Assembly (NCBI GenBank): GCA_019054805.1
Contig: JAHQIY010000031.1
Location: 372,001-436,000 of the forward strand
Source: Brachionus manjavacas
Lineage: Eukaryota > Rotifera > Eurotatoria > Ploima > Brachionidae
Reading direction: 5' to 3'
Length of the DNA stretch: 64,000 nucleotides
Shown one piece after another: positions 1-64,000 of the stretch. Numbering within the stretch: position 1 is the stretch's first letter; every line of letters begins with the position of its first letter. Under the pieces are notes generated by a model, which was not told where the DNA came from, ran no database searches, and saw only the letters and a program-made list of their open reading frames with translations. Position numbers and translations under genes: made by a program.

Positions 1-464
1 ACTTTGAGTCAAAATCTATAAATAAATTCTCTAAAGTGCATCAAGCTATTTTTCCTTATCATATCTAGGATTAAAAAAATGTAAAATTTCACCCTTTCTA
101 CAATCTTTCATTTATAAAACGTATTGCTTGTCCCAATTTACATACGGACTCGGAACTACAACTTTAGGAGGAGAGAAAAGAGGCCCTAAATACCTCACAG
201 AATAATCTACTAAGACATATAATAGGATTAAAAGGTAGATGCCATATGAAAGACGTGTTAAAATGTTTACAAATTTTTAACATTGATGAACTTTACATTC
301 AATCAAAACTCTCTTTTCTAGGAACCTTGAAATTTAATAAGCTTTCATACGATATATTTCACGATTTAACTAAAACATCTAGAGACATCGGATCTAGATT
401 AAAAACATTTGATCATGATATAGTAACATTAGAAAATTTTTTTAAATTGGACATAATTAACATA
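1..464 (+). mobile_element. LINE-B reverse transcriptase C-terminal remnant (left part)
   Basis: Decayed 3' part of a non-LTR retrotransposon. The frame ending at 470 (from about 190; Met at 246) contains GLKGRCHMK and LQIFNIDELY, matching GLKAYCHMS and LKLFNFDELY in the minus-strand LINE-B copy at 52.3-52.6 kb. Nearer position 110, FIKRIACPNL parallels FIYKTYCLSKF of that copy, so the match extends upstream with frameshifts. The reading frame is cut at 464 by the pogo-like transposon and resumes at 2661. The matching segment is the post-catalytic C-terminal region; the RT palm itself lies outside the window. Confidence 0.75.
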
Positions 465-2660
465 CCATAAAACCTTGCAAACTACCCCATGGGGTTCAAA
501 CGAGAAAATGGGGGGGTTATAATTTAACAGCAATTTATTCTGTAAGATTATTTTAAAAAAAAATAAATTAGAAGCCCGGGCTTATATTGAAATTATATAT
601 TTAAATTGATGGGGTAATACGGAAAAAAGTTTAATTTTTGACTGGGCTTTTAAAGAAAATTTCGGTACTTTTGAAAAAAAATTAAAAAAAAATATTAAAA
701 AAAGAGAAATTATAACTATGTTTTAACAATGTTTTACAATGTTTTAATATTTTACAAAAACTAAGCCATTTATGTGTCTGAATTATCTTCATCATCTTCA
801 TCATCGTCAAAGTCATCTAAATCTAAATCGTGAATGTTATCTTCATCCCCTGAAATAAAAGCGTTCAAATCTTGCGCATTATCATCCTCTACATCATCAA
901 TAAATTCTTGATTAATAATAAAATGCCTAAGCTGTCTATGAAATAGGTCGATAATGTTGGATGTTATTCCTGCTTGATCAAACGAGTTTTGAATAATCAT
1001 TTTGTCGAATTGTTCCCAAATTGAACTCACCCATTGAATAATTAGCGCATATCCTATTGATCTAACATTGTTTGATTTTGTGTAGGTTTTATCCGAATTT
1101 AACAGCCAATCAGTCCAAAACTCATTGTATGATGATTTCAACGGTCGAAACCAAGCGATATCAGCTGGCTGCAATAGGTTGGTTAGCCTTTTTGGAACAT
1201 ATGTTACATCAATATTTGCAGCCTCAAAAGCATTCAACAAAAGAATGTCATCTGCATATTCTGTTGGTGTACAATGGCATGGTGCACAATCAATTAGCAA
1301 ATTAACTTTTTCAAACCCGTTTACAATCATATATGGCTTTATAACCTTATCAATGTAATGACTACTGGTAACTAACTCATTAAAATTTCCATTTGTACCA
1401 TAGACAGCAACTAGTATGTTGTACTTCTAGGACTATCTAGATATATAGATGTTTCATCCATATTGATAATTAAATCTCGGCTTAGTTCTCTTAGAACAAA
1501 ACGATCGCTACAAACCTTTAGCTGATCCATTACTGTTTTACCAGCTTCTTTTGGTAGTTCACGTCCACTTGTGGTGACTCTACGCATGACCAAATTTTTT
1601 CTTCGTAAAAAATTATGCAACCAACCATTCGATGCGGTGAATTTTTCATGTGTGTTAACCATTAGTGCTTTAGTGATTATCATTCGTTTATTCACGCAAA
1701 TTCCATTTAGTCTTCTCCTCAAAATCCATTCATGTAGTTCGACTTCAAGTTCTGGAAATTGAGCGGTATCACCTTTAGATATTCTAAACTTGTTTCTCTT
1801 TTTGGCTTCTTCAAGTAATTCAGGTTTAGATCGGGTCCAAGTTCTGATCGTTTTTCTGTCCACTTTATATTTTCTACTTGCTTTACTTATATCACAATTT
1901 TCAGCATGTCTTACTACATTAATTTTAAATGAGAGACGATAAGCATGACGATTTATTGGACTATTAGATTGGGTGTTTGAAGTTGAAGTAGTTGGGCTAA
2001 TTGATTGTGCACTTTGAATAGACGAGGATGAACTTGATTGAGCACCAACTTCAACAATAGTTGGCGATGATGATGAAGAAGAAGTGCTGGCTAGAGTTAC
2101 TTCAACAATAGTCGGTGCTGCCGAATGGGTAGTTGATGACAGTGGTTCATTAAGACAATTTTCGTTGGCTGCATGAAGTAATGCCTGTCTTTCAGCTGCT
2201 TCTTCTTTAGTCGGCCTACCTCGTTTTCTTTTAGGAAGAGGTGGTAGTTGTGGACTTTTCATGTTAGTTTTTAAGTAAATTTATTTAAGTCAAAATTTTA
2301 GAAGAGAATTAAAATATTAATAAAAAAAATACGTCTATTTAACTTGACTTGACTTTAAATTTTGATGTTCAAAGCGTGGGTATGCTGATGCAAATTTTTT
2401 AAAATTTTAAGCTCATGGGTGTGTATTATTTTTAATAATGCAATCCCATGAGACAATATCATAATTATTATAATTATCCCATGGGGTTATACTGAAAATC
2501 TGTTAGTATTATTATAAGAATTTTAATTAATTTTTTAATACAACCCCGGTGTAATACAGAATTTTTTTTTTAAACCCATGGGGTTATATCATATATTATG
2601 GTGGGGGGGCTATAGCGAATTACACACTATAACCCCGGGGTAGTTTGCAAGGTTTTACGG
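465..2660 (-). mobile_element. pogo/Tigger-like DNA transposon with terminal inverted repeats
   Basis: A 2,196-bp element. Left end CCATAAAACCTTGCAAACTA and right end (reverse complement) CCGTAAAACCTTGCAAACTA form near-perfect terminal inverted repeats of about 28 bp, flanked on both sides by TA (463-464 and 2661-2662), the duplication expected for the Tc1/mariner-pogo superfamily. Inside, on the minus strand, is a CENP-B/DDE_1-type transposase. Several copies of a CCCATGGGGTTAT-like motif lie near the ends. The element sits inside the LINE-B reading frame at 1-470; removing it with one TA restores that frame. Confidence 0.9.
770..2262 (-). pseudogene. pogo-type transposase (CENP-B HTH + DDE), frameshifted
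   Basis: Transposase of the pogo-like element, read from 2262 down to 770. N-terminus: an AT-hook-like KRKRGRPTKE, then a Ser/Thr-rich linker. About residues 105-150 form a pipsqueak-type helix-turn-helix (SKASRKYKVDRKTIRTW); residues 165-235 form a CENP-B type HTH (ELEVELHEWILRRRLNG, NGWLHNFLRRKNL). The first catalytic Asp is in IINMDETSIY. The frame ends at 1411 and the protein resumes in another frame (VAVYGTNGNF, LLIDCAPCHCTP with the second Asp, LLQPADIAWFRPLK with the third). A short deletion accompanies the frameshift. The C-terminus is strongly acidic (DDDEDDEDNSDT), as in many pogo and jerky proteins. One frameshift only, so the copy is fairly young but not intact. Confidence 0.88.
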
Positions 2661-2998
2661 TATATAATAATTCTGGAGTCCTAAAAAGGGATCTTAAATT
2701 ACAATTTAAACTAAAAGATGGACTAACTGACTCCATTAATTTATGTTTAAACAATATAAATAATATAAAATATTTTCTTCTTCTTCAAGAATTAACTAAA
2801 TCATTTTGATTTTAAATGTTTAAAATTTATGTTTATTTTTTAACATGTATTTTTATCTGTATTTAATCTATTTTTTTGAATATTTAAGTCTTTTTCTTTT
2901 CTTTTTCTTTAATTTTTCAAATTTAAATTTTTACATCTACTTCTCCTAAAAGGAGGTTAATTCAATTTAAATAAATAAATTTAAATAAATAAATATAA
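2661..2998 (+). mobile_element. LINE-B 3' end (right part, after the pogo insertion)
   Basis: Continuation of the LINE-B coding frame after the TA: N-N-S-G-V-L-K-R-D-L-K ... ending at a TGA near 2810, followed by a short UTR. The 3' end contains TCTCCTAAAAGGAGGTTAAT, an imperfect hairpin, then AAATAAAT repeats. The same terminus occurs at 49.53-49.57 kb and, inverted, at 52.03-52.06 kb, so this is the family's diagnostic 3' end. Confidence 0.8.
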
Positions 2999-3000
2999 TA

Positions 3001-3062
3001 CTGTAAGCTTAACACTTAGTTCTAAGGAATTAAAAATGTCACAAATACAATTAGGAGAAAAA
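3001..3062 (+). repeat. Target-site duplication, left copy (about 62 bp)
   Basis: Starts CTGTAAGCTTAACACTTAG and ends at GGAGAAAAA. The matching copy is at 3265-3326, with 3 mismatches by eye. The pair flanks a short LINE-A tail and is best read as an unusually long target-site duplication; A/T-rich edges blur the exact boundary by a few bases. Confidence 0.8.
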
Positions 3063-3264
3063 ATTTCAACTTTCATTTTTTTAAGCATATTTACTCTATC
3101 TTGATTCTTTTTTTTTTATCTAATTATCAAATTTATTTATTTTTATCTAATTTTTTTGACTTTAATTTTATTTTTATTTTACTTTTTTTATTTTATTTTT
3201 TACTTATTCTGAAGAAGCTATAGCTCGGTACAGAAAACAAATAAATAAAAAAATAATAATAATA
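3063..3264 (+). mobile_element. 5'-truncated LINE-A 3' tail
   Basis: About 200 bp of T-rich LINE-A 3' UTR ending in GAAGCTATAGCTCGGTACAG, AAAACAAATAAATAAA and a TAA-rich tail. The same tail ends the LINE-A copies at 47.8 and 54.5 kb. No coding part is left: severe 5' truncation. Confidence 0.85.
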
Positions 3265-3326
3265 CTGTAAGCTTAACACTTTGTTCTAAAGAATTAAAAA
3301 TGTCACAGATACAATTAGGAGAAAAA
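3265..3326 (+). repeat. Target-site duplication, right copy (about 62 bp)
   Basis: Second copy of the 62-bp duplication, at the 3' side of the LINE-A tail. It contains an ATG at 3300 that lies just ahead of the PHD-finger reading frame, so the insertion landed at or near that gene's start. Confidence 0.8.
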
Positions 3327-3831
3327 TTTGCCGATCCAGAGCATCAATATTTTCAAAGAAAATGAAGTGAACAAAGAAGATTTATCACGTTACGAAAGTA
3401 TGATCGAAGAAGCTGGACCATGCGAACCAAATGAGAGTGAAGAAGAATTAGAAGAAGTCAATTCAACATCATCATCAACAACATCAAGAAATCCAACAGA
3501 TTCACAGTCAGGTTGTTTCGTCAAAATAAATTTGAATGGAAGAAGTCTTGTTAAAAGTCCTTCAAAACGAGGAGCTCCAACAAAAGCACAAAGAAAGAGA
3601 AAACTAAAAGAGAACGAATCAAAACAAACTAAGAAAGCTAAGCTGGATGATGTAGTTGTTGATCAAGCACATAATGAAGAGTCGAATACTTGCAAATTAT
3701 GTCAAAATTTGTTAGAAGAAAATCCTCTTAATTGTAGTACTTGTAACTTTTCTTTTCATAGATCTTGTGTTAAGGGTTTTATCCCATTAAAGAAATCTTG
3801 GTCTTGCAAGGGTTGTAAGAAATCCAATTAA
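3300..3831 (+). CDS. PHD-finger protein, single exon or 3' exon, start uncertain
   Basis: Open frame to 3831 with an acidic, Ser/Thr-rich N-terminal part, a basic patch (QRKRKLKENESKQTKKAK, about residues 90-110 of the open frame) and a C-terminal C4HC3 PHD finger: C-x2-C (CKLC), C-x2-C (CSTC), H-x2-C (HRSC), C-x2-C (CKGC). PHD fingers usually read histone tails in the nucleus; some mobile-element proteins also carry them. The open frame at 3328 has only a TTG, while the nearest upstream ATG (3300) is in another frame and stops after about 21 codons. So either the start lies in an upstream exon, or a one-base indel has broken the gene. The upstream duplicate of this start (3036-3062) was separated from it by the LINE-A insertion. 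I cannot tell a host gene from an element ORF. Confidence 0.6.
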
Positions 3832-5726
3832 ATCTTGTATTCTTTTCTTTATTTTTTTTTATTTTTTTTTATTTTAAATAAAATTTTCAAACTTAATTAT
3901 CTTTTTCTAGCCTCTTATAAATTTTTACACATATTTTATCTACCTGTAGAAAATTTTTTTTCAGATAGTTATCTGTCGTAAGACAATGATACGGAAAGAT
4001 ATTTTACTTATATGTAGCATCTTCCTAAATATAATCGTTATTTGACATTTTAATACCCTATTGGGAGTTATTTAACAGGAACAAATAAAAACGTTATTTT
4101 TCAAAACTGTTTAAATAGTTAATTTTTAACTGCTTTTTTTCATAAAATTTTAACTAATTTCATAATAAAATTTTAAAAAATAATAATTTTTTTTCCTTCT
4201 CAGACGTAAACGTTATTGTTTATATCTTGGTCCACTAACACCTAGATCAGTGAGACGATTTTTCCTTGGTCGCATTATTTATGCCCCTGGATGAGATATT
4301 TTCAAGAATTTCATCATGTGTGTACTGATTAATTTGAAAAAATTGTCACATGTAAATTATGTGCATTATAGAGCATCATTAAAGCAGCTATTCATTGATC
4401 CCTGCATTGAACTTAATTACATCTCTATTCGACTTTTTTGGCCATCTTGTGTACTTCTTATTAGCTTATAGGTATATTCTAAACTAAAAACTAATATTTA
4501 AAGTTTTTGACTATTTTTGGTTTTTCAATTTCTTCATTTTGATTAACCGATTCATTGGAATTATATTGAAATAAATTGTAATCATTTTCATATTCATTTT
4601 TTTTTTAATTTTTTTAAAATTGCTAATTTAATTTTATGGATTAATAGATAAAAATCAAATAAAATAACATTTTTTTGGTTTATGTGTGCGTTTAATAAAT
4701 ATTTGATAAAATTAATGTTTAGCGCTTAAGTAAAGCGAAAAATAAAATCCCTTTTGCTTATTGCTCAATAAATTTAATTATTTTGATGATTTTTTTTCCA
4801 TCAAAATTAAAATCTAAAAAATGTTATAATAAATAAATTTTGATTACAAAATATTTTTATTTTCATGCAAAAAAAAAAGTATGCGTTAAACCAGGAGAAG
4901 AGTTTTTTAGACCCTCCAAAAATATTATATTATTTTTTTGGTAAAATGAAGTAAAGAAATTTCAATAACTCCTGTAATAAATAAAAGCTTTTTGAACCAA
5001 GTCTCGATGAAAGCTACCTTACAAGTTCTTGAACTCCTTAGAAATGAGGATAATACCCAACAAGAAGTCTCTGATAATTGGGTATCATCCGCAAGTCAAA
5101 GTTATGACTTGAACTGTTTTTTTTATAACTAACAATCACAAAAATCATCTTTTATGCAAGAAGTGTTTAATGCCAAGATGTTCCTCCGAAGTCATGTGGT
5201 CAAGAATTTATAAAATTCAATTTGTTTCCTTATTGTAAAAATCCAGCTTTACCTGTAAAAAATGTAAACAATTTACATGTGGTCTTTGTGTAGGAAAGAA
5301 GGTTTTTAAATCGATCTTTAAAAATTGCTAAGAACAAGTAATACGAATTAAAATTTTCAGCAAAATTTTTTCCCCGTATCTCATTTATTTTATGAATAAT
5401 TTTAAATTTTAACTAAACTTAAAAACAAACATAATTTTTTATTAAATTAAAATAAAAATTAATAAGAGGCATTTATTTTTAAATTCATTGTATATATTTT
5501 TTTAAACATATTTTGAATAATTATCAAAAAAGGATATTTTTTTAAAGGGGTTTTTGAACCCTTTAAGTACTTAACGTATAAAAAAAATTGGGTGTTTGAG
5601 TGTTAACAGTTATAATGCAATAGTATGAATGTTTTTAGAAAAAATTTATTTTTATTATTTATTTTCGCATTCAAAGTTGATAATTTATCATTTCTTTTAT
5701 TTAAAAAATTACTTTAAAATTTCATC
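3832..5726. other. A+T-rich interval with two weak coding-like patches
   Basis: Mostly low-complexity A+T. Two patches stand out. At 4,203-4,297 a pyrimidine tract ending TTCTCAG precedes a 30-codon plus-strand frame containing RKRYCLYLGPLTP and RFFLGRIIYAPG; it is exon-like but not recognised. At about 5,005-5,310 there is a degenerate plus-strand coding remnant with frameshifts, ending in a Cys-rich C-x2-C-x5-C-x2-C pattern (CKKCKQFTCGLC), reminiscent of the C-terminal zinc motif of piggyBac-type transposases. Neither supports a functional assignment. Confidence 0.3.
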
Positions 5727-6773
5727 TCAAAATTTATCAACAAAATTTTTATTTATATTCCTAAAATTTTTCAGTTCAATTGCAAATTGTCTTTTATGAA
5801 TCAACACTCTGACTAGGAGGAAAAATTGATTCGAAAAAGCTCTGTTGAACATGAATTGAGCAAATATATTAAGTGAATAGTAGGCAAAATATCCTAGCGA
5901 AGAGACTGTTTCGAATAAGACCAAAAAAGCACTATAAGTCTGCTTTGATTGAAAGTGCTGGCTACTCTGAAACAAATCAGACAAAACAATGTAGATCACA
6001 TTGGGAACAAATATACCCAGGAATATGAATGTTGTGGCTATGACTGTAAACACAAATCTGAATTCATTTCTCACATTGTGATTTCTTTTAAGTCTATTTC
6101 TAGCCTTTTTGACTTTATAAACTAGCAGCAGGTTCATAAACAGCATTAGAACAAAAGGAATAAGAGTTCGCATTGATATCAGTAAAATGTCTCTGGCTAT
6201 TAGAATTTTTGACTCAGCAGTGCAGTAAATAGTCACTAGTGTTTGGCTAGCTGGTTGTTTGGTCAGAATTACATTCCGATAAAGCATCAGATTGGGAATG
6301 TTCAATATTAAAATAACACAAAAAACACCTAACAATATGATAGTTAGTATTTTTTTGTTTTTTTGAAATTTGAATCGATTGGGAAACAGGATGAACAAAA
6401 GCCTGTCGGCAGTGATGACCACATTGAGCCATGAACTTGCTTGGTACAATGCACGCAATAGGAAATAGTACACTTTGCAAGAAGTGTCCGACTGCAAATG
6501 AAGGTAGAAGTTAAATGTGGCAGCAGGAACAAAAGTAAGTAGGTACAATATGGTTATGATGTTGAGCGATGAGTTAATGGAGAAAAAAAAGCCCATTGTT
6601 GTTTTCTGAAATTTTCCCATTTGGAATATGACAATTTCAATTGTGTTAAAAAGAATTCCTAGTGGAAACAGACTAATTGATAAATAGAACAAAATCGATT
6701 TAGTTGTATCGATTGCCCACTTGATATAATCACTATTTTCGGTAAAGGTTAAATTCATTTTTTTTTTGAACAA
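5727..6773 (-). CDS. Rhodopsin-type peptide GPCR (FMRFamide-receptor-like)
   Basis: A 348-residue seven-transmembrane receptor in one uninterrupted coding exon. Hydrophobic segments lie at roughly residues 26-50, 62-90, 103-130, 143-167, 195-220, 240-268 and 278-310. Visible class-A features are an N-terminal N-glycosylation site (NLT), a TM3 Cys (SDTSCKVYYF) paired with an extracellular-loop-2 Cys (TIYCTAES), an ADR-L variant of the DRY motif after TM3 (TADRLLFILFP), Pro residues in TM5 and TM6, and a modified NPxxY end of TM7 (SLNIFAQFMF). The divergent DRY and NPxxY are common in invertebrate FMRFamide/peptide receptors. It should sit in the plasma membrane and signal through G proteins; the ligand cannot be inferred. 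An alternative start is Met6 (MNLTF). A 5' UTR intron upstream is supported by good splice sites. Confidence 0.85.
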   Translation of the reverse strand: MFKKKMNLTFTENSDYIKWAIDTTKSILFYLSISLFPLGILFNTIEIVIFQMGKFQKTTMGFFFSINSSLNIITILYLLTFVPAATFNFYLHLQSDTSCKVYYFLLRALYQASSWLNVVITADRLLFILFPNRFKFQKNKKILTIILLGVFCVILILNIPNLMLYRNVILTKQPASQTLVTIYCTAESKILIARDILLISMRTLIPFVLMLFMNLLLVYKVKKARNRLKRNHNVRNEFRFVFTVIATTFIFLGIFVPNVIYIVLSDLFQSSQHFQSKQTYSAFLVLFETVSSLGYFAYYSLNIFAQFMFNRAFSNQFFLLVRVLIHKRQFAIELKNFRNINKNFVDKF

Positions 6774-6865
6774 AAATTTATTTTATTTTTAAAATTTTTT
6801 TTCTGAATAACAAAAAATATTGATTGAAATAAAATAAAAATTAATTGGCGTAACCTAATATTCGA

Positions 6866-7106
6866 CTGAAATGGAAGAATCGATCCTAGTTGGATTTATA
6901 CTCACATTTATTTAGTGCAATATTTTTTTTCATGATTGAATTTGATGTTCATTTCAAAGAGTTTTTCTTTAGATATTAAAATTAATCTTTGATTTAATTT
7001 AAATAATTTTAATGTAATGATGTCAATGTAAACCAAGCAACATTTTTTATATTTTTCGATTAAAACGAAATTTTGCCTAAACCGAAATCGACCTAAACGG
7101 GCTTAC
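6866..7106 (-). other. Probable 5' UTR intron of the GPCR gene
   Basis: On the minus strand a strong donor ACAG|GTAAGC ends a candidate leader exon at 7107, and a pyrimidine-rich acceptor CTTCCATTTCAG precedes 6865, about 90 bp upstream of the GPCR start. The inferred intron is 241 bp. The leader exon contains a short upstream ORF starting MAAFWFLV, which could dampen translation. This is inferred from splice signals only. Confidence 0.5.
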
Positions 7107-7419
7107 CTGTAAGTAAATTTCACATCAAAACCAGTCAGCTTCTACGTACGAGGAACCAAAATGCTGCCATAGGAAATTATTTTAGTGACTAATTTTGTTT
7201 TAATTTATTTTTTATGAATAAAAAATATAAAATCATCTTAGGCATATGATGTATGATGAGAGATTGTCATTTTATTAGTTGATGTCTTGAACAATTTATC
7301 AACTAGAACTTATTAAAATTCATTATATTTTATTTGGCAATTAGACTTGATTCCTCATTCATGGACAATAATTTGTATTATACAACTTAAATGAATCTGA
7401 TTCAACTATTCAATTTTGG

Positions 7420-9150
7420 ACCGGTATTAATTGAGCAGTAAATATTATTAAACGGATATTAAATGATATGAGCAGAAAATAAATAATTAATAGGACCCAA
7501 AAAATAGTTATAAAAGTTAAAATAAAAGCGGTAGTAAAAATAAATTTTATTGAACATAAAAAGTAATTTTTATTCAAAGAAAAAGTTTTTAAATCAAGTA
7601 ACATTTAAAAAAAAAAGAAGTGTAAGATGTAATAGTAGTATTAATTTTTGCGAGGTCTACCACGTCCTCTTTTAGCTTTAAGAATTAAATCACTTACCTG
7701 ATTTTCACCTATTTTAGGCTTTTTATTACTGATTTCATCAGTATTTTCAGTAACTTCAGTCTGTTTTCGTTTGCGAGCAGGCTTAGCGGTTGGTTTACTC
7801 GTTGCTGGAGTACTTGTTGTTGCTTGTGACATTATAATATCTTTAGACTGATAAACCAATGCCTTTTTTGCTAACGGCGGACACCCTTTTGGTTTTTTAC
7901 CATCAATCAACACTTGTTTGATTGCAATTGTTATTGTAACTAAGTGTTTCATTGCTGAAATTGCAATTATATGTTTGCACATGTTTCTTTTTAAAAATGC
8001 TGGACAATTGCATTGACTTTTCTTCCAATTATCAGAGTTTAATGTCATTTTCCACATGTAAAACAGAATTAAATGATAATGATCAAATGACTCGAGATTC
8101 GATTGTAGATTTGAATTGGATTCATTCTATTTTTTTATCATTTGATTCGTTACTTGATGTTGAGAAGGGCCTGATTTAAAGTAACTACATGTAGAGCCAT
8201 TTTTAGCTGATGTTATGACATTATCTTTGCGTCTTAACCAATCATATGCAGTGCGATATTGTTCAGTTGTCATTGTTGGTTCATTTGAAAACAACTTTGC
8301 ATTAACCGTGTCTGGATCACTATCTAATGACCATGATTCTATCAATCCAAAAACGCCTTCTCAATGTTTGCATTTGTTTGATGTTACCATTGAGAGATTC
8401 TAAGCCATTGTTTGTTGACGGACCAATAATGTAGCTTTCATATCACCCATTTGATTAATCCATTTTTTTTCAAAATAATTCATAAATTGTTTCATGTATG
8501 GATTATCATGTGATAAATAACGTTTTTTGAACAAGGTGTATGCAACCTTAAACATGTCAGTTGATGATGAAACTTGTAAAACACCAATATCTGCAAGTAT
8601 AGTTTGTTGAAGCTTGAAATCACCTAATATTGATATCTTTTTATCAACTGCTTTTCGCATGTGAAACCAACACATGCCAACACATATATCCATTCTCGAT
8701 TAATCCCTCTTCGTTTTTTGAGTATGTTTCTTTCTTCCACTTCTTCAGAATCAGACTCTTGCGATTCATTTAATTCAAGTGGGGCGTACTCGTCATCACT
8801 CATTTTATTTGATGAAATATATTTTTGTAAAATTTATTTTTTGAATTTATTTACAACAGAAAAAGAAAGACATTTATATAGATGGGGCCGAAAATAATTG
8901 GACTATTAACTAATAATTCAATTTACTGATCAAGATTCATTTTATTGGGTTTAATAATTCAATTAACTGATCAAAATACATTTTATTGGGTTCAGTTAAG
9001 TATAGTTTCTGTTCATTTCATTCTTTTAGCGGTTAACTTAAGGTTATCATCACTTTTATTTTTTATTCCTGCACATTAATTAATTTTACTGCTTTTTAAG
9101 ATTTTTTTTTGGGGTGAAATAATTTTATTTACTGCTCAAATAATCTTAGC
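7420..9150 (-). mobile_element. Decayed Mutator-like (MULE) DNA element
   Basis: Encloses fragments of a MULE transposase on the minus strand. Left end (7427-7495) and the reverse complement of the right end (about 9080-9148) share an imperfect inverted repeat built around TTGAGCAGTAAAT, with a second GAGCAG/AAGCAG-AAAATTAAT block about 45 bp inward. Near the right end a 38-bp unit (ATAATTCAATTTACTGATCA...) is tandemly duplicated at 8,914-8,992. The boundaries are approximate because the repeats are diverged and no clear target duplication was found. Confidence 0.5.
7641..8803 (-). pseudogene. MULE transposase remnant with SWIM zinc finger and AT-hook
   Basis: Read from 8803 to 7641 in several frames. 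The N-terminus is MSDDEYAPLELNESQESDSE followed by KKRRGINREW. The protein then jumps to the C-terminal part of a MULE transposase (CVGMCWFHMRKAVDKKI, typical of the segment after the catalytic domain), implying loss of most of the catalytic core. Next come LFSNEPTMTTEQYRTAYDWL and a SWIM-type zinc finger (C-x-C ... C-x-H in CNCPAFLKRNMCKH). The tail is Lys-rich, ending in an AT-hook GRGRPRK. Frame changes at about 8,400 and 8,127 and the missing core make it a pseudogene. A possible short genuine intron at 8,060-8,130 cannot be excluded. Confidence 0.75.
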
Positions 9151-9185
9151 TCTTCAATTTGAAAGAGAGGAGAGAAAGACGAGAC

Positions 9186-9311
9186 ATGATACAGATATAT
9201 ATATTTAAATTCGTCAAGGGCTCCAATCAAGTTTATTGGTTTCATGCCTGCCAACTCACTAACGGAGACAGAACCGGCTGGGTTTATAATGGGGTGGTCC
9301 ACATCGTTTAA
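9186..9311 (+). other. Possible exon with SH3b-like ending
   Basis: A 41-codon frame of higher G+C than its surroundings. Its second half (NGDRTGWVYNGVVHIV) resembles the C-terminal strand of bacterial-type SH3 domains (NGxxGWV). The opposite strand is also open here, so the coding strand is uncertain. No convincing splice sites or partner exons were found. Confidence 0.25.
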
Positions 9312-9499
9312 GTCAGCAGCGAAAAATTGCAGAAAAAAAGAAAAAATTTTCACATATAAAGAATTGAAAGGAAAAAAAAAAGAGCCAGCTAAAATTGGTG
9401 AATCAAAAATAGCTAATATTATTATTTTATTTATTTATTTAAACTATAGTTTGGAATGGAACTTAGTCCTCGCTTTCAACCACTTGCTTGAAATTACAT

Positions 9500-12400
9500 C
9501 TTAAAAAAAAAAAAATTCGTTATAGAAAAAAAAATATTTGATAAATTTAGTTTTTTAAAAAGCCAAAATTGCTATCATGTACTCGAATTAAAAATTACAA
9601 AATTTAGAAAATAGAAAGGAATAAAATAATATTATATTATATTATTATTAATAATATTATTAAAAACAGAAAGCAAATTCATTTTTTCATTAACATAAAA
9701 ATTTTTTTCAAACTTAACTAGAGAATCTTTTAAATAAGCAAAAGTTTATAAAAATTTAATAATTGATACAAATAGCTTAATGAAAATATGGTTCAATTTC
9801 AAATTAAACATGAACGGTTTAGGTTTTAGTTCATTTTTACAATTGAAATTTAAGTAAATCGGTTCTCATAATTATACACAAATAAAATAAGATAATTCAG
9901 GATATGAGAAATAATTGGAAATATTAAATAAAAAATGGTCGGTACATTAAGACAGAATCTTTCATAAAAAGATTTTTTACAACAAGTCAAGTAAGATAAA
10001 ATTAAGAAATTAGAAAAAAAAAATAGAGCAAAAAAATTGTATGACGAATTTTGTATCGATTTGTTACAAACTTTTAATTACAATCAACTAAACAAAAATT
10101 AAAAGAATTTTTTTATTTTATTTTTTAAAAATTAATTTAATTAATTAAATTATGAACAAAAAAATCATTCAATTTTCTGTTTGGTAATTTGAGAAAAAAA
10201 ATAATTGAATACTTTTTTTAAAGCTAAAATTAAGAAATTATTAGTAAAAAAAAACAACAATTAAAATTTTAGCTAGTTTTAAAATTACTTGTTTAACTAT
10301 AATCAACAAATAATATAAGGAAAAACACAGCCAATAGATCGATGCTGTTTTGAAATAAATTTATAGATTTAAATTATCAAATAACTACCGTAAATTATTG
10401 ATCTAGATTTTATTTTTTTAAATAAAACTAAAGTAATTATTTTAAAAAATGAAAATTTTTAATTTTTTTTCCAAATCTGGTATTCGAATACAAATTAGAC
10501 AAAAATATTTTCTTTTTTGATAAATTAAATTAAATGATGATAATAAAATATATATAAAAAATTACCTTAAAATAACTTTTTTACCTTAAAATAATTTTTC
10601 TCATAATTGCCAAAATTATAACAAGGTATAAATTAATTATCGGTTCGATCTCCTAAAAAAATTAAAAAATCTTTATTTGATTTTAGGTAAACGATTTGCA
10701 GAAAATGTGGAGAATTTTGTTCAATTTGTATTTGAAATTCACAGACCCTTTATTTTAATTTTAATCAAAGATTTTTTCAATAATTGACAGAAATATTTTA
10801 TTTTGTTTAGATTAATTTTGAATAATTAAATAAAATAAAACTTAAACTTGAAGAGAAAAAGATCAATGCCTATTTAAATTTAAATATTCATATTAGAAAA
10901 AAAATACCGCATTCTTCATTCAGGTTTTTTCCTAGGTCTTCGTTGCTTTTTGTTTCAACCATTCCAATTGTTTGAGTAAAACTATTTATCTTGTCTTAAA
11001 TTAATTTTATTAGTTATTAAGTTAGAGTGTATAAAAAAGTGATTTATTGATGACATAGAAATATTTAATTTATTGATATTTTTATGTACATTTCAAATAA
11101 AAAATAGGCATATTTTTTTCAAAAATAATTTTCCTATTTAATCTGAAAAAAACTGAAACTTTGAACATTGAACAATTTTTGTAAATTTCTTGGTAAATTT
11201 TTGACTTTATTGAAGTCTGATTTTGTTTGGCAATGTTCAAAAGAAAACTATATTTTATAAAAATGAACGATTAATTTGTAAAATGTAATTAAATGATTTC
11301 TAATACAGTGCCGATTTATAACAAAAAGTGAATTTACGTAATTTTATTTCTAAAAAAAATTTTGTTAGTTATCATTTCTAAATTAAAAAGCTATTTATAG
11401 AAAATATGGATCAATTTTTGTAAAGAGATATTTTGGCAGAATATTTATTTTCGCATGTTGCTACTAATTAAAATGAAAATTTTAAACTTAATCAAGATAA
11501 TGATCCTAAAAACAATTGATGTAAAATTAATCTTCTTTATTTTATTTTTGTATTGTTTTGATTTTTCTAGATTAATTTAGCTAGATCGTCTGATAGTGTT
11601 TAGTTACTTTTTAGGGGTCCAGTACTTTATTGAAATTTTCTAAGGGACAAAAAATTTATCGATTAAAATTTTTTATCTTCAAAGATTAAAATAGCACACA
11701 CAAAATTAACAATTTACTTAAAAGAAAATATTTAACAATTTGGACCTTTTTGTTATAAAATTGTAGATTTTATTTGAATTTTTCAAACTTTTTTAATAAA
11801 AAAAATTAAATCAAATTTTTTTCAAACATCACTTTTTTACGTAAATTTTTAAAAAAATTTTTTTCAATCAAATATTCAACCAATTTTTTTTTAATTTATT
11901 TAAGCTTTCATTGCTTTTGGAATCGACCATTTTAATTGTTTTAATACAGCCTCCTGTTTTGTTTAAATTCATTTTATAAGTTATTTTATTAAATAAAATC
12001 AAATAAACAGATTTATGAGAGAGTGAAGTTGGAAGAAATTTTTAGGAGCAGAGCAGTTTTTTTCAAATAAAAATAACTTTTTCAAAATAAATATTGGTAT
12101 AAATAAATTTCTTTAAAAAAATATTAAAAAAAAATTATAAATTTCAAAATGGATTTTTAGTCATTTAAATTTATTAATAAACTTTTATTTTTTTTGTTTT
12201 TTTTAAAATTAGAATTTAGAAATTTCCGACAAATACTTTACAGATTAAATATTTTTTAAGATATTTAACATAATTAGTGCATACTTTGATAACTAACTAA
12301 GAAAATCAATTATAAATGAAGAAAAACCATTATAATCATAAAATCAATTATAAAAAGACATTTAATTTTTAATTCATTTTGAAGTAAAAATTTGCATTTT

Positions 12401-13129
12401 TTATTTATTTATTTCAATGATCGCCTTAAAGGCAATGTTAAAAAAAATAAAAAGAATAAAATGTAATAAAAAAGACAAAGTTATAGTGTTTTTTAAAAAA
12501 TTGAAAAAATTATTTAATTCAAATAATAATTTTTTTTTAATAAAATTAATAATTCAATTTTGTTATCTAATTTTTTTATTCAACTTATTTTCAAAAAGTT
12601 CACAACTTAACATCTAATTTAATCAAAATCAATAAAAAAAAAAGTAAAAAAGGTCTGCATTTTTATAATTTTAGCTTTTTGGGAAACATGTCAATATTTT
12701 ATATTTTATCGATAATATATCGAAATCTTTCGACATTATTTAAAAACTATTAATATTGACAGAATTTAGTGCTATCGATTTTAGAATACCTTTTTTGTTT
12801 TTGTTTTTATTTAACAATTTGGACCTTAAATTACTAATTTGAATTTGATTTTTTCAGCAAAGATGGATTTTCTTTTGAAGAAATGATTTGTTTTTTTTCT
12901 CGTTGACTTCCTTCTGATCTATTTTAATAAAATTCTTATAAATAAAATGTAATAACAATCATTAATTTATATTTTAAAAAGCTTACTATTTTAACTTCAT
13001 TTTTCAAATTCACAGAATATTGAATATTTTTGATTATTTTTTCTAAATTGAAAGATAACTCCTATCATCCAATTCCTTAAAAAATCACAATATATAAACT
13101 TTACATTATTATTTAAAAGATAAATTTTC
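9500..13129. other. A+T-rich desert
   Basis: About 3.6 kb of extreme A+T sequence with no believable ORF; the frame at 12417-12617 is Lys/Asn/Phe low-complexity. There is a small ATT-rich microsatellite at 9,625-9,665. Segments at about 10,935-11,025 and 11,900-11,990 look like a diverged direct repeat (TTCGTTGCTTTT/TTCATTGCTTTT followed by CCATTnnAATTGTTT). The string TATTTAACAATTTGGACCTT occurs at 11.73 and 12.81 kb. The region looks like old, degraded repeat material. Confidence 0.5.
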
Positions 13130-13275
13130 ACCATTCTCATTAACTTTCTTAAAATTTTTATCGACTTCTTGAGCTAAATTATATTTATTTGATTTAATTT
13201 GGCTCAATTTTTAAAAAAAAATATCTGCAGATACTCTTTTAATCTTAATTGATTTAAAAATAGCAATGAACAAAA
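13130..13275 (+). repeat. 146-bp target-site duplication, left copy
   Basis: Starts ACCATTCTCATTAACTTTC and ends TAGCAATGAACAAAA. An equal-length copy lies at 13884-14029 with 4 mismatches by eye (about 97% identity). The two copies exactly bracket a truncated LINE, so the whole 146 bp is read as the target-site duplication. Confidence 0.88.
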
Positions 13276-13883
13276 CTACCTTAAAATTCTAGCACATAAA
13301 TCGTGGCGACTCTGAATAGAGACACTTAAGTAAATCTATTTTGCACTAGTCAGATCAGTCATTGAATATTCGTCTCTCATTTTTCCTAGAATAGCAAAAT
13401 CTAATATTAAAAAACTACAGAGAATACAAAACTGTGCAATTAAGTAATTTATAAACTTAATTATCGGGAAAATGCGGCCGACATTAATCGAAGGTCGAGT
13501 ATTGAATTATTAAATGATAGGGCTAAAATTCTTAATGGTAATTACATTAATGAGTCTCTAGAAAACAAAAATCCATTAATTTCAGATTTAGTTAAAGAAT
13601 ATAAAAATTTTAAAGGAAGTAGAAAGCTCAATTTTAAAACAATTTTATGTGACCAAAATTTGCCATAAATAAAGAAATTTTAGAGGTTATAGTTCTTGTA
13701 ATTATTCTAAATTTTTCATTCTTTTTTTTATTTATTTTTATATATTTTTTTTTTTTTTCTAACCTTGTATTTAGGCGATTTTATTTTTGAAATGTAGAGA
13801 TGTATTTTGATTAATTTTTTTCTCCAGTTTGGCAAAGGAGCGCAAGCTCGAGCCAATTTAATTTATAAATAAAACGTTTACCT
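13276..13883 (+). mobile_element. LINE-C: 5'-truncated non-LTR retrotransposon
   Basis: 608 bp. The first part encodes, with one or two frameshifts, the C-terminal end of a non-LTR RT: VIEYSSLIFPRIAKSNIKKL, then INRRSSIELLNDRAKILNG and ISDLVKEYKNF, ending at about 13,667. This parallels SQ-KKLQAIQNSAVRSIP and VERLVKEYKEGFESR of LINE-A at 54 kb, so it is a relative of LINE-A. A 200-bp T-rich UTR follows, ending GCAAGCTCGAGCC and AATTTATAAATAAAA. Confidence 0.85.
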
Positions 13884-14029
13884 ACCATTCTCATTGATTT
13901 TCTTAAAATTTTTATCGACTTCTTGAGCTAAATTATATTTGTTTGATTTAATTTGGCTCAATTTTTAAAAAAAAATACCTGCAGATACTCTTTTAATCTT
14001 AATTGATTTAAAAATAGCAATGAACAAAA
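13884..14029 (+). repeat. 146-bp target-site duplication, right copy
   Basis: Right-hand member of the pair flanking LINE-C; same length as the left copy. Confidence 0.88.
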
Positions 14030-14289
14030 TTTTGTCTTTTTTTATTTATAAAATTAATTGATAAAAAAATTTTAAATTTTTTACAGTGTTACTGTAGGGC
14101 AAAATTAATTTGTCAACAATTAAATTATCAACAGTATATTTTGTCAACAAATAAAATATCAATAGTATAATTTATCAACAAAAAATAAAAATAAAAATTA
14201 AAGACTACAAATTGTCGACTAATAATTAATTGAAAAGATAAATAGAGTATTAATTATCAACTTATTAAGATTTTGAATATTGCAAGTAG

Positions 14290-14605
14290 ATTCTAATTTT
14301 TGAATTATACCCGGCTTACTTTTGATAATGATAAAGGTTTTATACTCAAGAATAAGTGTGAGATTGCTTGAAATGTCCCGAAAACTTCTAGTATCCTCTT
14401 ATAAAAACACCCACACTTTATAATGTGGATAGTTCAAAGTTTGTAACTTTTCTAAAATGTATTTGTAATTTGCTCTTTCTGAAATTATTTAAACTCTAAC
14501 ACTATATAAAAATTCTTCTAACAATGGTGAAAGGAGTTTAATTACTCAAAGCCATTTAAAAAAAAAATTTTATTAAATAAACTATCAAAAAAAAAAAAAA
14601 AAAAA
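14290..14605 (+). other. Candidate poly(A)-tailed retro-sequence
   Basis: Non-coding looking stretch ending in ATTAAATAAACTATC followed by an uninterrupted run of 19 A. An AATAAA about 10 bases before a pure poly(A) run is the signature of a reverse-transcribed polyadenylated transcript. The source transcript and 5' boundary are not identifiable. Confidence 0.35.
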
Positions 14606-14611
14606 TAATAA

Positions 14612-14784
14612 AAGTTTTTTCAACTTTCATTTTTTTATCTTATTTACTCTATTTTGATTCTTTTTTTTTATCTAATTTTATTAACTTTAATTTTATTTTT
14701 ATTTTATTTTTTTATTTTATTTTTAATTTATTCTGAAGGAGCTTTAGCTGGGTACAGAAAACATATAAATAAATAAATAAATAA
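14612..14784 (+). mobile_element. 5'-truncated LINE-A 3' tail
   Basis: T-rich LINE-A 3' UTR ending GAAGGAGCTTTAGCTGGGTA, CAGAAAACATATAAATAAAT. It abuts the ULP1-like frame directly. No long target duplication is visible here, unlike at 3.0 and 13.1 kb. Confidence 0.85.
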
Positions 14785-14785
14785 C

Positions 14786-15220
14786 GTTTGTACTCATTGG
14801 CTTGTATTGACCACTTTAAACCAAAGTCAAGATTGGATTGTATACGATAGTCTCAACAACGAGTTATCCTTAAACGAATTACGTCCGGTATTCAAAAACC
14901 TAAAACAAACATCGAAAATATCAGGAAGATTTGTCTTTAAAACCATTCAAGTTGAAGCTCAAACTGGCGGAATAGACTGTGGTCTTCTTGCGATAGCGTA
15001 TGCTTTCGATTTGTGTCGTAATCTCAACCCGTCAACTCTCAAGTATTCTCAATGTGATATGCGAGCTCATTTTAATGAATGTTTAAAAAATAAAAAATTT
15101 ACAGAATTTCCTTCAAACCCCTTAGATCATATCCGGGAATATAAAACTGTAAAATATAACATTAAAATTAAATTTTTTTATTTCGTTAAATTATCTTTAT
15201 ATTTTTTTCACATTTTTTAG
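14786..15220 (+). pseudogene. ULP1/SENP-like (C48) cysteine protease, N-truncated
   Basis: Frame open from the LINE-A junction. It contains the catalytic His in VCTHWLVL, an Asp in WIVYDSLNNE, and the Gln-to-Cys block QTGGIDCGLLAIAYAFDL, the order His-Asp-Gln/Cys of C48 SUMO-protease-like enzymes. C48 proteins cleave SUMO or related ubiquitin-like tails, and are often captured by mobile elements. Everything before the catalytic His is missing, apparently separated or lost through the LINE-A insertion at 14.6-14.78 kb. The sequence is not close to the C48 domain of LINE-U (NDCGVFVC), so it is a separate lineage. It lies inside inverted terminal repeats, so it is probably element-encoded. Confidence 0.7.
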
Positions 15221-15359
15221 TTTACAAATTGTAATTTTTTTTTAAATAAAATTGTTGACAAAATATACTGTTGATCTTTTATTCAGTTGATAAATTGATT
15301 TTTATCAACTGACTTTTGATTAAGTCAAAGTCAATGACTTAAAAAATTTAATAAGACTA

Positions 15360-15490
15360 AGTAAAGCCAGTCAGCTTGACGGTCAAAATTTTGGACCGTT
15401 TAAAAAATCGGTAAAAAAAAAAGCGGGCAGTCAAAGATACGGTCAACATTGTGGCGGGCGGTCATTTAGCCGTTCAGCTTGGCAGCCAGA
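15360..15490. other. Short G+C-richer stretch with GGTCA repeats
   Basis: Contains several forms of GCTTGACGGTCAAAATTTTG, CGGTCAACATTGTGGCGGGC and GTTCAGCTTGGCAGCC. It is compositionally unlike the flanks and probably part of an element end or regulatory region. No gene seen. Confidence 0.3.
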
Positions 15491-15584
15491 GTTATTTTTT
15501 GCATCAAAAAAAACACAAACATGGTACTCGGGTTAATAAAGCGTTCGTTTTAATCATGAGTAAAGAACACAATCAAAGAGCAAA

Positions 15585-15725
15585 CATTTCCATAGTGAGA
15601 CCACATTTAGAGTACGTAGTTCAAGTCTAGAATCCATTTTTAAGAAAGACATCGCGGCTATTGAAGGTGTTCAAAAAAGAGCAAAAAAAATTATAAGTGA
15701 ATTTGAAACCCTAGTTAAATTATAA
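15585..15725 (+). pseudogene. CR1/Jockey-like RT C-terminal fragment
   Basis: Translates, with a frameshift and a stop, to IVRPHLEYVVQV then NPFLRK, followed by IAAIEGVQKRAKKIISEFET. This is the conserved RPHLEYA.Q.W.P....I..IE.VQ+RA.+ block after the RT palm of CR1/Jockey-type LINEs. Confidence 0.75.
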
Positions 15726-15910
15726 GTGAATTTAAGCTTTTAGTTTTAAAAATAAACTTGATATTTTTTTTTAAATTGTAAAAATGTTATTGATGGCTAC
15801 AATAGCGCAACTAAATCTTGAGCTGAGTTGAGGATGATGAAAATTTCGAATAAAACAATTTAAATTTTATTTTAAAAATTTATTTATTTGAAAAAAAAAT
15901 AAACAATTTT

Positions 15911-15955
15911 GTAGGAAACGACGCGTTTCGACCGATAGGCCTTCGTCAAGATCTA
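15911..15955 (-). ncRNA. Hammerhead-ribozyme-like motif
   Basis: Minus strand reads TTGACGAAGGCC, loop TATC, GGTC, GAAAC, GC, GTC. This matches the hammerhead layout: a near-consensus CUGANGA box (first C replaced by U), stem II GGCC/GGUC, the conserved GAAA, a very short stem III (AC-GC-GU) and a GUC cleavage site. Short-stem hammerheads of this kind are known from Penelope-like and other retroelements. Stem I pairing is not obvious and the C3 change should weaken cleavage, so it may be decayed. It lies 3' of an RT remnant on the same strand. Confidence 0.45.
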
Positions 15956-16106
15956 GTTAACCGAGAATTAAAATGATTTATTGATTATCATGAAAAAAAG
16001 AGAAAAAAGAAAAAAAAATTATTTGAATTTGGAAAAAAACTTTTTATATTACATTCTTAAGAATAAAAATTGTAAAATTTTTCATTATTTGAAATATTAA
16101 CTAAAT

Positions 16107-16834
16107 TTAATTTACAATTAAACAATGCTTCAGTTGATTTTCTCCTATTACTACGAAGATCCTAAAGTTACTTCTCCTCAATAGAAATTTAATGTTTTTT
16201 TTTGATCGGATCAGAATCTTATATCTTATCTTCCATTGTAAACACTCCATTCTCAATTGGCCTGTAATCCACTGTGATTCGGAATAATCCTTTCTTTTTG
16301 TAAATATCATAAATTGAAAAACGCCAACTAAATCTTTTTCTTGTACTCAATACTACGTTTTGGCTTCAGACGTTTGTTTATCTCTTTATCAGTTGAATTA
16401 ATGTTTGATCGGCATTTTGAATTTTATGATAAAGAAATGAATTTTTAATTCTTAATATAATTAATACTGAGGTTCATTTTTGGATGTAACATTTTACTAA
16501 GTCACTTAAGTCACAATTTCGATTTGTGACTTAAGTGCATGATATGCTTTCCAACTTGCCAATCTTCTCTCTTGAAGATGTGTATTGCTTTTGTTATTTT
16601 GTGTAACTGTAACACCAAGGTATTTGATTTTTTGAGGACTTTTCGGAGCTTTACAGCGCTATCGGTAATTAGTAGTAAGTCGTCAGCGTACATAAGCACT
16701 CCAGTTTGAATTCCATTCACTTCTGTTATTAGATTTGTCTTTCTAATTTTTTCAATCAATTGTTCGACATAAATTGAGAAAAATTTTGGAGACAACGGTC
16801 CACCTTGACACCAATGATTTTTTTTTAAAATCAA
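16107..16834 (-). pseudogene. LINE reverse transcriptase fragment (palm)
   Basis: Minus-strand frame 16834-16511 contains QGGPLSPKFFSIYVEQLIEK (RT motif 4/B) and GVLMYADDLLLITDS (catalytic YADD). Frame 16310-16107 may be the degraded downstream part. The motif style differs from LINE-A, -B, -U and -G, so it is another LINE family. It is truncated on both sides. Confidence 0.75.
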
Positions 16835-17288
16835 TTTTTATATAATTTCATTATTTTTTACTAAATAAATAATGAAACAAGTTGTACAAATTTTTAAAAG
16901 AATTTAAAAAAGAAGCTAAAGTATTTCCAACATAAATAAAATAATCTTTTATTTGATCTTTTTTCAACTTTTTTGTTTACTTTACATTATTAGTTTAAAA
17001 AATTTCTTTTCAAATTGAGCTTGGATCAAATCAGGTATTTCTTTGGTAAATTTATTTTCGCTTGTTAACGATCAAATCTACGTCTTTTTTATTCTTTATT
17101 TGATTTCTTGAATCGCCAACATTTGGCAGACTTTAATTTTTGACCTTAGGCTTTTTTTCATAGCACCTTATTTTCAAACTAATTAATTTTGAAATTTTAG
17201 AAAATAAAAATGTCAATTCTTTATCAATTTGGTTTATTCAAAAGAAATTGATTTAATTTTAAAAAATCAAATTTATGAATTCTTAGTA

Positions 17289-17816
17289 TTAAAAAAATTT
17301 TGCGATTGAAAAAAACATAAATGTAGTTAGGACCCAAAAGCCCATTTTTAAACTAGTTGATGAGTTACAATTGTCAGTAGTGCATATGTGTTGAAATATT
17401 TTCGAACCATAATTTTCTTTTGATTCCACTAATAAATTTTCATTACTGAAACAGCCTAGTTTGACGTAAAGATTTCCTCCCGATAATTTAAAAACATTTT
17501 TCTAAAAAAAATTCATTTAATTTAAAAATCAATTAAATTAAAAAATATACATAGCAGCTATTGTATTGTAGTGCCGGATTTTTAGGAACAATTATTTGAC
17601 ATTCTTTTTCAGAATTCTCGCTATTAAAATAATATTTGACATCTTCTGTGCCAGGCGCACTAATTCCATAGCCAACTTTGCACTTAATTGAATACACCCC
17701 AATCAGCTGGGCTTAAGATAAAATAATTAAACAGGCCGAATTTATTAATTTACCTTTTCATCAAAATTACCTAAAAAAATAGAAAAAATAATTGATAAAC
17801 AGATCAAATTCTTCAT
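17289..17816 (-). CDS. Ly6/uPAR three-finger GPI-anchored protein (three exons)
   Basis: Spliced model, all phases 0: exon 1 17816-17754, exon 2 17706-17551, exon 3 17501-17289, with introns of 47 and 49 bp bounded by GT...AG. Product 143 residues. Residues 1-15 form a signal peptide (MKNLICLSIIFSIFL). The mature part has six cysteines after the signal, in spaced positions (IKC, KEC, NSC, LGC, HIC, DNC) and ends with the Ly6 hallmark C-x4-CN (CTTDNCN). After a Ser/Thr-rich spacer (NSSTS) comes a hydrophobic C-terminus (GFWVLTTFMFFSIAKFF), as expected of a GPI-anchor signal. The protein should be extracellular and membrane-tethered; its partner is unknown. A TATA-like GGTATAAATATTCG lies about 70 bp upstream of the ATG. 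An alternative donor in exon 1 (TTAG|GTAATT) would shorten the N-terminus. Six rather than eight to ten cysteines suggests a degenerate or minimal three-finger fold. Confidence 0.78.
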
Positions 17817-17879
17817 CTCTGTACCCAAACTCTTTGATTATTTAAGATACTCTTTTTTCAAAGTTTTATAAAACCTTCG

Positions 17880-17893
17880 AATATTTATACCAT
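17880..17893 (-). promoter_or_regulatory. TATA-like box of the Ly6 gene
   Basis: Minus-strand GGTATAAATATTCG about 65-75 bp upstream of the start codon, in a short A+T leader. Position and sequence suit a core promoter; no other element is clear. Confidence 0.4.
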
Positions 17894-19517
17894 AATTTTG
17901 TCTTTCTCAATCATCTTAAGTTTCCACACAGAAAACAAATATTATTTTAAAGTTACCATAGCAAAAGAAAATCTTCTTTTTCTGTTTTACTTTAAATTTA
18001 TACTTAGGTGATTTGTCAATATTTATCATTTAATTTAAATTTACAAAGCAAAATCTAGAGATCGATTTAATGCAAACCTAAGTAATTATTTGATGAAAGA
18101 ATTTGAAATATTTTCAGAACTTTCTTCAATTAGATCTGCACACTTATTTGATTTACGTGAATTTACTTGTAAATATTGAGTTTGTTTCCGGCAATTTACT
18201 TAAAAAATTGTCAAAAAATAAATAAATATTACTAATTAAAAAAAATCAAAAATCAGAAAACATCTTTTTTCAAATATTTGAAAAATTTCAAAATTAGATC
18301 TCGAAGAAAAAGAAAATTTAAATGAAAATTTGTTCTTTTTTTAATCATAGATATTTCTGACGTTAGAAAAAAGATTGTTTAATGATTAATTAAAAAATCA
18401 AATCGTAATTTTAATTTTTGTCACAAAAAATAATGAACAGGTACAGTATAGGGAATAGCTCCTATAAGAAGTTCTAACTAAACGCAGCTATATCGTCTAA
18501 GCTAAATTTACCTTAAAGCAGAATCTTTCTATTCTAATAAAAAATTAAAATTTTTTTAGAGTAAAGGGGAGTCTTGTCTGCTTTGTGACCAGAATAAAAT
18601 TAAATTCGGTCTACCTTACCCTTGTATGTGATCCTGAGTAGTGTCATTTTAAAATAAGTCACATTCTGAACACTCTTTAGTTTTTTCCTAATAAAATGAT
18701 AATAAACAAAGTTTTTTTTGAAAATTTAAATTTTTTTAAAAGTTTCATTTTTATGTCCTCAGACTGAACAAACAAATTTCTACATTCTAAGATGAGTCCA
18801 AGCATTGAATAATTTAAACAATTAGTAAAGCTGATATTGATTCTTTTATTATCATTGTGGAATCAAAATTAGTTGGGCCAAACTGTTCAATTTCTAATTT
18901 AACTTTTTTCCCCATCTTTTAATTTTGTCCAAATAACACCTTATTTTAATAAGAATAAAATAAATCAAAATAAGAAAGTTGGCTTAGTTGATTCAGTATC
19001 ATCTTCATTCTCGAATTATTATCTTCATCTTCATCATCATCTTAATCAGCTTAGTTTTCACTCTCAGCATTTGAGTCATTATCTTAACCTTGGTTCAAAA
19101 ATTCTAAAGCTTTGTGATTTAAAATGAATAAGTAGATATTAAATTATCGAATTAAATAAATTTATTCGGATTCACATAAAAAAATTTTTAAAGCTCTAGA
19201 AATTGAAGTGCCAAAATGACCGATGCGGCACTTTCTGGATAATTTTTTTTTTTCGGAATAAAGAATTACTTTTTCAATTATTTCAAATTCAGATTTAAAT
19301 TAAATGTTGTAGTCCTTTAAATTTCTACAATTGTTTTCTAATCCAAAGTGCATTTGGTTTAATTTTTTGTGTTTGAATTACAAAATGTATCCAATGTTGA
19401 AATTACATCTATCAATAAAAAAAAATTTTAATATTTTTTAATACACAAAAATATTTTTATCCCCACAAAAAATTGATATAAAGAAATTTTTTCTTTAAAA
19501 AAACAAAACATTTTTTA

Positions 19518-19673
19518 TCAAAAAAAAAACAAAAAAATTAAATTATTGAATTGATCTAGAGAATCGCAATCTCGTGAATAATCAAAAGTCCTAACTGAGC
19601 TTCTTTTGTTTTCTCGTAGAAGTTCAGCATCTTCAACTGTGTCGTTATTTTCTAAAACGCTAGCACTTGACAT
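19518..19673 (-). pseudogene. N-terminal coding fragment of a probable transposase
   Basis: 51-codon minus-strand frame starting MSSASVLENNDTVEDAELLR with SSVRTFDYSRDCDSLDQFNN, then collapsing into poly-Phe from a T run. The acidic start plus a FD...DSLDQ patch recalls the N-termini of Mutator-like transposases. A minus-strand acidic patch with stops at 19.0-19.08 kb (DDDEDEDNN) could be the matching C-terminal remnant. Weak assignment. Confidence 0.25.
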
Positions 19674-19699
19674 TTTAAAGTTAATTTTTCATTATCTTA

Positions 19700-19740
19700 A
19701 ATTTTATTTTATTTATTTATTTGTTTTATGTACCGAGGTA
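19700..19740 (-). mobile_element. Extremely truncated LINE-A tail
   Basis: About 40 bp: TTTATTTGTTTTATGTACCG on the plus strand, the inverse of the LINE-A terminus. Confidence 0.4.
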
Positions 19741-20340
19741 GAGGGTTAGGTCTAAAACATACACCCATCAAAATTGCAATAAAACAACACTGGGTGTCAA
19801 AATATTTATTAAAGTTCAAAGTATTTTGATACATTTATTCCTAATTATCTGAATTTTACTGTTCACCCCTTTTCAATTAAAAAAAAAATTTCATCACCTT
19901 TAAATTTAGAATGGATAAAAGACAACACACAACACCCAAAAACACACTCAAAGCTTTCCAGATACACCCCAAAGCTGATTATATTTTTGAATAGAGCATA
20001 AAAATATCTACAAGAAAATGTAGTTTTTATAAATTAAATAATATGATTTTGCCATTAAAAATCGTATAAACAGTTATTTTTACTCTTCGACAATACAACC
20101 CTGGTTTTGTTGCCTTTTTTCATTTTTTTCTAGAATATAAAATTGAAAAATCAAAATCATCTAATAAAGTGTGAATAATTTTAAAATAAAAAGGCTTGAA
20201 AATAAATAAAATAAATAAAAATTTATGAGTTGTTAGCTGACTTCTTGATCGAGCTAGAGTTGAAAGAGATCCAGTTTTTGATTACTGGTAATATTTAGCA
20301 ACAGCACTTCCACATTTAAATGAATCATTCTTGATTTGAT

Positions 20341-20508
20341 TTAGAGGCGTTCGAGACGAATGTACTTGTTTTGAGTTCTTGTATAATTCCCATGAGGCCT
20401 TAGCACAATCTTTTTATTCATTTCACTTGTTCCTTTATCCCAAACGTATACAAATAGAAACTTATCAAAGTCCTGGGGATTATATGAATTCCTCAATCTG
20501 ATTGTTTC
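20341..20508 (-). CDS. Terminal exon of an unrecognised host gene
   Basis: 55 codons plus stop, after an acceptor TTTTAAAAG. The product begins ETIRLRNSYNPQDFDKF, continues FVYVWDKGTSEMNKKIV and ends IRLERL. Codon use and amphipathic pattern look genuinely coding, and there is no ATG, so it is a 3' exon. Candidate upstream exons on the same strand are near 20,640-20,690 (AFDESDCQMQIFCFS or, in another frame, VIAKCKYFAFRCKSGEGIF) and 20,770-20,920 (GEIGFLNIKLTLRLKITLN), but their phases do not join cleanly. I do not recognise the family. Confidence 0.45.
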   Translation of the reverse strand, partial: ETIRLRNSYNPQDFDKFLFVYVWDKGTSEMNKKIVLRPHGNYTRTQNKYIRLERL

Positions 20509-21029
20509 CTTTTAAAAATACATTCGATTTACATTTATAGGAATTTCTTGTCACTTTATATGCATTTTGTCTTTTGAATTTTTCGTGATTTTATAAAAAT
20601 GCCTTCTCCTGATTTACATCGAAAAGCAAAATATTTGCATTTGGCAATCACTTTCATCGAAAGCTTTTTTTTTATTTTGAATTTATAATTGTCTGTTTAG
20701 TTTTTGGATTCAGAACCATTCAAAATGAAGTAAAATAATTATTTTTATTAGAATTAGAAAGGGAAATTCTTGCCGTATTTCACTGGCTTCAGATTCACTT
20801 TCAGTCGAATTGAGAGTTATTTTTAATCTTAAGGTTAATTTTATATTTAAAAAACCAATTTCACCAATATTACTTTCTTTCAAAAATTTATTTTGAGATT
20901 TGAAAAGGATTCAAGTGTTTTCTTGTGTGAGGAAGGTTGGCGAACTTATAAAGAGAAAATCAAAACTTTAAATTTTGCCTAATTCAAAACCACAAAATTT
21001 CAACAAATTTCACATTTTCTTTTTATATA

Positions 21030-22419
21030 CAGTACTGCTACGATACAGTGATTTTACTAAAAATTACGTGTTTTTACTAGATTTTACGTAAAAATCGGAA
21101 AAAATCTGTGAAATTACGTAAAAATACTAAAGTAAAATAATGTAAATTTACCAGATTTTACGTAATTTTACGTAATTTTACCGGATTTTTCGTCAATTTT
21201 GGTAATCTTCAAAAGGGCCAAAAAAGTCCAATTTTTGGTGAATTTTTGAATTTTTGATTTTTTTATAAATTTTATGAAAAAAAAAACAAAAAAAAACGTT
21301 TTTTTACGTAATTTTACGTAATTTTTTATTATAAAATGGTAATTTTAAGTAAAAAAAAGTAAATTTTAGTAAAAAACACTAGTAAAAAATAAAAATTTTT
21401 AAATTAACGCTAATAGCTAAAGTTTTAATGGTCAGACCAATCACCATTTTTATCTATAACAATTTTTATTACCTAAAATATATAAGATTTAAACTTCATA
21501 AATAAAATAAAAATTGAATAAAATTCAAACTTTTTTTAAATGGTTAATATAACTTTGACATTTAACTGGTGTTAAGGTTTTCTCGAATTCTTTTACTACA
21601 AGACATCAAGACAATGACCCCAAGCATAATTCAATGATGTGCTCTTCTTTTTTGGACTTAAATAATGTAAAATGGGTACTTAAAATTTATAATTTTTTAA
21701 TGTTATATATTTAAAATTCTATATATTTAATATTCTCTAATAAAAGATTAAATCCCCTCCTAAATCTCCTGATCTAAACCCAATAGAGTTGCTATGGAAC
21801 GACTTAAAAAATTACGTAAGAAAAAAATGATTTTATCAGAATCAGATGCAACAATTGGGGTAAAAGAATTCGAGAAAACCTTAACACCAGTTAAATGTCA
21901 AAGTTATATTAACCATTAAAAAAAGTTTTAATTTTATTCAATTTTTATTTTATTTATGAAGTTTAAATCTTATATATTTTAGGTAATAAAAATTGTTATA
22001 GATAAAAATGGTGATTGGTCTGACCATTAAAACTTTAGCTATTAGCGTTAATTTAAAAATTTTTATTTTTTACTAGTGTTTTTTACTAAAATTTACTTTT
22101 TTTTACTTAAAATTACCATTTTATAATAAAAAATTACGTAAAATTACGTAAAAAAACGTTTTTTTTTTTTGTTTTTTTTTCATAAAATTTATAAAAAAAA
22201 TCAAAAAATTCAAAAATTCACCAAAAATTGGACTTTTTTGGCCCTTTTGAAGATTACCAAAATTGACGAAAAATCCGGTAAAATTACGTAAAATCTGGTA
22301 AATTTACATTATTTTACTTTAGTATTTTTACGTAATTTCACAGATTTTTTCCGATTTTTACGTAAAATCTAGTAAAAACACGTAATTTTTAGTAAAATCA
22401 CTGTATCGTAGCAGTACTG
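21030..22419 (+). mobile_element. Giant palindromic Tc1/mariner-like element
   Basis: 1,390 bp flanked by TA (21028-21029 and 22420-22421). Both ends start CAGTACTGCTACGATACAGT. The arms are nearly perfect inverted repeats of about 560 bp (21030-21596 and 21860-22419), separated by a 263-bp unique centre that contains the middle of a transposase. The arms are rich in repeated TTACGTAAAA-like motifs. The right arm carries the 3' part of the transposase, so the left arm is an inverted copy of the right end that replaced the 5' half of the element. Confidence 0.9.
21604..21919 (+). pseudogene. Tc1-like DDE transposase fragment with a 71-bp intron
   Basis: Begins in the unique centre: HQDNDPKHNSMM (second catalytic Asp, typical Tc1 QDNDPKH), LDLNNVKW, then a GT...AG intron at 21676-21746. 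It resumes in frame with IKSPPKSPDLNPIELLWNDL (third catalytic Glu, DD34E type). After that an A run is one base short, shifting the frame before LSESDATIGVKEFEKTL. Everything upstream of the second Asp is absent, replaced by the inverted arm. Such elements need transposase from elsewhere. Confidence 0.85.
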
Positions 22420-22527
22420 TAAGAAAAAAAAATTTCAATGGGATATTTGGAACGATGAATGAGAAAAAACACACTTATTAAGACAAAAATGCACTTTCAA
22501 AGCGAATATTACACTTAAAAATAAAAC

Positions 22528-22568
22528 GTGGATATATTATTATAGTCAAATTTTTCAAAGGAATGTCA
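22528..22568 (+). repeat. 38-bp direct repeat, copy 1
   Basis: TATATTATTATAGTCAAATT then TTTCAAAGGAATGTCAAA, identical to 26763-26800. The two copies lie 4.2 kb apart around the gene cluster at 23.7-26.1 kb. Confidence 0.7.
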
Positions 22569-22754
22569 AATTTGAAAAAATTATTTTGTCAAATTTAATA
22601 TTCTCATGCGGCCATAAAACGTAGTGTAAAGTTGAGGTTCAATAAATATTTATAAGTTGTATAATAACCATAAATATGTTCTAGAACTTAAGCAATTAAG
22701 AAATGAATAATTCATTTTACTAAATAAATCTATTATTACAAATTAAAAATCATT

Positions 22755-23190
22755 AGATAGAAGATGCCTAGAACGGAATAATCAATCTAGCCGAATCAAA
22801 TGACAAAAATAATTAGAAAAAATTAACTTGAATTTATTTTTATTTATTTGTTTTCTGTACCGAGCTAGAGCTCCTTCAGAATAAGTTAAAAATTAAAAAA
22901 ATAAAATAAAAATGAAATAAAATAAAAATTAAATTAAAGTTAATCAAATAAGATAAAAAAAAAAAAAAAAAAAAAAAAAGAATTAAAAAAAAGTAAATAA
23001 GCTAAATAAATGAAAATTAAGAATATATAAAATTGGAAAAGATTGTTACATGTGGCTCATGTTTAAATAGTTCAAGTTTCAGGAAAAAAAGAAGAAATAG
23101 TAAGGTAGCAATTAATGAGAAAAAAATGCGTTAAATATCTAAGAAAATGATGATTTGATTTTCTTCTGACCTCAAATTATCAAATAATTA
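22755..23190 (+). repeat. Short interspersed repeat R1, split by a LINE-A tail
   Basis: Segments 22,755-22,832 and 23,119-23,190 together match the reverse complement of 36,030-36,180, where the sequence is uninterrupted. A third partial copy is at 26,205-26,252. The family is about 150 bp, non-coding and of unknown type. Confidence 0.65.
22833..23118 (-). mobile_element. LINE-A 3' end, 5'-truncated
   Basis: Reverse complement of 54,270-54,550: it retains the last coding bases (GCTACCTTACTATTTC...), the UTR with CATGAGCCACATGTAACAAT and the GCTCGGTACAGAAAACAAAT terminus. The 36-kb R1 copy gives the empty site (ACTTGAAT|GAGAAAAAAATG), so only a few bases were duplicated here. Confidence 0.88.
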
Positions 23191-23269
23191 GAATTTATCG
23201 ATAATCTTTTTTCTGTTTCAAGTACATTTTTCTAATTATTTTTGTCGTTATCGATTAAAAAATCTAAAT

Positions 23270-23560
23270 CAATTCGGTCGAGTTAAAAGCGTCGAAGGGT
23301 GCCGACGTTAAATTGTGCGCATTTTTCTCTCAAGTACGCCGCCAATCCGTCCCTAATTAAATTAAATCGAAATTAAATTCATCCACACCAAACGTTCAAA
23401 CTTGTACACAGTTCATAGCCGAGACATAAATTCCCGTCGACAATCTATTCGACTTGCACAAATTGACGTTGAGAACAAATTTTGGCCGGTTTCGCATCGA
23501 GACCAGTCAAGGCCTTTAAATGAGCATTGAATGCTCTAGCAGTTTGACCGATGACTTTTC
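23270..23560. other. G+C-richer region upstream of a spliced gene
   Basis: Noticeably higher G+C with many CG dinucleotides. It could be the promoter/leader of the gene starting at 23734. The minus strand also reads VIGQTARAFNAHLKALTGLD then KPAKICSQRQFVQVE before a stop, so an old element-derived coding remnant is an alternative. Confidence 0.35.
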
Positions 23561-23733
23561 TTATTTTTTATTTTTTAGATTTTTTAGATTTTTCTTATTT
23601 TTTAGATTTAAAACAATATTTAAAAGATTGTGATTCATTCATTCAAACAAATTTTAGTTCTGTAAGTTTTTTTTAAATTTTATTCTAAATTTGATTATTC
23701 AAATTAAACATGTTTTTTTATTAATTTTAAAAA

Positions 23734-25229
23734 ATGAACAATCAAAACGATGATCCTCAAAAATTGGAATTATTTGAACAATTGTCTAAGCAAACTGAAA
23801 CATTTTGTAATGAAAATTTGCATGTGACTTTTAATAAATATCTTCAATATTACAACTGCAATGTATGTTTTTCTTTATTTTAAAATTTAAGCTAGAATAA
23901 ATCTTAATTAAATTTTTATTAAGGATAATTACTCAGTTAAAACAGCTGAAAAAATAATTTCAGAGACAAAATTGTTTCGATATGAAATAACTTTAACCGA
24001 AAATTTAACTCAAAAAACGAGTATTTTTTTTAGTGAAAAGGCTTCAAAATACGAGGAAAAATTGGATGCCAAAGAAAAATTTATTAAACAATCAAAAATA
24101 CCACTTCCGCAAAATGGAGAACTTCGTTTTGACACTAACAATTTGCTTAAATCATCAGAACCAATTGACACAATCATTAACGAAAAATCAAAAATTTCGA
24201 AAAAAGAATGTTTGTTTCAAAAAAAAAATTTTTAAATTTTTTCACATTTTATTTAATTACTGCTGCCTATTCCATTTAAAAATAATTCAAACTAAAAGTT
24301 AATTTCGATAAGAAATAAATTCGATTAATAACTGATATTTGATTAAGCTTTGAAAAACTAATTTTCTATTCTAGTATTGATTTTAGGCTTTTTTTAAAAT
24401 TTATTAAAAGTGAAAAATATATCTGCTCCTACTACTATTTTGAGAAATTAATAAATATAAGTTTGTTTTATTTTTAAAATAATATGCAAATGGAAAAATT
24501 ATAAATTTTAAAAATATATATATTTATTTTTTTTAAGCCATAAATGTAAATAAACAAGACCAAGATTTAGTTATTCTTGGAGGCCTTTATTCAAAGTTTT
24601 ACAACTTTCACAAGGTAAAAATTAACGAACTTAAATAATCATTGTTCAAAATAGATTTTTAAATCAATTAAATTTAAATGCCAGTGGCTTCAATATTTAA
24701 AAAATAACTATCTAAGTAATTTAATCATTAAAGAAATAAAAGAATAGGTTTGAAATTTTACAAGACCGATTAAATTCTAGTACATATTAAAATTAATTAG
24801 AGATTTGTGACTTAAAAATTTATTCCGATTTTAAATTAACTTAATTACTTAAAAAAATTCTAAATAGATCTCTCTTTGAAACTTTTAGTGAAAAATCAAC
24901 CAAAAAAGATTTGGCTCGCAAAAGATGCTATTTAGAATTTTTAACAAAAACAAAATTTCCTCATCCAAAAAATTTTAATAAAAAAGGTAATCATAAAATT
25001 TAATTTGATAAAATTGTAAAAATTTTTATTATTAAAATTTTTTTTAGATTTTGATCAATTTAATATATATACTCCAAACAAAATAAATAAAAACGATTTA
25101 GAAAATGCAAAATCTTCAAGTGGATATATCTGGGACAATCAAGATTGGAATTTTGAGGGTCCTGCGAAAAAACGGCAAGAGAAACCGGCTAATTTAACAT
25201 ATACAGTTTTAGATTGCAGAGATAATTAA
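23734..25229 (+). CDS. Multi-exon gene of unknown function
   Basis: Exon 1 23734-23862 (MNNQNDDPQKLELFEQLSKQ...), intron 61 bp, exon 2 23924-24209 (DNYSVKTAEKIISETKLFRY...), exon 3 24538-24614 (VNKQDQDLVILGGLYSKFYN), a probable exon 4 at 24685-24747 (WLQYLKNNYLSNLI), exon 5 24868-24986 (SLFETFSEKSTKKDLARKRC) and exon 6 25048-25229 (GYIWDNQDWNFEGPAKK ... CRDN). Phases of exons 1-2, 2-3, 3-4 and 5-6 agree; exons 4-5 do not join in frame with the visible splice sites, so one exon edge is wrong or the gene is damaged. The protein would be about 260 residues, hydrophilic and Lys/Glu/Asn-rich, with no signal peptide or membrane segment. I do not recognise the family; KDLARKRCYLEFLTKTKFPH looks like its most structured part. 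Confidence 0.55.
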
Positions 25230-25311
25230 AAAAAATAAACAAAAATAATTATATAAAATTTTAACTTTTCTAAAAGAATTCGGCTTTGAAAAAATAAATA
25301 GAAAAGATTAG

Positions 25312-25563
25312 CTTTTCGTTCACACCCACTTGAATCAACATTCATTTGAAGGAGTTTCTATTAATTATTATGATCCTTCATGGTTCCATATGTCAGACCT
25401 TTTACATAATCAAAAGCCTTTGGATAGCCCAACAATCAGTCAATCAAATGATTGTCATGAACTGTTGTAAGATTTGTTAAAATCTCAAAAAAAAAGAAAA
25501 AAATCTGAAATTTTAAAATGGATTAGTGGAAATGATTTTAATTTGGAAACAGAAGAGAATTGA
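25312..25563 (+). pseudogene. Coding-like remnant with one internal stop
   Basis: After a possible acceptor GATTAG the frame reads LFVHTHLNQHSFEGVSINYY, DPSWFHMSDLLHNQKP, stops at 25468, and continues in the same frame with KSEILKWISGNDFNLETEEN to 25563. It could be an extra 3' exon of the preceding gene or a separate decayed gene. Not recognised. Confidence 0.35.
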
Positions 25564-26030
25564 AAATAAATGTTAATAATTAACAGCTTAATTTAATTCT
25601 AAATTATGAATTGGTTTTTGGTTTGTATTTTTTCTTTAATAATATCTAAATAAATTTGAAATAAATTGAATGTTTTTGTATCAATATCTTCTTTTTCAAA
25701 TTCAATTATAAGTATAATTTCAGGTGATTTAGATTAAAGAGCTTTTAAAATTAGTCAAGGCTAATTGAAATCAATTTACAAAATAATGTCGTTTTTTTTG
25801 TTTAAATTTTAATTCTATGCTCATTTTATTAAAATCTAAGGAATTATAAATCAAACTTAAAATCGCAAAGTTTTGATGAAATTTGATGAACAAAATGATG
25901 AATTGATTCGGAATGCAACATTTAACAAAGTAATACTCTGTGTTATCACGCTCACAGCGCAATAATTGCAAATTTATCGCTGCAAAACGTCTCACCCTGA
26001 CAAGCCGTCGACCATAACGCAACGAAACAA

Positions 26031-27092
26031 ATGCAAATGTTACGACGATTTCAAGATCAACTCTTATCCGACGGAAAATTCACCGCTAAAAAGGTATTTT
26101 TTTTCTATTAAAGTTGTACACACAGAGACATATTAAAGTTTATTTTCATTTTTAAAGTAAAAAAATAAAATAAAATTATTATTTCGGTTAATATCAAAGA
26201 TGATGATTTGATTTTCTAATGAACTCAAATTATCAAATGAATAGATTATTTTTCGACTTAAATAGCCACATTTTTTCTTATAAAACCAAAAAAAAAAAAC
26301 TTAATTTTAAAATTTATTAGAAATTTTAATTCTTCTAATTTTAATAATCAACAATTTTTTTGAATAATTCATTGATCATTTTAAGCACTGGAAAAATTGA
26401 ATTATTAATTTAAAGTTCAAGAAATTTTTGTTCTTATCACTAAAATTCTCGACAAATTAATTACAAATTTTTCAAATCAAAATTTTAAGAGAAATAAATA
26501 AAAATAATTTTAAAAAATAGGAAAAAAAAATTTAAGTTTTACAATACAATTTTTAGTTACTTTGAGTAATTAAACCTGCATAGAGAGACTAAATTTAGGG
26601 TAAATTATTCGAGTTTAAAATTTTTAAAAGAGGGTTTAAAACACCTCGGACTGTCTTTGGTTAATGATTATTTTTTGTGATTAAAATAATTATTTTTTGT
26701 ATTTTTTGTAATTTTCTAATTTGTTTTATTATTAAAAAAATTTTTAATGCTTTAAAAAAAGGGTATATTATTATAGTCAAATTTTTCAAAGGAATGTCAA
26801 AAAAATAGCGTTTGGTCATTATGAGGTAAAATTTAAATCAGTTTTTAGAGCCAACATAAATAATAAATAAAAATTTGGATTTAAAAATTTTTTGATAATA
26901 TAATTTTACAAAAATAAACTTAAACTAAATTAAATTAAATTAAAAAAAAATTTAAATTTATAAATTTATTATTTTAAAATTTAATAAAAGTTTCGACTGG
27001 CTCACGCTGATCGACGCTGTCATGTCATGTACAAACAATCGTTGGCCGCCGATTTCAACTCCAACCCAAAGTTAACAATGAATAAGCATTGA
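26031..27092 (+). CDS. Possible two-exon small protein gene
   Basis: Exon 1 26031-26093 (MQMLRRFQDQLLSDGKFTAK, K) ends at AAG|GTATTT. Exon 2 26991-27092 follows AATAAAAG and reads FRLAHADRRCHVMYKQSLAA then DFNSNPKLTMNKH and stop. Both exons are phase 0 and much richer in G+C and in C-ending codons than the surroundings, which favours coding. The product would be 54 basic residues. The 900-bp intron contains repeat sequence (R1 fragment and the 38-bp repeat). Function unknown; the second exon might instead belong to a longer, unseen gene. Confidence 0.4.
26763..26800 (+). repeat. 38-bp direct repeat, copy 2
   Basis: Same sequence as 22528-22568. Just beyond it, GCGTTTGGTCATTATGAGG is similar to the reverse complement of CTCATGCGGCCATAAAACG at 22,606, hinting at an inverted arrangement. 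Confidence 0.7.
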
Positions 27093-27099
27093 ATTGAAA

Positions 27100-28232
27100 T
27101 CTTTCGCCAGTGACACACATTGTCTGTAGATTTCTTTTATTAGCTCTCTTTTAAAGAGAACAAATAACTTGATTCCAAAGTCATCAAGACGTAAGAACCA
27201 ATTATTAAGTGCATTTCTTTGTTAAATAAATTGATTTTTTACAAAAATAATTTTTTAAAATTTTTAATTTAAATAAATTTTTTAACATTGCCAAAAAAAT
27301 CAAATAAATGATTTTTTTTGGCAATATTCAACATCATTTAGCTATTTTTTCAAAAAATATTTAGATTTAATAACAGAATCATTTTTGCACGATAAATGCA
27401 TTTGTATTCAGATAAGATCCTTAATATACGACTTTTTTGGAAATAAAAATCCTTTTGTTTTCAAAAGTAAAGCTATTTGGAGATCAATAATCAGATAAAT
27501 TGAATTTTTTTGGCACCAAAATACACCTGAAATAAAAAAAAAAACTTCGAAATTGAATTGAATTTTTTGGTTGCTAAAAAGCACCTCAATAAAAAAAATG
27601 CTTCAAAATATTATTTTTTAGGGGATCAATTATGCCAAAAATTGAATCTTTGTTGGAACCTAAATTATGGGGCTTTTAAGCGTTAAAAAATTCAATTTAT
27701 AACATAATTGTTCCATAAATAACTATTCTTTTAAAAACAAGAATATTTATAAGCCCAAAAAGAAATAAAGTCGGCATCAAAGTACAATTTATATATGGCA
27801 CAAAATGGCAATCCTAAAATTTTTTTCAAATTATTTAATTAATTATAAAGTTGATCCTCACATAGCTATATTTTTAAACATCTATTGATTTAATAATTTT
27901 TTTATTCAAAATTTAAAGTTTTTTAAAAAAAATTAATCATAAACACCAATGGTTAGAATTTGTTCAAGTGGTATTCAAGAAAAAAATTATTACATATAAC
28001 AGTGTTAAAAAAATTTTTATTGGATTTGAGTTTGTTTTATTTTTTACATCTGTCTCTAAAAATAATTGTCTCTAAATTAAAAAATAAAACCTGCAAATTC
28101 TTTATGTTTTTATCAAAAGAAATCATATTTTTATTACAGTTTTATTTGTAAAAAAGATGGATAAAAAAAAAATTTAATGTTTTTATTTTTATCTAAGATT
28201 ATTTTTGCCTTTAATAATGAATTATATTTTGT
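27100..28232. other. A+T-rich interval, no gene seen
   Basis: Contains a tandem duplication of about 50 bp at 27,497-27,600 (GAATTTTTTTGGCACCAAAA / GAATTTTTTGGTTGCTAAAA). The frame at 27960-28151 is low-complexity. Nothing else supportable. Confidence 0.4.
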
Positions 28233-28925
28233 CTAAAATTTTAAAAATAAATCACTAAAATTATTAAAAGGAGTAGAATTATTGATTTTCTCACTGACTA
28301 ATGGCACGAAATGGCTACTTGCAAATCCAATCTTTAAATTTTCAAGTTCATTTTCACTTATTGAATATTTATAACAAAAGGGCACCATTGTTTCAGTGTT
28401 AAGATTATAAATAAGAATCTCTTTATTCAGTAAGATGCTTGTTGCTAAAATATATAACATCATTGCCCATTCATTTTTAATTATAGATTTACAGATGATT
28501 GTTTCGAATGATCCCACATAATAATGTTTTGTAATTATATTTTAAAATAAATTTTGGTATTCCAATAGAATGAAGATTGATCCAATTTTGATTATATAAA
28601 AAAATTCATCTGTGCCGAATAGAAGAAATGAAATTGACCGATAAAAACAATTACCATCACCTAGTGTCTTAATAGGGACATAACCACTTAGATTAAATAA
28701 TTCGACAATTTTACTAAAAAAACTGGTTTCATCAATATTTTGACCTGAAAACAATATTGCTTTCTTGATTTTTCTGAGATAATTTATAATGTTTGTAAAA
28801 TGTGTAGGTTTGCTTACAAAAAATGTTCTTACTTCATCAAAATTCCACACTTTATTACAAATAATTTGATAAATTTCTTCAAAAATTTTCTTATTTAATT
28901 CTATTGGTTCTTCATTCACTTCCAT
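28233..28925 (-). pseudogene. OTU-type cysteine protease domain (C-terminal part of the element gene)
   Basis: Two minus-strand frames. The first (28925-28542) carries the OTU signature with catalytic Asp and Cys in LGDGNCFYRSISFLLFG. The second (28517-28233) carries NEWAMMLYILATSILLNKEI and the catalytic His region IGFASSHFVPLV. A frameshift or missing intron separates them at about 28,520-28,545. OTU enzymes remove ubiquitin; they recur in mobile elements and viruses. Same-strand transposase pieces upstream suggest this is the C-terminal domain of one large protein now split by LINE-G. Confidence 0.7.
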
Positions 28926-29005
28926 AGGCTCTTCGCATATTTATTCAACGCACAAATCAACATTATGTGATAAGTTAATGAATTCATTCCTGTCAGTTTG
29001 TAAAT

Positions 29006-29059
29006 AAATTGGATCATATTCAAATAAATTTTGATAAATTTGTAAATATCATAATTTTG

Positions 29060-29065
<6 letters not shown>
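29006..29065 (-). repeat. 60-bp target-site duplication, left copy
   Basis: AAATTGGATCATATTCAAAT through AATTTTGATAATA. It matches 30697-30756 with one mismatch by eye. Confidence 0.9.
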
Positions 29066-29092
<27 letters not shown>

Positions 29093-30696
29093 TGAGTCAT
29101 AGCAAGGAATCACCCTGCAAGCAATCCAAAACAACTTGAATCGCTATGATGACTGGTTGTGCGTTTGGCAAGAAGGAATGTGGGACGATGAGTTTTCTAG
29201 CTAAGGCCACTCCAGTCCTAGCGTAAACGCTTCTGGGGAGTGCCCAGGCCTTCGACTCACCGTCTCACTGACTTGGCCATGGTTGGTCGTTGAGGTTTAG
29301 GTGGTGGTGGTGTTCGTGCGGGCAAGATGTATGTCGAGGCGGGCCTTGAAGCTGTTAAGAGTTGGAGCGTTGACTGTCGAGGACGCGAGGTTGTTCCAGA
29401 TAGACGCAACTCTGTTATTTAGGAAGTTTGTTCGCGCCGGGCAGTTGGATAGTTGGACAAAAAGGCGTTTTTTGTGACCCCTGATTGCGTTGGCTGGGCC
29501 GTGGCAGGCGATGGACGACATAAAATTGGTTGAGGCTAGCCATTTGACGTCAAGTAGTCCATTTGCGATCTTGTAGTGGGAGATGAGATCACCCCTTGAT
29601 CTGCGTGATTCGAGGGTGGTTAGGTTAAGGATGGCGAGCCTGTCTTGGTAGCTTCGGTCTCTGATGCGGCCTACTAGTTTGGTTGCTCTCCTTTGGATGT
29701 TTTCGATGATCCTTACATATGCTCGTCTATGGGATTCCATACTGAGGTGGCATATTCGAGGTGGGGTCGGACAAAAGCAGTGTACAGGGACTTGAAGGAT
29801 TGAGGATTCCAGGCATGGAAGGCCTGGCGGAGTTGTCCAAGAATGGAGTTGGCTTTGGCCGCCGAGTGTTGGCAGTGGGTTCTCCATTTCAGGTCACTAG
29901 AGAAATATACGCCGAGGTCCTTTTCCGTTTTGATCTCTTCAAGTGTCAGTCTGGAACCGGTTTCAGCTGATGTCATGGTGAGCTTGAGAGAAGTGCAAAA
30001 GTGATTAGTTTTATTTTGAAAACCATGAATTTGCATTTCTCGACGTTGAAACTCATGTGCCAGGTGTTAGCCCACGTCGCGAGCAGGTCTATATCGGACT
30101 GTAGTTGGGCGATATCGAGGCCGTTCTTGATGGTGGCAATGATCTTAGTGTCATCGGCAAAGAGCTTGCAGTGGTGGTGTACTCCGTTTGGCATATCGTT
30201 GATGAACAGGGTGAATAGTAGAGGACCAAGAACGGATCCCTGAGGTACACCGCTCGTGACCTGGCACCAGTCTGAAGAGCTGGAGCCGATAACTACTCGT
30301 TGTTTTCGGTCGGAAAGGAAATCGGAGAGCCAAACGAGGAGGAGGCCGTCGAAACCGTAAGACTTTAGCTTGGACAGCAGTGCTGAGTGGGACACTTTAT
30401 CGAAGGCTTTGGCAAAATCGAGGAAGACTATGATCGAGGTGAATCCGCGGCTGGAAGCTTCGGTTATGATATCGAGGGTTTCCAGTAGGTTCGACTCACA
30501 TGACTTTTTGTATACGAAGCCGTGTTGTTGAGGAGTGATGAGCTGGTTAATGATGAGGTGATCCATCATGATGTCTCTGATGATGCGTTCCATTATCTTG
30601 CATGGCACCGCTGTGAGGGATATAGGTCTGTAGTTGACTGGGTCGGTTCTTGTACCTTTCTTGAAGATGGGGGTAACATTCGCTAAAAAAAAAAAA
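29066..30696 (-). mobile_element. LINE-G: G+C-rich, 5'-truncated CR1/Jockey-like LINE
   Basis: 1.63 kb, strikingly G+C-rich against an A+T-rich background. Read on the minus strand it starts inside the RT (ANVTPIFKKGTRTDPVNYRP), runs through HGFVYKKSCESNLLETLDII, IVFLDFAKAFDKVSH (motif A), GVPQGSVLGPLLFTLFINDM (motif B), LFADDTKIIATI (catalytic FADD) and ends at 29297. A 210-bp UTR follows, terminating in a (TAA)n tract of about 30 bp. Two frameshifts (near 30,000 and 29,800) break the frame. The 60-bp duplication with one mismatch indicates a fairly recent insertion into the OTU/transposase gene. Confidence 0.92.
29297..30608 (-). pseudogene. LINE-G reverse transcriptase
   Basis: About 430 codons across three frames (30608-29973, 30036-29713, 29887-29297) covering RT fingers to thumb and the C-terminal domain (RPHLEYATSVWNPI, IENIQRRATKLVGRIRD, LTTLESRRSRGDLISHYKI). 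The catalytic FADD is intact. The upstream endonuclease is missing through 5' truncation. Confidence 0.9.
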
Positions 30697-30756
30697 AAAT
30701 TGGATCATATTCAAATAAATTTTGATAAATTTGTAAATATCAAAATTTTGATAATA
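30697..30756 (-). repeat. 60-bp target-site duplication, right copy
   Basis: Right-hand partner of 29006-29065. Confidence 0.9.
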
Positions 30757-30965
30757 AAAAACTTTTTCCACAGCAGGTTTTGAATAGTAACTATATCCTT
30801 GCTTTTTTTTTTTTTTGTTTTCTTGTCAGACCATTCTTCTTCTTTTTTTAATAGTTCACCTTTATTTTTAAAGTCTTTTTCAGGCTTATTCAAATAAAAC
30901 TTAAGATATTTTGATTTAATTCGCATAAAACTCAAACTAACAAATTCACTGGCATAACATTTTTT

Positions 30966-32270
30966 TTACTGAAGAATATTTTTTTTTAAATTTCCGAAAT
31001 AACTTTCTCCCGGATTATTTGTTAATCTGCTTTCAAAAATATCTGATAAATAATTATTATTTGACTTGTTGAGTATTTCAGGAATAAAGCCACACCATAG
31101 TGGCATTAAATAAAGCTGATCTGCTACCAATTCATATAATTTTTTAGAAAATGTTATGTTCGAATTTTTCGAATTATTTTCAGAATGTTTTTTTCTCAAA
31201 TTATTAGTAAGAGTTTCGAAATATTTTGTAAAGGGAGAAATTTTTTCAAAGACTCGATTGTCTCAGTTGACACATTTTCGTAAAAAATCTTCGCAGTCTT
31301 TTTTTCCTTTTTCACTCATCTGTTCTTCAGTAAAATTAGAAAAATTCAATGTACTTAAATTTCTGTTCTCTTCTCATAGTTTCAATCGAGTATATTAATG
31401 CTTCATCTTTATTCGGGCTATTTAAAATATTTAAAATATTTAATAGATAATTGTTGAACTGTTTAATTGTAATTGAATTTTGTAACATTGAAAAACAAAA
31501 ATTAAAAAAACTTTTCACATTTATTTCGAAATTAAGTTTGTTTACTTTTTTTACCATTGTTTTTAAGTAATGTTTTATTTCTGATTTTTGTTCATTTTGA
31601 ATTATTACTTTAAAACACCAACTTAAGTATGTTCGAATGGACATTTTATTAAACACACTTAAAATAGAATTGTTAATTGCCCATTAAAAGTCACAAACGA
31701 TAATTGGCGGGATTTTATTTTCAATACTCTTATGATGGTCAAAGATATTATGATTGATGAGATGTAAATAATTTGAAATTGATTTTGTCGTTTGCTCAAT
31801 CGTAATAACCTAGAGATATTTTATGAACAAAACCTCTAAATTGAGTATTTGATGATATACCTTAATTTTGGCAAAGAGTTTTGATTGCTTATAAATCGAA
31901 AATTATATGCCGATTAAGTCTAAAGCGATGATCGAATTCATTTACGATTTTTTGAAGGGTTTTTTTTTCACACCATCATTACAGGAATCCCAACAATTAT
32001 AAACGCCTTCTGCTTTTAACTTGAGTGCCAATAATTCTTTTTGTTCGCTGATTATTCGCTTACGTTTCGAAATTCTTTGATGTTTGGCCTTGTTCGAATA
32101 TATGATTTGGACAATTACTTTATCTTTATTTATTCCATGTATAATAGTATATATTGATTGATTACATTCTTGTTTTATACATTTATATACTCCCGACCAT
32201 AATGGTAAATTTTTTTTCCGTCTATCTGCTGATTTGAACCAATTAAAGTAACATTGATAATAACAATCAA
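30966..32270 (-). pseudogene. Transposase-like core and zinc-binding domain of the OTU-element gene
   Basis: Read from 32270 downward. First, a FLYWCH/GCM-like zinc region: WFKSADRRKKNLPLWSGVYK, then CIKQECNQSIYTI and a trailing His. Next, after intron-like sequence at about 31,805-31,960, VITIEQTTKSISNYL and IPPIIVCDF followed by WAINNSIL, resembling the strand and Asp of a DDE/MULE-type catalytic core. Then the frame 31656-31336 (SIRTYLSWCFKVIIQNE...), and ADQLYLMPLWCGFIPEILN with TNNPGESYFGNLKKNI, a candidate position of the last catalytic acid. In-frame stops and an uncertain intron mean the gene is decayed. The domain series zinc finger - transposase core - OTU suggests a single large element protein. 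Confidence 0.55.
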
Positions 32271-32539
32271 TGTTACTTTAATTATTAGTCCATATTTGAT
32301 TCTTAACCTATCTAGTTTTCAGGAAAATTTTGATTTCAAAAGAGTGTTTTCTCGACTTCATTTAAATAAATCCAAGAAACAATCCAATAAAATATAAATA
32401 AATTAAGGTTTTCATTAGATTTTTTTTACCTTGGATACAAAGAAAAAAAGAATATTCCAGAGACAAAATGATCTTGTTTTCTCAAAAATAAAGAAAAAAT
32501 TGAAATTTTTTAGAAAATTTTTAATTGTTCAAAAATTAC

Positions 32540-34419
32540 CTATTTAAAATTGAAATTTGTTCTATTGCTATTCTATGCTCATATTGTGAATTTTCTACGT
32601 CTTGATGAAGAACTCGAATCTTTTCATCTTTTTGGGAAATTACTTTTATACCGTCTTCATGGGGTTGTGAAGTTCATTTCAATTCGATCGTTTCAATTCA
32701 AAAAAACTTGAATAACTTTTTTACTAAAAGAGATAATTTAGTTCTGTAAAATGCTTAATGGTTAAGCAACTTTGCTTAATCCAAAAATATATGTCTGCAA
32801 AAACTCTGCAATGAAATTGCACACTTGATTGGAATACTTTTTAATGGGGTGCAAAATGCAGAAAATTGCAGATTATTTTGCAGACTTATTTTACTGCATT
32901 AAGCAAATTTGCTTATAATTAAGCATTTCACAGAACTGAATTATCTCTTTTAGTAAAAAAGTTATTCAAGTTTTTCTGAATTGAAACGATCAAATTGAAA
33001 TAAACTTCACAACCCCCGTCTTCATAAAGATCATTGATTTTTTTATTTTACTGATCGAGATGTTTTTTGATTCTGTTTTATCAAAAATATTTTATATAAA
33101 ATTATCAATTTCTAAAATAAAGGAAAAAAAAATAACAGGTCTTCGTAGTCTAGTTTCATTTGAGCCATTTCATTGCCAGATTTTATGTTTTCCCGGATTT
33201 TTTCGGCGTCATTATCTTGTAAAGTCTGATTTTTTTGTTGGAGAATCAAAATTTGCCCTTAATAGTACTGAATTTTTTCCTTTAACTCGAATATTTCTTT
33301 TCTCTGAATTTTATCAATTTTTGTAAGAGATCTTAATTTATTAAATAAAAAAGTAAAAACTAAATTTTTTTGAAATTATAAAACTATTTACTAAACTTCT
33401 AAGTTTTTGTCAGACTGATTGTAAGAGATCTTGATTATTGAAAAAAATTAAAATAAATTAAAATTTTTTTTAAAATTTTTATACTTTCGCTCTTCCTCAA
33501 AAATTCCTTTTATTTTTTAGGGTCCATTATTACTTGCTCCAAATCAAAATATTTTCCAGATAATGTTTTGTTTCGCTCTGCTAATTCATTATTATCATCG
33601 TGTAGCTTATTATAACTAGATATAAGGTTATCATAATTTTCAATATTTTCCAAAAGTGGACAGTTTTCGATTGATCAATGATGAATCGCTTTTTTATTTC
33701 GGAGATAACCTTCTCCTTGACATTTAAAAAATAGAGAGCATTTAATTTTTGGTTTGGTTAACTCAGTTTTATTTAATTCAAATTGTTCTTCTTGTCGTTT
33801 TCTCAAGATTTTATTTTCGTCCTTCAATATGTCGATTAATTTTTCGCTTTCGAAGTTAATGTTTGAACTATATTTAAAATCATTTTGGAAATTTATTTAA
33901 TCGGACTCATCGATTTTAAAATAATTTTTATCTAAGTCTAAACTTACTGATTTTAAAAATTTGTAACCGGTTTATAATATACAATTAAGTAGCAATATCG
34001 TCGACTTTAAAATGTATGATTCGTGTTTCCCTAAGTCCGAATCCTAAGTTTTCTCGTAATACATCCTCATGTATTAAAGTTTTCGATGAAGTGGCCATTT
34101 CTTGAAGGGTGCTTTTTGCTCCTTCCTCACTTTGTTTTGATTGATTTATATTCCTAAAACTATCTTCTTCTATTTTCATCTTTTTGATACTGGCCAATAG
34201 CTCAGCTCTTTTGAAAAGTAGCTCAATAAGCAATTTCTTAGGTTTTCCTGAATTTTGAACATTTTGAAGCCATTCCATTTGTTCGGCTTCTGTACAGCTT
34301 ACCAATTCGCTGTCGTCATCTAATTTCTGGAATTCATTCTCAAAAGACCCATTTTGTGTCTTTATTAAGTGTACGAGCTCTTGTACACTTCTTTTGATTA
34401 CTCGACCCATTTTACCCAT
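32540..34419 (-). pseudogene. Coiled-coil and C2HC zinc-finger part of the OTU-element gene
   Basis: From 34419: MGKMGRVIKRSVQELVHLIK, acidic and helical, to 33985. At 33.9-33.5 kb: KLIDILKDENKILRKRQEEQ, followed by a C2HC finger CSLFFKCQGEGYL...HH...C, similar to MyT1-type zf-C2HC, then a helical stretch to 33,510. At 33.28-33.13 kb: a further coiled-coil (QKNQTLQDNDAEKIRENIK). At 33.04-32.54 kb: an exon split by a MITE (YEDG|IKVISQKDEKIRVLHQ). Three in-frame stops are visible. The part before the transposase is thus a long coiled-coil/zinc-finger region, probably for DNA binding or self-association. Confidence 0.45.
32661..33016. mobile_element. Palindromic MITE with 9-bp target duplication
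   Basis: 356 bp, bracketed by CGTCTTCAT (32652-32660 and 33017-33025). The ends are GGGGTTGTGAAGTTCATTTC and its near-perfect inverse; each arm is about 105 bp, with further dyads inside around TGCATTAAGCAAATTTGCTT. A 9-bp duplication fits Mutator-type elements. It interrupts a coding exon of the OTU-element gene. Confidence 0.92.
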
Positions 34420-35379
34420 AATTAATTAATACGGGCTTTTATCATTGTTTTGTTCATTAAAATTTTTAATTTTCGCTTAAATCTTTTGAAGATATTTCTT
34501 CTAGAGATCTACTGGAGAAAAATCTGCTCATTGACTGATGTGTCTCTTTTGGACTCTTTTATATGATTAAATAATAAAAAATTATTAAAAAAATATATCA
34601 ATTTTTACTAATGATAACATAAGATTGCTTGCACTTTTTTTAATTTTTTCGTAAAAAATAAATTCAGTTCCAGTTTTGGAATTCTGTTCTAAAACAGATT
34701 CTTCAATTTTGTTTTTCTAAATGATATAACAAAATTAAAATATTAATAAATTAGCTAAGGATTCAACAAGGAATCGGAAGAGAATGATCTAAACTTTAAC
34801 AATTATTTCAAAATATTCCTTGATCAAAAAATTTATAATTCAAAATAAAGAATTAATTATTTTCAATTTAATCATTAATTGAAATAAGAAATAAATTTTT
34901 TATTATTGTTGAAAAATTTATGGCTTGGTCCTTTATTTTTGACAAAATGGTATAGCTGGAATTTTTTTTTGCTCAGAAATATTTTGCCTCTGAAAACTAT
35001 TTTCTGATATCTGGTCAAATTCTCGAGAATTTTTGAAAACAAATTTAGTAATATCGTCGTTTTTTCTTTGAATTTTAGAGTCTAATTTACTAAAAATTAA
35101 ATTACTTGTATTATAGTTATAAAGGGAAATATATTTTTTATAGATACCTTTTAAGGGACTCTCTCAAAACCATTGTTTTTTCAGATATAATTTGATTTAT
35201 TTTATTAGTTTTTCTTTTTAAATTCATCATTTTTTTGATTTCAATAAATCTTTCTTTTGAATATTTTGAAATAATCTAAATCAATGAAAATATACAAATA
35301 TTTTTTATTAAATTATAAAGATATATTTTACACTATTTGAAAACTGTTACTAAAAAAGCAAATAAGCAATTTTAAGTCA

Positions 35380-35590
35380 AGAAGTTATTTTATATTTAAT
35401 CTCAATTAGAAACTTCTTATAATCCAAATTTTGTTCATACAAGTACTGTCTAATTGACTGTCTACAATAAATTACCATTGGTTTGTCTGGACTTTTTAAA
35501 ATTTCTAAAAATAAATTGTTTTGCCACTTTGTTTCTTGTCATTGTTGACAACAATTTTTCAGATTTTTGTAGAAACAAATGAGCTTTCGG
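35380..35590 (-). pseudogene. N-terminal coding fragment of the OTU-element gene (likely)
   Basis: Minus-strand frame, one stop, reading FRKLICFYKNLKNCCQQ, then ETKWQNNLFLEILKSPDKPM and CRQSIRQYLYEQNLDYKKFL. It has the same strand and style as the genes downstream, with further helical pieces at 35.2-35.0 kb (KINQIISEKTMVLRESLKR). Probably the distal N-terminal exon of the same protein. The open frame at 35833-36048 on the plus strand is not considered real. Confidence 0.35.
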
Positions 35591-36029
35591 AAATAAAATG
35601 TTTTTTTGGGTTTAAATGAAAACATTTTTAGAGCTTGACAAAGATTAAAACAAAAAGTTAGTAAAATTATTCAAAAAAAATTGTTTAAATGTTCTAACGC
35701 CATTGAAATTTGCGGAGATGGCACTTTTCGATACTTACTTACGTTTTACTGTCTATTAAATAAATCGGCTTTGTGAATTTTGGAACAGAAAACAAAGACC
35801 AAAGACGAAGTTTTTGCAGACCTACATAATTTTTGCACAAACAAAATTTGGAAGAAAAAAACCATGTATCAGTTGATACATTATGCAGAATAATTTTTAG
35901 ACCTTTAGAAAAAAAGTTATTTAAATTTAAATTTTTTTTTTTTTATTTCTTGTTTCAAAATTCAAAAAAGCAAAATAAATGTATGCTTGTTATTATTCTT
36001 AAAATGGAAAAAATATTAGCGATAAATTC

Positions 36030-36180
36030 TAATTATTTGATAATTTGAGGTCAGAAGAAAATCAAATCATCATTTTCTTAGATATTTAACGCATTTTTTT
36101 CTCATTCAAGTTCATTTTTTCTAATTATTTTGTCGTTTGATTTGGCAAGATTGATTATTCCGTTCTCTTATGCTCTATCT
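36030..36180 (-). repeat. Interspersed repeat R1, intact copy
   Basis: Reverse complement matches 22,755-22,832 joined to 23,119-23,190 (GAACGGAATAATCAATCT ... GAGAAAAAAATGCGTTAAAT). It serves as a paralogous empty site for the LINE-A insertion at 22.8-23.1 kb. Confidence 0.65.
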
Positions 36181-36289
36181 ATATTAATTTAAGATAGAAG
36201 CCGTTCAATGTGTTGCACCAGGATATTGTGGCTTTGACTTGATCGCCAGGGTTCATGCCATCATTGGTATGAAATGGGGCTGTTTTAGG
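36179..36289 (-). CDS. Possible Tudor-like exon
   Basis: Minus strand after an acceptor-like ACGCAG: 36 codons reading PKTAPFHTNDGMNPGDQVKA then TISWCNTLNGFYLKLI and stop. The GDxVxAxxxxxxxxxFYLxL pattern resembles the start of an extended Tudor domain. The plus strand is also open across the same bases (VAPGYCGFDLIARVHAIIGM), so the strand is not certain. The stop lies at the edge of repeat R1, suggesting truncation by that repeat. Confidence 0.3.
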   Translation of the reverse strand, partial: PKTAPFHTNDGMNPGDQVKATISWCNTLNGFYLKLI

Positions 36290-36344
36290 CTGCGTTTAAA
36301 GAAGCCTTTAGAAATTTAAAATAAAATTTTGTTTAAATTTTTTT

Positions 36345-36518
36345 TTAATTACTAAATTCTTCATTTGTTTCTCGGACATCACTTAAATATCTGACTAGAA
36401 TGTCACTTAGGTATGACGGACTAAGCTTGTAAAAACCGGCAACTGTGATGGCTATGGTATCAAGTGGCCATTCAACTACAAAGTCAACTATGTTTTCATT
36501 GTCTATTTGGCTAATAAT
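36345..36518 (-). CDS. Exon-like frame, unrecognised
   Basis: Begins after CAAATAATTTTAG and reads IISQIDNENIVDFVVEWPLD, TIAITVAGFYKLSPSYLSDI, LVRYLSDVRETNEEF to a TAA. It has the composition of a real globular protein exon. Its 5' edge lies in the left arm of the 36.5-36.98 kb palindrome, so the start of this exon also exists as an inverted copy at 36,962-36,983. Confidence 0.45.
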   Translation of the reverse strand: MISQIDNENIVDFVVEWPLDTIAITVAGFYKLSPSYLSDILVRYLSDVRETNEEFSN

Positions 36519-36983
36519 CTAAAATTATTTGTAAAAATTTATTTGGCTCTAGTTTTTTGAAAAATATTTAAATTTGTCTTTGGAATATATGATTGCTTTT
36601 GGATTTTTTATCTGGAAAAGTTTCCTTTTAACTTAAGTGGATTGTAAAACATTAAATATTGTTTTTGGAAAATGTGAATGCTTTAAAACTTTGAAAATTA
36701 AAAAAAATTTCAAAATAAACCTAAAAAAAAATTAGTTTCAAAATTTCAATTTTTAAAATCGATTTTAAAAAATTCTAATCTCAAAGTTTTAAAGCATTCA
36801 CATTTTCCAAAAACAATATTTAATGTTTTACAATCCACTCAAGTTAAAAGGAAATTTTTCCAGATAAAAAATCCAAAAGCAATCATATATTCCAAAGACA
36901 ATTTTAAATATTTTTCAAAAAACTAGAGCTAAGTAAATTTTTACAAATAATTTTAGATTATTAGCCAAATAGACAATTAAAAC
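36498..36983. repeat. Palindrome with about 200-bp arms
   Basis: Left arm 36498-36697, right arm 36783-36983, with an 85-bp spacer. The arms are near-identical inverted copies (for example TTTGGAAAATGTGAATGCTT against its inverse). No transposon-like terminal motif or target duplication is visible, and the arms include an exon edge, so this looks like a local inverted duplication rather than a MITE. Confidence 0.9.
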
Positions 36984-37365
36984 ATTTTATCAATAGATTG
37001 AGAAAAAAAATTTTTTATTTTATTAATTTACATAGCATGTAAACTATGTTACATTAAAATTTTTTAAATTAATTCAAAGATTTTTTTTAATATCTAATGT
37101 TAAACTTTTTGAATTGAAATGATATTTTGAATTGATCATCAACTTCAAGATGCCTAAAAATCATCTAAATTAAAATCAAATGCTAAAACTGGCCGATAAA
37201 TAATCTTTAAAGAAATTAAAATTAGTTGAAATTGGAGTAAACAAATTTTTAAAAAATGAATTTTTTAATTAATTTTAATAAAACCAAATTATTTTATTAT
37301 TCATTATGCAATTCTTTTAGGACCTGTTGGTTCGCGGTTAAAGCATAAAATGGAAAAAACAGATT

Positions 37366-37531
37366 ATTTATTTTTTTTATTATTTCTGTTTTCTGTACCT
37401 AGCTATGGCTCCTTCAGAATAAATTTAAAAATTCAAAATAAAAATAAAAAATTAAATTAAAGGTAATAAAATGAGATAAAAAAAATCAAAATAAAGTAAA
37501 TAAGCAAAAAAAAAAAATGAAAGTTTAGAAG
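37366..37531 (-). mobile_element. 5'-truncated LINE-A tail
   Basis: Inverted LINE-A 3' terminus (TTCTGTACCTAGCTATGGCT on the plus strand) plus A-rich UTR inverse. No coding part. Confidence 0.85.
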
Positions 37532-37868
37532 ACATAGATATCAAATTATAAAGATAAAATTATGGAAAATGGAAATGGACTTCGATTTAAAACTTTATAC
37601 AGTCAACAAAAGATTATTCGAAATTTTTTTATCCGGAATCAAGTTTCGGGCCAGCAATTTTTGATTTTTGCTTTGAGCTTTTTAGCTTCCTTCTTTTTAG
37701 GCTTTGAGCTAATTAGAACAGCAATACTAACGTATTACTTCCTGTTAAAACTTAAAATATAGACATAAACGATGGAAGTAATTCTCTTAATAAAGATTCT
37801 GATCAAATAATATGATCAAATTTAGAAAAATTAAGGGACTTTAAAGCCATCAAAATACCTCTCTTCCA

Positions 37869-40060
37869 ATGTTCAAACAAGGAAGCAAATCAAGCGCGTT
37901 TCAGAATCCGACGATTCACAAACAGCAGAATAGAAAAAAATTAAAGACCAAGCCAATGACAAAGATAACAGTGAACTTAATGACATATTTCAAGACAATA
38001 ATTTTGGACCGACTTCAAATGGAAACAATACCGATTTTATACAACAACAGTCTTACTCAAATAAACAATGAAAAAACATCAATCAAGTCAACTTTCCTCT
38101 AAGAACAGGTTAGGAATTACACACTGGAATTGCCTTCACCCAGTAGGGTTCATCTCTAAGGAAATTTTTTAGCTCAAAAATTTCCCGACATTGTTTTGCT
38201 CAATGAATTAAAGATAGATTTGAGTGAGGCAAATATTAATCTTGTTTTTATGAATTTTCAGTTTGTAGCAAAACCACGCAACAAGTCTGGAGGAGGCTAT
38301 TTTAATTAAGGAAGGAATTGAATTTATACAAGATTTTTCTTATGAGGAATTCAATTCCGAACTGCTTTGTATAAAATTATATTTGGGAAAGAATAATGAA
38401 TTAGTTGTTTTTTGTCTTTATAATCCATCCAATGTTCTTCTGAACTTTGAGCTTTTTAAAACAAATAATAATAAATGAAAAAACTACATTTTAGGTGGTG
38501 ATCAAAACGCTTAAGAAAGCAAATAGGCTGCGTAGGGGAAAATGAAAATGGAATAATGCTGAAAAGAATAATTAATGAGCTAGACTTTTCAGTAATCAAT
38601 GATAAGCGCCTACTTTTTATATTTACAAAAGGAATTACTTTGAAATTCTTGATCTTTTTTTAGTTTCAACTTCATTAATTGACAAAATTACCGACTTCAA
38701 TGTCTTAAATAGTCAAGACATGACTAGTGACCATTTCCAAATCGAAGCATCAATTTCTATGGGCTATTAATTAAAAAATAAATCTACAGCTAAAAACTTA
38801 ACTTTAAGAAAGCAAACTGTCAATTCTTTAGCGAGATTTTTAAATTCTCAAATAGTTATTTTCCCTGAAAGATCCATCACTATAGATCAACTAAATGATA
38901 AAATTAAAGAAAAAAATTTCTGCTACTCATAAAAGCATTCCTTATCTTTTTCAGAAAATCTACAAAACCAGTCTTCCCCCGAACATTGTTATTCTGATAA
39001 AAGAACGCAAGAAAGTAAGAAGAAACTTTCAAAAAACTCGCTGTCTAAAGTTCAAGCAAAAATTTAAATCAACTGACATTTGAATTAAAAGTCTCTTTAT
39101 AAAAATTCTGGAATCAAAATTGGTTTGATTTTATCAAGAAGATGAGAAAAAACCCACTGACAAGTAGACCTTTTTGAAAAAAATTAATAAATTTAAGAAC
39201 AAAAAAAGGATCAAATTTAATCCCAAATTTGTTTATAAATGACAAGGAATTCAAAACTATTGAAGAAAAGGGAAAATGCTTTGAAGAACTCTTATATTCT
39301 ATATTTAGTCCTAATTCTGATTTAATAGATCTTGATAAAGATTTCGAAATACTAAATTCTAACTCTTAATTCTTTAGAAATTATTATCAGTCTAATTTTA
39401 ATGATCCAATTTGCTTAAATGAATAAATTATGGCTCTAAAAAGATTGAAAAATGAAGCGGCATCAGGACCTGACCAAATTCATAATCTAATGTTAAAAAA
39501 CTTACCTAGAAATTCATTAATAGAAATTAAAGAACTTTTTAATTTATCTCTTCGAGAAGGTAGAGTCCCTTAAGCACGGAAAACATCGAACATTACTATG
39601 ATTCAAAAAAAGGCCTCTACTGTACAAGATCCTTTAAATTAAAGACCAATTAGCATTACGAGTTGTCTGGGAAAGTTACTGGAAAGAATACTATACTCAA
39701 GATTAAACAATTTTTTGGAACAAAATTTACTCCTTATCCAGGAGCAGTCTGGATTTAGAAAACAACGGCGAACATCAGATAATCTTTTCTTTTTAATTCA
39801 AAAAATTGTGGAATCATTTAATAGAAAAAAAAGAGTTTGCGGCCTGTTTTTTGATATTTGTAAAGCCTTTGATAGGGTTTGGCATGTAGGTTTACTTTTT
39901 AAATTGATTAAATTGAATCCACCTCAGTACTTGACCAACTGGATTAGGTCCTTTATAGATTCTAGGAGATTCAAGGTAAATGTGAATGATCACCTAAGCG
40001 ACGAATATCAAATAACTGCAGGTGTTTCTCAAGGCTCAGTTATTAGTCCTCCTTTTTTAG
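37869..40060 (+). mobile_element. LINE-A copy 1 (5' part, up to the LINE-U insertion)
   Basis: Starts in Gln/Asn-rich ORF1-like sequence (DNNFGPTSNGNNTDF in one frame), then a decayed APE endonuclease from about 38,115 (HWNCLHPVGFISK, GGG in CSGGG-like position, LGGDQNA for the GDFN motif, TSDHFQIEAS for the SDH motif). The RT follows, up to motif B (FDICKAFDRVWH, AGVSQGSVISPP) and is cut at 40060 by LINE-U. Many in-frame stops. Segment 38435-40060 is repeated at 45743-47372 on the far side of LINE-U. Confidence 0.88.
38435..40060 (+). repeat. About 1.63-kb direct repeat flanking LINE-U, left copy
   Basis: Starts TTCTTCTGAACTTTGAGCTT. Its left edge coincides with the beginning of the right-hand copy next to LINE-U, and its right edge abuts the LINE-U 3' end. 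Identity with the right copy is nearly complete, including shared stop codons, except between about 39,270 and 39,650. Confidence 0.85.
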
Positions 40061-40075
40061 CATAGTAGTAGTTTA

Positions 40076-40121
40076 TTTCAATCGAAGAGACTAGTGTCGA
40101 TCCCAGATGGGTCGATTGAAA
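40076..40121 (-). other. 3' stem-loop of LINE-U
   Basis: Inverted repeat TTTCAATCGA / TCGATTGAAA around a 26-base loop, about 15 bases from the element's 3' end. LINE RTs often recognise such a 3' hairpin when priming; that role is inferred here. Confidence 0.6.
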
Positions 40122-40170
40122 GTAAATTAAAATAAAGATAAAATAAAAATAAATTGTTCAAATAAAGTTT

Positions 40171-43156
40171 TCAAAAATAATAATAGTATGGTTTATAATT
40201 TAAATCAAATTTTTGAAAAAGTTTGCTGAATTTAATAAACATTGGCCCAATTGTTTCTTCAATACTACGTTTGAAATTGTTAGGTCTTGCTCCAAGCTTA
40301 TCTATTAAAAAAAGGTTAATGAATTTCGAATAAAAATACCCAAATGTATTTTCACCAAAATCATTGAATTTTCCTTTGGATGGTATAGCGAAATGAGATT
40401 TGTTTCTTAAATCCATTTGGGTTTGTTTGATTGAATGATTTTTCACAAATACTGACTTGAGATTTGAAGGCGAATTGTTGGAATCAAAAATTTTGTGGAT
40501 GAATACAGATAGTTTTTTGATTACACGATGTTGAAAACAATCTAAGTTGAATTTATTGAGCGTAATATTTAGTTCGTTAAAGTCATCCAGTTTAGCAACA
40601 TTAAACCGAATATTTAGCAATTTAAGAAGGGTATAGTAGTACGTATTTGCTAATTTTTGCAATGCCCTTTTTGGGAAATAGATAAGAATTGACATACAGT
40701 AGTCGAAGTGAGGTAATATGAAAGATTTATAAAACTGCAGCCTCACTCTATGAGACAAGTAGAATAAACGATTGATCGAGTAAATGCGCTTATTGATGGA
40801 TTTTCGAAGGTCAGCTACATAATTGATGAATGTAAGTTTGTTGTCAATCGTAACGCCAAGTAGTTTGAAGTGATTAACAACTTCTACTTCATTGTTTCCT
40901 ATCACTATCGAGTTTGGGATTGCGCAGTTTTTCTTATTCGAGATAAACATTATTTTTGTTTTGTTCCAATTAATGTCTATTCGATTAAATCTACACCATG
41001 ATATTAGCTTCTGAATTGACCTGTTAAAGTCCTCAAATAAGTTTGACAATATTTGCCCAGTTTTTAGAATTGTGGTATCATCGGCAAATAGTTTGACCAT
41101 AAAATCATTTAAATAGCTAACAATGTCATTTATGAATATAAGAAATAGAAGCGGCCCAAGTACACTCCCTTGAGGAACCCCAAGTCTAATATTTTGTGGA
41201 CCTGAGGTACTATCACCGATCTTAACATATTGTATGCGATTTGTAAAATAGGACTTGAGGAGATCAATCGCAGAATCTGATAATCCATAACGCTTGAGTT
41301 TAGTTAACAATAACTTCGATTCAACTGAGTCAAAGGCCTTCTTGAAGTCAATGAATAAAATAAGTCCGATTAGGCGTTTACTTTTGATTTCATTCATTTT
41401 CGAGATTATTTCGTGTAGGGCTGACTCACAACTGTGATTTAATCGGAATCCATGTTGTTCGTTCGATATGCATTCGTTTAAATCGAGATATGAGAGCAGT
41501 TGTTTGTGTAATAACTTTTCGAATAGTTTTGCAATCGGGGGAAGAATAGATATGCCCCTATAGTTATTTATGTCCTCGGCACTACCTTTATTTTTGTAGA
41601 GTGGAGTAACTACAGCAGTTTTCCATTCAGCCGGAATAGTACAACTAATGATTGAATAGTTAAAAAGATATGCAATTATAGTTTTAAGTTTTGATGATGG
41701 TAGTTTAAATATTTTGGTTGGGATGCCACTACAACCTTGCGCACTGGAAGATTGCACGTCAGATAGTAATTTATTTATTTCGTTCGAATTTGTAAGACTA
41801 AATTTGAAATTATTTTCTTTTTTTACTTCACTGATAGGGATGACTCTTTCAATAAACTCCATGGATTCGTCCAAGGTTGAATCAGAAGATGATGAGATTG
41901 ACGTAAAAAAACAGTTGAATATGTTTGATAACTCGTTTTTGTTGTCAAAAACTTGGCCATCTAATTTTATGTGACTAATTGGGTTCTTTTCGCTTTTGTC
42001 GGATTTTATATTAATTTTTGAACTGTAGAACTCCCAAAACTTTTTGGAGTTTTTGAAATCATTTAGGGACTTATCTTTGAAGTATTCGATAAGTTTTTGA
42101 TCATTGTAATCTTTGAAAAGCTTGTTGTAATATTCATATATATCTTTGTCGTTTTGATCAAGTGTTCTTTTAGACCTTTTATATGCCGAGTCTTTAAGAT
42201 GTTTCAGTTTGATCAATTCATCATCGTACCAAGGAAAATACGAGCTATTTTTAATTTTTACAATTCGTTCTGGAGCTATTCGATCGATTACATTTAAGAT
42301 TTCACCTTTAACAAAGTGCCATTTCTCATCAATACTTTTAAGTGATTGGAGTGGTTTGAAATTGGCTTTTTCAATTTGTGAACTGATTTCAAGTTGGTTC
42401 GACTGGCAAAGGTTTCTACATTTAATTGTTTTGTACGTTTCATTTGGTTTTTTAATTAGTAAGCTTGCTACGACGAAATTATGATCACTGAATGGGCATG
42501 GAATAACATCAGTTTCTTCTATCAAATTTCCGTTATGAAGTAATAAGTCTATTAGGGTTGATGTTGTTTTGGTTTTGTTTGTTTTTTTGTAGTACTTGGA
42601 AGATTCTCTAGTCGGTTTGTGAATAAAATTTATTAGATCATTACTTGTACAAAAATCAGTAATGTTGGAGGTGAGCTTTGGGTCATAGTTCATATTTAAA
42701 TCTCCAAAGATAAAAAAGTGGTTCAGACAAGTTCAGAATATGTATAAAATCATCCAATTTATCTAGAAAATCTTTTTCTTTTGTATTGGGTGGTCGGTAA
42801 CAATATGCAAAATTAAATCTTTGACTATTAATTTTAAATTGGGTGTAAATAAGTTCTAGTTCATCAACAAGAATAGTTTTTGTTACGGACAATCCATATT
42901 TTATAAAAACCAGTAGACCGCCACCGTGTCTCGTTCTGTCCAGTCTTATTTTATTATAATGGTTATTTTTAAAGAATGTGTTAGGAATCGTTTCATCAAG
43001 TTTTGTTTCACTAAAACAAACAAAATCAAATTTTTTTGAGTTAAGTATTTCGTTTACTTCATATAGGTTATTTAGGATTGAATTAATATTTAAGTGTAGT
43101 GCTTGAAAGTTGGAGCTTGATTTATTAAAGTTTAAAAGTTCGTTTAAATATTTCAT
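40171..43156 (-). pseudogene. LINE-U ORF2: APE endonuclease + reverse transcriptase
   Basis: Met at 43156 (MKYLNELLNFNKSSS). Endonuclease: LHLNINSI (Asn), VCFSETKLDE (Glu), RLDRTRHGGGLLVF, FAYCYRPPN, then a one-base shift in a T run near 42,705 turns the expected GDLN motif into LWRF; the other frame reads FGDLNMNYDP, with CPFSDHNFVV (Asp-His). A linker of about 200 residues follows. RT: NNYRGISILPPIAKLFEKLL, NEQHGFRLNHSCESAL, LFIDFKKAFDSVES, LGVPQGSVLGPLLFLIFIND, LFADDTTIL (catalytic FADD), then a CR1/L2/Jockey-like C-terminal domain ending at 40171. Length about 995 codons, typical of APE LINEs. The single frameshift may be genuine or a homopolymer sequence error. Confidence 0.92.
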
Positions 43157-43189
43157 TCTTTTGCAGTTTTCGAGTGGTTGGATTAATTG

Positions 43190-45601
43190 TCAGTTGGATG
43201 TTGGGATTGGATTGATCTCACCATTTCTAATTTCACTTTCTATTTCAATTCTTTTTATGGGGATATCGTTCTGTGAAAAGTTGAAACCAACATTAAAAGC
43301 AATATACTTTGCAAAGAGGCAGACAAATACACCGCAGTCGTTATAATTCCCAGTTTGTTTTGGGTGATTTTGGTCGTTTACAACTTTCCAATGATTGGCA
43401 CTTTTAAGCTGCAGCATTTATTTTGATAGTATAGTGCTGATTTTTACTACAAGTTCAAAATCAATCAGGTATAAAGAATCATAAAGAGCCCAGTGATTCG
43501 TCTTTATAAATAATGGGAACAAAATAATATCGAAATTAAGTTTTTTGTATTTTTCTAAACTTTTTGGAAGTCCTCTGTGGTCAAGTGATAAAATTTTATG
43601 TATAAGAATTGAATCGATGACTTCAATCTTTGCTGAAGTTTTTGATGAGTTGCTAATTATTTTCATATAGCAATTAACGATTTTATCATTTAAACGCGCT
43701 CCAGATACAAGTGAATAGATGTCTGACATATCTATTGTAAAGCCATAAGCTGTGATGGTAGTCGGATCAAGTTGTGTAGGTTGATTGATACTAACATCAG
43801 TTTCCTGAGTAGGGTAGATCTTCATACAAGAAAAAGAATTATAACATTGGGTGTCCATTGATGTCGTGCTTGTCGTTTGAACAAAGATTTGACTTGATGC
43901 TATTGGAGCTGAAATCAAAACTTGACTCGAATTTGATTCTATTGGATTCGGGTTCAAGTGATTTGGACCTTTTTGGATTGAACCTGGGACAGGCTTCGGA
44001 TTGGTCTTGGTAATCTCAGTGCCAATCGGTGTTGTGCTTGGCAGCTGCTTTAAAACTTGACTTGGTTCAGAGTCATTTGGAGTCTGAGTCAAGTGATTTG
44101 GATCATTTTGGATTGGAATTGGGACAGGCTTCGGATTGGTCTTGGTACTCACAGTGCCAATCGGTGTTGTACTTGGCCGCTGATTCGAAGCTTGGATTGG
44201 TTTGGATTTTACTGGATTCAAACACAGACGTTTTGGATCTTTTGGAATTGCACAAGGGGCAGGCTTTGGATTGGTCTTGGTAATCTCAGTGTTATTTGAT
44301 GTTGTGTTTGACGGCTTATTCAAGGCATGGCTTGGTTTGGGTTTAATTGAATTCAGACTCACACGTTTTGGATCTTTTAGGATTGGACCTGGGACAGGCT
44401 TCGGATTGATGTTGGTAATCCCAGTGCCATTTGGTGTTATGTTTAGCCGGTTATTCAAAGTCTGGCTTGGTTTGGATTTTACTGAATTCAAACTCAAACG
44501 TTTTGGATCTTTTGGAATTGCACAAGGGGCAAGCTTTGGGTTGGTCTTGGTAATCTCAGTGTTAATTGATGTTGTGTTTGACGGCTTATTCAAGGCATGG
44601 CTTGGTTTGGGTTTAATTGAATTCAGACTCACACGTTTTGGATCTTTTAGAATTGGACCTGGGACAGGCTTCGGATTGATGTTGGTAACCACAGCGCCAA
44701 TTGGTGTTGTGCTTGGCAACTAATTTGAAACTTGACTTGGTTCAGAGCGATTTGGAGTCGGGTTCAAATTATTTGGAACTTTTTGGATTGAACCATGAAC
44801 AGGCTTCGGATTGATGTTGGTAACCTCAGCGCCAATTGGTGTTGTTTTTGGCAGCTGATTTGAAACTTGACTTGGTTCAGAGCCATTTGGAGTCGGGTTC
44901 GAATGATTTGGATCTTTTTTGATAGGACCTGGGACAGGCTTCAGATTGGTCTTGGTACTCTCAGTGCCAATCGGTGTTGTGCTTGGCAGCTGATTCAGGA
45001 CTTTCGGGTAATTGAGGCATTTTTTGCTCGTGCGTCTTTTCGCACTCGAAATTCTTTGGTATTTGGTTAGATGTTGATTGATGTAAACGAATTCAAAACC
45101 TTTTAATTTTCTTAAAATTTTTGCATTCTTTAGAACATGGTGAACATGCCAACTGCTTTCTAGTTCACAAACAATAGGTCTTGGGTAACTTGAATCGCTA
45201 TTGTAATTATCTATTCGATTAAATTGCAACGGGTATTGTTGATTCATTTTGTTAAATAGAAAACGAATAGCAGAATGGTCGCGTCCATTCTCTGGGAGAC
45301 CGATTATTATAACAAAATTTTCGCGTTCATATCGTGTATTGAATTCATCGGTTATTAATTCTAATATTTCGAGTTTGAACTTTTCGCTTAGTTCTGGGAT
45401 ATTTTGATTAATGTCGTTTAATTTAGTTCGCTCGAGTTTTTTTTTGAGTGCTTCTTGATCGTCTTGAAATACGAATGAAAAAAAAGAAAGAATTTTACTT
45501 ACCTTATTTTCAATGAATCCAAGTTTAGATTTTAATTCATGGTCATCAAGGTCAAGCGTAGTTTTTTTTGTATCAATTGTCATTTTATTAAGGAGAAACA
45601 A
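43190..45601 (-). pseudogene. LINE-U ORF1: repeat-rich protein with C-terminal ULP1-like protease
   Basis: About 800 codons in one frame with two in-frame stops (TAG at 44720, where neighbouring repeats have Gln CAG; TAA at 43418). Domains: a coiled-coil N-terminus and a globular part (FVIIIGLPENGRDHSAIRFL, resembling L1-type RNA-binding ORF1), then about eight tandem Pro/Thr/Lys-rich repeats of about 47 residues (NQLPSTTPIGTESTKTNLKP as the type). Next a C48 protease: YSLVSGARLNDKIVNCYMK (substrate groove LND), IKTNHWALYDSLYLIDF (catalytic His, Asp) and QTGNYNDCGVFVCLFAKYIA (Gln, Cys). It ends at 43190, 31 bases before ORF2. ULP1-type domains are known in a few LINEs (NeSL), which have a different endonuclease. 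The triad residues look intact. Confidence 0.85.
43900..45030 (-). repeat. Tandem 47-codon repeats in LINE-U ORF1
   Basis: About eight units of about 141 bp, anchored by TNPKPVPGPI and SEPSQV, alternating between two subtypes (KDPKRVSLNSIKPKPSHALN and KDPNHLNPTPN). Alternation implies duplication of a two-unit block. All units stay in frame, so length change without frameshift has been tolerated. Confidence 0.85.
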
Positions 45602-45742
45602 TCGATTAGCGCTAAAGTTTGTTTTAAAACGGTAGTTAACGACGATTTTGATCTCAATAGAGATTATTATAATTTATTATAATTTTTAAAATTTCAATTT
45701 AAATTTCGTGTATAATTATTCTTTTTTTTTTTTTTTTTTTTT

Positions 45743-47372
45743 TTCTTCTGAACTTTGAGCTTTTTAAAACAAATAATAATAAATGAAAAAACTACATTTT
45801 AGGTGGTGATCAAAACGCTTAAGAAAGCAAATAGGCTGCGTAGGGGAAAATGAAAATGGAATAATGCTGAAAAGAATAATTAATGAGCTAGACTTTTCAG
45901 TAATCAATGATAAGCGCCTACTTTTTATATTTACAAAAGGAATTACTTTGAAATTCTTGATCTTTTTTTAGTTTCAACTTCATTAATTGACAAAATTACC
46001 GACTTCAATGTCTTAAATAGTCAAGACATGACTAGTGACCATTTCCAAATCGAAGCATCAATTTCTATGGGCTATTAATTAAAAAATAAATCTACAGCTA
46101 AAAACTTAACTTTAAGAAAGCAAACTGTCAATTCTTTAGCGAGATTTTTAAATTCTCAAATAGTTATTTTCCCTGAAAGATCCATCACTATAGATCAACT
46201 AAATGATAAAATTAAAGAAAAAAAAAATTTCTGCTACTCATAAAAGCATTCCTTATCTTTTTCAGAAAATCTACAAAACCAGTCTTCCCCCGAACATTGT
46301 TATTCTGATAAAAGAACGCAAGAAAGTAAGAAGAAACTTTCAAAAAACTCGCTGTCTAAAGTTCAAGCAAAAATTTAAATCAACTGACATTTGAATTAAA
46401 AGTCTCTTTATAAAAATTCTGGAATCAAAATTGGTTTGATTTTATCAAGAAGATGAGAAAAAACCCACTGACAAGTAGACCTTTTTGAAAAAAATTAATA
46501 AATTTAAGAACAAAAAAAGGATCAAATTTAATCCCAAATTTGTTTATAAATGACAAGGAATTCAAAACTATTGAAGAAAAGGGAAAATGCTTTGAAGAAC
46601 TTTTATCTTCAATATTTAGTCCTAACTCTGATTTAATTGATACTAAGAAAGACTTCGAAATACTAAATTCTAACTGTGATTTTTTTAGAAAAAATAATCA
46701 CTGTAATTTTAATGATCCAATTTGTATAAATGAATTAATTATGGCTTTAAAAAGATTGAAAAATGAAGCGGCATCAGGACCTGACCAAATTCATTATCTA
46801 ATGTTAAAAAACTTACCTAGAAATTCATTAATAGAAATTATTGAACTTTTTAATTTATCTCTTCGAGAAGGTAGAGTCCCTAAAGCATGGAATACATCGA
46901 ACATTACTATGATTCAAAAAAAAGCCTCTTCTTTACAAGATCCTTTAAATTAAAGACCAATTAGCATAACGAGTTGTCTGGGAAAGTTACTGGAAAGAAT
47001 ACTATACTCAAGATTAAACAATTTTTTGGAACAAAATTTACTCCTTATCCAGGAGCAGTCTGGATTTAGAAAACACCGGCGAACATCAGATAATCTTTTC
47101 TTTTTAATTCAAAAAATTGTGGAATCATTTAATAGAAAAAAAAGAGTTTGCGGCCTGTTTTTTGATATTTGTAAAGCCTTTGATAGGGTTTGGCATGTAG
47201 GTTTACTTTTTAAATTGATTAAATTGAATCCACCTCAGTACTTGACCAACTGGATTAGGTCCTTTATAGATTCTAGGAGATTCAAGGTAAATGTGAATGA
47301 TCACCTAAGCGACGAATATCAAATAACTGCAGGTGTTTCTCAAGGCTCAGTTATTAGTCCTCCTTTATTTAG
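45743..47372 (+). repeat. About 1.63-kb direct repeat flanking LINE-U, right copy
   Basis: Begins immediately after the LINE-U 5' T-run. In the 46,590-46,950 section this copy differs from the left one at many positions and lacks several of its stop codons. Confidence 0.85.
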
Positions 47373-47827
47373 TAAATATATTAATGACATCTCCAAAAGA
47401 AATAAAACAAATAATGAATACTCTCTGCTTTTCGCAAATGATCTAGTTACATTCTTCATTTATAACAAAAAAGGGAACCTTGAAAATAAGATAAATTAAT
47501 ACACCAACGAACTAATCCATTGGTAGTTAGACTGGTGGAGGAATACAAAGAAGGTTTCGAATCAAGATTTTTTGAATACCCAACTCCATTGTGTAATTGC
47601 TACCTTACAATTTCTTCTTTTTTCCCTGAACAATCAATTTTTTAAAATATGTATCCTTTAACTCTCTAGTTCAATTTCATTAATTTTCCTTTATTTTAAA
47701 CCAGTTAATTACATTTTATTTTTTTTAATTTTTATTCTATCTTATTAACTATTTTATTTTGATTTTTTTTTTTTAATCTGAAGGGCTTTTGCTCGGTAGA
47801 GAAAACAAATAAACAAATAAAAATAAA
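45743..47827 (+). mobile_element. LINE-A copy 2 (continuation after LINE-U)
   Basis: Repeats 38435-40060 and then continues with the rest of LINE-A: RT motif B, SLLFANDLVTFF (catalytic FADD changed to FAND), an internal deletion from about 47,500 that removes most of the C-terminal domain, EEYKEGFESR, YPTPLCNCYLTISSFFPE, UTR and the tail GGGCTTTTGCTCGGTAGAGA. With copy 1 it rebuilds one LINE-A, so these are two halves of the same element overlapping by 1.63 kb. Confidence 0.88.
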
Positions 47828-47835
47828 GTAATTCT

Positions 47836-48230
47836 GTTATTCGCATTTAAAATGACAAGACCTATGTATCAAGTCCCTGAAGTGTCGTCACGTGATTAAC
47901 ACACTGTCAATTCGTGATGAAAATTATTTGAAATTTTACATTTAGGTGCCGACCCTAAATGCAGTGGTAACAAACAACATTTTGCGCACGGCATTAGTTT
48001 TATTCTTGTATAACTAGTTACAATTTTAAATAAGAAACATATTTATTTTTTCTCTCTATAAAATTATTATTTGTTCTCTCTCTTTTATATTTAACATACT
48101 AAGCGTTTGCCACAGAGTGGCCACTTTCTATTTTAGATTTCAATAAATTATTAAACAGCATAAGCTTATTTTATTTATTTATTTAATAAATAAAGAGAAA
48201 AACCAAATATTTTTCAGTCCCTCAGCCTTG
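47836..48230 (+). mobile_element. Possible LTR or leader of an LTR retrotransposon
   Basis: No coding frame. It has a TATA-like CTTTTATATTTAAC, an AATAAA-type signal (TTCAATAAATTATTAAACAG) and is followed by integrase-derived sequence. No second LTR is visible, so this is tentative. Confidence 0.25.
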
Positions 48231-48234
48231 CAAG

Positions 48235-48870
48235 ATGCTAGTAAAAAAGTTATTGATACTACGATTGCAAAACGCAGGAAGGTTGTTCTTAACTTTTTTC
48301 AACGGGAGGAGATCATCACTAAGAACAAGAATGGGTACTGCCCAAAAAACTTGCGCTAGATTAAATGGTTGGCTTCACTACAATTTATTACATTATCGCC
48401 AAAGGTTCAGCAGAACTAAGCAAATTCAGAAACGATAATCCAAGTGTGCGATCAGATGCACATTTTAGACTTCAAGCTATCCGCTATTAGACGAAGCACT
48501 CACTTAATTGTTTCTTTGTTCGAAAAAAACACTCTAAATCAATTAACACTGTGTTTACCCCTCTTTTCGCGTATAACATCGCCGTTCATGCTAGTACAGG
48601 TTTTACACCATTTGAAATTGTTTTCGGTATTAAACCAAGAATTCCGTTGGACTTATATAAGTATGTAAAAATGTTGATGAATTATTTTTAAGTAGAAATG
48701 AAGATGCTAATTTTGTTACATTTGATAATCATGAAGCACCTTTGAATATTAAAATTTCACACGATGTTATTTATTTCTGTAAAGACCAAGAAATTTAATT
48801 TCAAAATATATATGATAAAGCACGATATTTGTCCATGCGAGCACAACATGACTCCCCCCTTTATTAAGAG
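48235..48870 (+). pseudogene. LTR-retrotransposon integrase remnant
   Basis: Between stops and shifts it reads FAYNIAVHASTGFTPFEIVF then GIKPRIPLDLYK, the conserved end of a Gypsy-class integrase core (AYN...H.STG.TPFE..FG..P). The tail is RNEDANFVTFDNHEAPL and DKARYLSMRAQ. Upstream, about 48,235-48,420, an unassigned frame reads KKVIDTTIAKRRKVVLNFFQ. Heavily decayed. Confidence 0.6.
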
Positions 48871-48959
48871 TCGCTCCGAAGCTCGAAAAAAAAGAAAAAA
48901 ATAACAATTTTAAATTAAACTTTAAACAATAAAATTTAACAACATTATTTTAATTATTT

Positions 48960-49575
48960 TTTTTAAAGCAGCTACCTAATACCAAAACAGCAATTAAGAC
49001 AGATGCTAAATTTTAAAATGGAATTTCCTCATGTCTGGCATCCTCAAAGTACTAAGAATCTTCAAATATGATCAACTAAATTTTTACTCAAAATTATCAT
49101 TTATTACATCACTTAAATTCAATTAAATTCAATAATGTTCATTTTTTAATTTAAATTTATCTTCCCTACTTGAGGGAGTAAATTGGCTTAAAATGGAGAT
49201 GAAGCGGCATCTCTGCCTCCGTGATGGTGTCTCTGACTCAATTGAACTGTGTTTGAACAACATAAGATTTAAAAACTATAGAATTTTATTAAACCAACTT
49301 ATTGAACCTAATTGAGACTCACCTTTCTTGGTCAACTAAATTTTACTAAACTTAAACTGTAAATTCTTTTTCTTTCCTTTTTCTATTTTTATTTTTTTTT
49401 ATTTTTTTTTTGACTACTTATTTTATCTATTTACTTATTTTATGTATCGAGCATGAGCTCTTTCATGAGTATCAGAACTTAATTGACTTTTTTACATTAA
49501 TTTAAATTCTAATTTTTTTTATCTTTACTTTACTTCTTCTGAAGGAGGTTAATTATAAATTTATAAATAAATAAA
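48960..49575 (+). mobile_element. LINE-B 3' end, 5'-truncated
   Basis: Frameshifted remnant of the LINE-B C-terminus (FKYDQLNFYSKLSFITSLK; compare LFNFDELYLFSKLTFIDTIK at 52.5 kb), then a UTR ending TTCTGAAGGAGGTTAATTAT and AAATAAATAAA. Confidence 0.8.
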
Positions 49576-49779
49576 ACGAACTGCTGAGTTTTGTTAGACT
49601 TGTATCTCAATGAAAGTTAATTCAGACATGGAAAAGAGTAATCAATTATAGATCCGATTAAAGACTTATTTAGATATCCAATTGTGTAAAGTACAGACTT
49701 GACTTTGACTTTTGACCAACTCTGCTCTCAATTTTATCTTTAAGTTTAAGTTTGAATTTTTTATTTTATTTAGTTAAGA

Positions 49780-52015
49780 CATTCAAGCAAGACTTTTCAA
49801 CAGATATTTTCATCTTCCACCTGAAGAACATTAAACATGATTTTTCAACTTAAATTTTCATTTACCATTTGAAAATCTATTTTTCTAATTCACTTAAGTA
49901 TTTATTCATCTTACTTTCTAATTTTCCATTTTTCTTGATAAATATGCTAAAAAGCAAGATAACTGACCCTTTAATGACACCTGCTATGATCGGATGTTCA
50001 TCACTTAAGTTGTTATTAATGTTTACTCTCTGCTTACATGACTAACACGCAAACCATTCGGCTATACGGGCTTCAGAACTAAATAGTGCGGAATAATCAT
50101 TTAGATAAGCTTTAGAATTAGACCTTCATGCCAGACTCTGTCAAATGCTTTTGAAATATAGAAAAAAAAAGCAACTTTAACTTTTTTCTTTCTTTTGGAA
50201 GATTCAACAACTTTTTGAATAAGAAAGAATTAATTATCAGCAGTACGTTTGTGTTTCCTAAATCCTGATTGCTCCTGAATCAACAAGCTATTTTATTTGA
50301 ATTTTGTGACAAAAATTGACGTAAATTTCGGTAAATTTTTGTAAAAAAAGGTAAAAAATGGTAAAAATTCAACAGAAAATTCATTCAATTTTTTTTCTAA
50401 ACAAACTATGAAAATTAATATTTATTTGTCAATTATTTGTTTTCCTAAATCAGTATTTGAAAATATTAAGTAAGAAAATGTTAAATTATTTTCTTATATA
50501 CAGAAATTATCAAAAATCATTTATATAAGGCTCTTTAAAAAAAAAAGATATACAATCAGAATTTAATGATCTGGCCAGTCACAATTTCTTTCACTTACAA
50601 TCTCAACAACCAAGAAATGTTTTATTAAAAAATTAAAATAATAAAATTTTTTAATATTTTTTAAATATTTAAGATGATTGATATTTCTTACATTTTTCAA
50701 CTGTCAAAGTTTTTTGAAATGCTTAAAATCAAAAGTAAAATAATATGCTTTAAATGAAATCAAAAGTTAGACATAAATTTTTTTAAAAAGCTGGGCTTGT
50801 AAAATTTATTCCAAAAGGATCAACATTCAAAGAAGCTTGGGACAAGACAGCTAACAGCTTAAAAGCAAAAAAAGCTAGAAAATGAAATTTATTTTGTAAA
50901 TAATGTTTAAATATTAATTTTCGTAATTTGTTTAGAAAAAAAATTGAATGAAATAATAAAAAATCTATTTTTCCTTTTCTTTTGAATTTTTACCATTTTT
51001 TACCTTTTTTTAAAAAAATTTACCGAAATTTACGTCAATTTTTGTCACAAAATCTAATTAAATTTTTTTTGTTTTCCTTTTTCAAAAATTCAAAAAAAAA
51101 ATTTTTTTTTTTAAATCGGTTTTTTTCGAGAAATTTCTGTAATTTTTTTTTCACTGAATTTTACAGTAATTATCGGTATTTTACGATTATTATCGTTATT
51201 TTACGAAAAATCCCCTTTTTTAGATTACCATATTTTACGGTAAATATGGTAAAATATCGTGAATTTATCATTATTTACGTAAAATATGGTAAATTCAAGG
51301 TATCGTAGCAGCACTGTAATTTACTGATTTTAAAACTAAAAAATAAATATGATTTTTTTATTTTAATCTAAAAAAAGTTTAGTTTTAAAATCAGAAAATT
51401 AGTTGACTCGACTAAACTTCACTAAAAAAATGAAAAAAATTTTTAAGACATTGGCTTTGACTTGAAAAAAAAATCCTAAGTCAAGTCATGACTTTTACTT
51501 TATAAATTTTTTGCGTATGGAAAGGTATACTTTGTTGTGCTGCTGAGATTATTTTTTGTGTTTCTATTTCATTTCGCTCTTCAACTGATGCCTCTGATGA
51601 AAAAATACAAGATTTCTTAAGGATCTCTTGAGGAAATTAGCTTTTTTAAAGTTTAATTTTTTGCTTTTTTTTAAATTTATATGTGAGTAATCTCAAGTAA
51701 GAATTATCTCAATTGGAAAATGATCATTTGTCATGTGGGTTCTAATTTTTTCAAAGAGTTGAAAGTTAATGAGAGTATTTGGCGGGTTGTATAGACTAAA
51801 GATAAAGTTGATCATTGAAGTTCAATCTAATAAAAAAAGGTTTTGTATTAAATTTGTCGAATGAAAAATCTTGTAAATATTTCAATTCCTTTTTTAACTA
51901 AAATTCTACTCCTCCTCCGTATTTTTTGCGTGATTTAACTGTTAATTGATAGATTTTAAAATCAAAGTAAATATTTAATTCACTCGAGTCAAATTTTTTT
52001 AATGAGTAGGAGATT
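49780..52015 (-). mobile_element. Decayed LINE-A, split by a palindromic DNA element
   Basis: Minus strand. The endonuclease part is at 52,010-51,560 (DSSELNIYFDFKIYQLTVKS, RKKYGGGV, LQDFSFDKFN) and the RT part at 50,300-49,780 (QEQSGFRKHKRT, a KAFDRVWHEG-like motif A, MKISVEKSCL). The two are colinear and separated by the element at 50,300-51,318. Many stops and small deletions. Confidence 0.75.
50300..51318. mobile_element. Palindromic Tc1-like element, relative of the 21-kb palindrome
   Basis: An inverted repeat near the left edge (TTTTGTGACAAAAATTGACG, about 50,302-50,375) and at 50,985-51,055. The right terminus GGTATCGTAGCAGCACTGTA closely matches the terminus of the 21-kb element. The arms are full of GGTAAA/TTTACC and TTTACG motifs. 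The interior has AGLVKFIPKGSTFKEAWDK, possibly transposase C-terminus. The left terminus is missing or diverged. Confidence 0.6.
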
Positions 52016-53157
52016 ATTTATTTATTTATTGAATTGAATTGAATTAACCTCCTTTAAGGAGAAGTAAAAAAAATAAAGAAGAAACAAAAAATAAAAATAA
52101 AATTTTTTGTGCTTTGTGTTTTTTTTTAAAAAATGAAAAAAATTATTACCCTAAAAATAAAATTATAAAAATAAAAAAGGAACATTGGTTCGAAAATAGA
52201 AAAAGGCATGAAAGTTGGAAAGCAAGATAATTTGGACCAAAATTCATGAATTTCTTTTATTTTGAATTAGCTCATTTAAGAGAGTTCTGTAATGTTTAAA
52301 TTTTTAATTGCAACGACATAGCCAAATTGAATCAGATATACCATCATTACAAATCAGATTAATCTTAAGATTTTCTTTAAGTTGCTTTATGTTTACTGTA
52401 ATTTTTGAGGTTTCAATTTTAAAGTACTTGGAAATAAGAACCAAGTCAGAGGAAAATGATTTATTAGAGGGGGGGTTATTTAGCATACATTTTAAAAATT
52501 GTGATGATAAATAATTATATTTAATTGTATCAATAAAAGTTAGTTTTGAAAATAGATAAAGTTCATCAAAGTTGAATAATTTCAGTACTTTTAAGACTCG
52601 TGACATGTGACAGTAGGCTTTTAAACCAAACATTTGTCTAATTAAGTTGTTTTGTAATTTATTTATTGAATCATTTGTGGTCGAATTAAGAGTGAGAGCC
52701 TCAAGACCATTGTGAATTTAGATAAGCAATATGTTTTGTATATAAAAGATTTGAATTTAGGTGAAGAGGTAGGACTCTTTTTAATGAAGCCTAAGTATTC
52801 TAACTGATTTGCTTCTTTTAGTTCGGATCCATTAAAGTGAAATAATTGACTTAAATAATTGAATGCCAAAGTTAACAACTTTTGTTTTATAAGTATTAAA
52901 TTTTATTCTACATTTATTCCCATTAGACCCACAAATATCCAAAAGCATTTGTAGATGGGCTTATTATCATCTGCGTAGACAATGATAGAAACATTAAGAT
53001 TTTTATAAAGAGCTCCAAGCTCATTGTTAAGGCATTCTATTTTAAGATCATCAATATATATGTGGCCGCATATTAAAGCGTCATTTATTTTGATTAAATT
53101 TTGATTAAACGTCAATAAAATTAATGTAAATTAAATGTATTAATTGTCATAGTCAAA

Positions 53158-54306
53158 ATGGTAACTTATTTCAATGAACCATGGCTCGAATCTAACGATT
53201 CCAATAATTTTATGGGGAATCGGGGGGTTATGAAGATATTCTTAATTCAAAAAATTGTGGAATCATTTAATAGAAAAAAAAGAGTTTGCGGCCTTTTTTT
53301 TGATATTTCTAAAGCCTTTGATAGGGTTTGGCATGAAGGTTTACTTTTTAAATTGATTAAAATAAATCCACCTCATTACTTGACTAACTGGATAAAATCC
53401 TTTTTAGACTCTAGGACATTTAAGGTAAATGTGAATGATCACCTAAGCGAAGAATATCAAATAACTGCAGGTGTTCCTCAAGGCTCAGTAATTAGTCCTC
53501 TTTTATTTAGTATATACATTAATGACATCCCTAAAAGAAACAAAACAAATAATGAATACTCTCTGCTTTTTGCAGATGATCTAGTTACATTCTTCATTTA
53601 TAACAAAAAAGGGAACCTAGAAAATAAGATCAATAAATACCTCAACGAATTAGAACAATGGCTTATTAAGTGGAAAATGAAGATATCGGTTGAAAAGTCG
53701 TGTTCATTAGTCTTTTCTAGGTACAAAAAAGAGAGTGATAATCTTAACTTAAAAATTTATGGAAACAGAATAGAGAGACAAAAAGAAATCAAGTTTCTTG
53801 GTATTAAATTTGATTCTAAATTAAACTTTAATATACTGGTAGATGAAATTAAAGAGCGCTGCAATAAAAGGCTAAATATTATTAAGATATTGTCAAACAA
53901 AAAATGGGGTCTTAATCAGAACACACTAGGAAATCTATATAAATCTTTAGTCGGATCAATTTTAGACTATTCTTTTCCTTGCTTGAATTCATTTTCAGAA
54001 AATGATATCAAAAAACTACAAGCAATTCAGAATTCAGCAGTAAGATCTATCCCTAAGTTAAAATATGATACTCCCTCAAACATCGTGCAACATGAAGCTT
54101 TTAATAAACTAAAATTACTAACAGTCTCGAATCGTCTTTTTGAGTTGAGTGAGAAATACGTTGGGACAAGACTGAGTCATTCTATTCCATTGGTTGAAAG
54201 ACTGGTGAAGGAATACAAAGAAGGTTTCGAATCAAGATATATTGAATACCCAACTCCATTGTGTAATTGCTACCTTACTATTTCCTCCTTTTTTCCTGAA
54301 ACTTGA
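53158..54306 (+). CDS. LINE-A reverse transcriptase, C-terminal 355 codons intact
   Basis: Uninterrupted 382-codon frame. The first about 27 codons come from non-LINE sequence upstream of the truncation point. RT: GLFFDISKAFDRVWHEGLLF (motif A, Asp), AGVPQGSVISPLLFSIYIND (motif B), SLLFADDLVTFF (motif C, FADD intact), KFLGIKFDSKLNF (motif E region). Then the C-terminal domain (NLYKSLVGSILDYSFPCLN, KKLQAIQNSAVRSIP, ERLVKEYKEGFESRYIEYP) ending LCNCYLTISSFFPET. It lacks endonuclease and RT fingers, so it is not autonomous, but it defines the intact version of the sequences decayed at 40, 47, 50 and 57 kb. Confidence 0.9.
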   Translation: MVTYFNEPWLESNDSNNFMGNRGVMKIFLIQKIVESFNRKKRVCGLFFDISKAFDRVWHEGLLFKLIKINPPHYLTNWIKSFLDSRTFKVNVNDHLSEEYQITAGVPQGSVISPLLFSIYINDIPKRNKTNNEYSLLFADDLVTFFIYNKKGNLENKINKYLNELEQWLIKWKMKISVEKSCSLVFSRYKKESDNLNLKIYGNRIERQKEIKFLGIKFDSKLNFNILVDEIKERCNKRLNIIKILSNKKWGLNQNTLGNLYKSLVGSILDYSFPCLNSFSENDIKKLQAIQNSAVRSIPKLKYDTPSNIVQHEAFNKLKLLTVSNRLFELSEKYVGTRLSHSIPLVERLVKEYKEGFESRYIEYPTPLCNCYLTISSFFPET

Positions 54307-54556
54307 ACTATTTAAACATGAGCCACATGTAACAATCTTTTCCAATTTTATATATTCTTAATTTTCATTTATTTAGCTTATTTACTTTTTTTTAATTCTT
54401 TTTTTTTTTTTTTTTTATCTTATTTTATTAACTTTAATTTTATTTTTATTTTATTTTATTTCATTTTTATTTTATTTTTTTTAATTTTTAACTTATTCTG
54501 AAGGTGCTCTAGCTCGGTACAGAAAACAAATAAAAAAAAAATAAATAAATAATAAT
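53239..54556 (+). mobile_element. LINE-A copy inserted into LINE-B (best-preserved RT)
   Basis: 5'-truncated at LIQKIVESFNRKKRVC; ends with the LINE-A tail GCTCTAGCTCGGTACAGAAA at 54,510-54,530. The coding frame is intact to 54306. The 80 bp before 53,239 (an ORF extension MVTYFNEPWLESNDSNNFMG) is not LINE-A and is of unknown origin. Confidence 0.88.
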
Positions 54557-55060
54557 AGCTCCTTGTTTTACACCAGTTTCAATTTTAAAGGGTTTTGTTG
54601 TCAGATTATTTGGAAGAGATAAAACAGCTAGTGCTGAGTTATAATAAATCCTAAGCAATACCCAGTAGGAAGCAGTCTGTTTAATAATTTATAGAATAAG
54701 CCATCGCAATGAGTGGGAGAATATGGTTAAAGGTGATACCATCAATGACAATTGTGCGTCCGAAATCATTTGAGATATATAAAACGGGATTAAATTCAAT
54801 TATCCAGACTTTATTTGATGAGTAAGAAAAATTCCTGATATAATTTCAAAGCAAAAGTCTAAAGCTTCCAGCTTCCAAATAACTTTTTAATTTATCAAGA
54901 CGGGATGATTTTAGTTTTTAACAAAAACGTTCTAGCTGTCCTAATTTGTTATTTAACAAAAAAATTTCTAATACCAAAATAAAAATCTAATATAAATTTT
55001 ATTCAATTTAAATAAAAAATTCGATTTAAAAAAAATTGGAAAAATAATGAAAAAAAAAAA

Positions 55061-58000
55061 TTATACAAAATTATTCTTTAAATTATCACTAGCATTGGAT
55101 GATCTTAAGTTTTCAATGTGATTATTTAGGAGAGCTTCGAATTTTTGTTTGCGCAGATCCTCGGCCATTCTGGCCTCTGAGCTCAGCGACAAACGTCGAC
55201 GCTGCTCTGTGTCAACGGGCGGCGACTCAGCGCCGTATTTTTTATCATTCATCCTATTGTACTTCACTGTCAACGAGTCGTCTACGCGACGACTTTTCAC
55301 ATCTTCTTTCCGTGCCCCATTCTCCGAGTGTAAACTTTGATGACTCAAACTGAGCACTCCTTCGCTAATCGAGTTCGTTTTGGCAAACACTTCTTGATTA
55401 GACAAACTAGTCAAATTAAGCTTCTTCTTCACACCATCTCCCATTTCGCACTGATTGAACAAAACCAAATTGTCATTTCTTCTCTCCAGGTCGCTCATCA
55501 GTGCCTCTTTTTCGCTGTACAACTTTTCTATTTCGCTATTGAGCCTTTTGACCGAGTTCTCGTGCTGTCTTTTCAAGGACTCGATCTGTTTTTCATAGTC
55601 CACTCTCAGATTGTTGATGCGTCTGGTTTCTAAATCAAAATTTCTGCTTCCACTTTGACTTCCGTTTGACTTCAAGGACTCGATGCATTCGGTGAGAGCG
55701 ACCACTTCGCCCTTGAGTCTTTTGTTGTCGCTCTCGGCCATGTCCAGCAAATGATGGTACTTTTTTTGCATGCTCAGAATTTCTTTTTCGTCGCCTTTTT
55801 TCTCCATCAAGGATTGCCTCAGAAAGTGGTTCTCTAGCCGGAGCGCTTCCACGTGCGCCATCGTGACTATCAGCTCTTGGTTTGTTTTGGCGCATTGCTC
55901 TTCTTTTTCTTTGAGCAGCTTTTCCAAACAATTGGATTGTTCTTGCAGCAGTTTGATTTGGCTATTTTTTTCGCCAATTTGACTTGAAAATGTTTGGATG
56001 TCACCTCTCAGATTGGTGAGTTCGCGCAAATGCCGCTCTTTGTCCTCTTCGTAGCGCTTTCTAATTGACTCGTTGGTTTTTAGCTTTTCTTCGTCAGCAA
56101 TCGATTTTTGTTTCTTAAGAAAAATTGGAAAAATTGGAAACAACAAAACTTTATTTAAATTTTACTATTTTTTTGTTCTCATTTTCGATGGATTCCAGTC
56201 GTTTCACCGATTCTTGGTACTCATTTTTAAACTTGTCCAATTCTTGTCTTATGGACGCTTCTTGTTTTTTGTGTTTTCTAAAGTAAATAAAGTTAGTGTT
56301 AATTTTGGACCTTAAAAGGGAATCCTGATTATTCATGGTAATTTAAATAATAATATTCTATATTTTTTTTTATTTTTAAAAATTTAAAATTAACAAAAAA
56401 AATGAAATGAAAAATCTGTTTAAAAGTCACCTGTCTCAAGTCAAGTCCAAGTTCGGACTTTTTTATGCCGTTTTTTTTAGCCCAAGTCAAAGACTTGAAT
56501 TTTAGTGACGTCGTGATCTATAACTACCTGGAATGGCAAAAAATTCATGTGGCCGGACTTGAAAAATAAAAAAGTCCGTGCTAGCACTTTAATTTTTAAT
56601 ACTTGGATTTATTTTCAAGTTTCGAGGTTCAAGGTCAATCAACAGCCTAGTGCCCCTGTCCATAAAAGACCGATTAACACTTTATTTATTCAAAAAAAAA
56701 TTTAAATTTAATACCTTTTTTTGTATAAAAAAAATTTTAGCTGAAAAAATTTTATACAGTAATTTTTAAATTTTTTTTACAAAGTGTGTAAAAATTAAGT
56801 AAATATTTTTAAAACATAAACTTGATAAACAATTTCCTAGTGTATTTTGATTAATTTTTGTTGGACAATAATATATTGGTTAGTACGATATACATTTTTT
56901 CCGCCTAAACACATCCTATGATCCAGACTCGACTGTAGAATCAAATTTAAAATCAAGAAACTTGATTTCTTTTTGACTCACTATTCTGTTTCCATAAATT
57001 TTTTTGTTTAGATTATCACTCTCTTTTTTGTACCTAGAAAAGACTACTGAACACGACTTTTCAACTGATATCTTCATTTTCCATTTAATAAGCCATTGTT
57101 CAAGTTCTTTGGTGAATTTATTTATCTTATTTTCAAGGTTCCCCTTTTTGTTATAAATGAAGAATGTAACTAGATCATCTGCGAAAAGCCGAGAGTATTC
57201 TTTATTTGTTTTGTTTCTTATTGGAAAGTCATTAATATCTATTCTTATTAAAAGAGACTTGGATTTTAACTTGGAACTTAAACAACTCTGAATCTAAGTC
57301 AAGCCAAGCGTTTAGTAGTTATGATGAATCGTCAATTATAGAAAGAGACTTGAATATGCTTGAATTTGATAAATATTTTCAAAAATAAAGTTAATTGTTT
57401 TAAAACTATATGTCCAGTTAATTTAAGAGCTTTGCAGTCTTTTGAGTGCGCCAATTTTATAATTTATATTTAAAAAATTAACTTAAAAATCTTAAAAAAC
57501 TTAAATTTATGGAAATAGAATAGTGAGCCAAAAAGAAATCAAGTTTCTAAGTATTAAGTTTGATTCTAAATTAGATTTTAATATAAATTAAAGAACGTTG
57601 CAAAAAAAAGCTAAATATTATTAATAAAACATAAAAAATCTCTTTAAAAAAACATCAAATTCCAAAAGCCCAACAGACTTTGAATCTCTAAAATTTTTGA
57701 AAATTTTTTTTACTGCAACCATTTTTTCTTGGTGAAAAATAGACAAAAAATTTAGGTAACTTGAAGTCCATGATCATGATCACATGATCAAAACTCAATT
57801 GATTAATTTTTATAAAATGATGAAACTGGTTTTTTTCACAGGCAAATATTTTTTTTCAAAATAAAATACATTTTAAAAAATTAAAATTTAAATGATTCAT
57901 CTAAAATTTTTTTTTTGAAAAATTTACTCTAATGTTTGAGTTTCAGACCATTTAGCTGTTTAAGCATGTAGTTAGTATGGATTTTAGATCAAAAGAAGTC

Positions 58001-60655
58001 AATTCTCCACTGATCGCTAAATTTGTTCAGATCGGACAAAAAATAAAAAGAGGAAGATCACTATTAGCAAAGAAAAATTTATTTAGAATAAGTTTACTTC
58101 TATTGGATTTAATTGTAGATAGTTTTGATTTTATTAAATAATATATATGAAATCATTTTTGATACAATAGCTTAAAAAAACTAAAAAGCTAATAATGATT
58201 TATTTAAATTTATTTTTTGTAGAAATTTGAAAATTTTCTACCAAAAGGTCAAAAGAACGGCATCTTGAATTGATTGTCAATTTAAATTATCAAGTCCGGA
58301 CTTTAACTTTAACTTTGGTGACTTTTGAACAGCCCTGAAGGTGGTTATAAATATAAAATTTAGAAAAAATCGTTTTACTATCCACTTTTAAAATCTATTT
58401 TTAAATTTTAATTTATTGAATGATTTTTTTAGAATTTAATTTGAATATTTTTCTTCGAAAAGATTGGTAAGAATTTGGAGGATCGATCTGGCAACTTGAA
58501 GTTCATGATCATAATCAAATGATCAGAATTTAATTGATTTAAATCTTAATAAAAATGATAAAATAAGATTTTTTCTTTTTTTTTTAAATTAAACTTAAGA
58601 TGTTTATGATTTTAATTAAAAAAAATAAATCTTTTTTCTTTAATTGGCCTTTAATTGATTCTTCTAAAATAATTATTTGAAAACTTTGAAAACAAGTTTA
58701 AAATCGACTTTTAGGTGTCCAAATTATAGCTCAAATAAGCGCTTTAAATGATATTTAAATATCAATTAAATTATATTACAGCGAAACAAAGTTAAATTTT
58801 GTATTTTAAAACTTCAAAATATTGATTAAGTATTCAATCTACTTCAGATAAAAATTCATTTAATTTTCTTCACAATTAAAGATTAAACAAATAATGTTTA
58901 ATAAAGTTTAGTGATTTATTATCAAAAAATTGATAAAAGATACCTTTTTATTTAAATCAAAAGATAAAAATTTTAATTTGAAATTTACATTTGATCATGA
59001 ACTTTAATTTGCCGATCGATCTTTTCTTTTTATTACTTATTAGCAATTGAATATTTGAATTCAATTTTTAAATTTAATTTTGAATGCCAACACTTTTGCA
59101 ATAAAAATATTCAAAATAAACTTTAAAAAAAATCGGTCAAAAAATTTAGATTAATTTTTTTTTTTAATTTTCAAAGATATTTTGGGCATTGTGAATTTGT
59201 ATTTTTCAATTCTAAGTTATCATAAAATTTTATCAATTTATTTGAAAATAATTATTTGAATTTTTTCAGTAGTTAAAAGAAACGTTGTTTATTTCACCTT
59301 TTTTAAGCTTACAGAAAAAACATGTTGTATAATATATATATTTTTATTAAGAATTTCATTGGAATTTTTGCATGGAAATCGACAATGTCAATTACTAGAA
59401 GTACTTTTAATTGATCTTGACTTAAATTTTAAAAATTCAAATAATTCCAATTTTGGTCTGAAAAATAAGATCATTTTAATCATTTAATAATTTGAAATTT
59501 AAAAAAAATTCCATTAAAAAATATTTAATGATTTAAAATATTAAATATTTTTTTTCTAGAATTTTTGTCATTTGACTTTTTATTACTATTAGATTAATGT
59601 AATTCTAAAAATTTTTCAAATTTTCAAACAGCTTTTTCGAAAACAAAAATTCAATAAAATATTTACTTTACTTCATCCTTGTAGAATTGCAGTTCAATGT
59701 GTCCCGCTTTTTCAAGCGCTTCAATGTTCCTAGAAAACAAAAAATTAAAAAATAAAAAATTTAATTCCATCTAGTGCCAACTACTTTATATAGTCATCTC
59801 TTTTTCTCAATTCTTGCTTATAAAACTCAGTGTTTAGCTTGTCGGTGTGAGCCAACTTGTCCTCTTCGGGCTCATTGCCCTTTTTGTTCAGCTCGTCAAT
59901 TTTTTTCATCAATTCACAATTTTTGCTCCTGTAATGCTCATTTAGCCGGTTCAATTTGTCTCTCTCGCGGCACAAATGCGCCTCCTTTGACTTGTGTTCG
60001 TCCAGCTGCTTTTTCAGGCGTTCAACTTCGCCCTCCAAATTCTCTCCACTCTGGTCCATACTCAAGTTTGTCCGCACTTTTTTGCAACCGGTTTCATGCT
60101 TGCCCTCATTCATTTTGGGCGACACGGGCGCAAATAGTGGTGGCTGGTGGCGATTCTTGACTGCTGAGTTCAAAGTGGAAGACACTGCAGACGACGACGG
60201 CCGTTTGAGAGGCTGTGGAGACAGCGAAATTGACGAGTTGGACGAAGACGAGGACGAAGAGTTGATGGACACTTGCTGCGCCAGCGGCTTCACACTCGAC
60301 GTGCCCTCTTGCTGTTGTCTACTCTTGTACTTGCGCTGGATCTTGACATAATCACTTTTGAGCTTGGTCAATTGGTCGTGCAGCGTGTTTATCTCATTCT
60401 CGTACTTGTTCATGACCTCGGTGCTCGTCTTTTCCATGTTGGACAAAAGTTTTTTAAAGTGCTCTATTTGGGAGTTTTTTTGCTCTATTGAATTCTTTAG
60501 ATTGACGAGCTCCTGTTCTCTCAGTTGCAGTTTGTTGTCCATTTCTTGCCGCTGTCGCTCCCACCGGATCTTCTTGTGGTGAATCATGGTGTCTATTTGT
60601 TTGAGTAGATTTTTTATCTCCAATTCGCTTGTGTTCGATAGAGCAAGAGCTGATC
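55061..60655 (-). CDS. CEP63: CEP63/Deup1-like centriole-duplication coiled-coil protein
   Basis: Four coding exons with fully consistent phases: about 60655-59785, 59729-59667, 56277-56166, 56113-55061; introns 55, 3,389 and 52 bp, all GT-AG. About 690 residues. The N-terminal motif NLLKQIDTMIHHKKIRWERQ, then LQLREQELVNLKNSIEQKN and KYENEINTLHDQLTKLKSDY, aligns with the vertebrate CEP63 start (KQIDxMxxHKKxxWE, LxxREQEL, LHxxLxxLKxxYxKxQ). A Ser-rich low-complexity linker (about residues 115-150) and long coiled coils follow, ending LRKQKFEALLNNHIENLRSS. CEP63 is a centrosomal scaffold that promotes centriole duplication with CEP152; Deup1 is its paralogue for massive centriole amplification. 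No ATG is in frame at the 5' end (stop codon upstream near 60,659), so a short upstream exon is missing; MVKKKKLPDIFIF at 60,828 is one candidate start. Confidence 0.8.
56925..57250 (-). mobile_element. LINE-A RT fragment in the CEP63 intron
   Basis: Inverse of 53,550-53,790: contains the ATGAAGATATCAGTTGAAAA (MKISVEKS) and LFADDLVTFFIYNKK codons. Confidence 0.85.
57505..57620 (+). mobile_element. LINE-A RT fragment, opposite orientation
   Basis: ATTTATGGAAATAGAATAGT onward matches 53,757-53,880 (YGNRIERQKEIKFLGIKFDS region). Lying 250 bp from the inverted fragment of the adjacent LINE segment, it suggests an inversion-type (twin-priming-like) insertion. Confidence 0.75.
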
Positions 60656-60956
60656 TTTAATTTTAACCATATCGAATTTTTTCTGTCATTTGTCTTTTTC
60701 AAGAATATTTTAATTTTTTGGATGTGATTAAAATTTCAATTTGAATTTTTTATTATTTTAAATTTTTTTACACCAGACTCGGTGATGAAAAAAAAAATAA
60801 AAATATCGGGCAATTTTTTCTTTTTAACCATGAGAAGCATTTTTAAACCAAGTTAATTAAATTCATTTTATTTGTTTTTTAAAATTTTTTTAATTAAACA
60901 ATGAAACTACACATACAACAAATATTCGAATAAGACTAAAAAATGAATTAAAGCAT

Positions 60957-61085
60957 TTTTCATTTATTTATTTGTATATCTGTACCGAGCTATTGCTCCT
61001 TCAGATTAATAAAGAAAAAAAGAAAAAAATTTATTAAAATAGAATAAAATTAAAAAAAAGAGTTAAATAAAGTAAAGAGAAATGT
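60957..61085 (-). mobile_element. 5'-truncated LINE-A tail
   Basis: Plus-strand ATCTGTACCGAGCTATTGCT is the inverse of the LINE-A terminus, followed by A-rich UTR inverse. Confidence 0.8.
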
Positions 61086-61579
61086 TTTAAAAAAAAAGAC
61101 AAAAAAAAATTGTAAAGTTCACCCAGGGTTCCAAAAATAGCAAACCCTTTAAAAAGTTGTTGTTCTTTAAGACTCAAAATCTCAAAGATAAAACTTAAAT
61201 ATACTACAAAAGTATATATATTCTGAAAGAGCATTTAATTCTCTACATGCTAATGTAATTTAGAAAAAAAAAGGTAGTGGCGGTTTTTGTTGGCTTAAAA
61301 AAGGAAAAAAATTTGTTTTTTTTGGTTTTAATCGTATCTCCTCCGAGGGATCAATTATGAGCCCACTTTTAAAAAATCTAGACAAAATTCTGAACAATTC
61401 TATGGTTTTACTTTTTTATTTTATTGCTTTATTTTTCTTAAAAAATCTCTTCAAATCATGTGATAATTAACAAATTTGTCAAAATTGAATAATTTTATTA
61501 AAATTTTTAGATTAAACTAAAGAATTCGATATTTTTAGGAGCTCAACTACTGTTTTTTTTTAATTTCCTGAAAAATATG

Positions 61580-61834
61580 CTTTTAGGACTTGGCCGTATG
61601 CAGCACCATTATTGTAACCTCCTAAACACCGCCAAAATCGTCTAATTAATGAAATTTAGGCAAAAAAACAATCTTAAGTCTTATCAGCTCAATCCTAAAG
61701 AAGGTCTTTGGTGCTATTTAAAACAGCATATTAGAGCAAGAACAAATCAGACATTTCCAAGAATGATTGAGCTTTTAACCAAAGCAAGAGAAAAGTATTT
61801 TGGTTCTGAGCTTTCAAAAAAATTAATTAGATGA
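61580..61834 (+). pseudogene. Tc1/IS630-like DDE transposase C-terminus
   Basis: Frame 61649-61834 reads YQLNPKEGLWCYLKQHIRAR, TNQTFPRMIELLTKAREKYF, GSELSKKLIR and stop. This is the NPxExLWxxLKxxI block with the final catalytic acid region of DDE_3-type transposases, ending a few helices later as usual. Upstream coding is frameshifted (about 61,580-61,640). Terminal repeats were not found. Confidence 0.7.
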
Positions 61835-61974
61835 TTTTAACTTTATTAGTGAAATAAAATTTTTAATTTCGATAATTATTATTTGTTTTTTATGTGGTAT
61901 AATTTTTTTCTTTTTTTTTTTAATATAAATAAATAAAGTAATAAGGTATGGTAACACAGCCTAAATGTATTTAA

Positions 61975-63120
61975 TGTAAATTCGGTGACGTAATTTGAAA
62001 AACCGAAATATATCAGTCGTTATTTTCTTTTTTTTAACAACCCATATATTCTTGTAAATCTTGAAGAGAGGAATCCAAATATATATATGAAATATTTTAA
62101 AAAAATTTTTAAACCTTTTTTTTCTTAATTCAAAGTTTTTGTTCGGCTAATTCGGTAGAATTTTTCAAACTAGTAATTATGTTTGACAATTTTTGATCCG
62201 ATGACGGAACAAGTTTGAACTGACCTTATTTGCTAATCGTTTTCAGCGGGTCTTAATTAGTAGAAAAAAATTTTACTAGAATTTTAAGATAGGCGATGGG
62301 TCCGTTGTCTAATGTTGTTAATGAGGTATCACCTCAATACCCAAAAATTCCACCCATTTACCCCTAAAAATAAAATATTTAACATAATTAGACTGAAAGG
62401 GCAGAAATGATCAAAATGACGTCATTTTTTTATGAAAAATTTTAAATTTTGTTTCTCCTGTTTTTAAAAAAATAATTTGATTTTATTTGATAAAAATATA
62501 AAAATATTCATTCTGTATTATCAAAAATCGTCAATAAATTATAAAAATGAATCAGAACAAACAAAAAGAAGTTAAAAAAAAAATAAAAAAATATTCGATG
62601 GAAGATCTTTAAAACACAAGAAAAGATGTTTTTGAAAAAAAATTGAACACTACTCAAGCTTCAAATTTATACACCATTCCGAGACAGATCTTTTTAACTA
62701 AAAAAAATCAAACATAAAATTTATTTTAAATTCGTTAATAATTCGTTTAAATTTTTTTCTAAATAGTTATGTTGTAGCATATATTTAAAAGAATATTAAT
62801 AAAGAATATTTTAAATATTTGTATTTTTTAAAATAACAAAAAAACCTTTTTTTAATTTATATTGGGCTAATTGGGTGAATTCGGTGAATATCCTGAAAAA
62901 GAGTTTAGATCTCGGGCTAAATATTTACAAAATCAGGGGTAACTGGGTTAACCTAATTCACCCAATAAGGCCTCACCCAATTAACCGCAGGAGGTAAAGG
63001 GGTGACTAGAAAAAACTGGTCTAATTCGGTGAGCATTTTTGGAGTTTTTGAATAAAATGAGTGCGAAATATGAAATAAAAAAAAATAGGTCACCCGGTTA
63101 GGCTCATTTACCATATTACA
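61975..63120. repeat. Non-coding region with TAATTCGGTGA-type repeats
   Basis: Variants of GGCTAATTCGGTGAAT and its inverse recur: 61,978, 62,150, 62,868-62,890 (GGGCTAATTGGGTGAATTCG), 62,948-62,990 (inverse: CCTAATTCACCCAATAAGGC, CTCACCCAATTAACC), 63,024 (CTAATTCGGTGAGC) and 63,090 (CACCCGGTTAGGCTCATTTA). The layout of clustered direct and inverted copies resembles the end regions of a non-autonomous DNA element. Confidence 0.4.
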
Positions 63121-63329
63121 TTTTGGCTTAAATTTTTTGGAGAGACAAATTTAACTTTTTTAAGAAAACAAAAAAAACTAATTAGCTGACAATTTAAAAA
63201 TTTTGGACTGACAAGAGAAACCCTATTTTACCGACTAAATAAACTAATTCAAAAAAACAAAAATTGACAAAAAATTTTTTTGAGGTGACAAAAAAAAGAA
63301 ATTGGTCTGGCAGATAAAAAGCAAAAATT

Positions 63330-63640
63330 TAAATTTGTTCCTTTGTCTTTTAACAGCATTTACACTGAATATGTTTATCACTGAATTCATCTATGTATTT
63401 ATTGATCCTATTTTTACTCTGTTTCTTATAGATGATAAAAGTGTCAAGGTATGCAGCAAAAAGACTGTCATGGCAGATCATATGAGAAGCCTTCGAAATG
63501 TCAAGAAAATAAAGGCGTTAGCCTTGTTATTTCTATCAAATGATTCGAAAATTTTCTGGATAAAAAAGGAATGTCATAATTTAGTACAGTGGTGCCACGA
63601 TAAAAGGATTTACCATTATTAATCTATACAAAATGAAATA
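63330..63640 (-). pseudogene. LINE RT fragment
   Basis: Minus strand, several shifts: FIQKIFESFDRNNKANAFIF, LDISKAFHMICHDSLFAAYL. This is the RT segment around motif A (compare LIQKIVESFNRKKR...FDISKAFDRVWH in LINE-A). The plus-strand open frame at 63302-63622 over the same bases is therefore not a gene. Confidence 0.65.
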
Positions 63641-63907
63641 ACAAATATTACTCTATGTCAAAAAATATTAAAAATCCACTAATTATAAATAAATTTACTT
63701 TTAAATTCTTTATTGAGAAGTAAAAGAGAACCTTTTATCAAGCCTAATTTTTTTAAACTTTAAATAGATAAACACCATAAATTAAAAACTAAAAATAATT
63801 TATTAAAAATATGCTAACCCTTCTGCTAACACAAAACCCTAAACCAAGACTGTGTTCCGGACCTTGACTGGCAGCTTCTAATTTACAGTACATCCTAAAA
63901 CTAACTT

Positions 63908-64000
63908 CATCGCTTTCTTTTCCTTTCCTCTTCCTTTCCTCTTACTTTCCTCTTCCTCACTTCTTCCTTTCCTCTTCCTTCATTTTCCTTCTTTTTTCTT
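63908..64000 (+). repeat. Polypyrimidine microsatellite
   Basis: Imperfect CTTTCCTCTTC repeats running to the window edge, purely C/T apart from occasional A. Confidence 0.9.

What the first reader, a model, noticed from the sequence alone, without database searches (positions are those of the whole stretch)
38435..47372. A 5.7-kb LINE flanked by a direct repeat of about 1.63 kb: an extreme target-site duplication?
LINE-U lies inside LINE-A. The LINE-A segment 38435-40060 recurs at 45743-47372 with its edges exactly at the LINE-U ends; LINE-A continues leftwards only before the left copy and rightwards only after the right copy. Both copies share decay mutations, so they were one sequence before duplication. 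That is the geometry of a target-site duplication, but roughly ten to a hundred times longer than usual. Other LINE insertions here also show long duplications (60, 62, 146 bp), so widely separated target nicks may be a property of the replication machinery. Alternatives are a recombination-mediated duplication or an assembly error.
Basis: partly seen in the sequence, partly recalled or inferred. Interest (0 to 1): 0.82.

Follow-up and report, generated by a model that had tools for sequence, protein, structure and literature searches.

The report
Jumping gene with kilobase-long target duplications
A retrotransposon in this genome duplicates 0.7 to about 3 thousand bases of its landing site when a full-length copy inserts, instead of the usual 5 to 30, which so far was known on this scale mainly from human cells with broken DNA repair.

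Summary
The repeat is real: 38435-40060 recurs at 45743-47372, flush with the LINE-U 3' end and 21 T beyond its 5' end. The joined empty site aligns through both edges in 10 of 10 LINE-A loci. Two full-length relatives have 697 bp (C8) and about 3.2 kb (C23, array T-LINE-T-LINE-T); a fifth, about 0.7 kb, is not clean (C31). Two truncated relatives have 102 and 144-161 bp; 10 of 21 clade loci show none. Four LINE-A copies show none, so it is not simply a host habit. Filler and patches suggest end joining with template switching. Kilobase duplications are known for human L1, chiefly in excision-repair-deficient cells (PMC5223499), but XPA and Rad4/XPC domains are present here. Verdict: an extreme, recurrent target-site duplication; new variant of a known kind.

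The parts
38435..40060 (.). left copy of the target-site duplication (inside a decayed LINE-A copy)
45743..47372 (.). right copy of the target-site duplication
40061..45721 (-). LINE-U, non-LTR retrotransposon; 3' end at 40061, 5' end about 45721 by comparison with the C3 copy
45722..45742 (.). 21 T between the LINE-U 5' end and the right copy (A21 in LINE sense), not at the C3 5' junction: junction filler
40171..42732 (-). ORF2, reverse transcriptase part (RVT_1, 112 bits)
42683..43189 (-). ORF2, endonuclease part (Exo_endo_phos, 19.7 bits, below the cut-off of 24.5); a frameshift separates it from the RT part
43418..44719 (-). ORF1, C-terminal piece with weak Ulp1/C48 peptidase match (19.9 bits, cut-off 20.7)
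44720..45673 (-). ORF1, N-terminal piece; one in-frame stop separates the two pieces
43941..44997 (.). 135-bp tandem repeat, 7.8 copies, inside ORF1
40066..40121 (-). 3'-terminal hairpin of LINE-U; outer stem conserved with compensatory changes in 9 ends of the clade
39291..39657 (.). patch in which left and right copies differ at 33 sites (about 9%)
46602..46968 (.). the same patch in the right copy; best other match C31:334737-335116 (97%)
38100..38434 (+). LINE-A left of the duplication (5'-truncated host element)
47373..47824 (+). LINE-A right of the duplication, to its 3' end

Best explanation
The 1.63-kb repeat is the target-site duplication of the LINE-U insertion, made in one event. 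Shown: a LINE whose two ends meet two copies of one stretch of pre-existing LINE-A (with 21 T of filler at the 5' end), and the same geometry, with other target sequences, at the second LINE-U copy (2.26 kb) and at two full-length relatives (0.70 and about 3.2 kb). Inferred: the element's endonuclease nicks one strand at a T-rich site, and the 3' end of LINE RNA, recognised through its conserved terminal hairpin, is reverse-transcribed from that nick. The other strand is then broken not 10-20 bp but 0.7-3 kb further on (on the same duplex more likely; a sister chromatid is not excluded), so the whole stretch between the breaks ends up on both sides. The cDNA end is joined to the distant break by error-prone, microhomology-using end joining that adds filler and jumps template. 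In this clade the kilobase scale was found at full-length insertions; two 5'-truncated relatives have only 0.1-0.16 kb. Afterwards the long repeats behave like LTRs: unequal exchange between them can build T-LINE-T-LINE-T arrays (seen at C23) and could also remove the LINE without trace (inferred). The confidence given is for the core: one event, second break kilobases away. Rival 1 is a sub-case of that core, so the two figures overlap.
For: Window repeat and edges; empty site in 10 of 10 LINE-A loci. C3 copy: 2264-bp left and 2293-bp right repeat, 4 substitutions and 9 gap columns outside the patch; in a whole-genome search (102 candidates, best 40 scored) the part of that target not shared with other repeats is listed only at these two places. 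C8: 697 bp, 98.7%; its LINE 5' end is set only by the repeat edge, 161 bp ahead of the first open frame. C23: T of about 3.2 kb after each of two LINE 3' ends and once at the left edge, 99.0-99.4%. Truncated kin: 102 bp at 100% and 144/161 bp. LINE-A: 0 of 4 tested; 4 of 4 against 0 of 4, Fisher p 0.029, post hoc. Filler: 21 T in the window; 51 bp at C3, where a 16-nt stretch made of its last 11 nt and 5 nt of the repeat matches inside the target (E 2e-4). Patch at C3: 442 bp of LINE-U (99.8%) with an 18-nt stutter at its entry. 3' hairpin in 9 of 9 ends, 5 of 9 stem pairs with changes on both sides. EEP above cut-off in C23 and C31. Precedent: kilobase L1 duplications in NER-deficient human cells (PMC5223499, passages).
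Against: 10 of 21 clade loci examined show no flanking repeat beyond weak or AT-rich matches. Each of the 10 is 5'-incomplete or carries stops, but five have no stop in the matched part (C32, C2, C1, C3:5618012, C6:756605), so not every young-looking truncated copy has a long duplication. C31 has about 0.7 kb, but its right copy starts about 103 bp after the LINE 3' end and lies in a 1.77-kb tandem array. C13, C17 and C3:5125095 are tandem or complex loci without a clean duplication. Duplication length does not rise significantly with insert length (rho 0.64, p 0.086, n 8, some lengths approximate). Clean kilobase-scale cases are three, plus one array. LINE 5' ends of C8 and C23 are not independently fixed. 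The distance between the breaks is inferred, not observed.
Confidence: 0.85

Rival explanations
1. Sister-chromatid (or homolog) bridging: reverse transcription starts on one chromatid and the cDNA end is joined to an independent break at a different position on the other, giving a tandem duplication with the LINE at its junction. The outcome is the same; only the place of the second break differs.
For: Proposed for a 22.6-Mb L1-linked tandem duplication in a tumour (PMC7058536, passages). It would not need kilobases of unwinding, and a broad size range fits independent breaks. Patches that differ between copies would fit two templates.
Against: At full-length copies the four sizes lie within a factor of five (0.7 to about 3.2 kb) instead of spreading to megabases. 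Copies are nearly identical outside the patches (window 1 substitution in about 1.26 kb; C3 4 in about 1.83 kb), so no sign of two diverged homologs. Four LINE-A copies in the same genome do not show it.
Confidence: 0.35
2. RNA-templated duplication: after copying LINE-U to its 5' end the reverse transcriptase jumps to the poly(A) tail of an antisense transcript of the target and copies that, so one repeat is a cDNA; the end is then resolved by homology with the chromosome.
For: In LINE sense the window copy reads target, A21, LINE-U 5' end, as expected for a poly(A) tail. Patches look like template jumps.
Against: No A-run at the C3 or C8 5' junctions; by eye I saw no canonical polyadenylation signal beside 38435. 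No intron loss or other RNA mark was noticed between the copies.
Confidence: 0.05
3. An older tandem duplication into whose junction a LINE-U happened to insert, or a later recombination.
For: Tandem arrays occur near LINEs in this genome.
Against: It would need the same coincidence of edges at window, C3 and C8, plus C23, with unrelated targets.
Confidence: 0.02
4. Assembly error.
For: Long repeats can be mis-assembled; raw reads were not available.
Against: Independent loci on four contigs; each pair differs by its own patch, filler or small differences, which a copied stretch of assembly would not show.
Confidence: 0.02
5. The repeats are long terminal repeats of an LTR retrotransposon.
For: Direct repeats of 0.7-3 kb flush with an RT element.
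Against: The repeat is target DNA and differs between loci (LINE-A in the window, other DNA at C3); the C8 and C31 repeats are unrelated. The element has RT, and in its relatives EEP endonuclease.
Confidence: 0.01

Closest known systems
Human L1 insertions in nucleotide-excision-repair-deficient cells (PMC5223499; passages read)
   Same: LINE insertion with duplications of 5 bp to 5.3 kb, median 1495 bp; the authors suggest a distal unrelated second nick.
   Different: That is cultured XPA/XPC/XPD-deficient cells with a marked L1; in complemented cells the median is 14 bp, though up to 1.6 kb occurs, and in HeLa those over 100 bp never exceed 10%. Here it is a natural genome holding XPA and Rad4/XPC domains, seen in one LINE clade and not in four LINE-A copies, at full-length copies.
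R9 of a bdelloid rotifer (paper not read; cited in PMC6895275, passages)
   Same: A LINE with an unusually long duplication, 126 bp.
   Different: R9 is rDNA-specific (its title, in reference lists); LINE-U targets differ and its two duplications are 13-18 times longer. That R9 has a restriction-like endonuclease is recalled, not from a call.
L1-mediated tandem duplication in cancer (PMC7058536; passages)
   Same: A LINE sits at the junction of a direct tandem duplication.
   Different: 22.6 Mb and somatic; here 0.7-3.2 kb, in an assembled genome, and recurrent.
L1 in HeLa cells, Gilbert et al. as cited in PMC2912911 (passages)
   Same: Extremely long duplications occur at some insertions.
   Different: There they go with 5'-truncated copies while 6 of 6 full-length ones have 10-17 bp; here the kilobase ones are at full-length copies.
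Hebe, a bdelloid rotifer LINE (PMC2861651; passages)
   Same: Non-LTR retrotransposon of a small invertebrate.
   Different: Its three intact copies have 7-12 bp duplications.

Membership tests
EEP-type non-LTR retrotransposon (LINE) | Reverse transcriptase of RVT_1 type | tested here: met
   112 bits, cut-off 29.6
EEP-type non-LTR retrotransposon (LINE) | EEP endonuclease in LINE-U itself | tested here: inconclusive
   19.7 bits, below the cut-off of 24.5; the frame is broken there
EEP-type non-LTR retrotransposon (LINE) | EEP endonuclease in close relatives of LINE-U | tested here: met
   C31 40.2 and C23 34.3 bits, above the cut-off; C8 22.9, just below: 2 of 3
EEP-type non-LTR retrotransposon (LINE) | Defined 3' end used for target-primed reverse transcription | tested here: met
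   3'-terminal hairpin in 9 of 9 ends with compensatory changes; priming itself is not testable here
EEP-type non-LTR retrotransposon (LINE) | Duplication of target at insertion (length is not defining) | tested here: met
   1626, 2264, 697 and about 3200 bp at full-length copies; 102 and 144-161 bp at truncated ones; none at 10 of 21 loci
LTR retrotransposon | Same terminal repeat sequence at every copy | tested here: not met
   the two LINE-U copies have different repeats; C8 and C31 repeats unrelated
Insertion in a repair-deficient (NER-minus) background | Loss of XPA or XPC | tested here: not met
   XPA_C 91.1 bits, Rad4 70 bits, both over cut-off, open frames. Activity of the pathway and other NER genes not tested
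R9-like rDNA-specific element | Insertion in one site of rDNA | tested here: not met
   targets are LINE-A, a C17-family LINE with other DNA, and DNA with part of a transporter-like gene
CR1/L2-like group | Place in an RT tree with named clades | not tested
   no reference LINE library was on hand; the resemblance is recalled

The most novel reading that the evidence does not exclude
A LINE lineage (EEP endonuclease, ORF1 with an Ulp1/C48-type protease domain) has an element-specific integration mode in which second-strand breakage lies kilobases from the first nick when a full-length copy is completed. Such an insertion is born with LTR-like direct repeats of host DNA, which lets it be removed without trace by recombination and lets it multiply host sequence as T-LINE-T-LINE-T arrays.
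Probability: 0.45. Interest if true: 0.86.

Novelty: new variant of a known kind. Interest (0 to 1): 0.76.

Why it matters
How a LINE finishes insertion, that is, how the second strand is cut and joined, is the poorly understood half of its life cycle (PMC6895275 says so; start of abstract). A natural lineage that repeatedly places the second break 0.7-3 kb away offers a wild counterpart to the repair-deficient human cells and makes the question testable by comparing full-length and truncated copies in one genome. It also shows LINEs duplicating host segments as they land (part of a transporter-like gene at C23, recognised by eye) and warns that annotation looking for duplications of 5-30 bp would call such insertions duplication-free or take them for LTR elements.

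Tried and rejected
LTR element: rejected, the repeats differ between loci. Loss of NER in the host: XPA and Rad4 domains found, so not supported; ERCC1, XPF and XPD were not searched. C17 first looked like a 3.8-kb duplication; its repeated stretch carries an ORF with a C48 protease match, so I read it as a head-to-tail LINE array and dropped it. C6:832700: its 95-bp repeat contains the LINE's own 3' tail, dropped as ambiguous. C3:5125095/5135642: 10.5-kb tandem duplication whose edges do not look like LINE ends, dropped. C13: complex, dropped. Which window copy carries the foreign patch: undecided; left 17 and right 26 differences from the LINE-A majority over 367 bp, right copy 97% to C31:334737, left copy 96% to several LINE-A copies. 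L017 was not counted as a control because only 170 bp of its 5' flank was held. In two of the four LINE-A controls (L016, L020) the 5' end of the element was not seen, the 3' flank is itself a dispersed repeat, and only 40 of 83 and 40 of 53 candidates were scored; for L022 all 8 were scored. An ORF1 piece of C31 gave no Pfam match. The host species is named by no tool; AT-richness, 114 Mb and recall suggest a rotifer, unproven. Literature searches; in the listings I saw (often only the top 12-20 titles and abstract starts) and in passages of seven papers I found no report of kilobase duplications for a natural LINE family; most subscription journals are not held.
Full report
Observation. The window (C31:372001-436000 of a 114-Mb, 61-contig, AT-rich genome) contains a direct repeat 38435-40060 / 45743-47372, 97.7% identical. 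Between the copies lies a 5.66-kb non-LTR retrotransposon on the minus strand with RT (112 bits), an EEP match and an Ulp1/C48 match that both stay just below their cut-offs; ORF1 has an in-frame stop and ORF2 a frameshift. The 5' end, about 45721, is set by comparison with the C3 copy; beyond it the window copy has 21 T before the right repeat. Joining 37000-40060 to 47373-49000 gives a LINE-A that aligns as one piece through both junctions in 10 of 10 LINE-A loci, so the repeat is duplicated target.

Age and patch. Outside 39291-39657 the copies are nearly identical, yet they are about 10% from other LINE-A, and at 136 positions both differ alike from the majority of 10 LINE-A loci. The duplication is therefore much younger than the LINE-A. 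The 33 differences in the patch (clustering never reached in 20000 random placements) are best read as conversion or template switching with another LINE-A; which copy was changed is undecided.

Second LINE-U copy. In a whole-genome search (41 candidates, 40 scored) the only other near-full-length match is C3:1843994-1849265. It is flanked by a direct repeat of 2264 bp (C3:1849264-1851527) and 2293 bp (C3:1841650-1843942), with 4 substitutions and 9 gap columns outside the patch. The target is different: a fragment of another LINE family and further DNA; the part of it not shared with other repeats is listed only at these two places (40 of 102 candidates scored). In one copy 429 bp of target are replaced by 442 bp of LINE-U, 99.8% identical to the LINE-U of that locus, with an 18-nt stutter at one edge. 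The 5' junction holds 51 bp of filler; a 16-nt stretch made of its last 11 nt and the first 5 nt of the repeat matches inside the target (E 2e-4).

Relatives. A protein search listed 58 matched stretches of ORF2 in the genome (53 of 5531 candidates scored, so a lower bound). I examined flanks at 21 clade loci, the two LINE-U copies included. Clean duplications: 5 (window 1626, C3 2264, C8 697, C6:3259802 102, C9:3038230 144/161 bp). One array, C23:744091, reads T-LINE-T-LINE-T with T about 3.2 kb (at most 3.28 kb, to the start of ORF1), T starting right after both LINE 3' ends and at the left edge; T holds part of a transporter-like gene (recognised by eye). One not clean, C31:164184 (about 0.7 kb). 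One ambiguous, C6:832700. Three tandem or complex, C13, C17, C3:5125095. Ten without a repeat in the flanks held, apart from weak or AT-rich matches: C10, C20, C32, C2, C1, C3:5618012, C6:756605, C26, C14, C12; five of these (C32, C2, C1, C3:5618012, C6:756605) have no stop in the matched part, so absence is not only a matter of age. The other matches were not examined. The LINE 5' ends at C8 and C23 are not fixed by a second copy. C8 and C23 have ORF1 with a clear C48 domain (70.7 and 64.8 bits); EEP scores 22.9 (just below the 24.5 cut-off) and 34.3 bits there, and 40.2 in C31; an ORF1 piece of C31 gave no match.

Control. LINE-A is abundant; six compared pairs are 96-99% alike. One full-length copy with 4.8 kb of 5' flank and 0.48 kb of 3' flank shows no direct repeat between them. 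So 4 of 4 full-length LINE-U-clade loci (C23 array counted, C31 not) against 0 of 4 LINE-A; p 0.029, post hoc and small. In the window, short insertions of other LINEs have 65, 98 and 146 bp; the other 7 of 10 tested fragments have none within 2.5 kb.

3' ends. Nine 3' ends of the clade fold into a hairpin just before a short, mostly A/T-rich tail. On alignment A1 the outer 9-bp stem is paired in 98.8% of 81 cells, 5 of 9 pairs change on both sides (9 of 500 shuffles reach that), cells with such change 12 (0 of 500), while further pair types are no more than in shuffles (323 of 500); slid versions pair in 12-57%. This supports genuine 3' ends recognised as RNA. The target just after the 3' end is A-rich at window, C3, C9 and C23, less so at C8 and C6 (by eye), as for a T-rich endonuclease nick.

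Mechanism. Shown: geometry, recurrence, difference from the LINE-A copies tested, filler and patches. Inferred: target-primed start at a T-rich nick; second break 0.7-3 kb away on the same duplex, or on a sister chromatid; joining by a microhomology-using, template-switching process such as polymerase-theta end joining (the name is recalled, not tested). Published support for distant breaks: NER-deficient human cells give L1 duplications of 5 bp to 5.3 kb, median 1495 bp, against 2 bp to 1.6 kb, median 14 bp, in complemented cells (PMC5223499, passages). Host XPA and Rad4/XPC domains are present, so simple loss of these does not explain it.

Novelty. LINE duplications of 10-20 bp are usual and 126 bp (R9) is called quite distant (PMC6895275, passages). 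In HeLa cells extremely long ones went with truncated L1 copies, full-length ones having 10-17 bp (PMC2912911, passages); here the kilobase ones are at full-length copies. The listings showed no natural LINE family with kilobase duplications. I class it as a new variant of a known kind.

Consequence. Long duplications can act like LTRs. The C23 array is what unequal exchange between T copies would give; the reciprocal product would restore the empty site exactly, which may help explain why only two near-full-length LINE-U copies are listed (inference).

Noticed in passing
G000 C17:674490-690000 (L033, L034): Head-to-tail tandem array of related LINEs, 99.9% alike over 4.2 kb, with a segment of about 590 bp ending in a LINE 3' end and flanked by a 52-bp repeat at its start.
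   Followed up: partly
G000 C31:160200-164053 (L055): A 1774-bp tandem array (99.4%) begins at about the 3' end of a full-length LINE-U relative.
   Followed up: partly
window 43941-44997; L059 3385-4567: ORF1 of these LINEs carries tandem repeats (135 bp, 7.8 copies, in LINE-U; 84 bp in C23) ahead of the protease domain.
   Followed up: no
L065 from 4813; L056 (C31 LINE 5' end): LINE-A and the C31 LINE share a similar 5' leader (GTCGTTTGGCTTAGCAAATTT ... TCACGTGA; by eye): perhaps a shared promoter.
   Followed up: no
window 21014-21596 / 21860-22433: Large inverted repeat, 587 columns, 96.6% identical, with short internal tandem repeats: a possible palindromic DNA transposon.
   Followed up: no
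G000 C3:5122626-5143186 (L029, L030, L067): 10.5-kb tandem duplication (99.2%) carrying a LINE without stops in ORF2 and with a zinc-finger-like start, beside a MULE-like element (both by eye).
   Followed up: partly
window 13130-14029: 608-bp truncated LINE with a clean 146-bp target-site duplication.
   Followed up: yes
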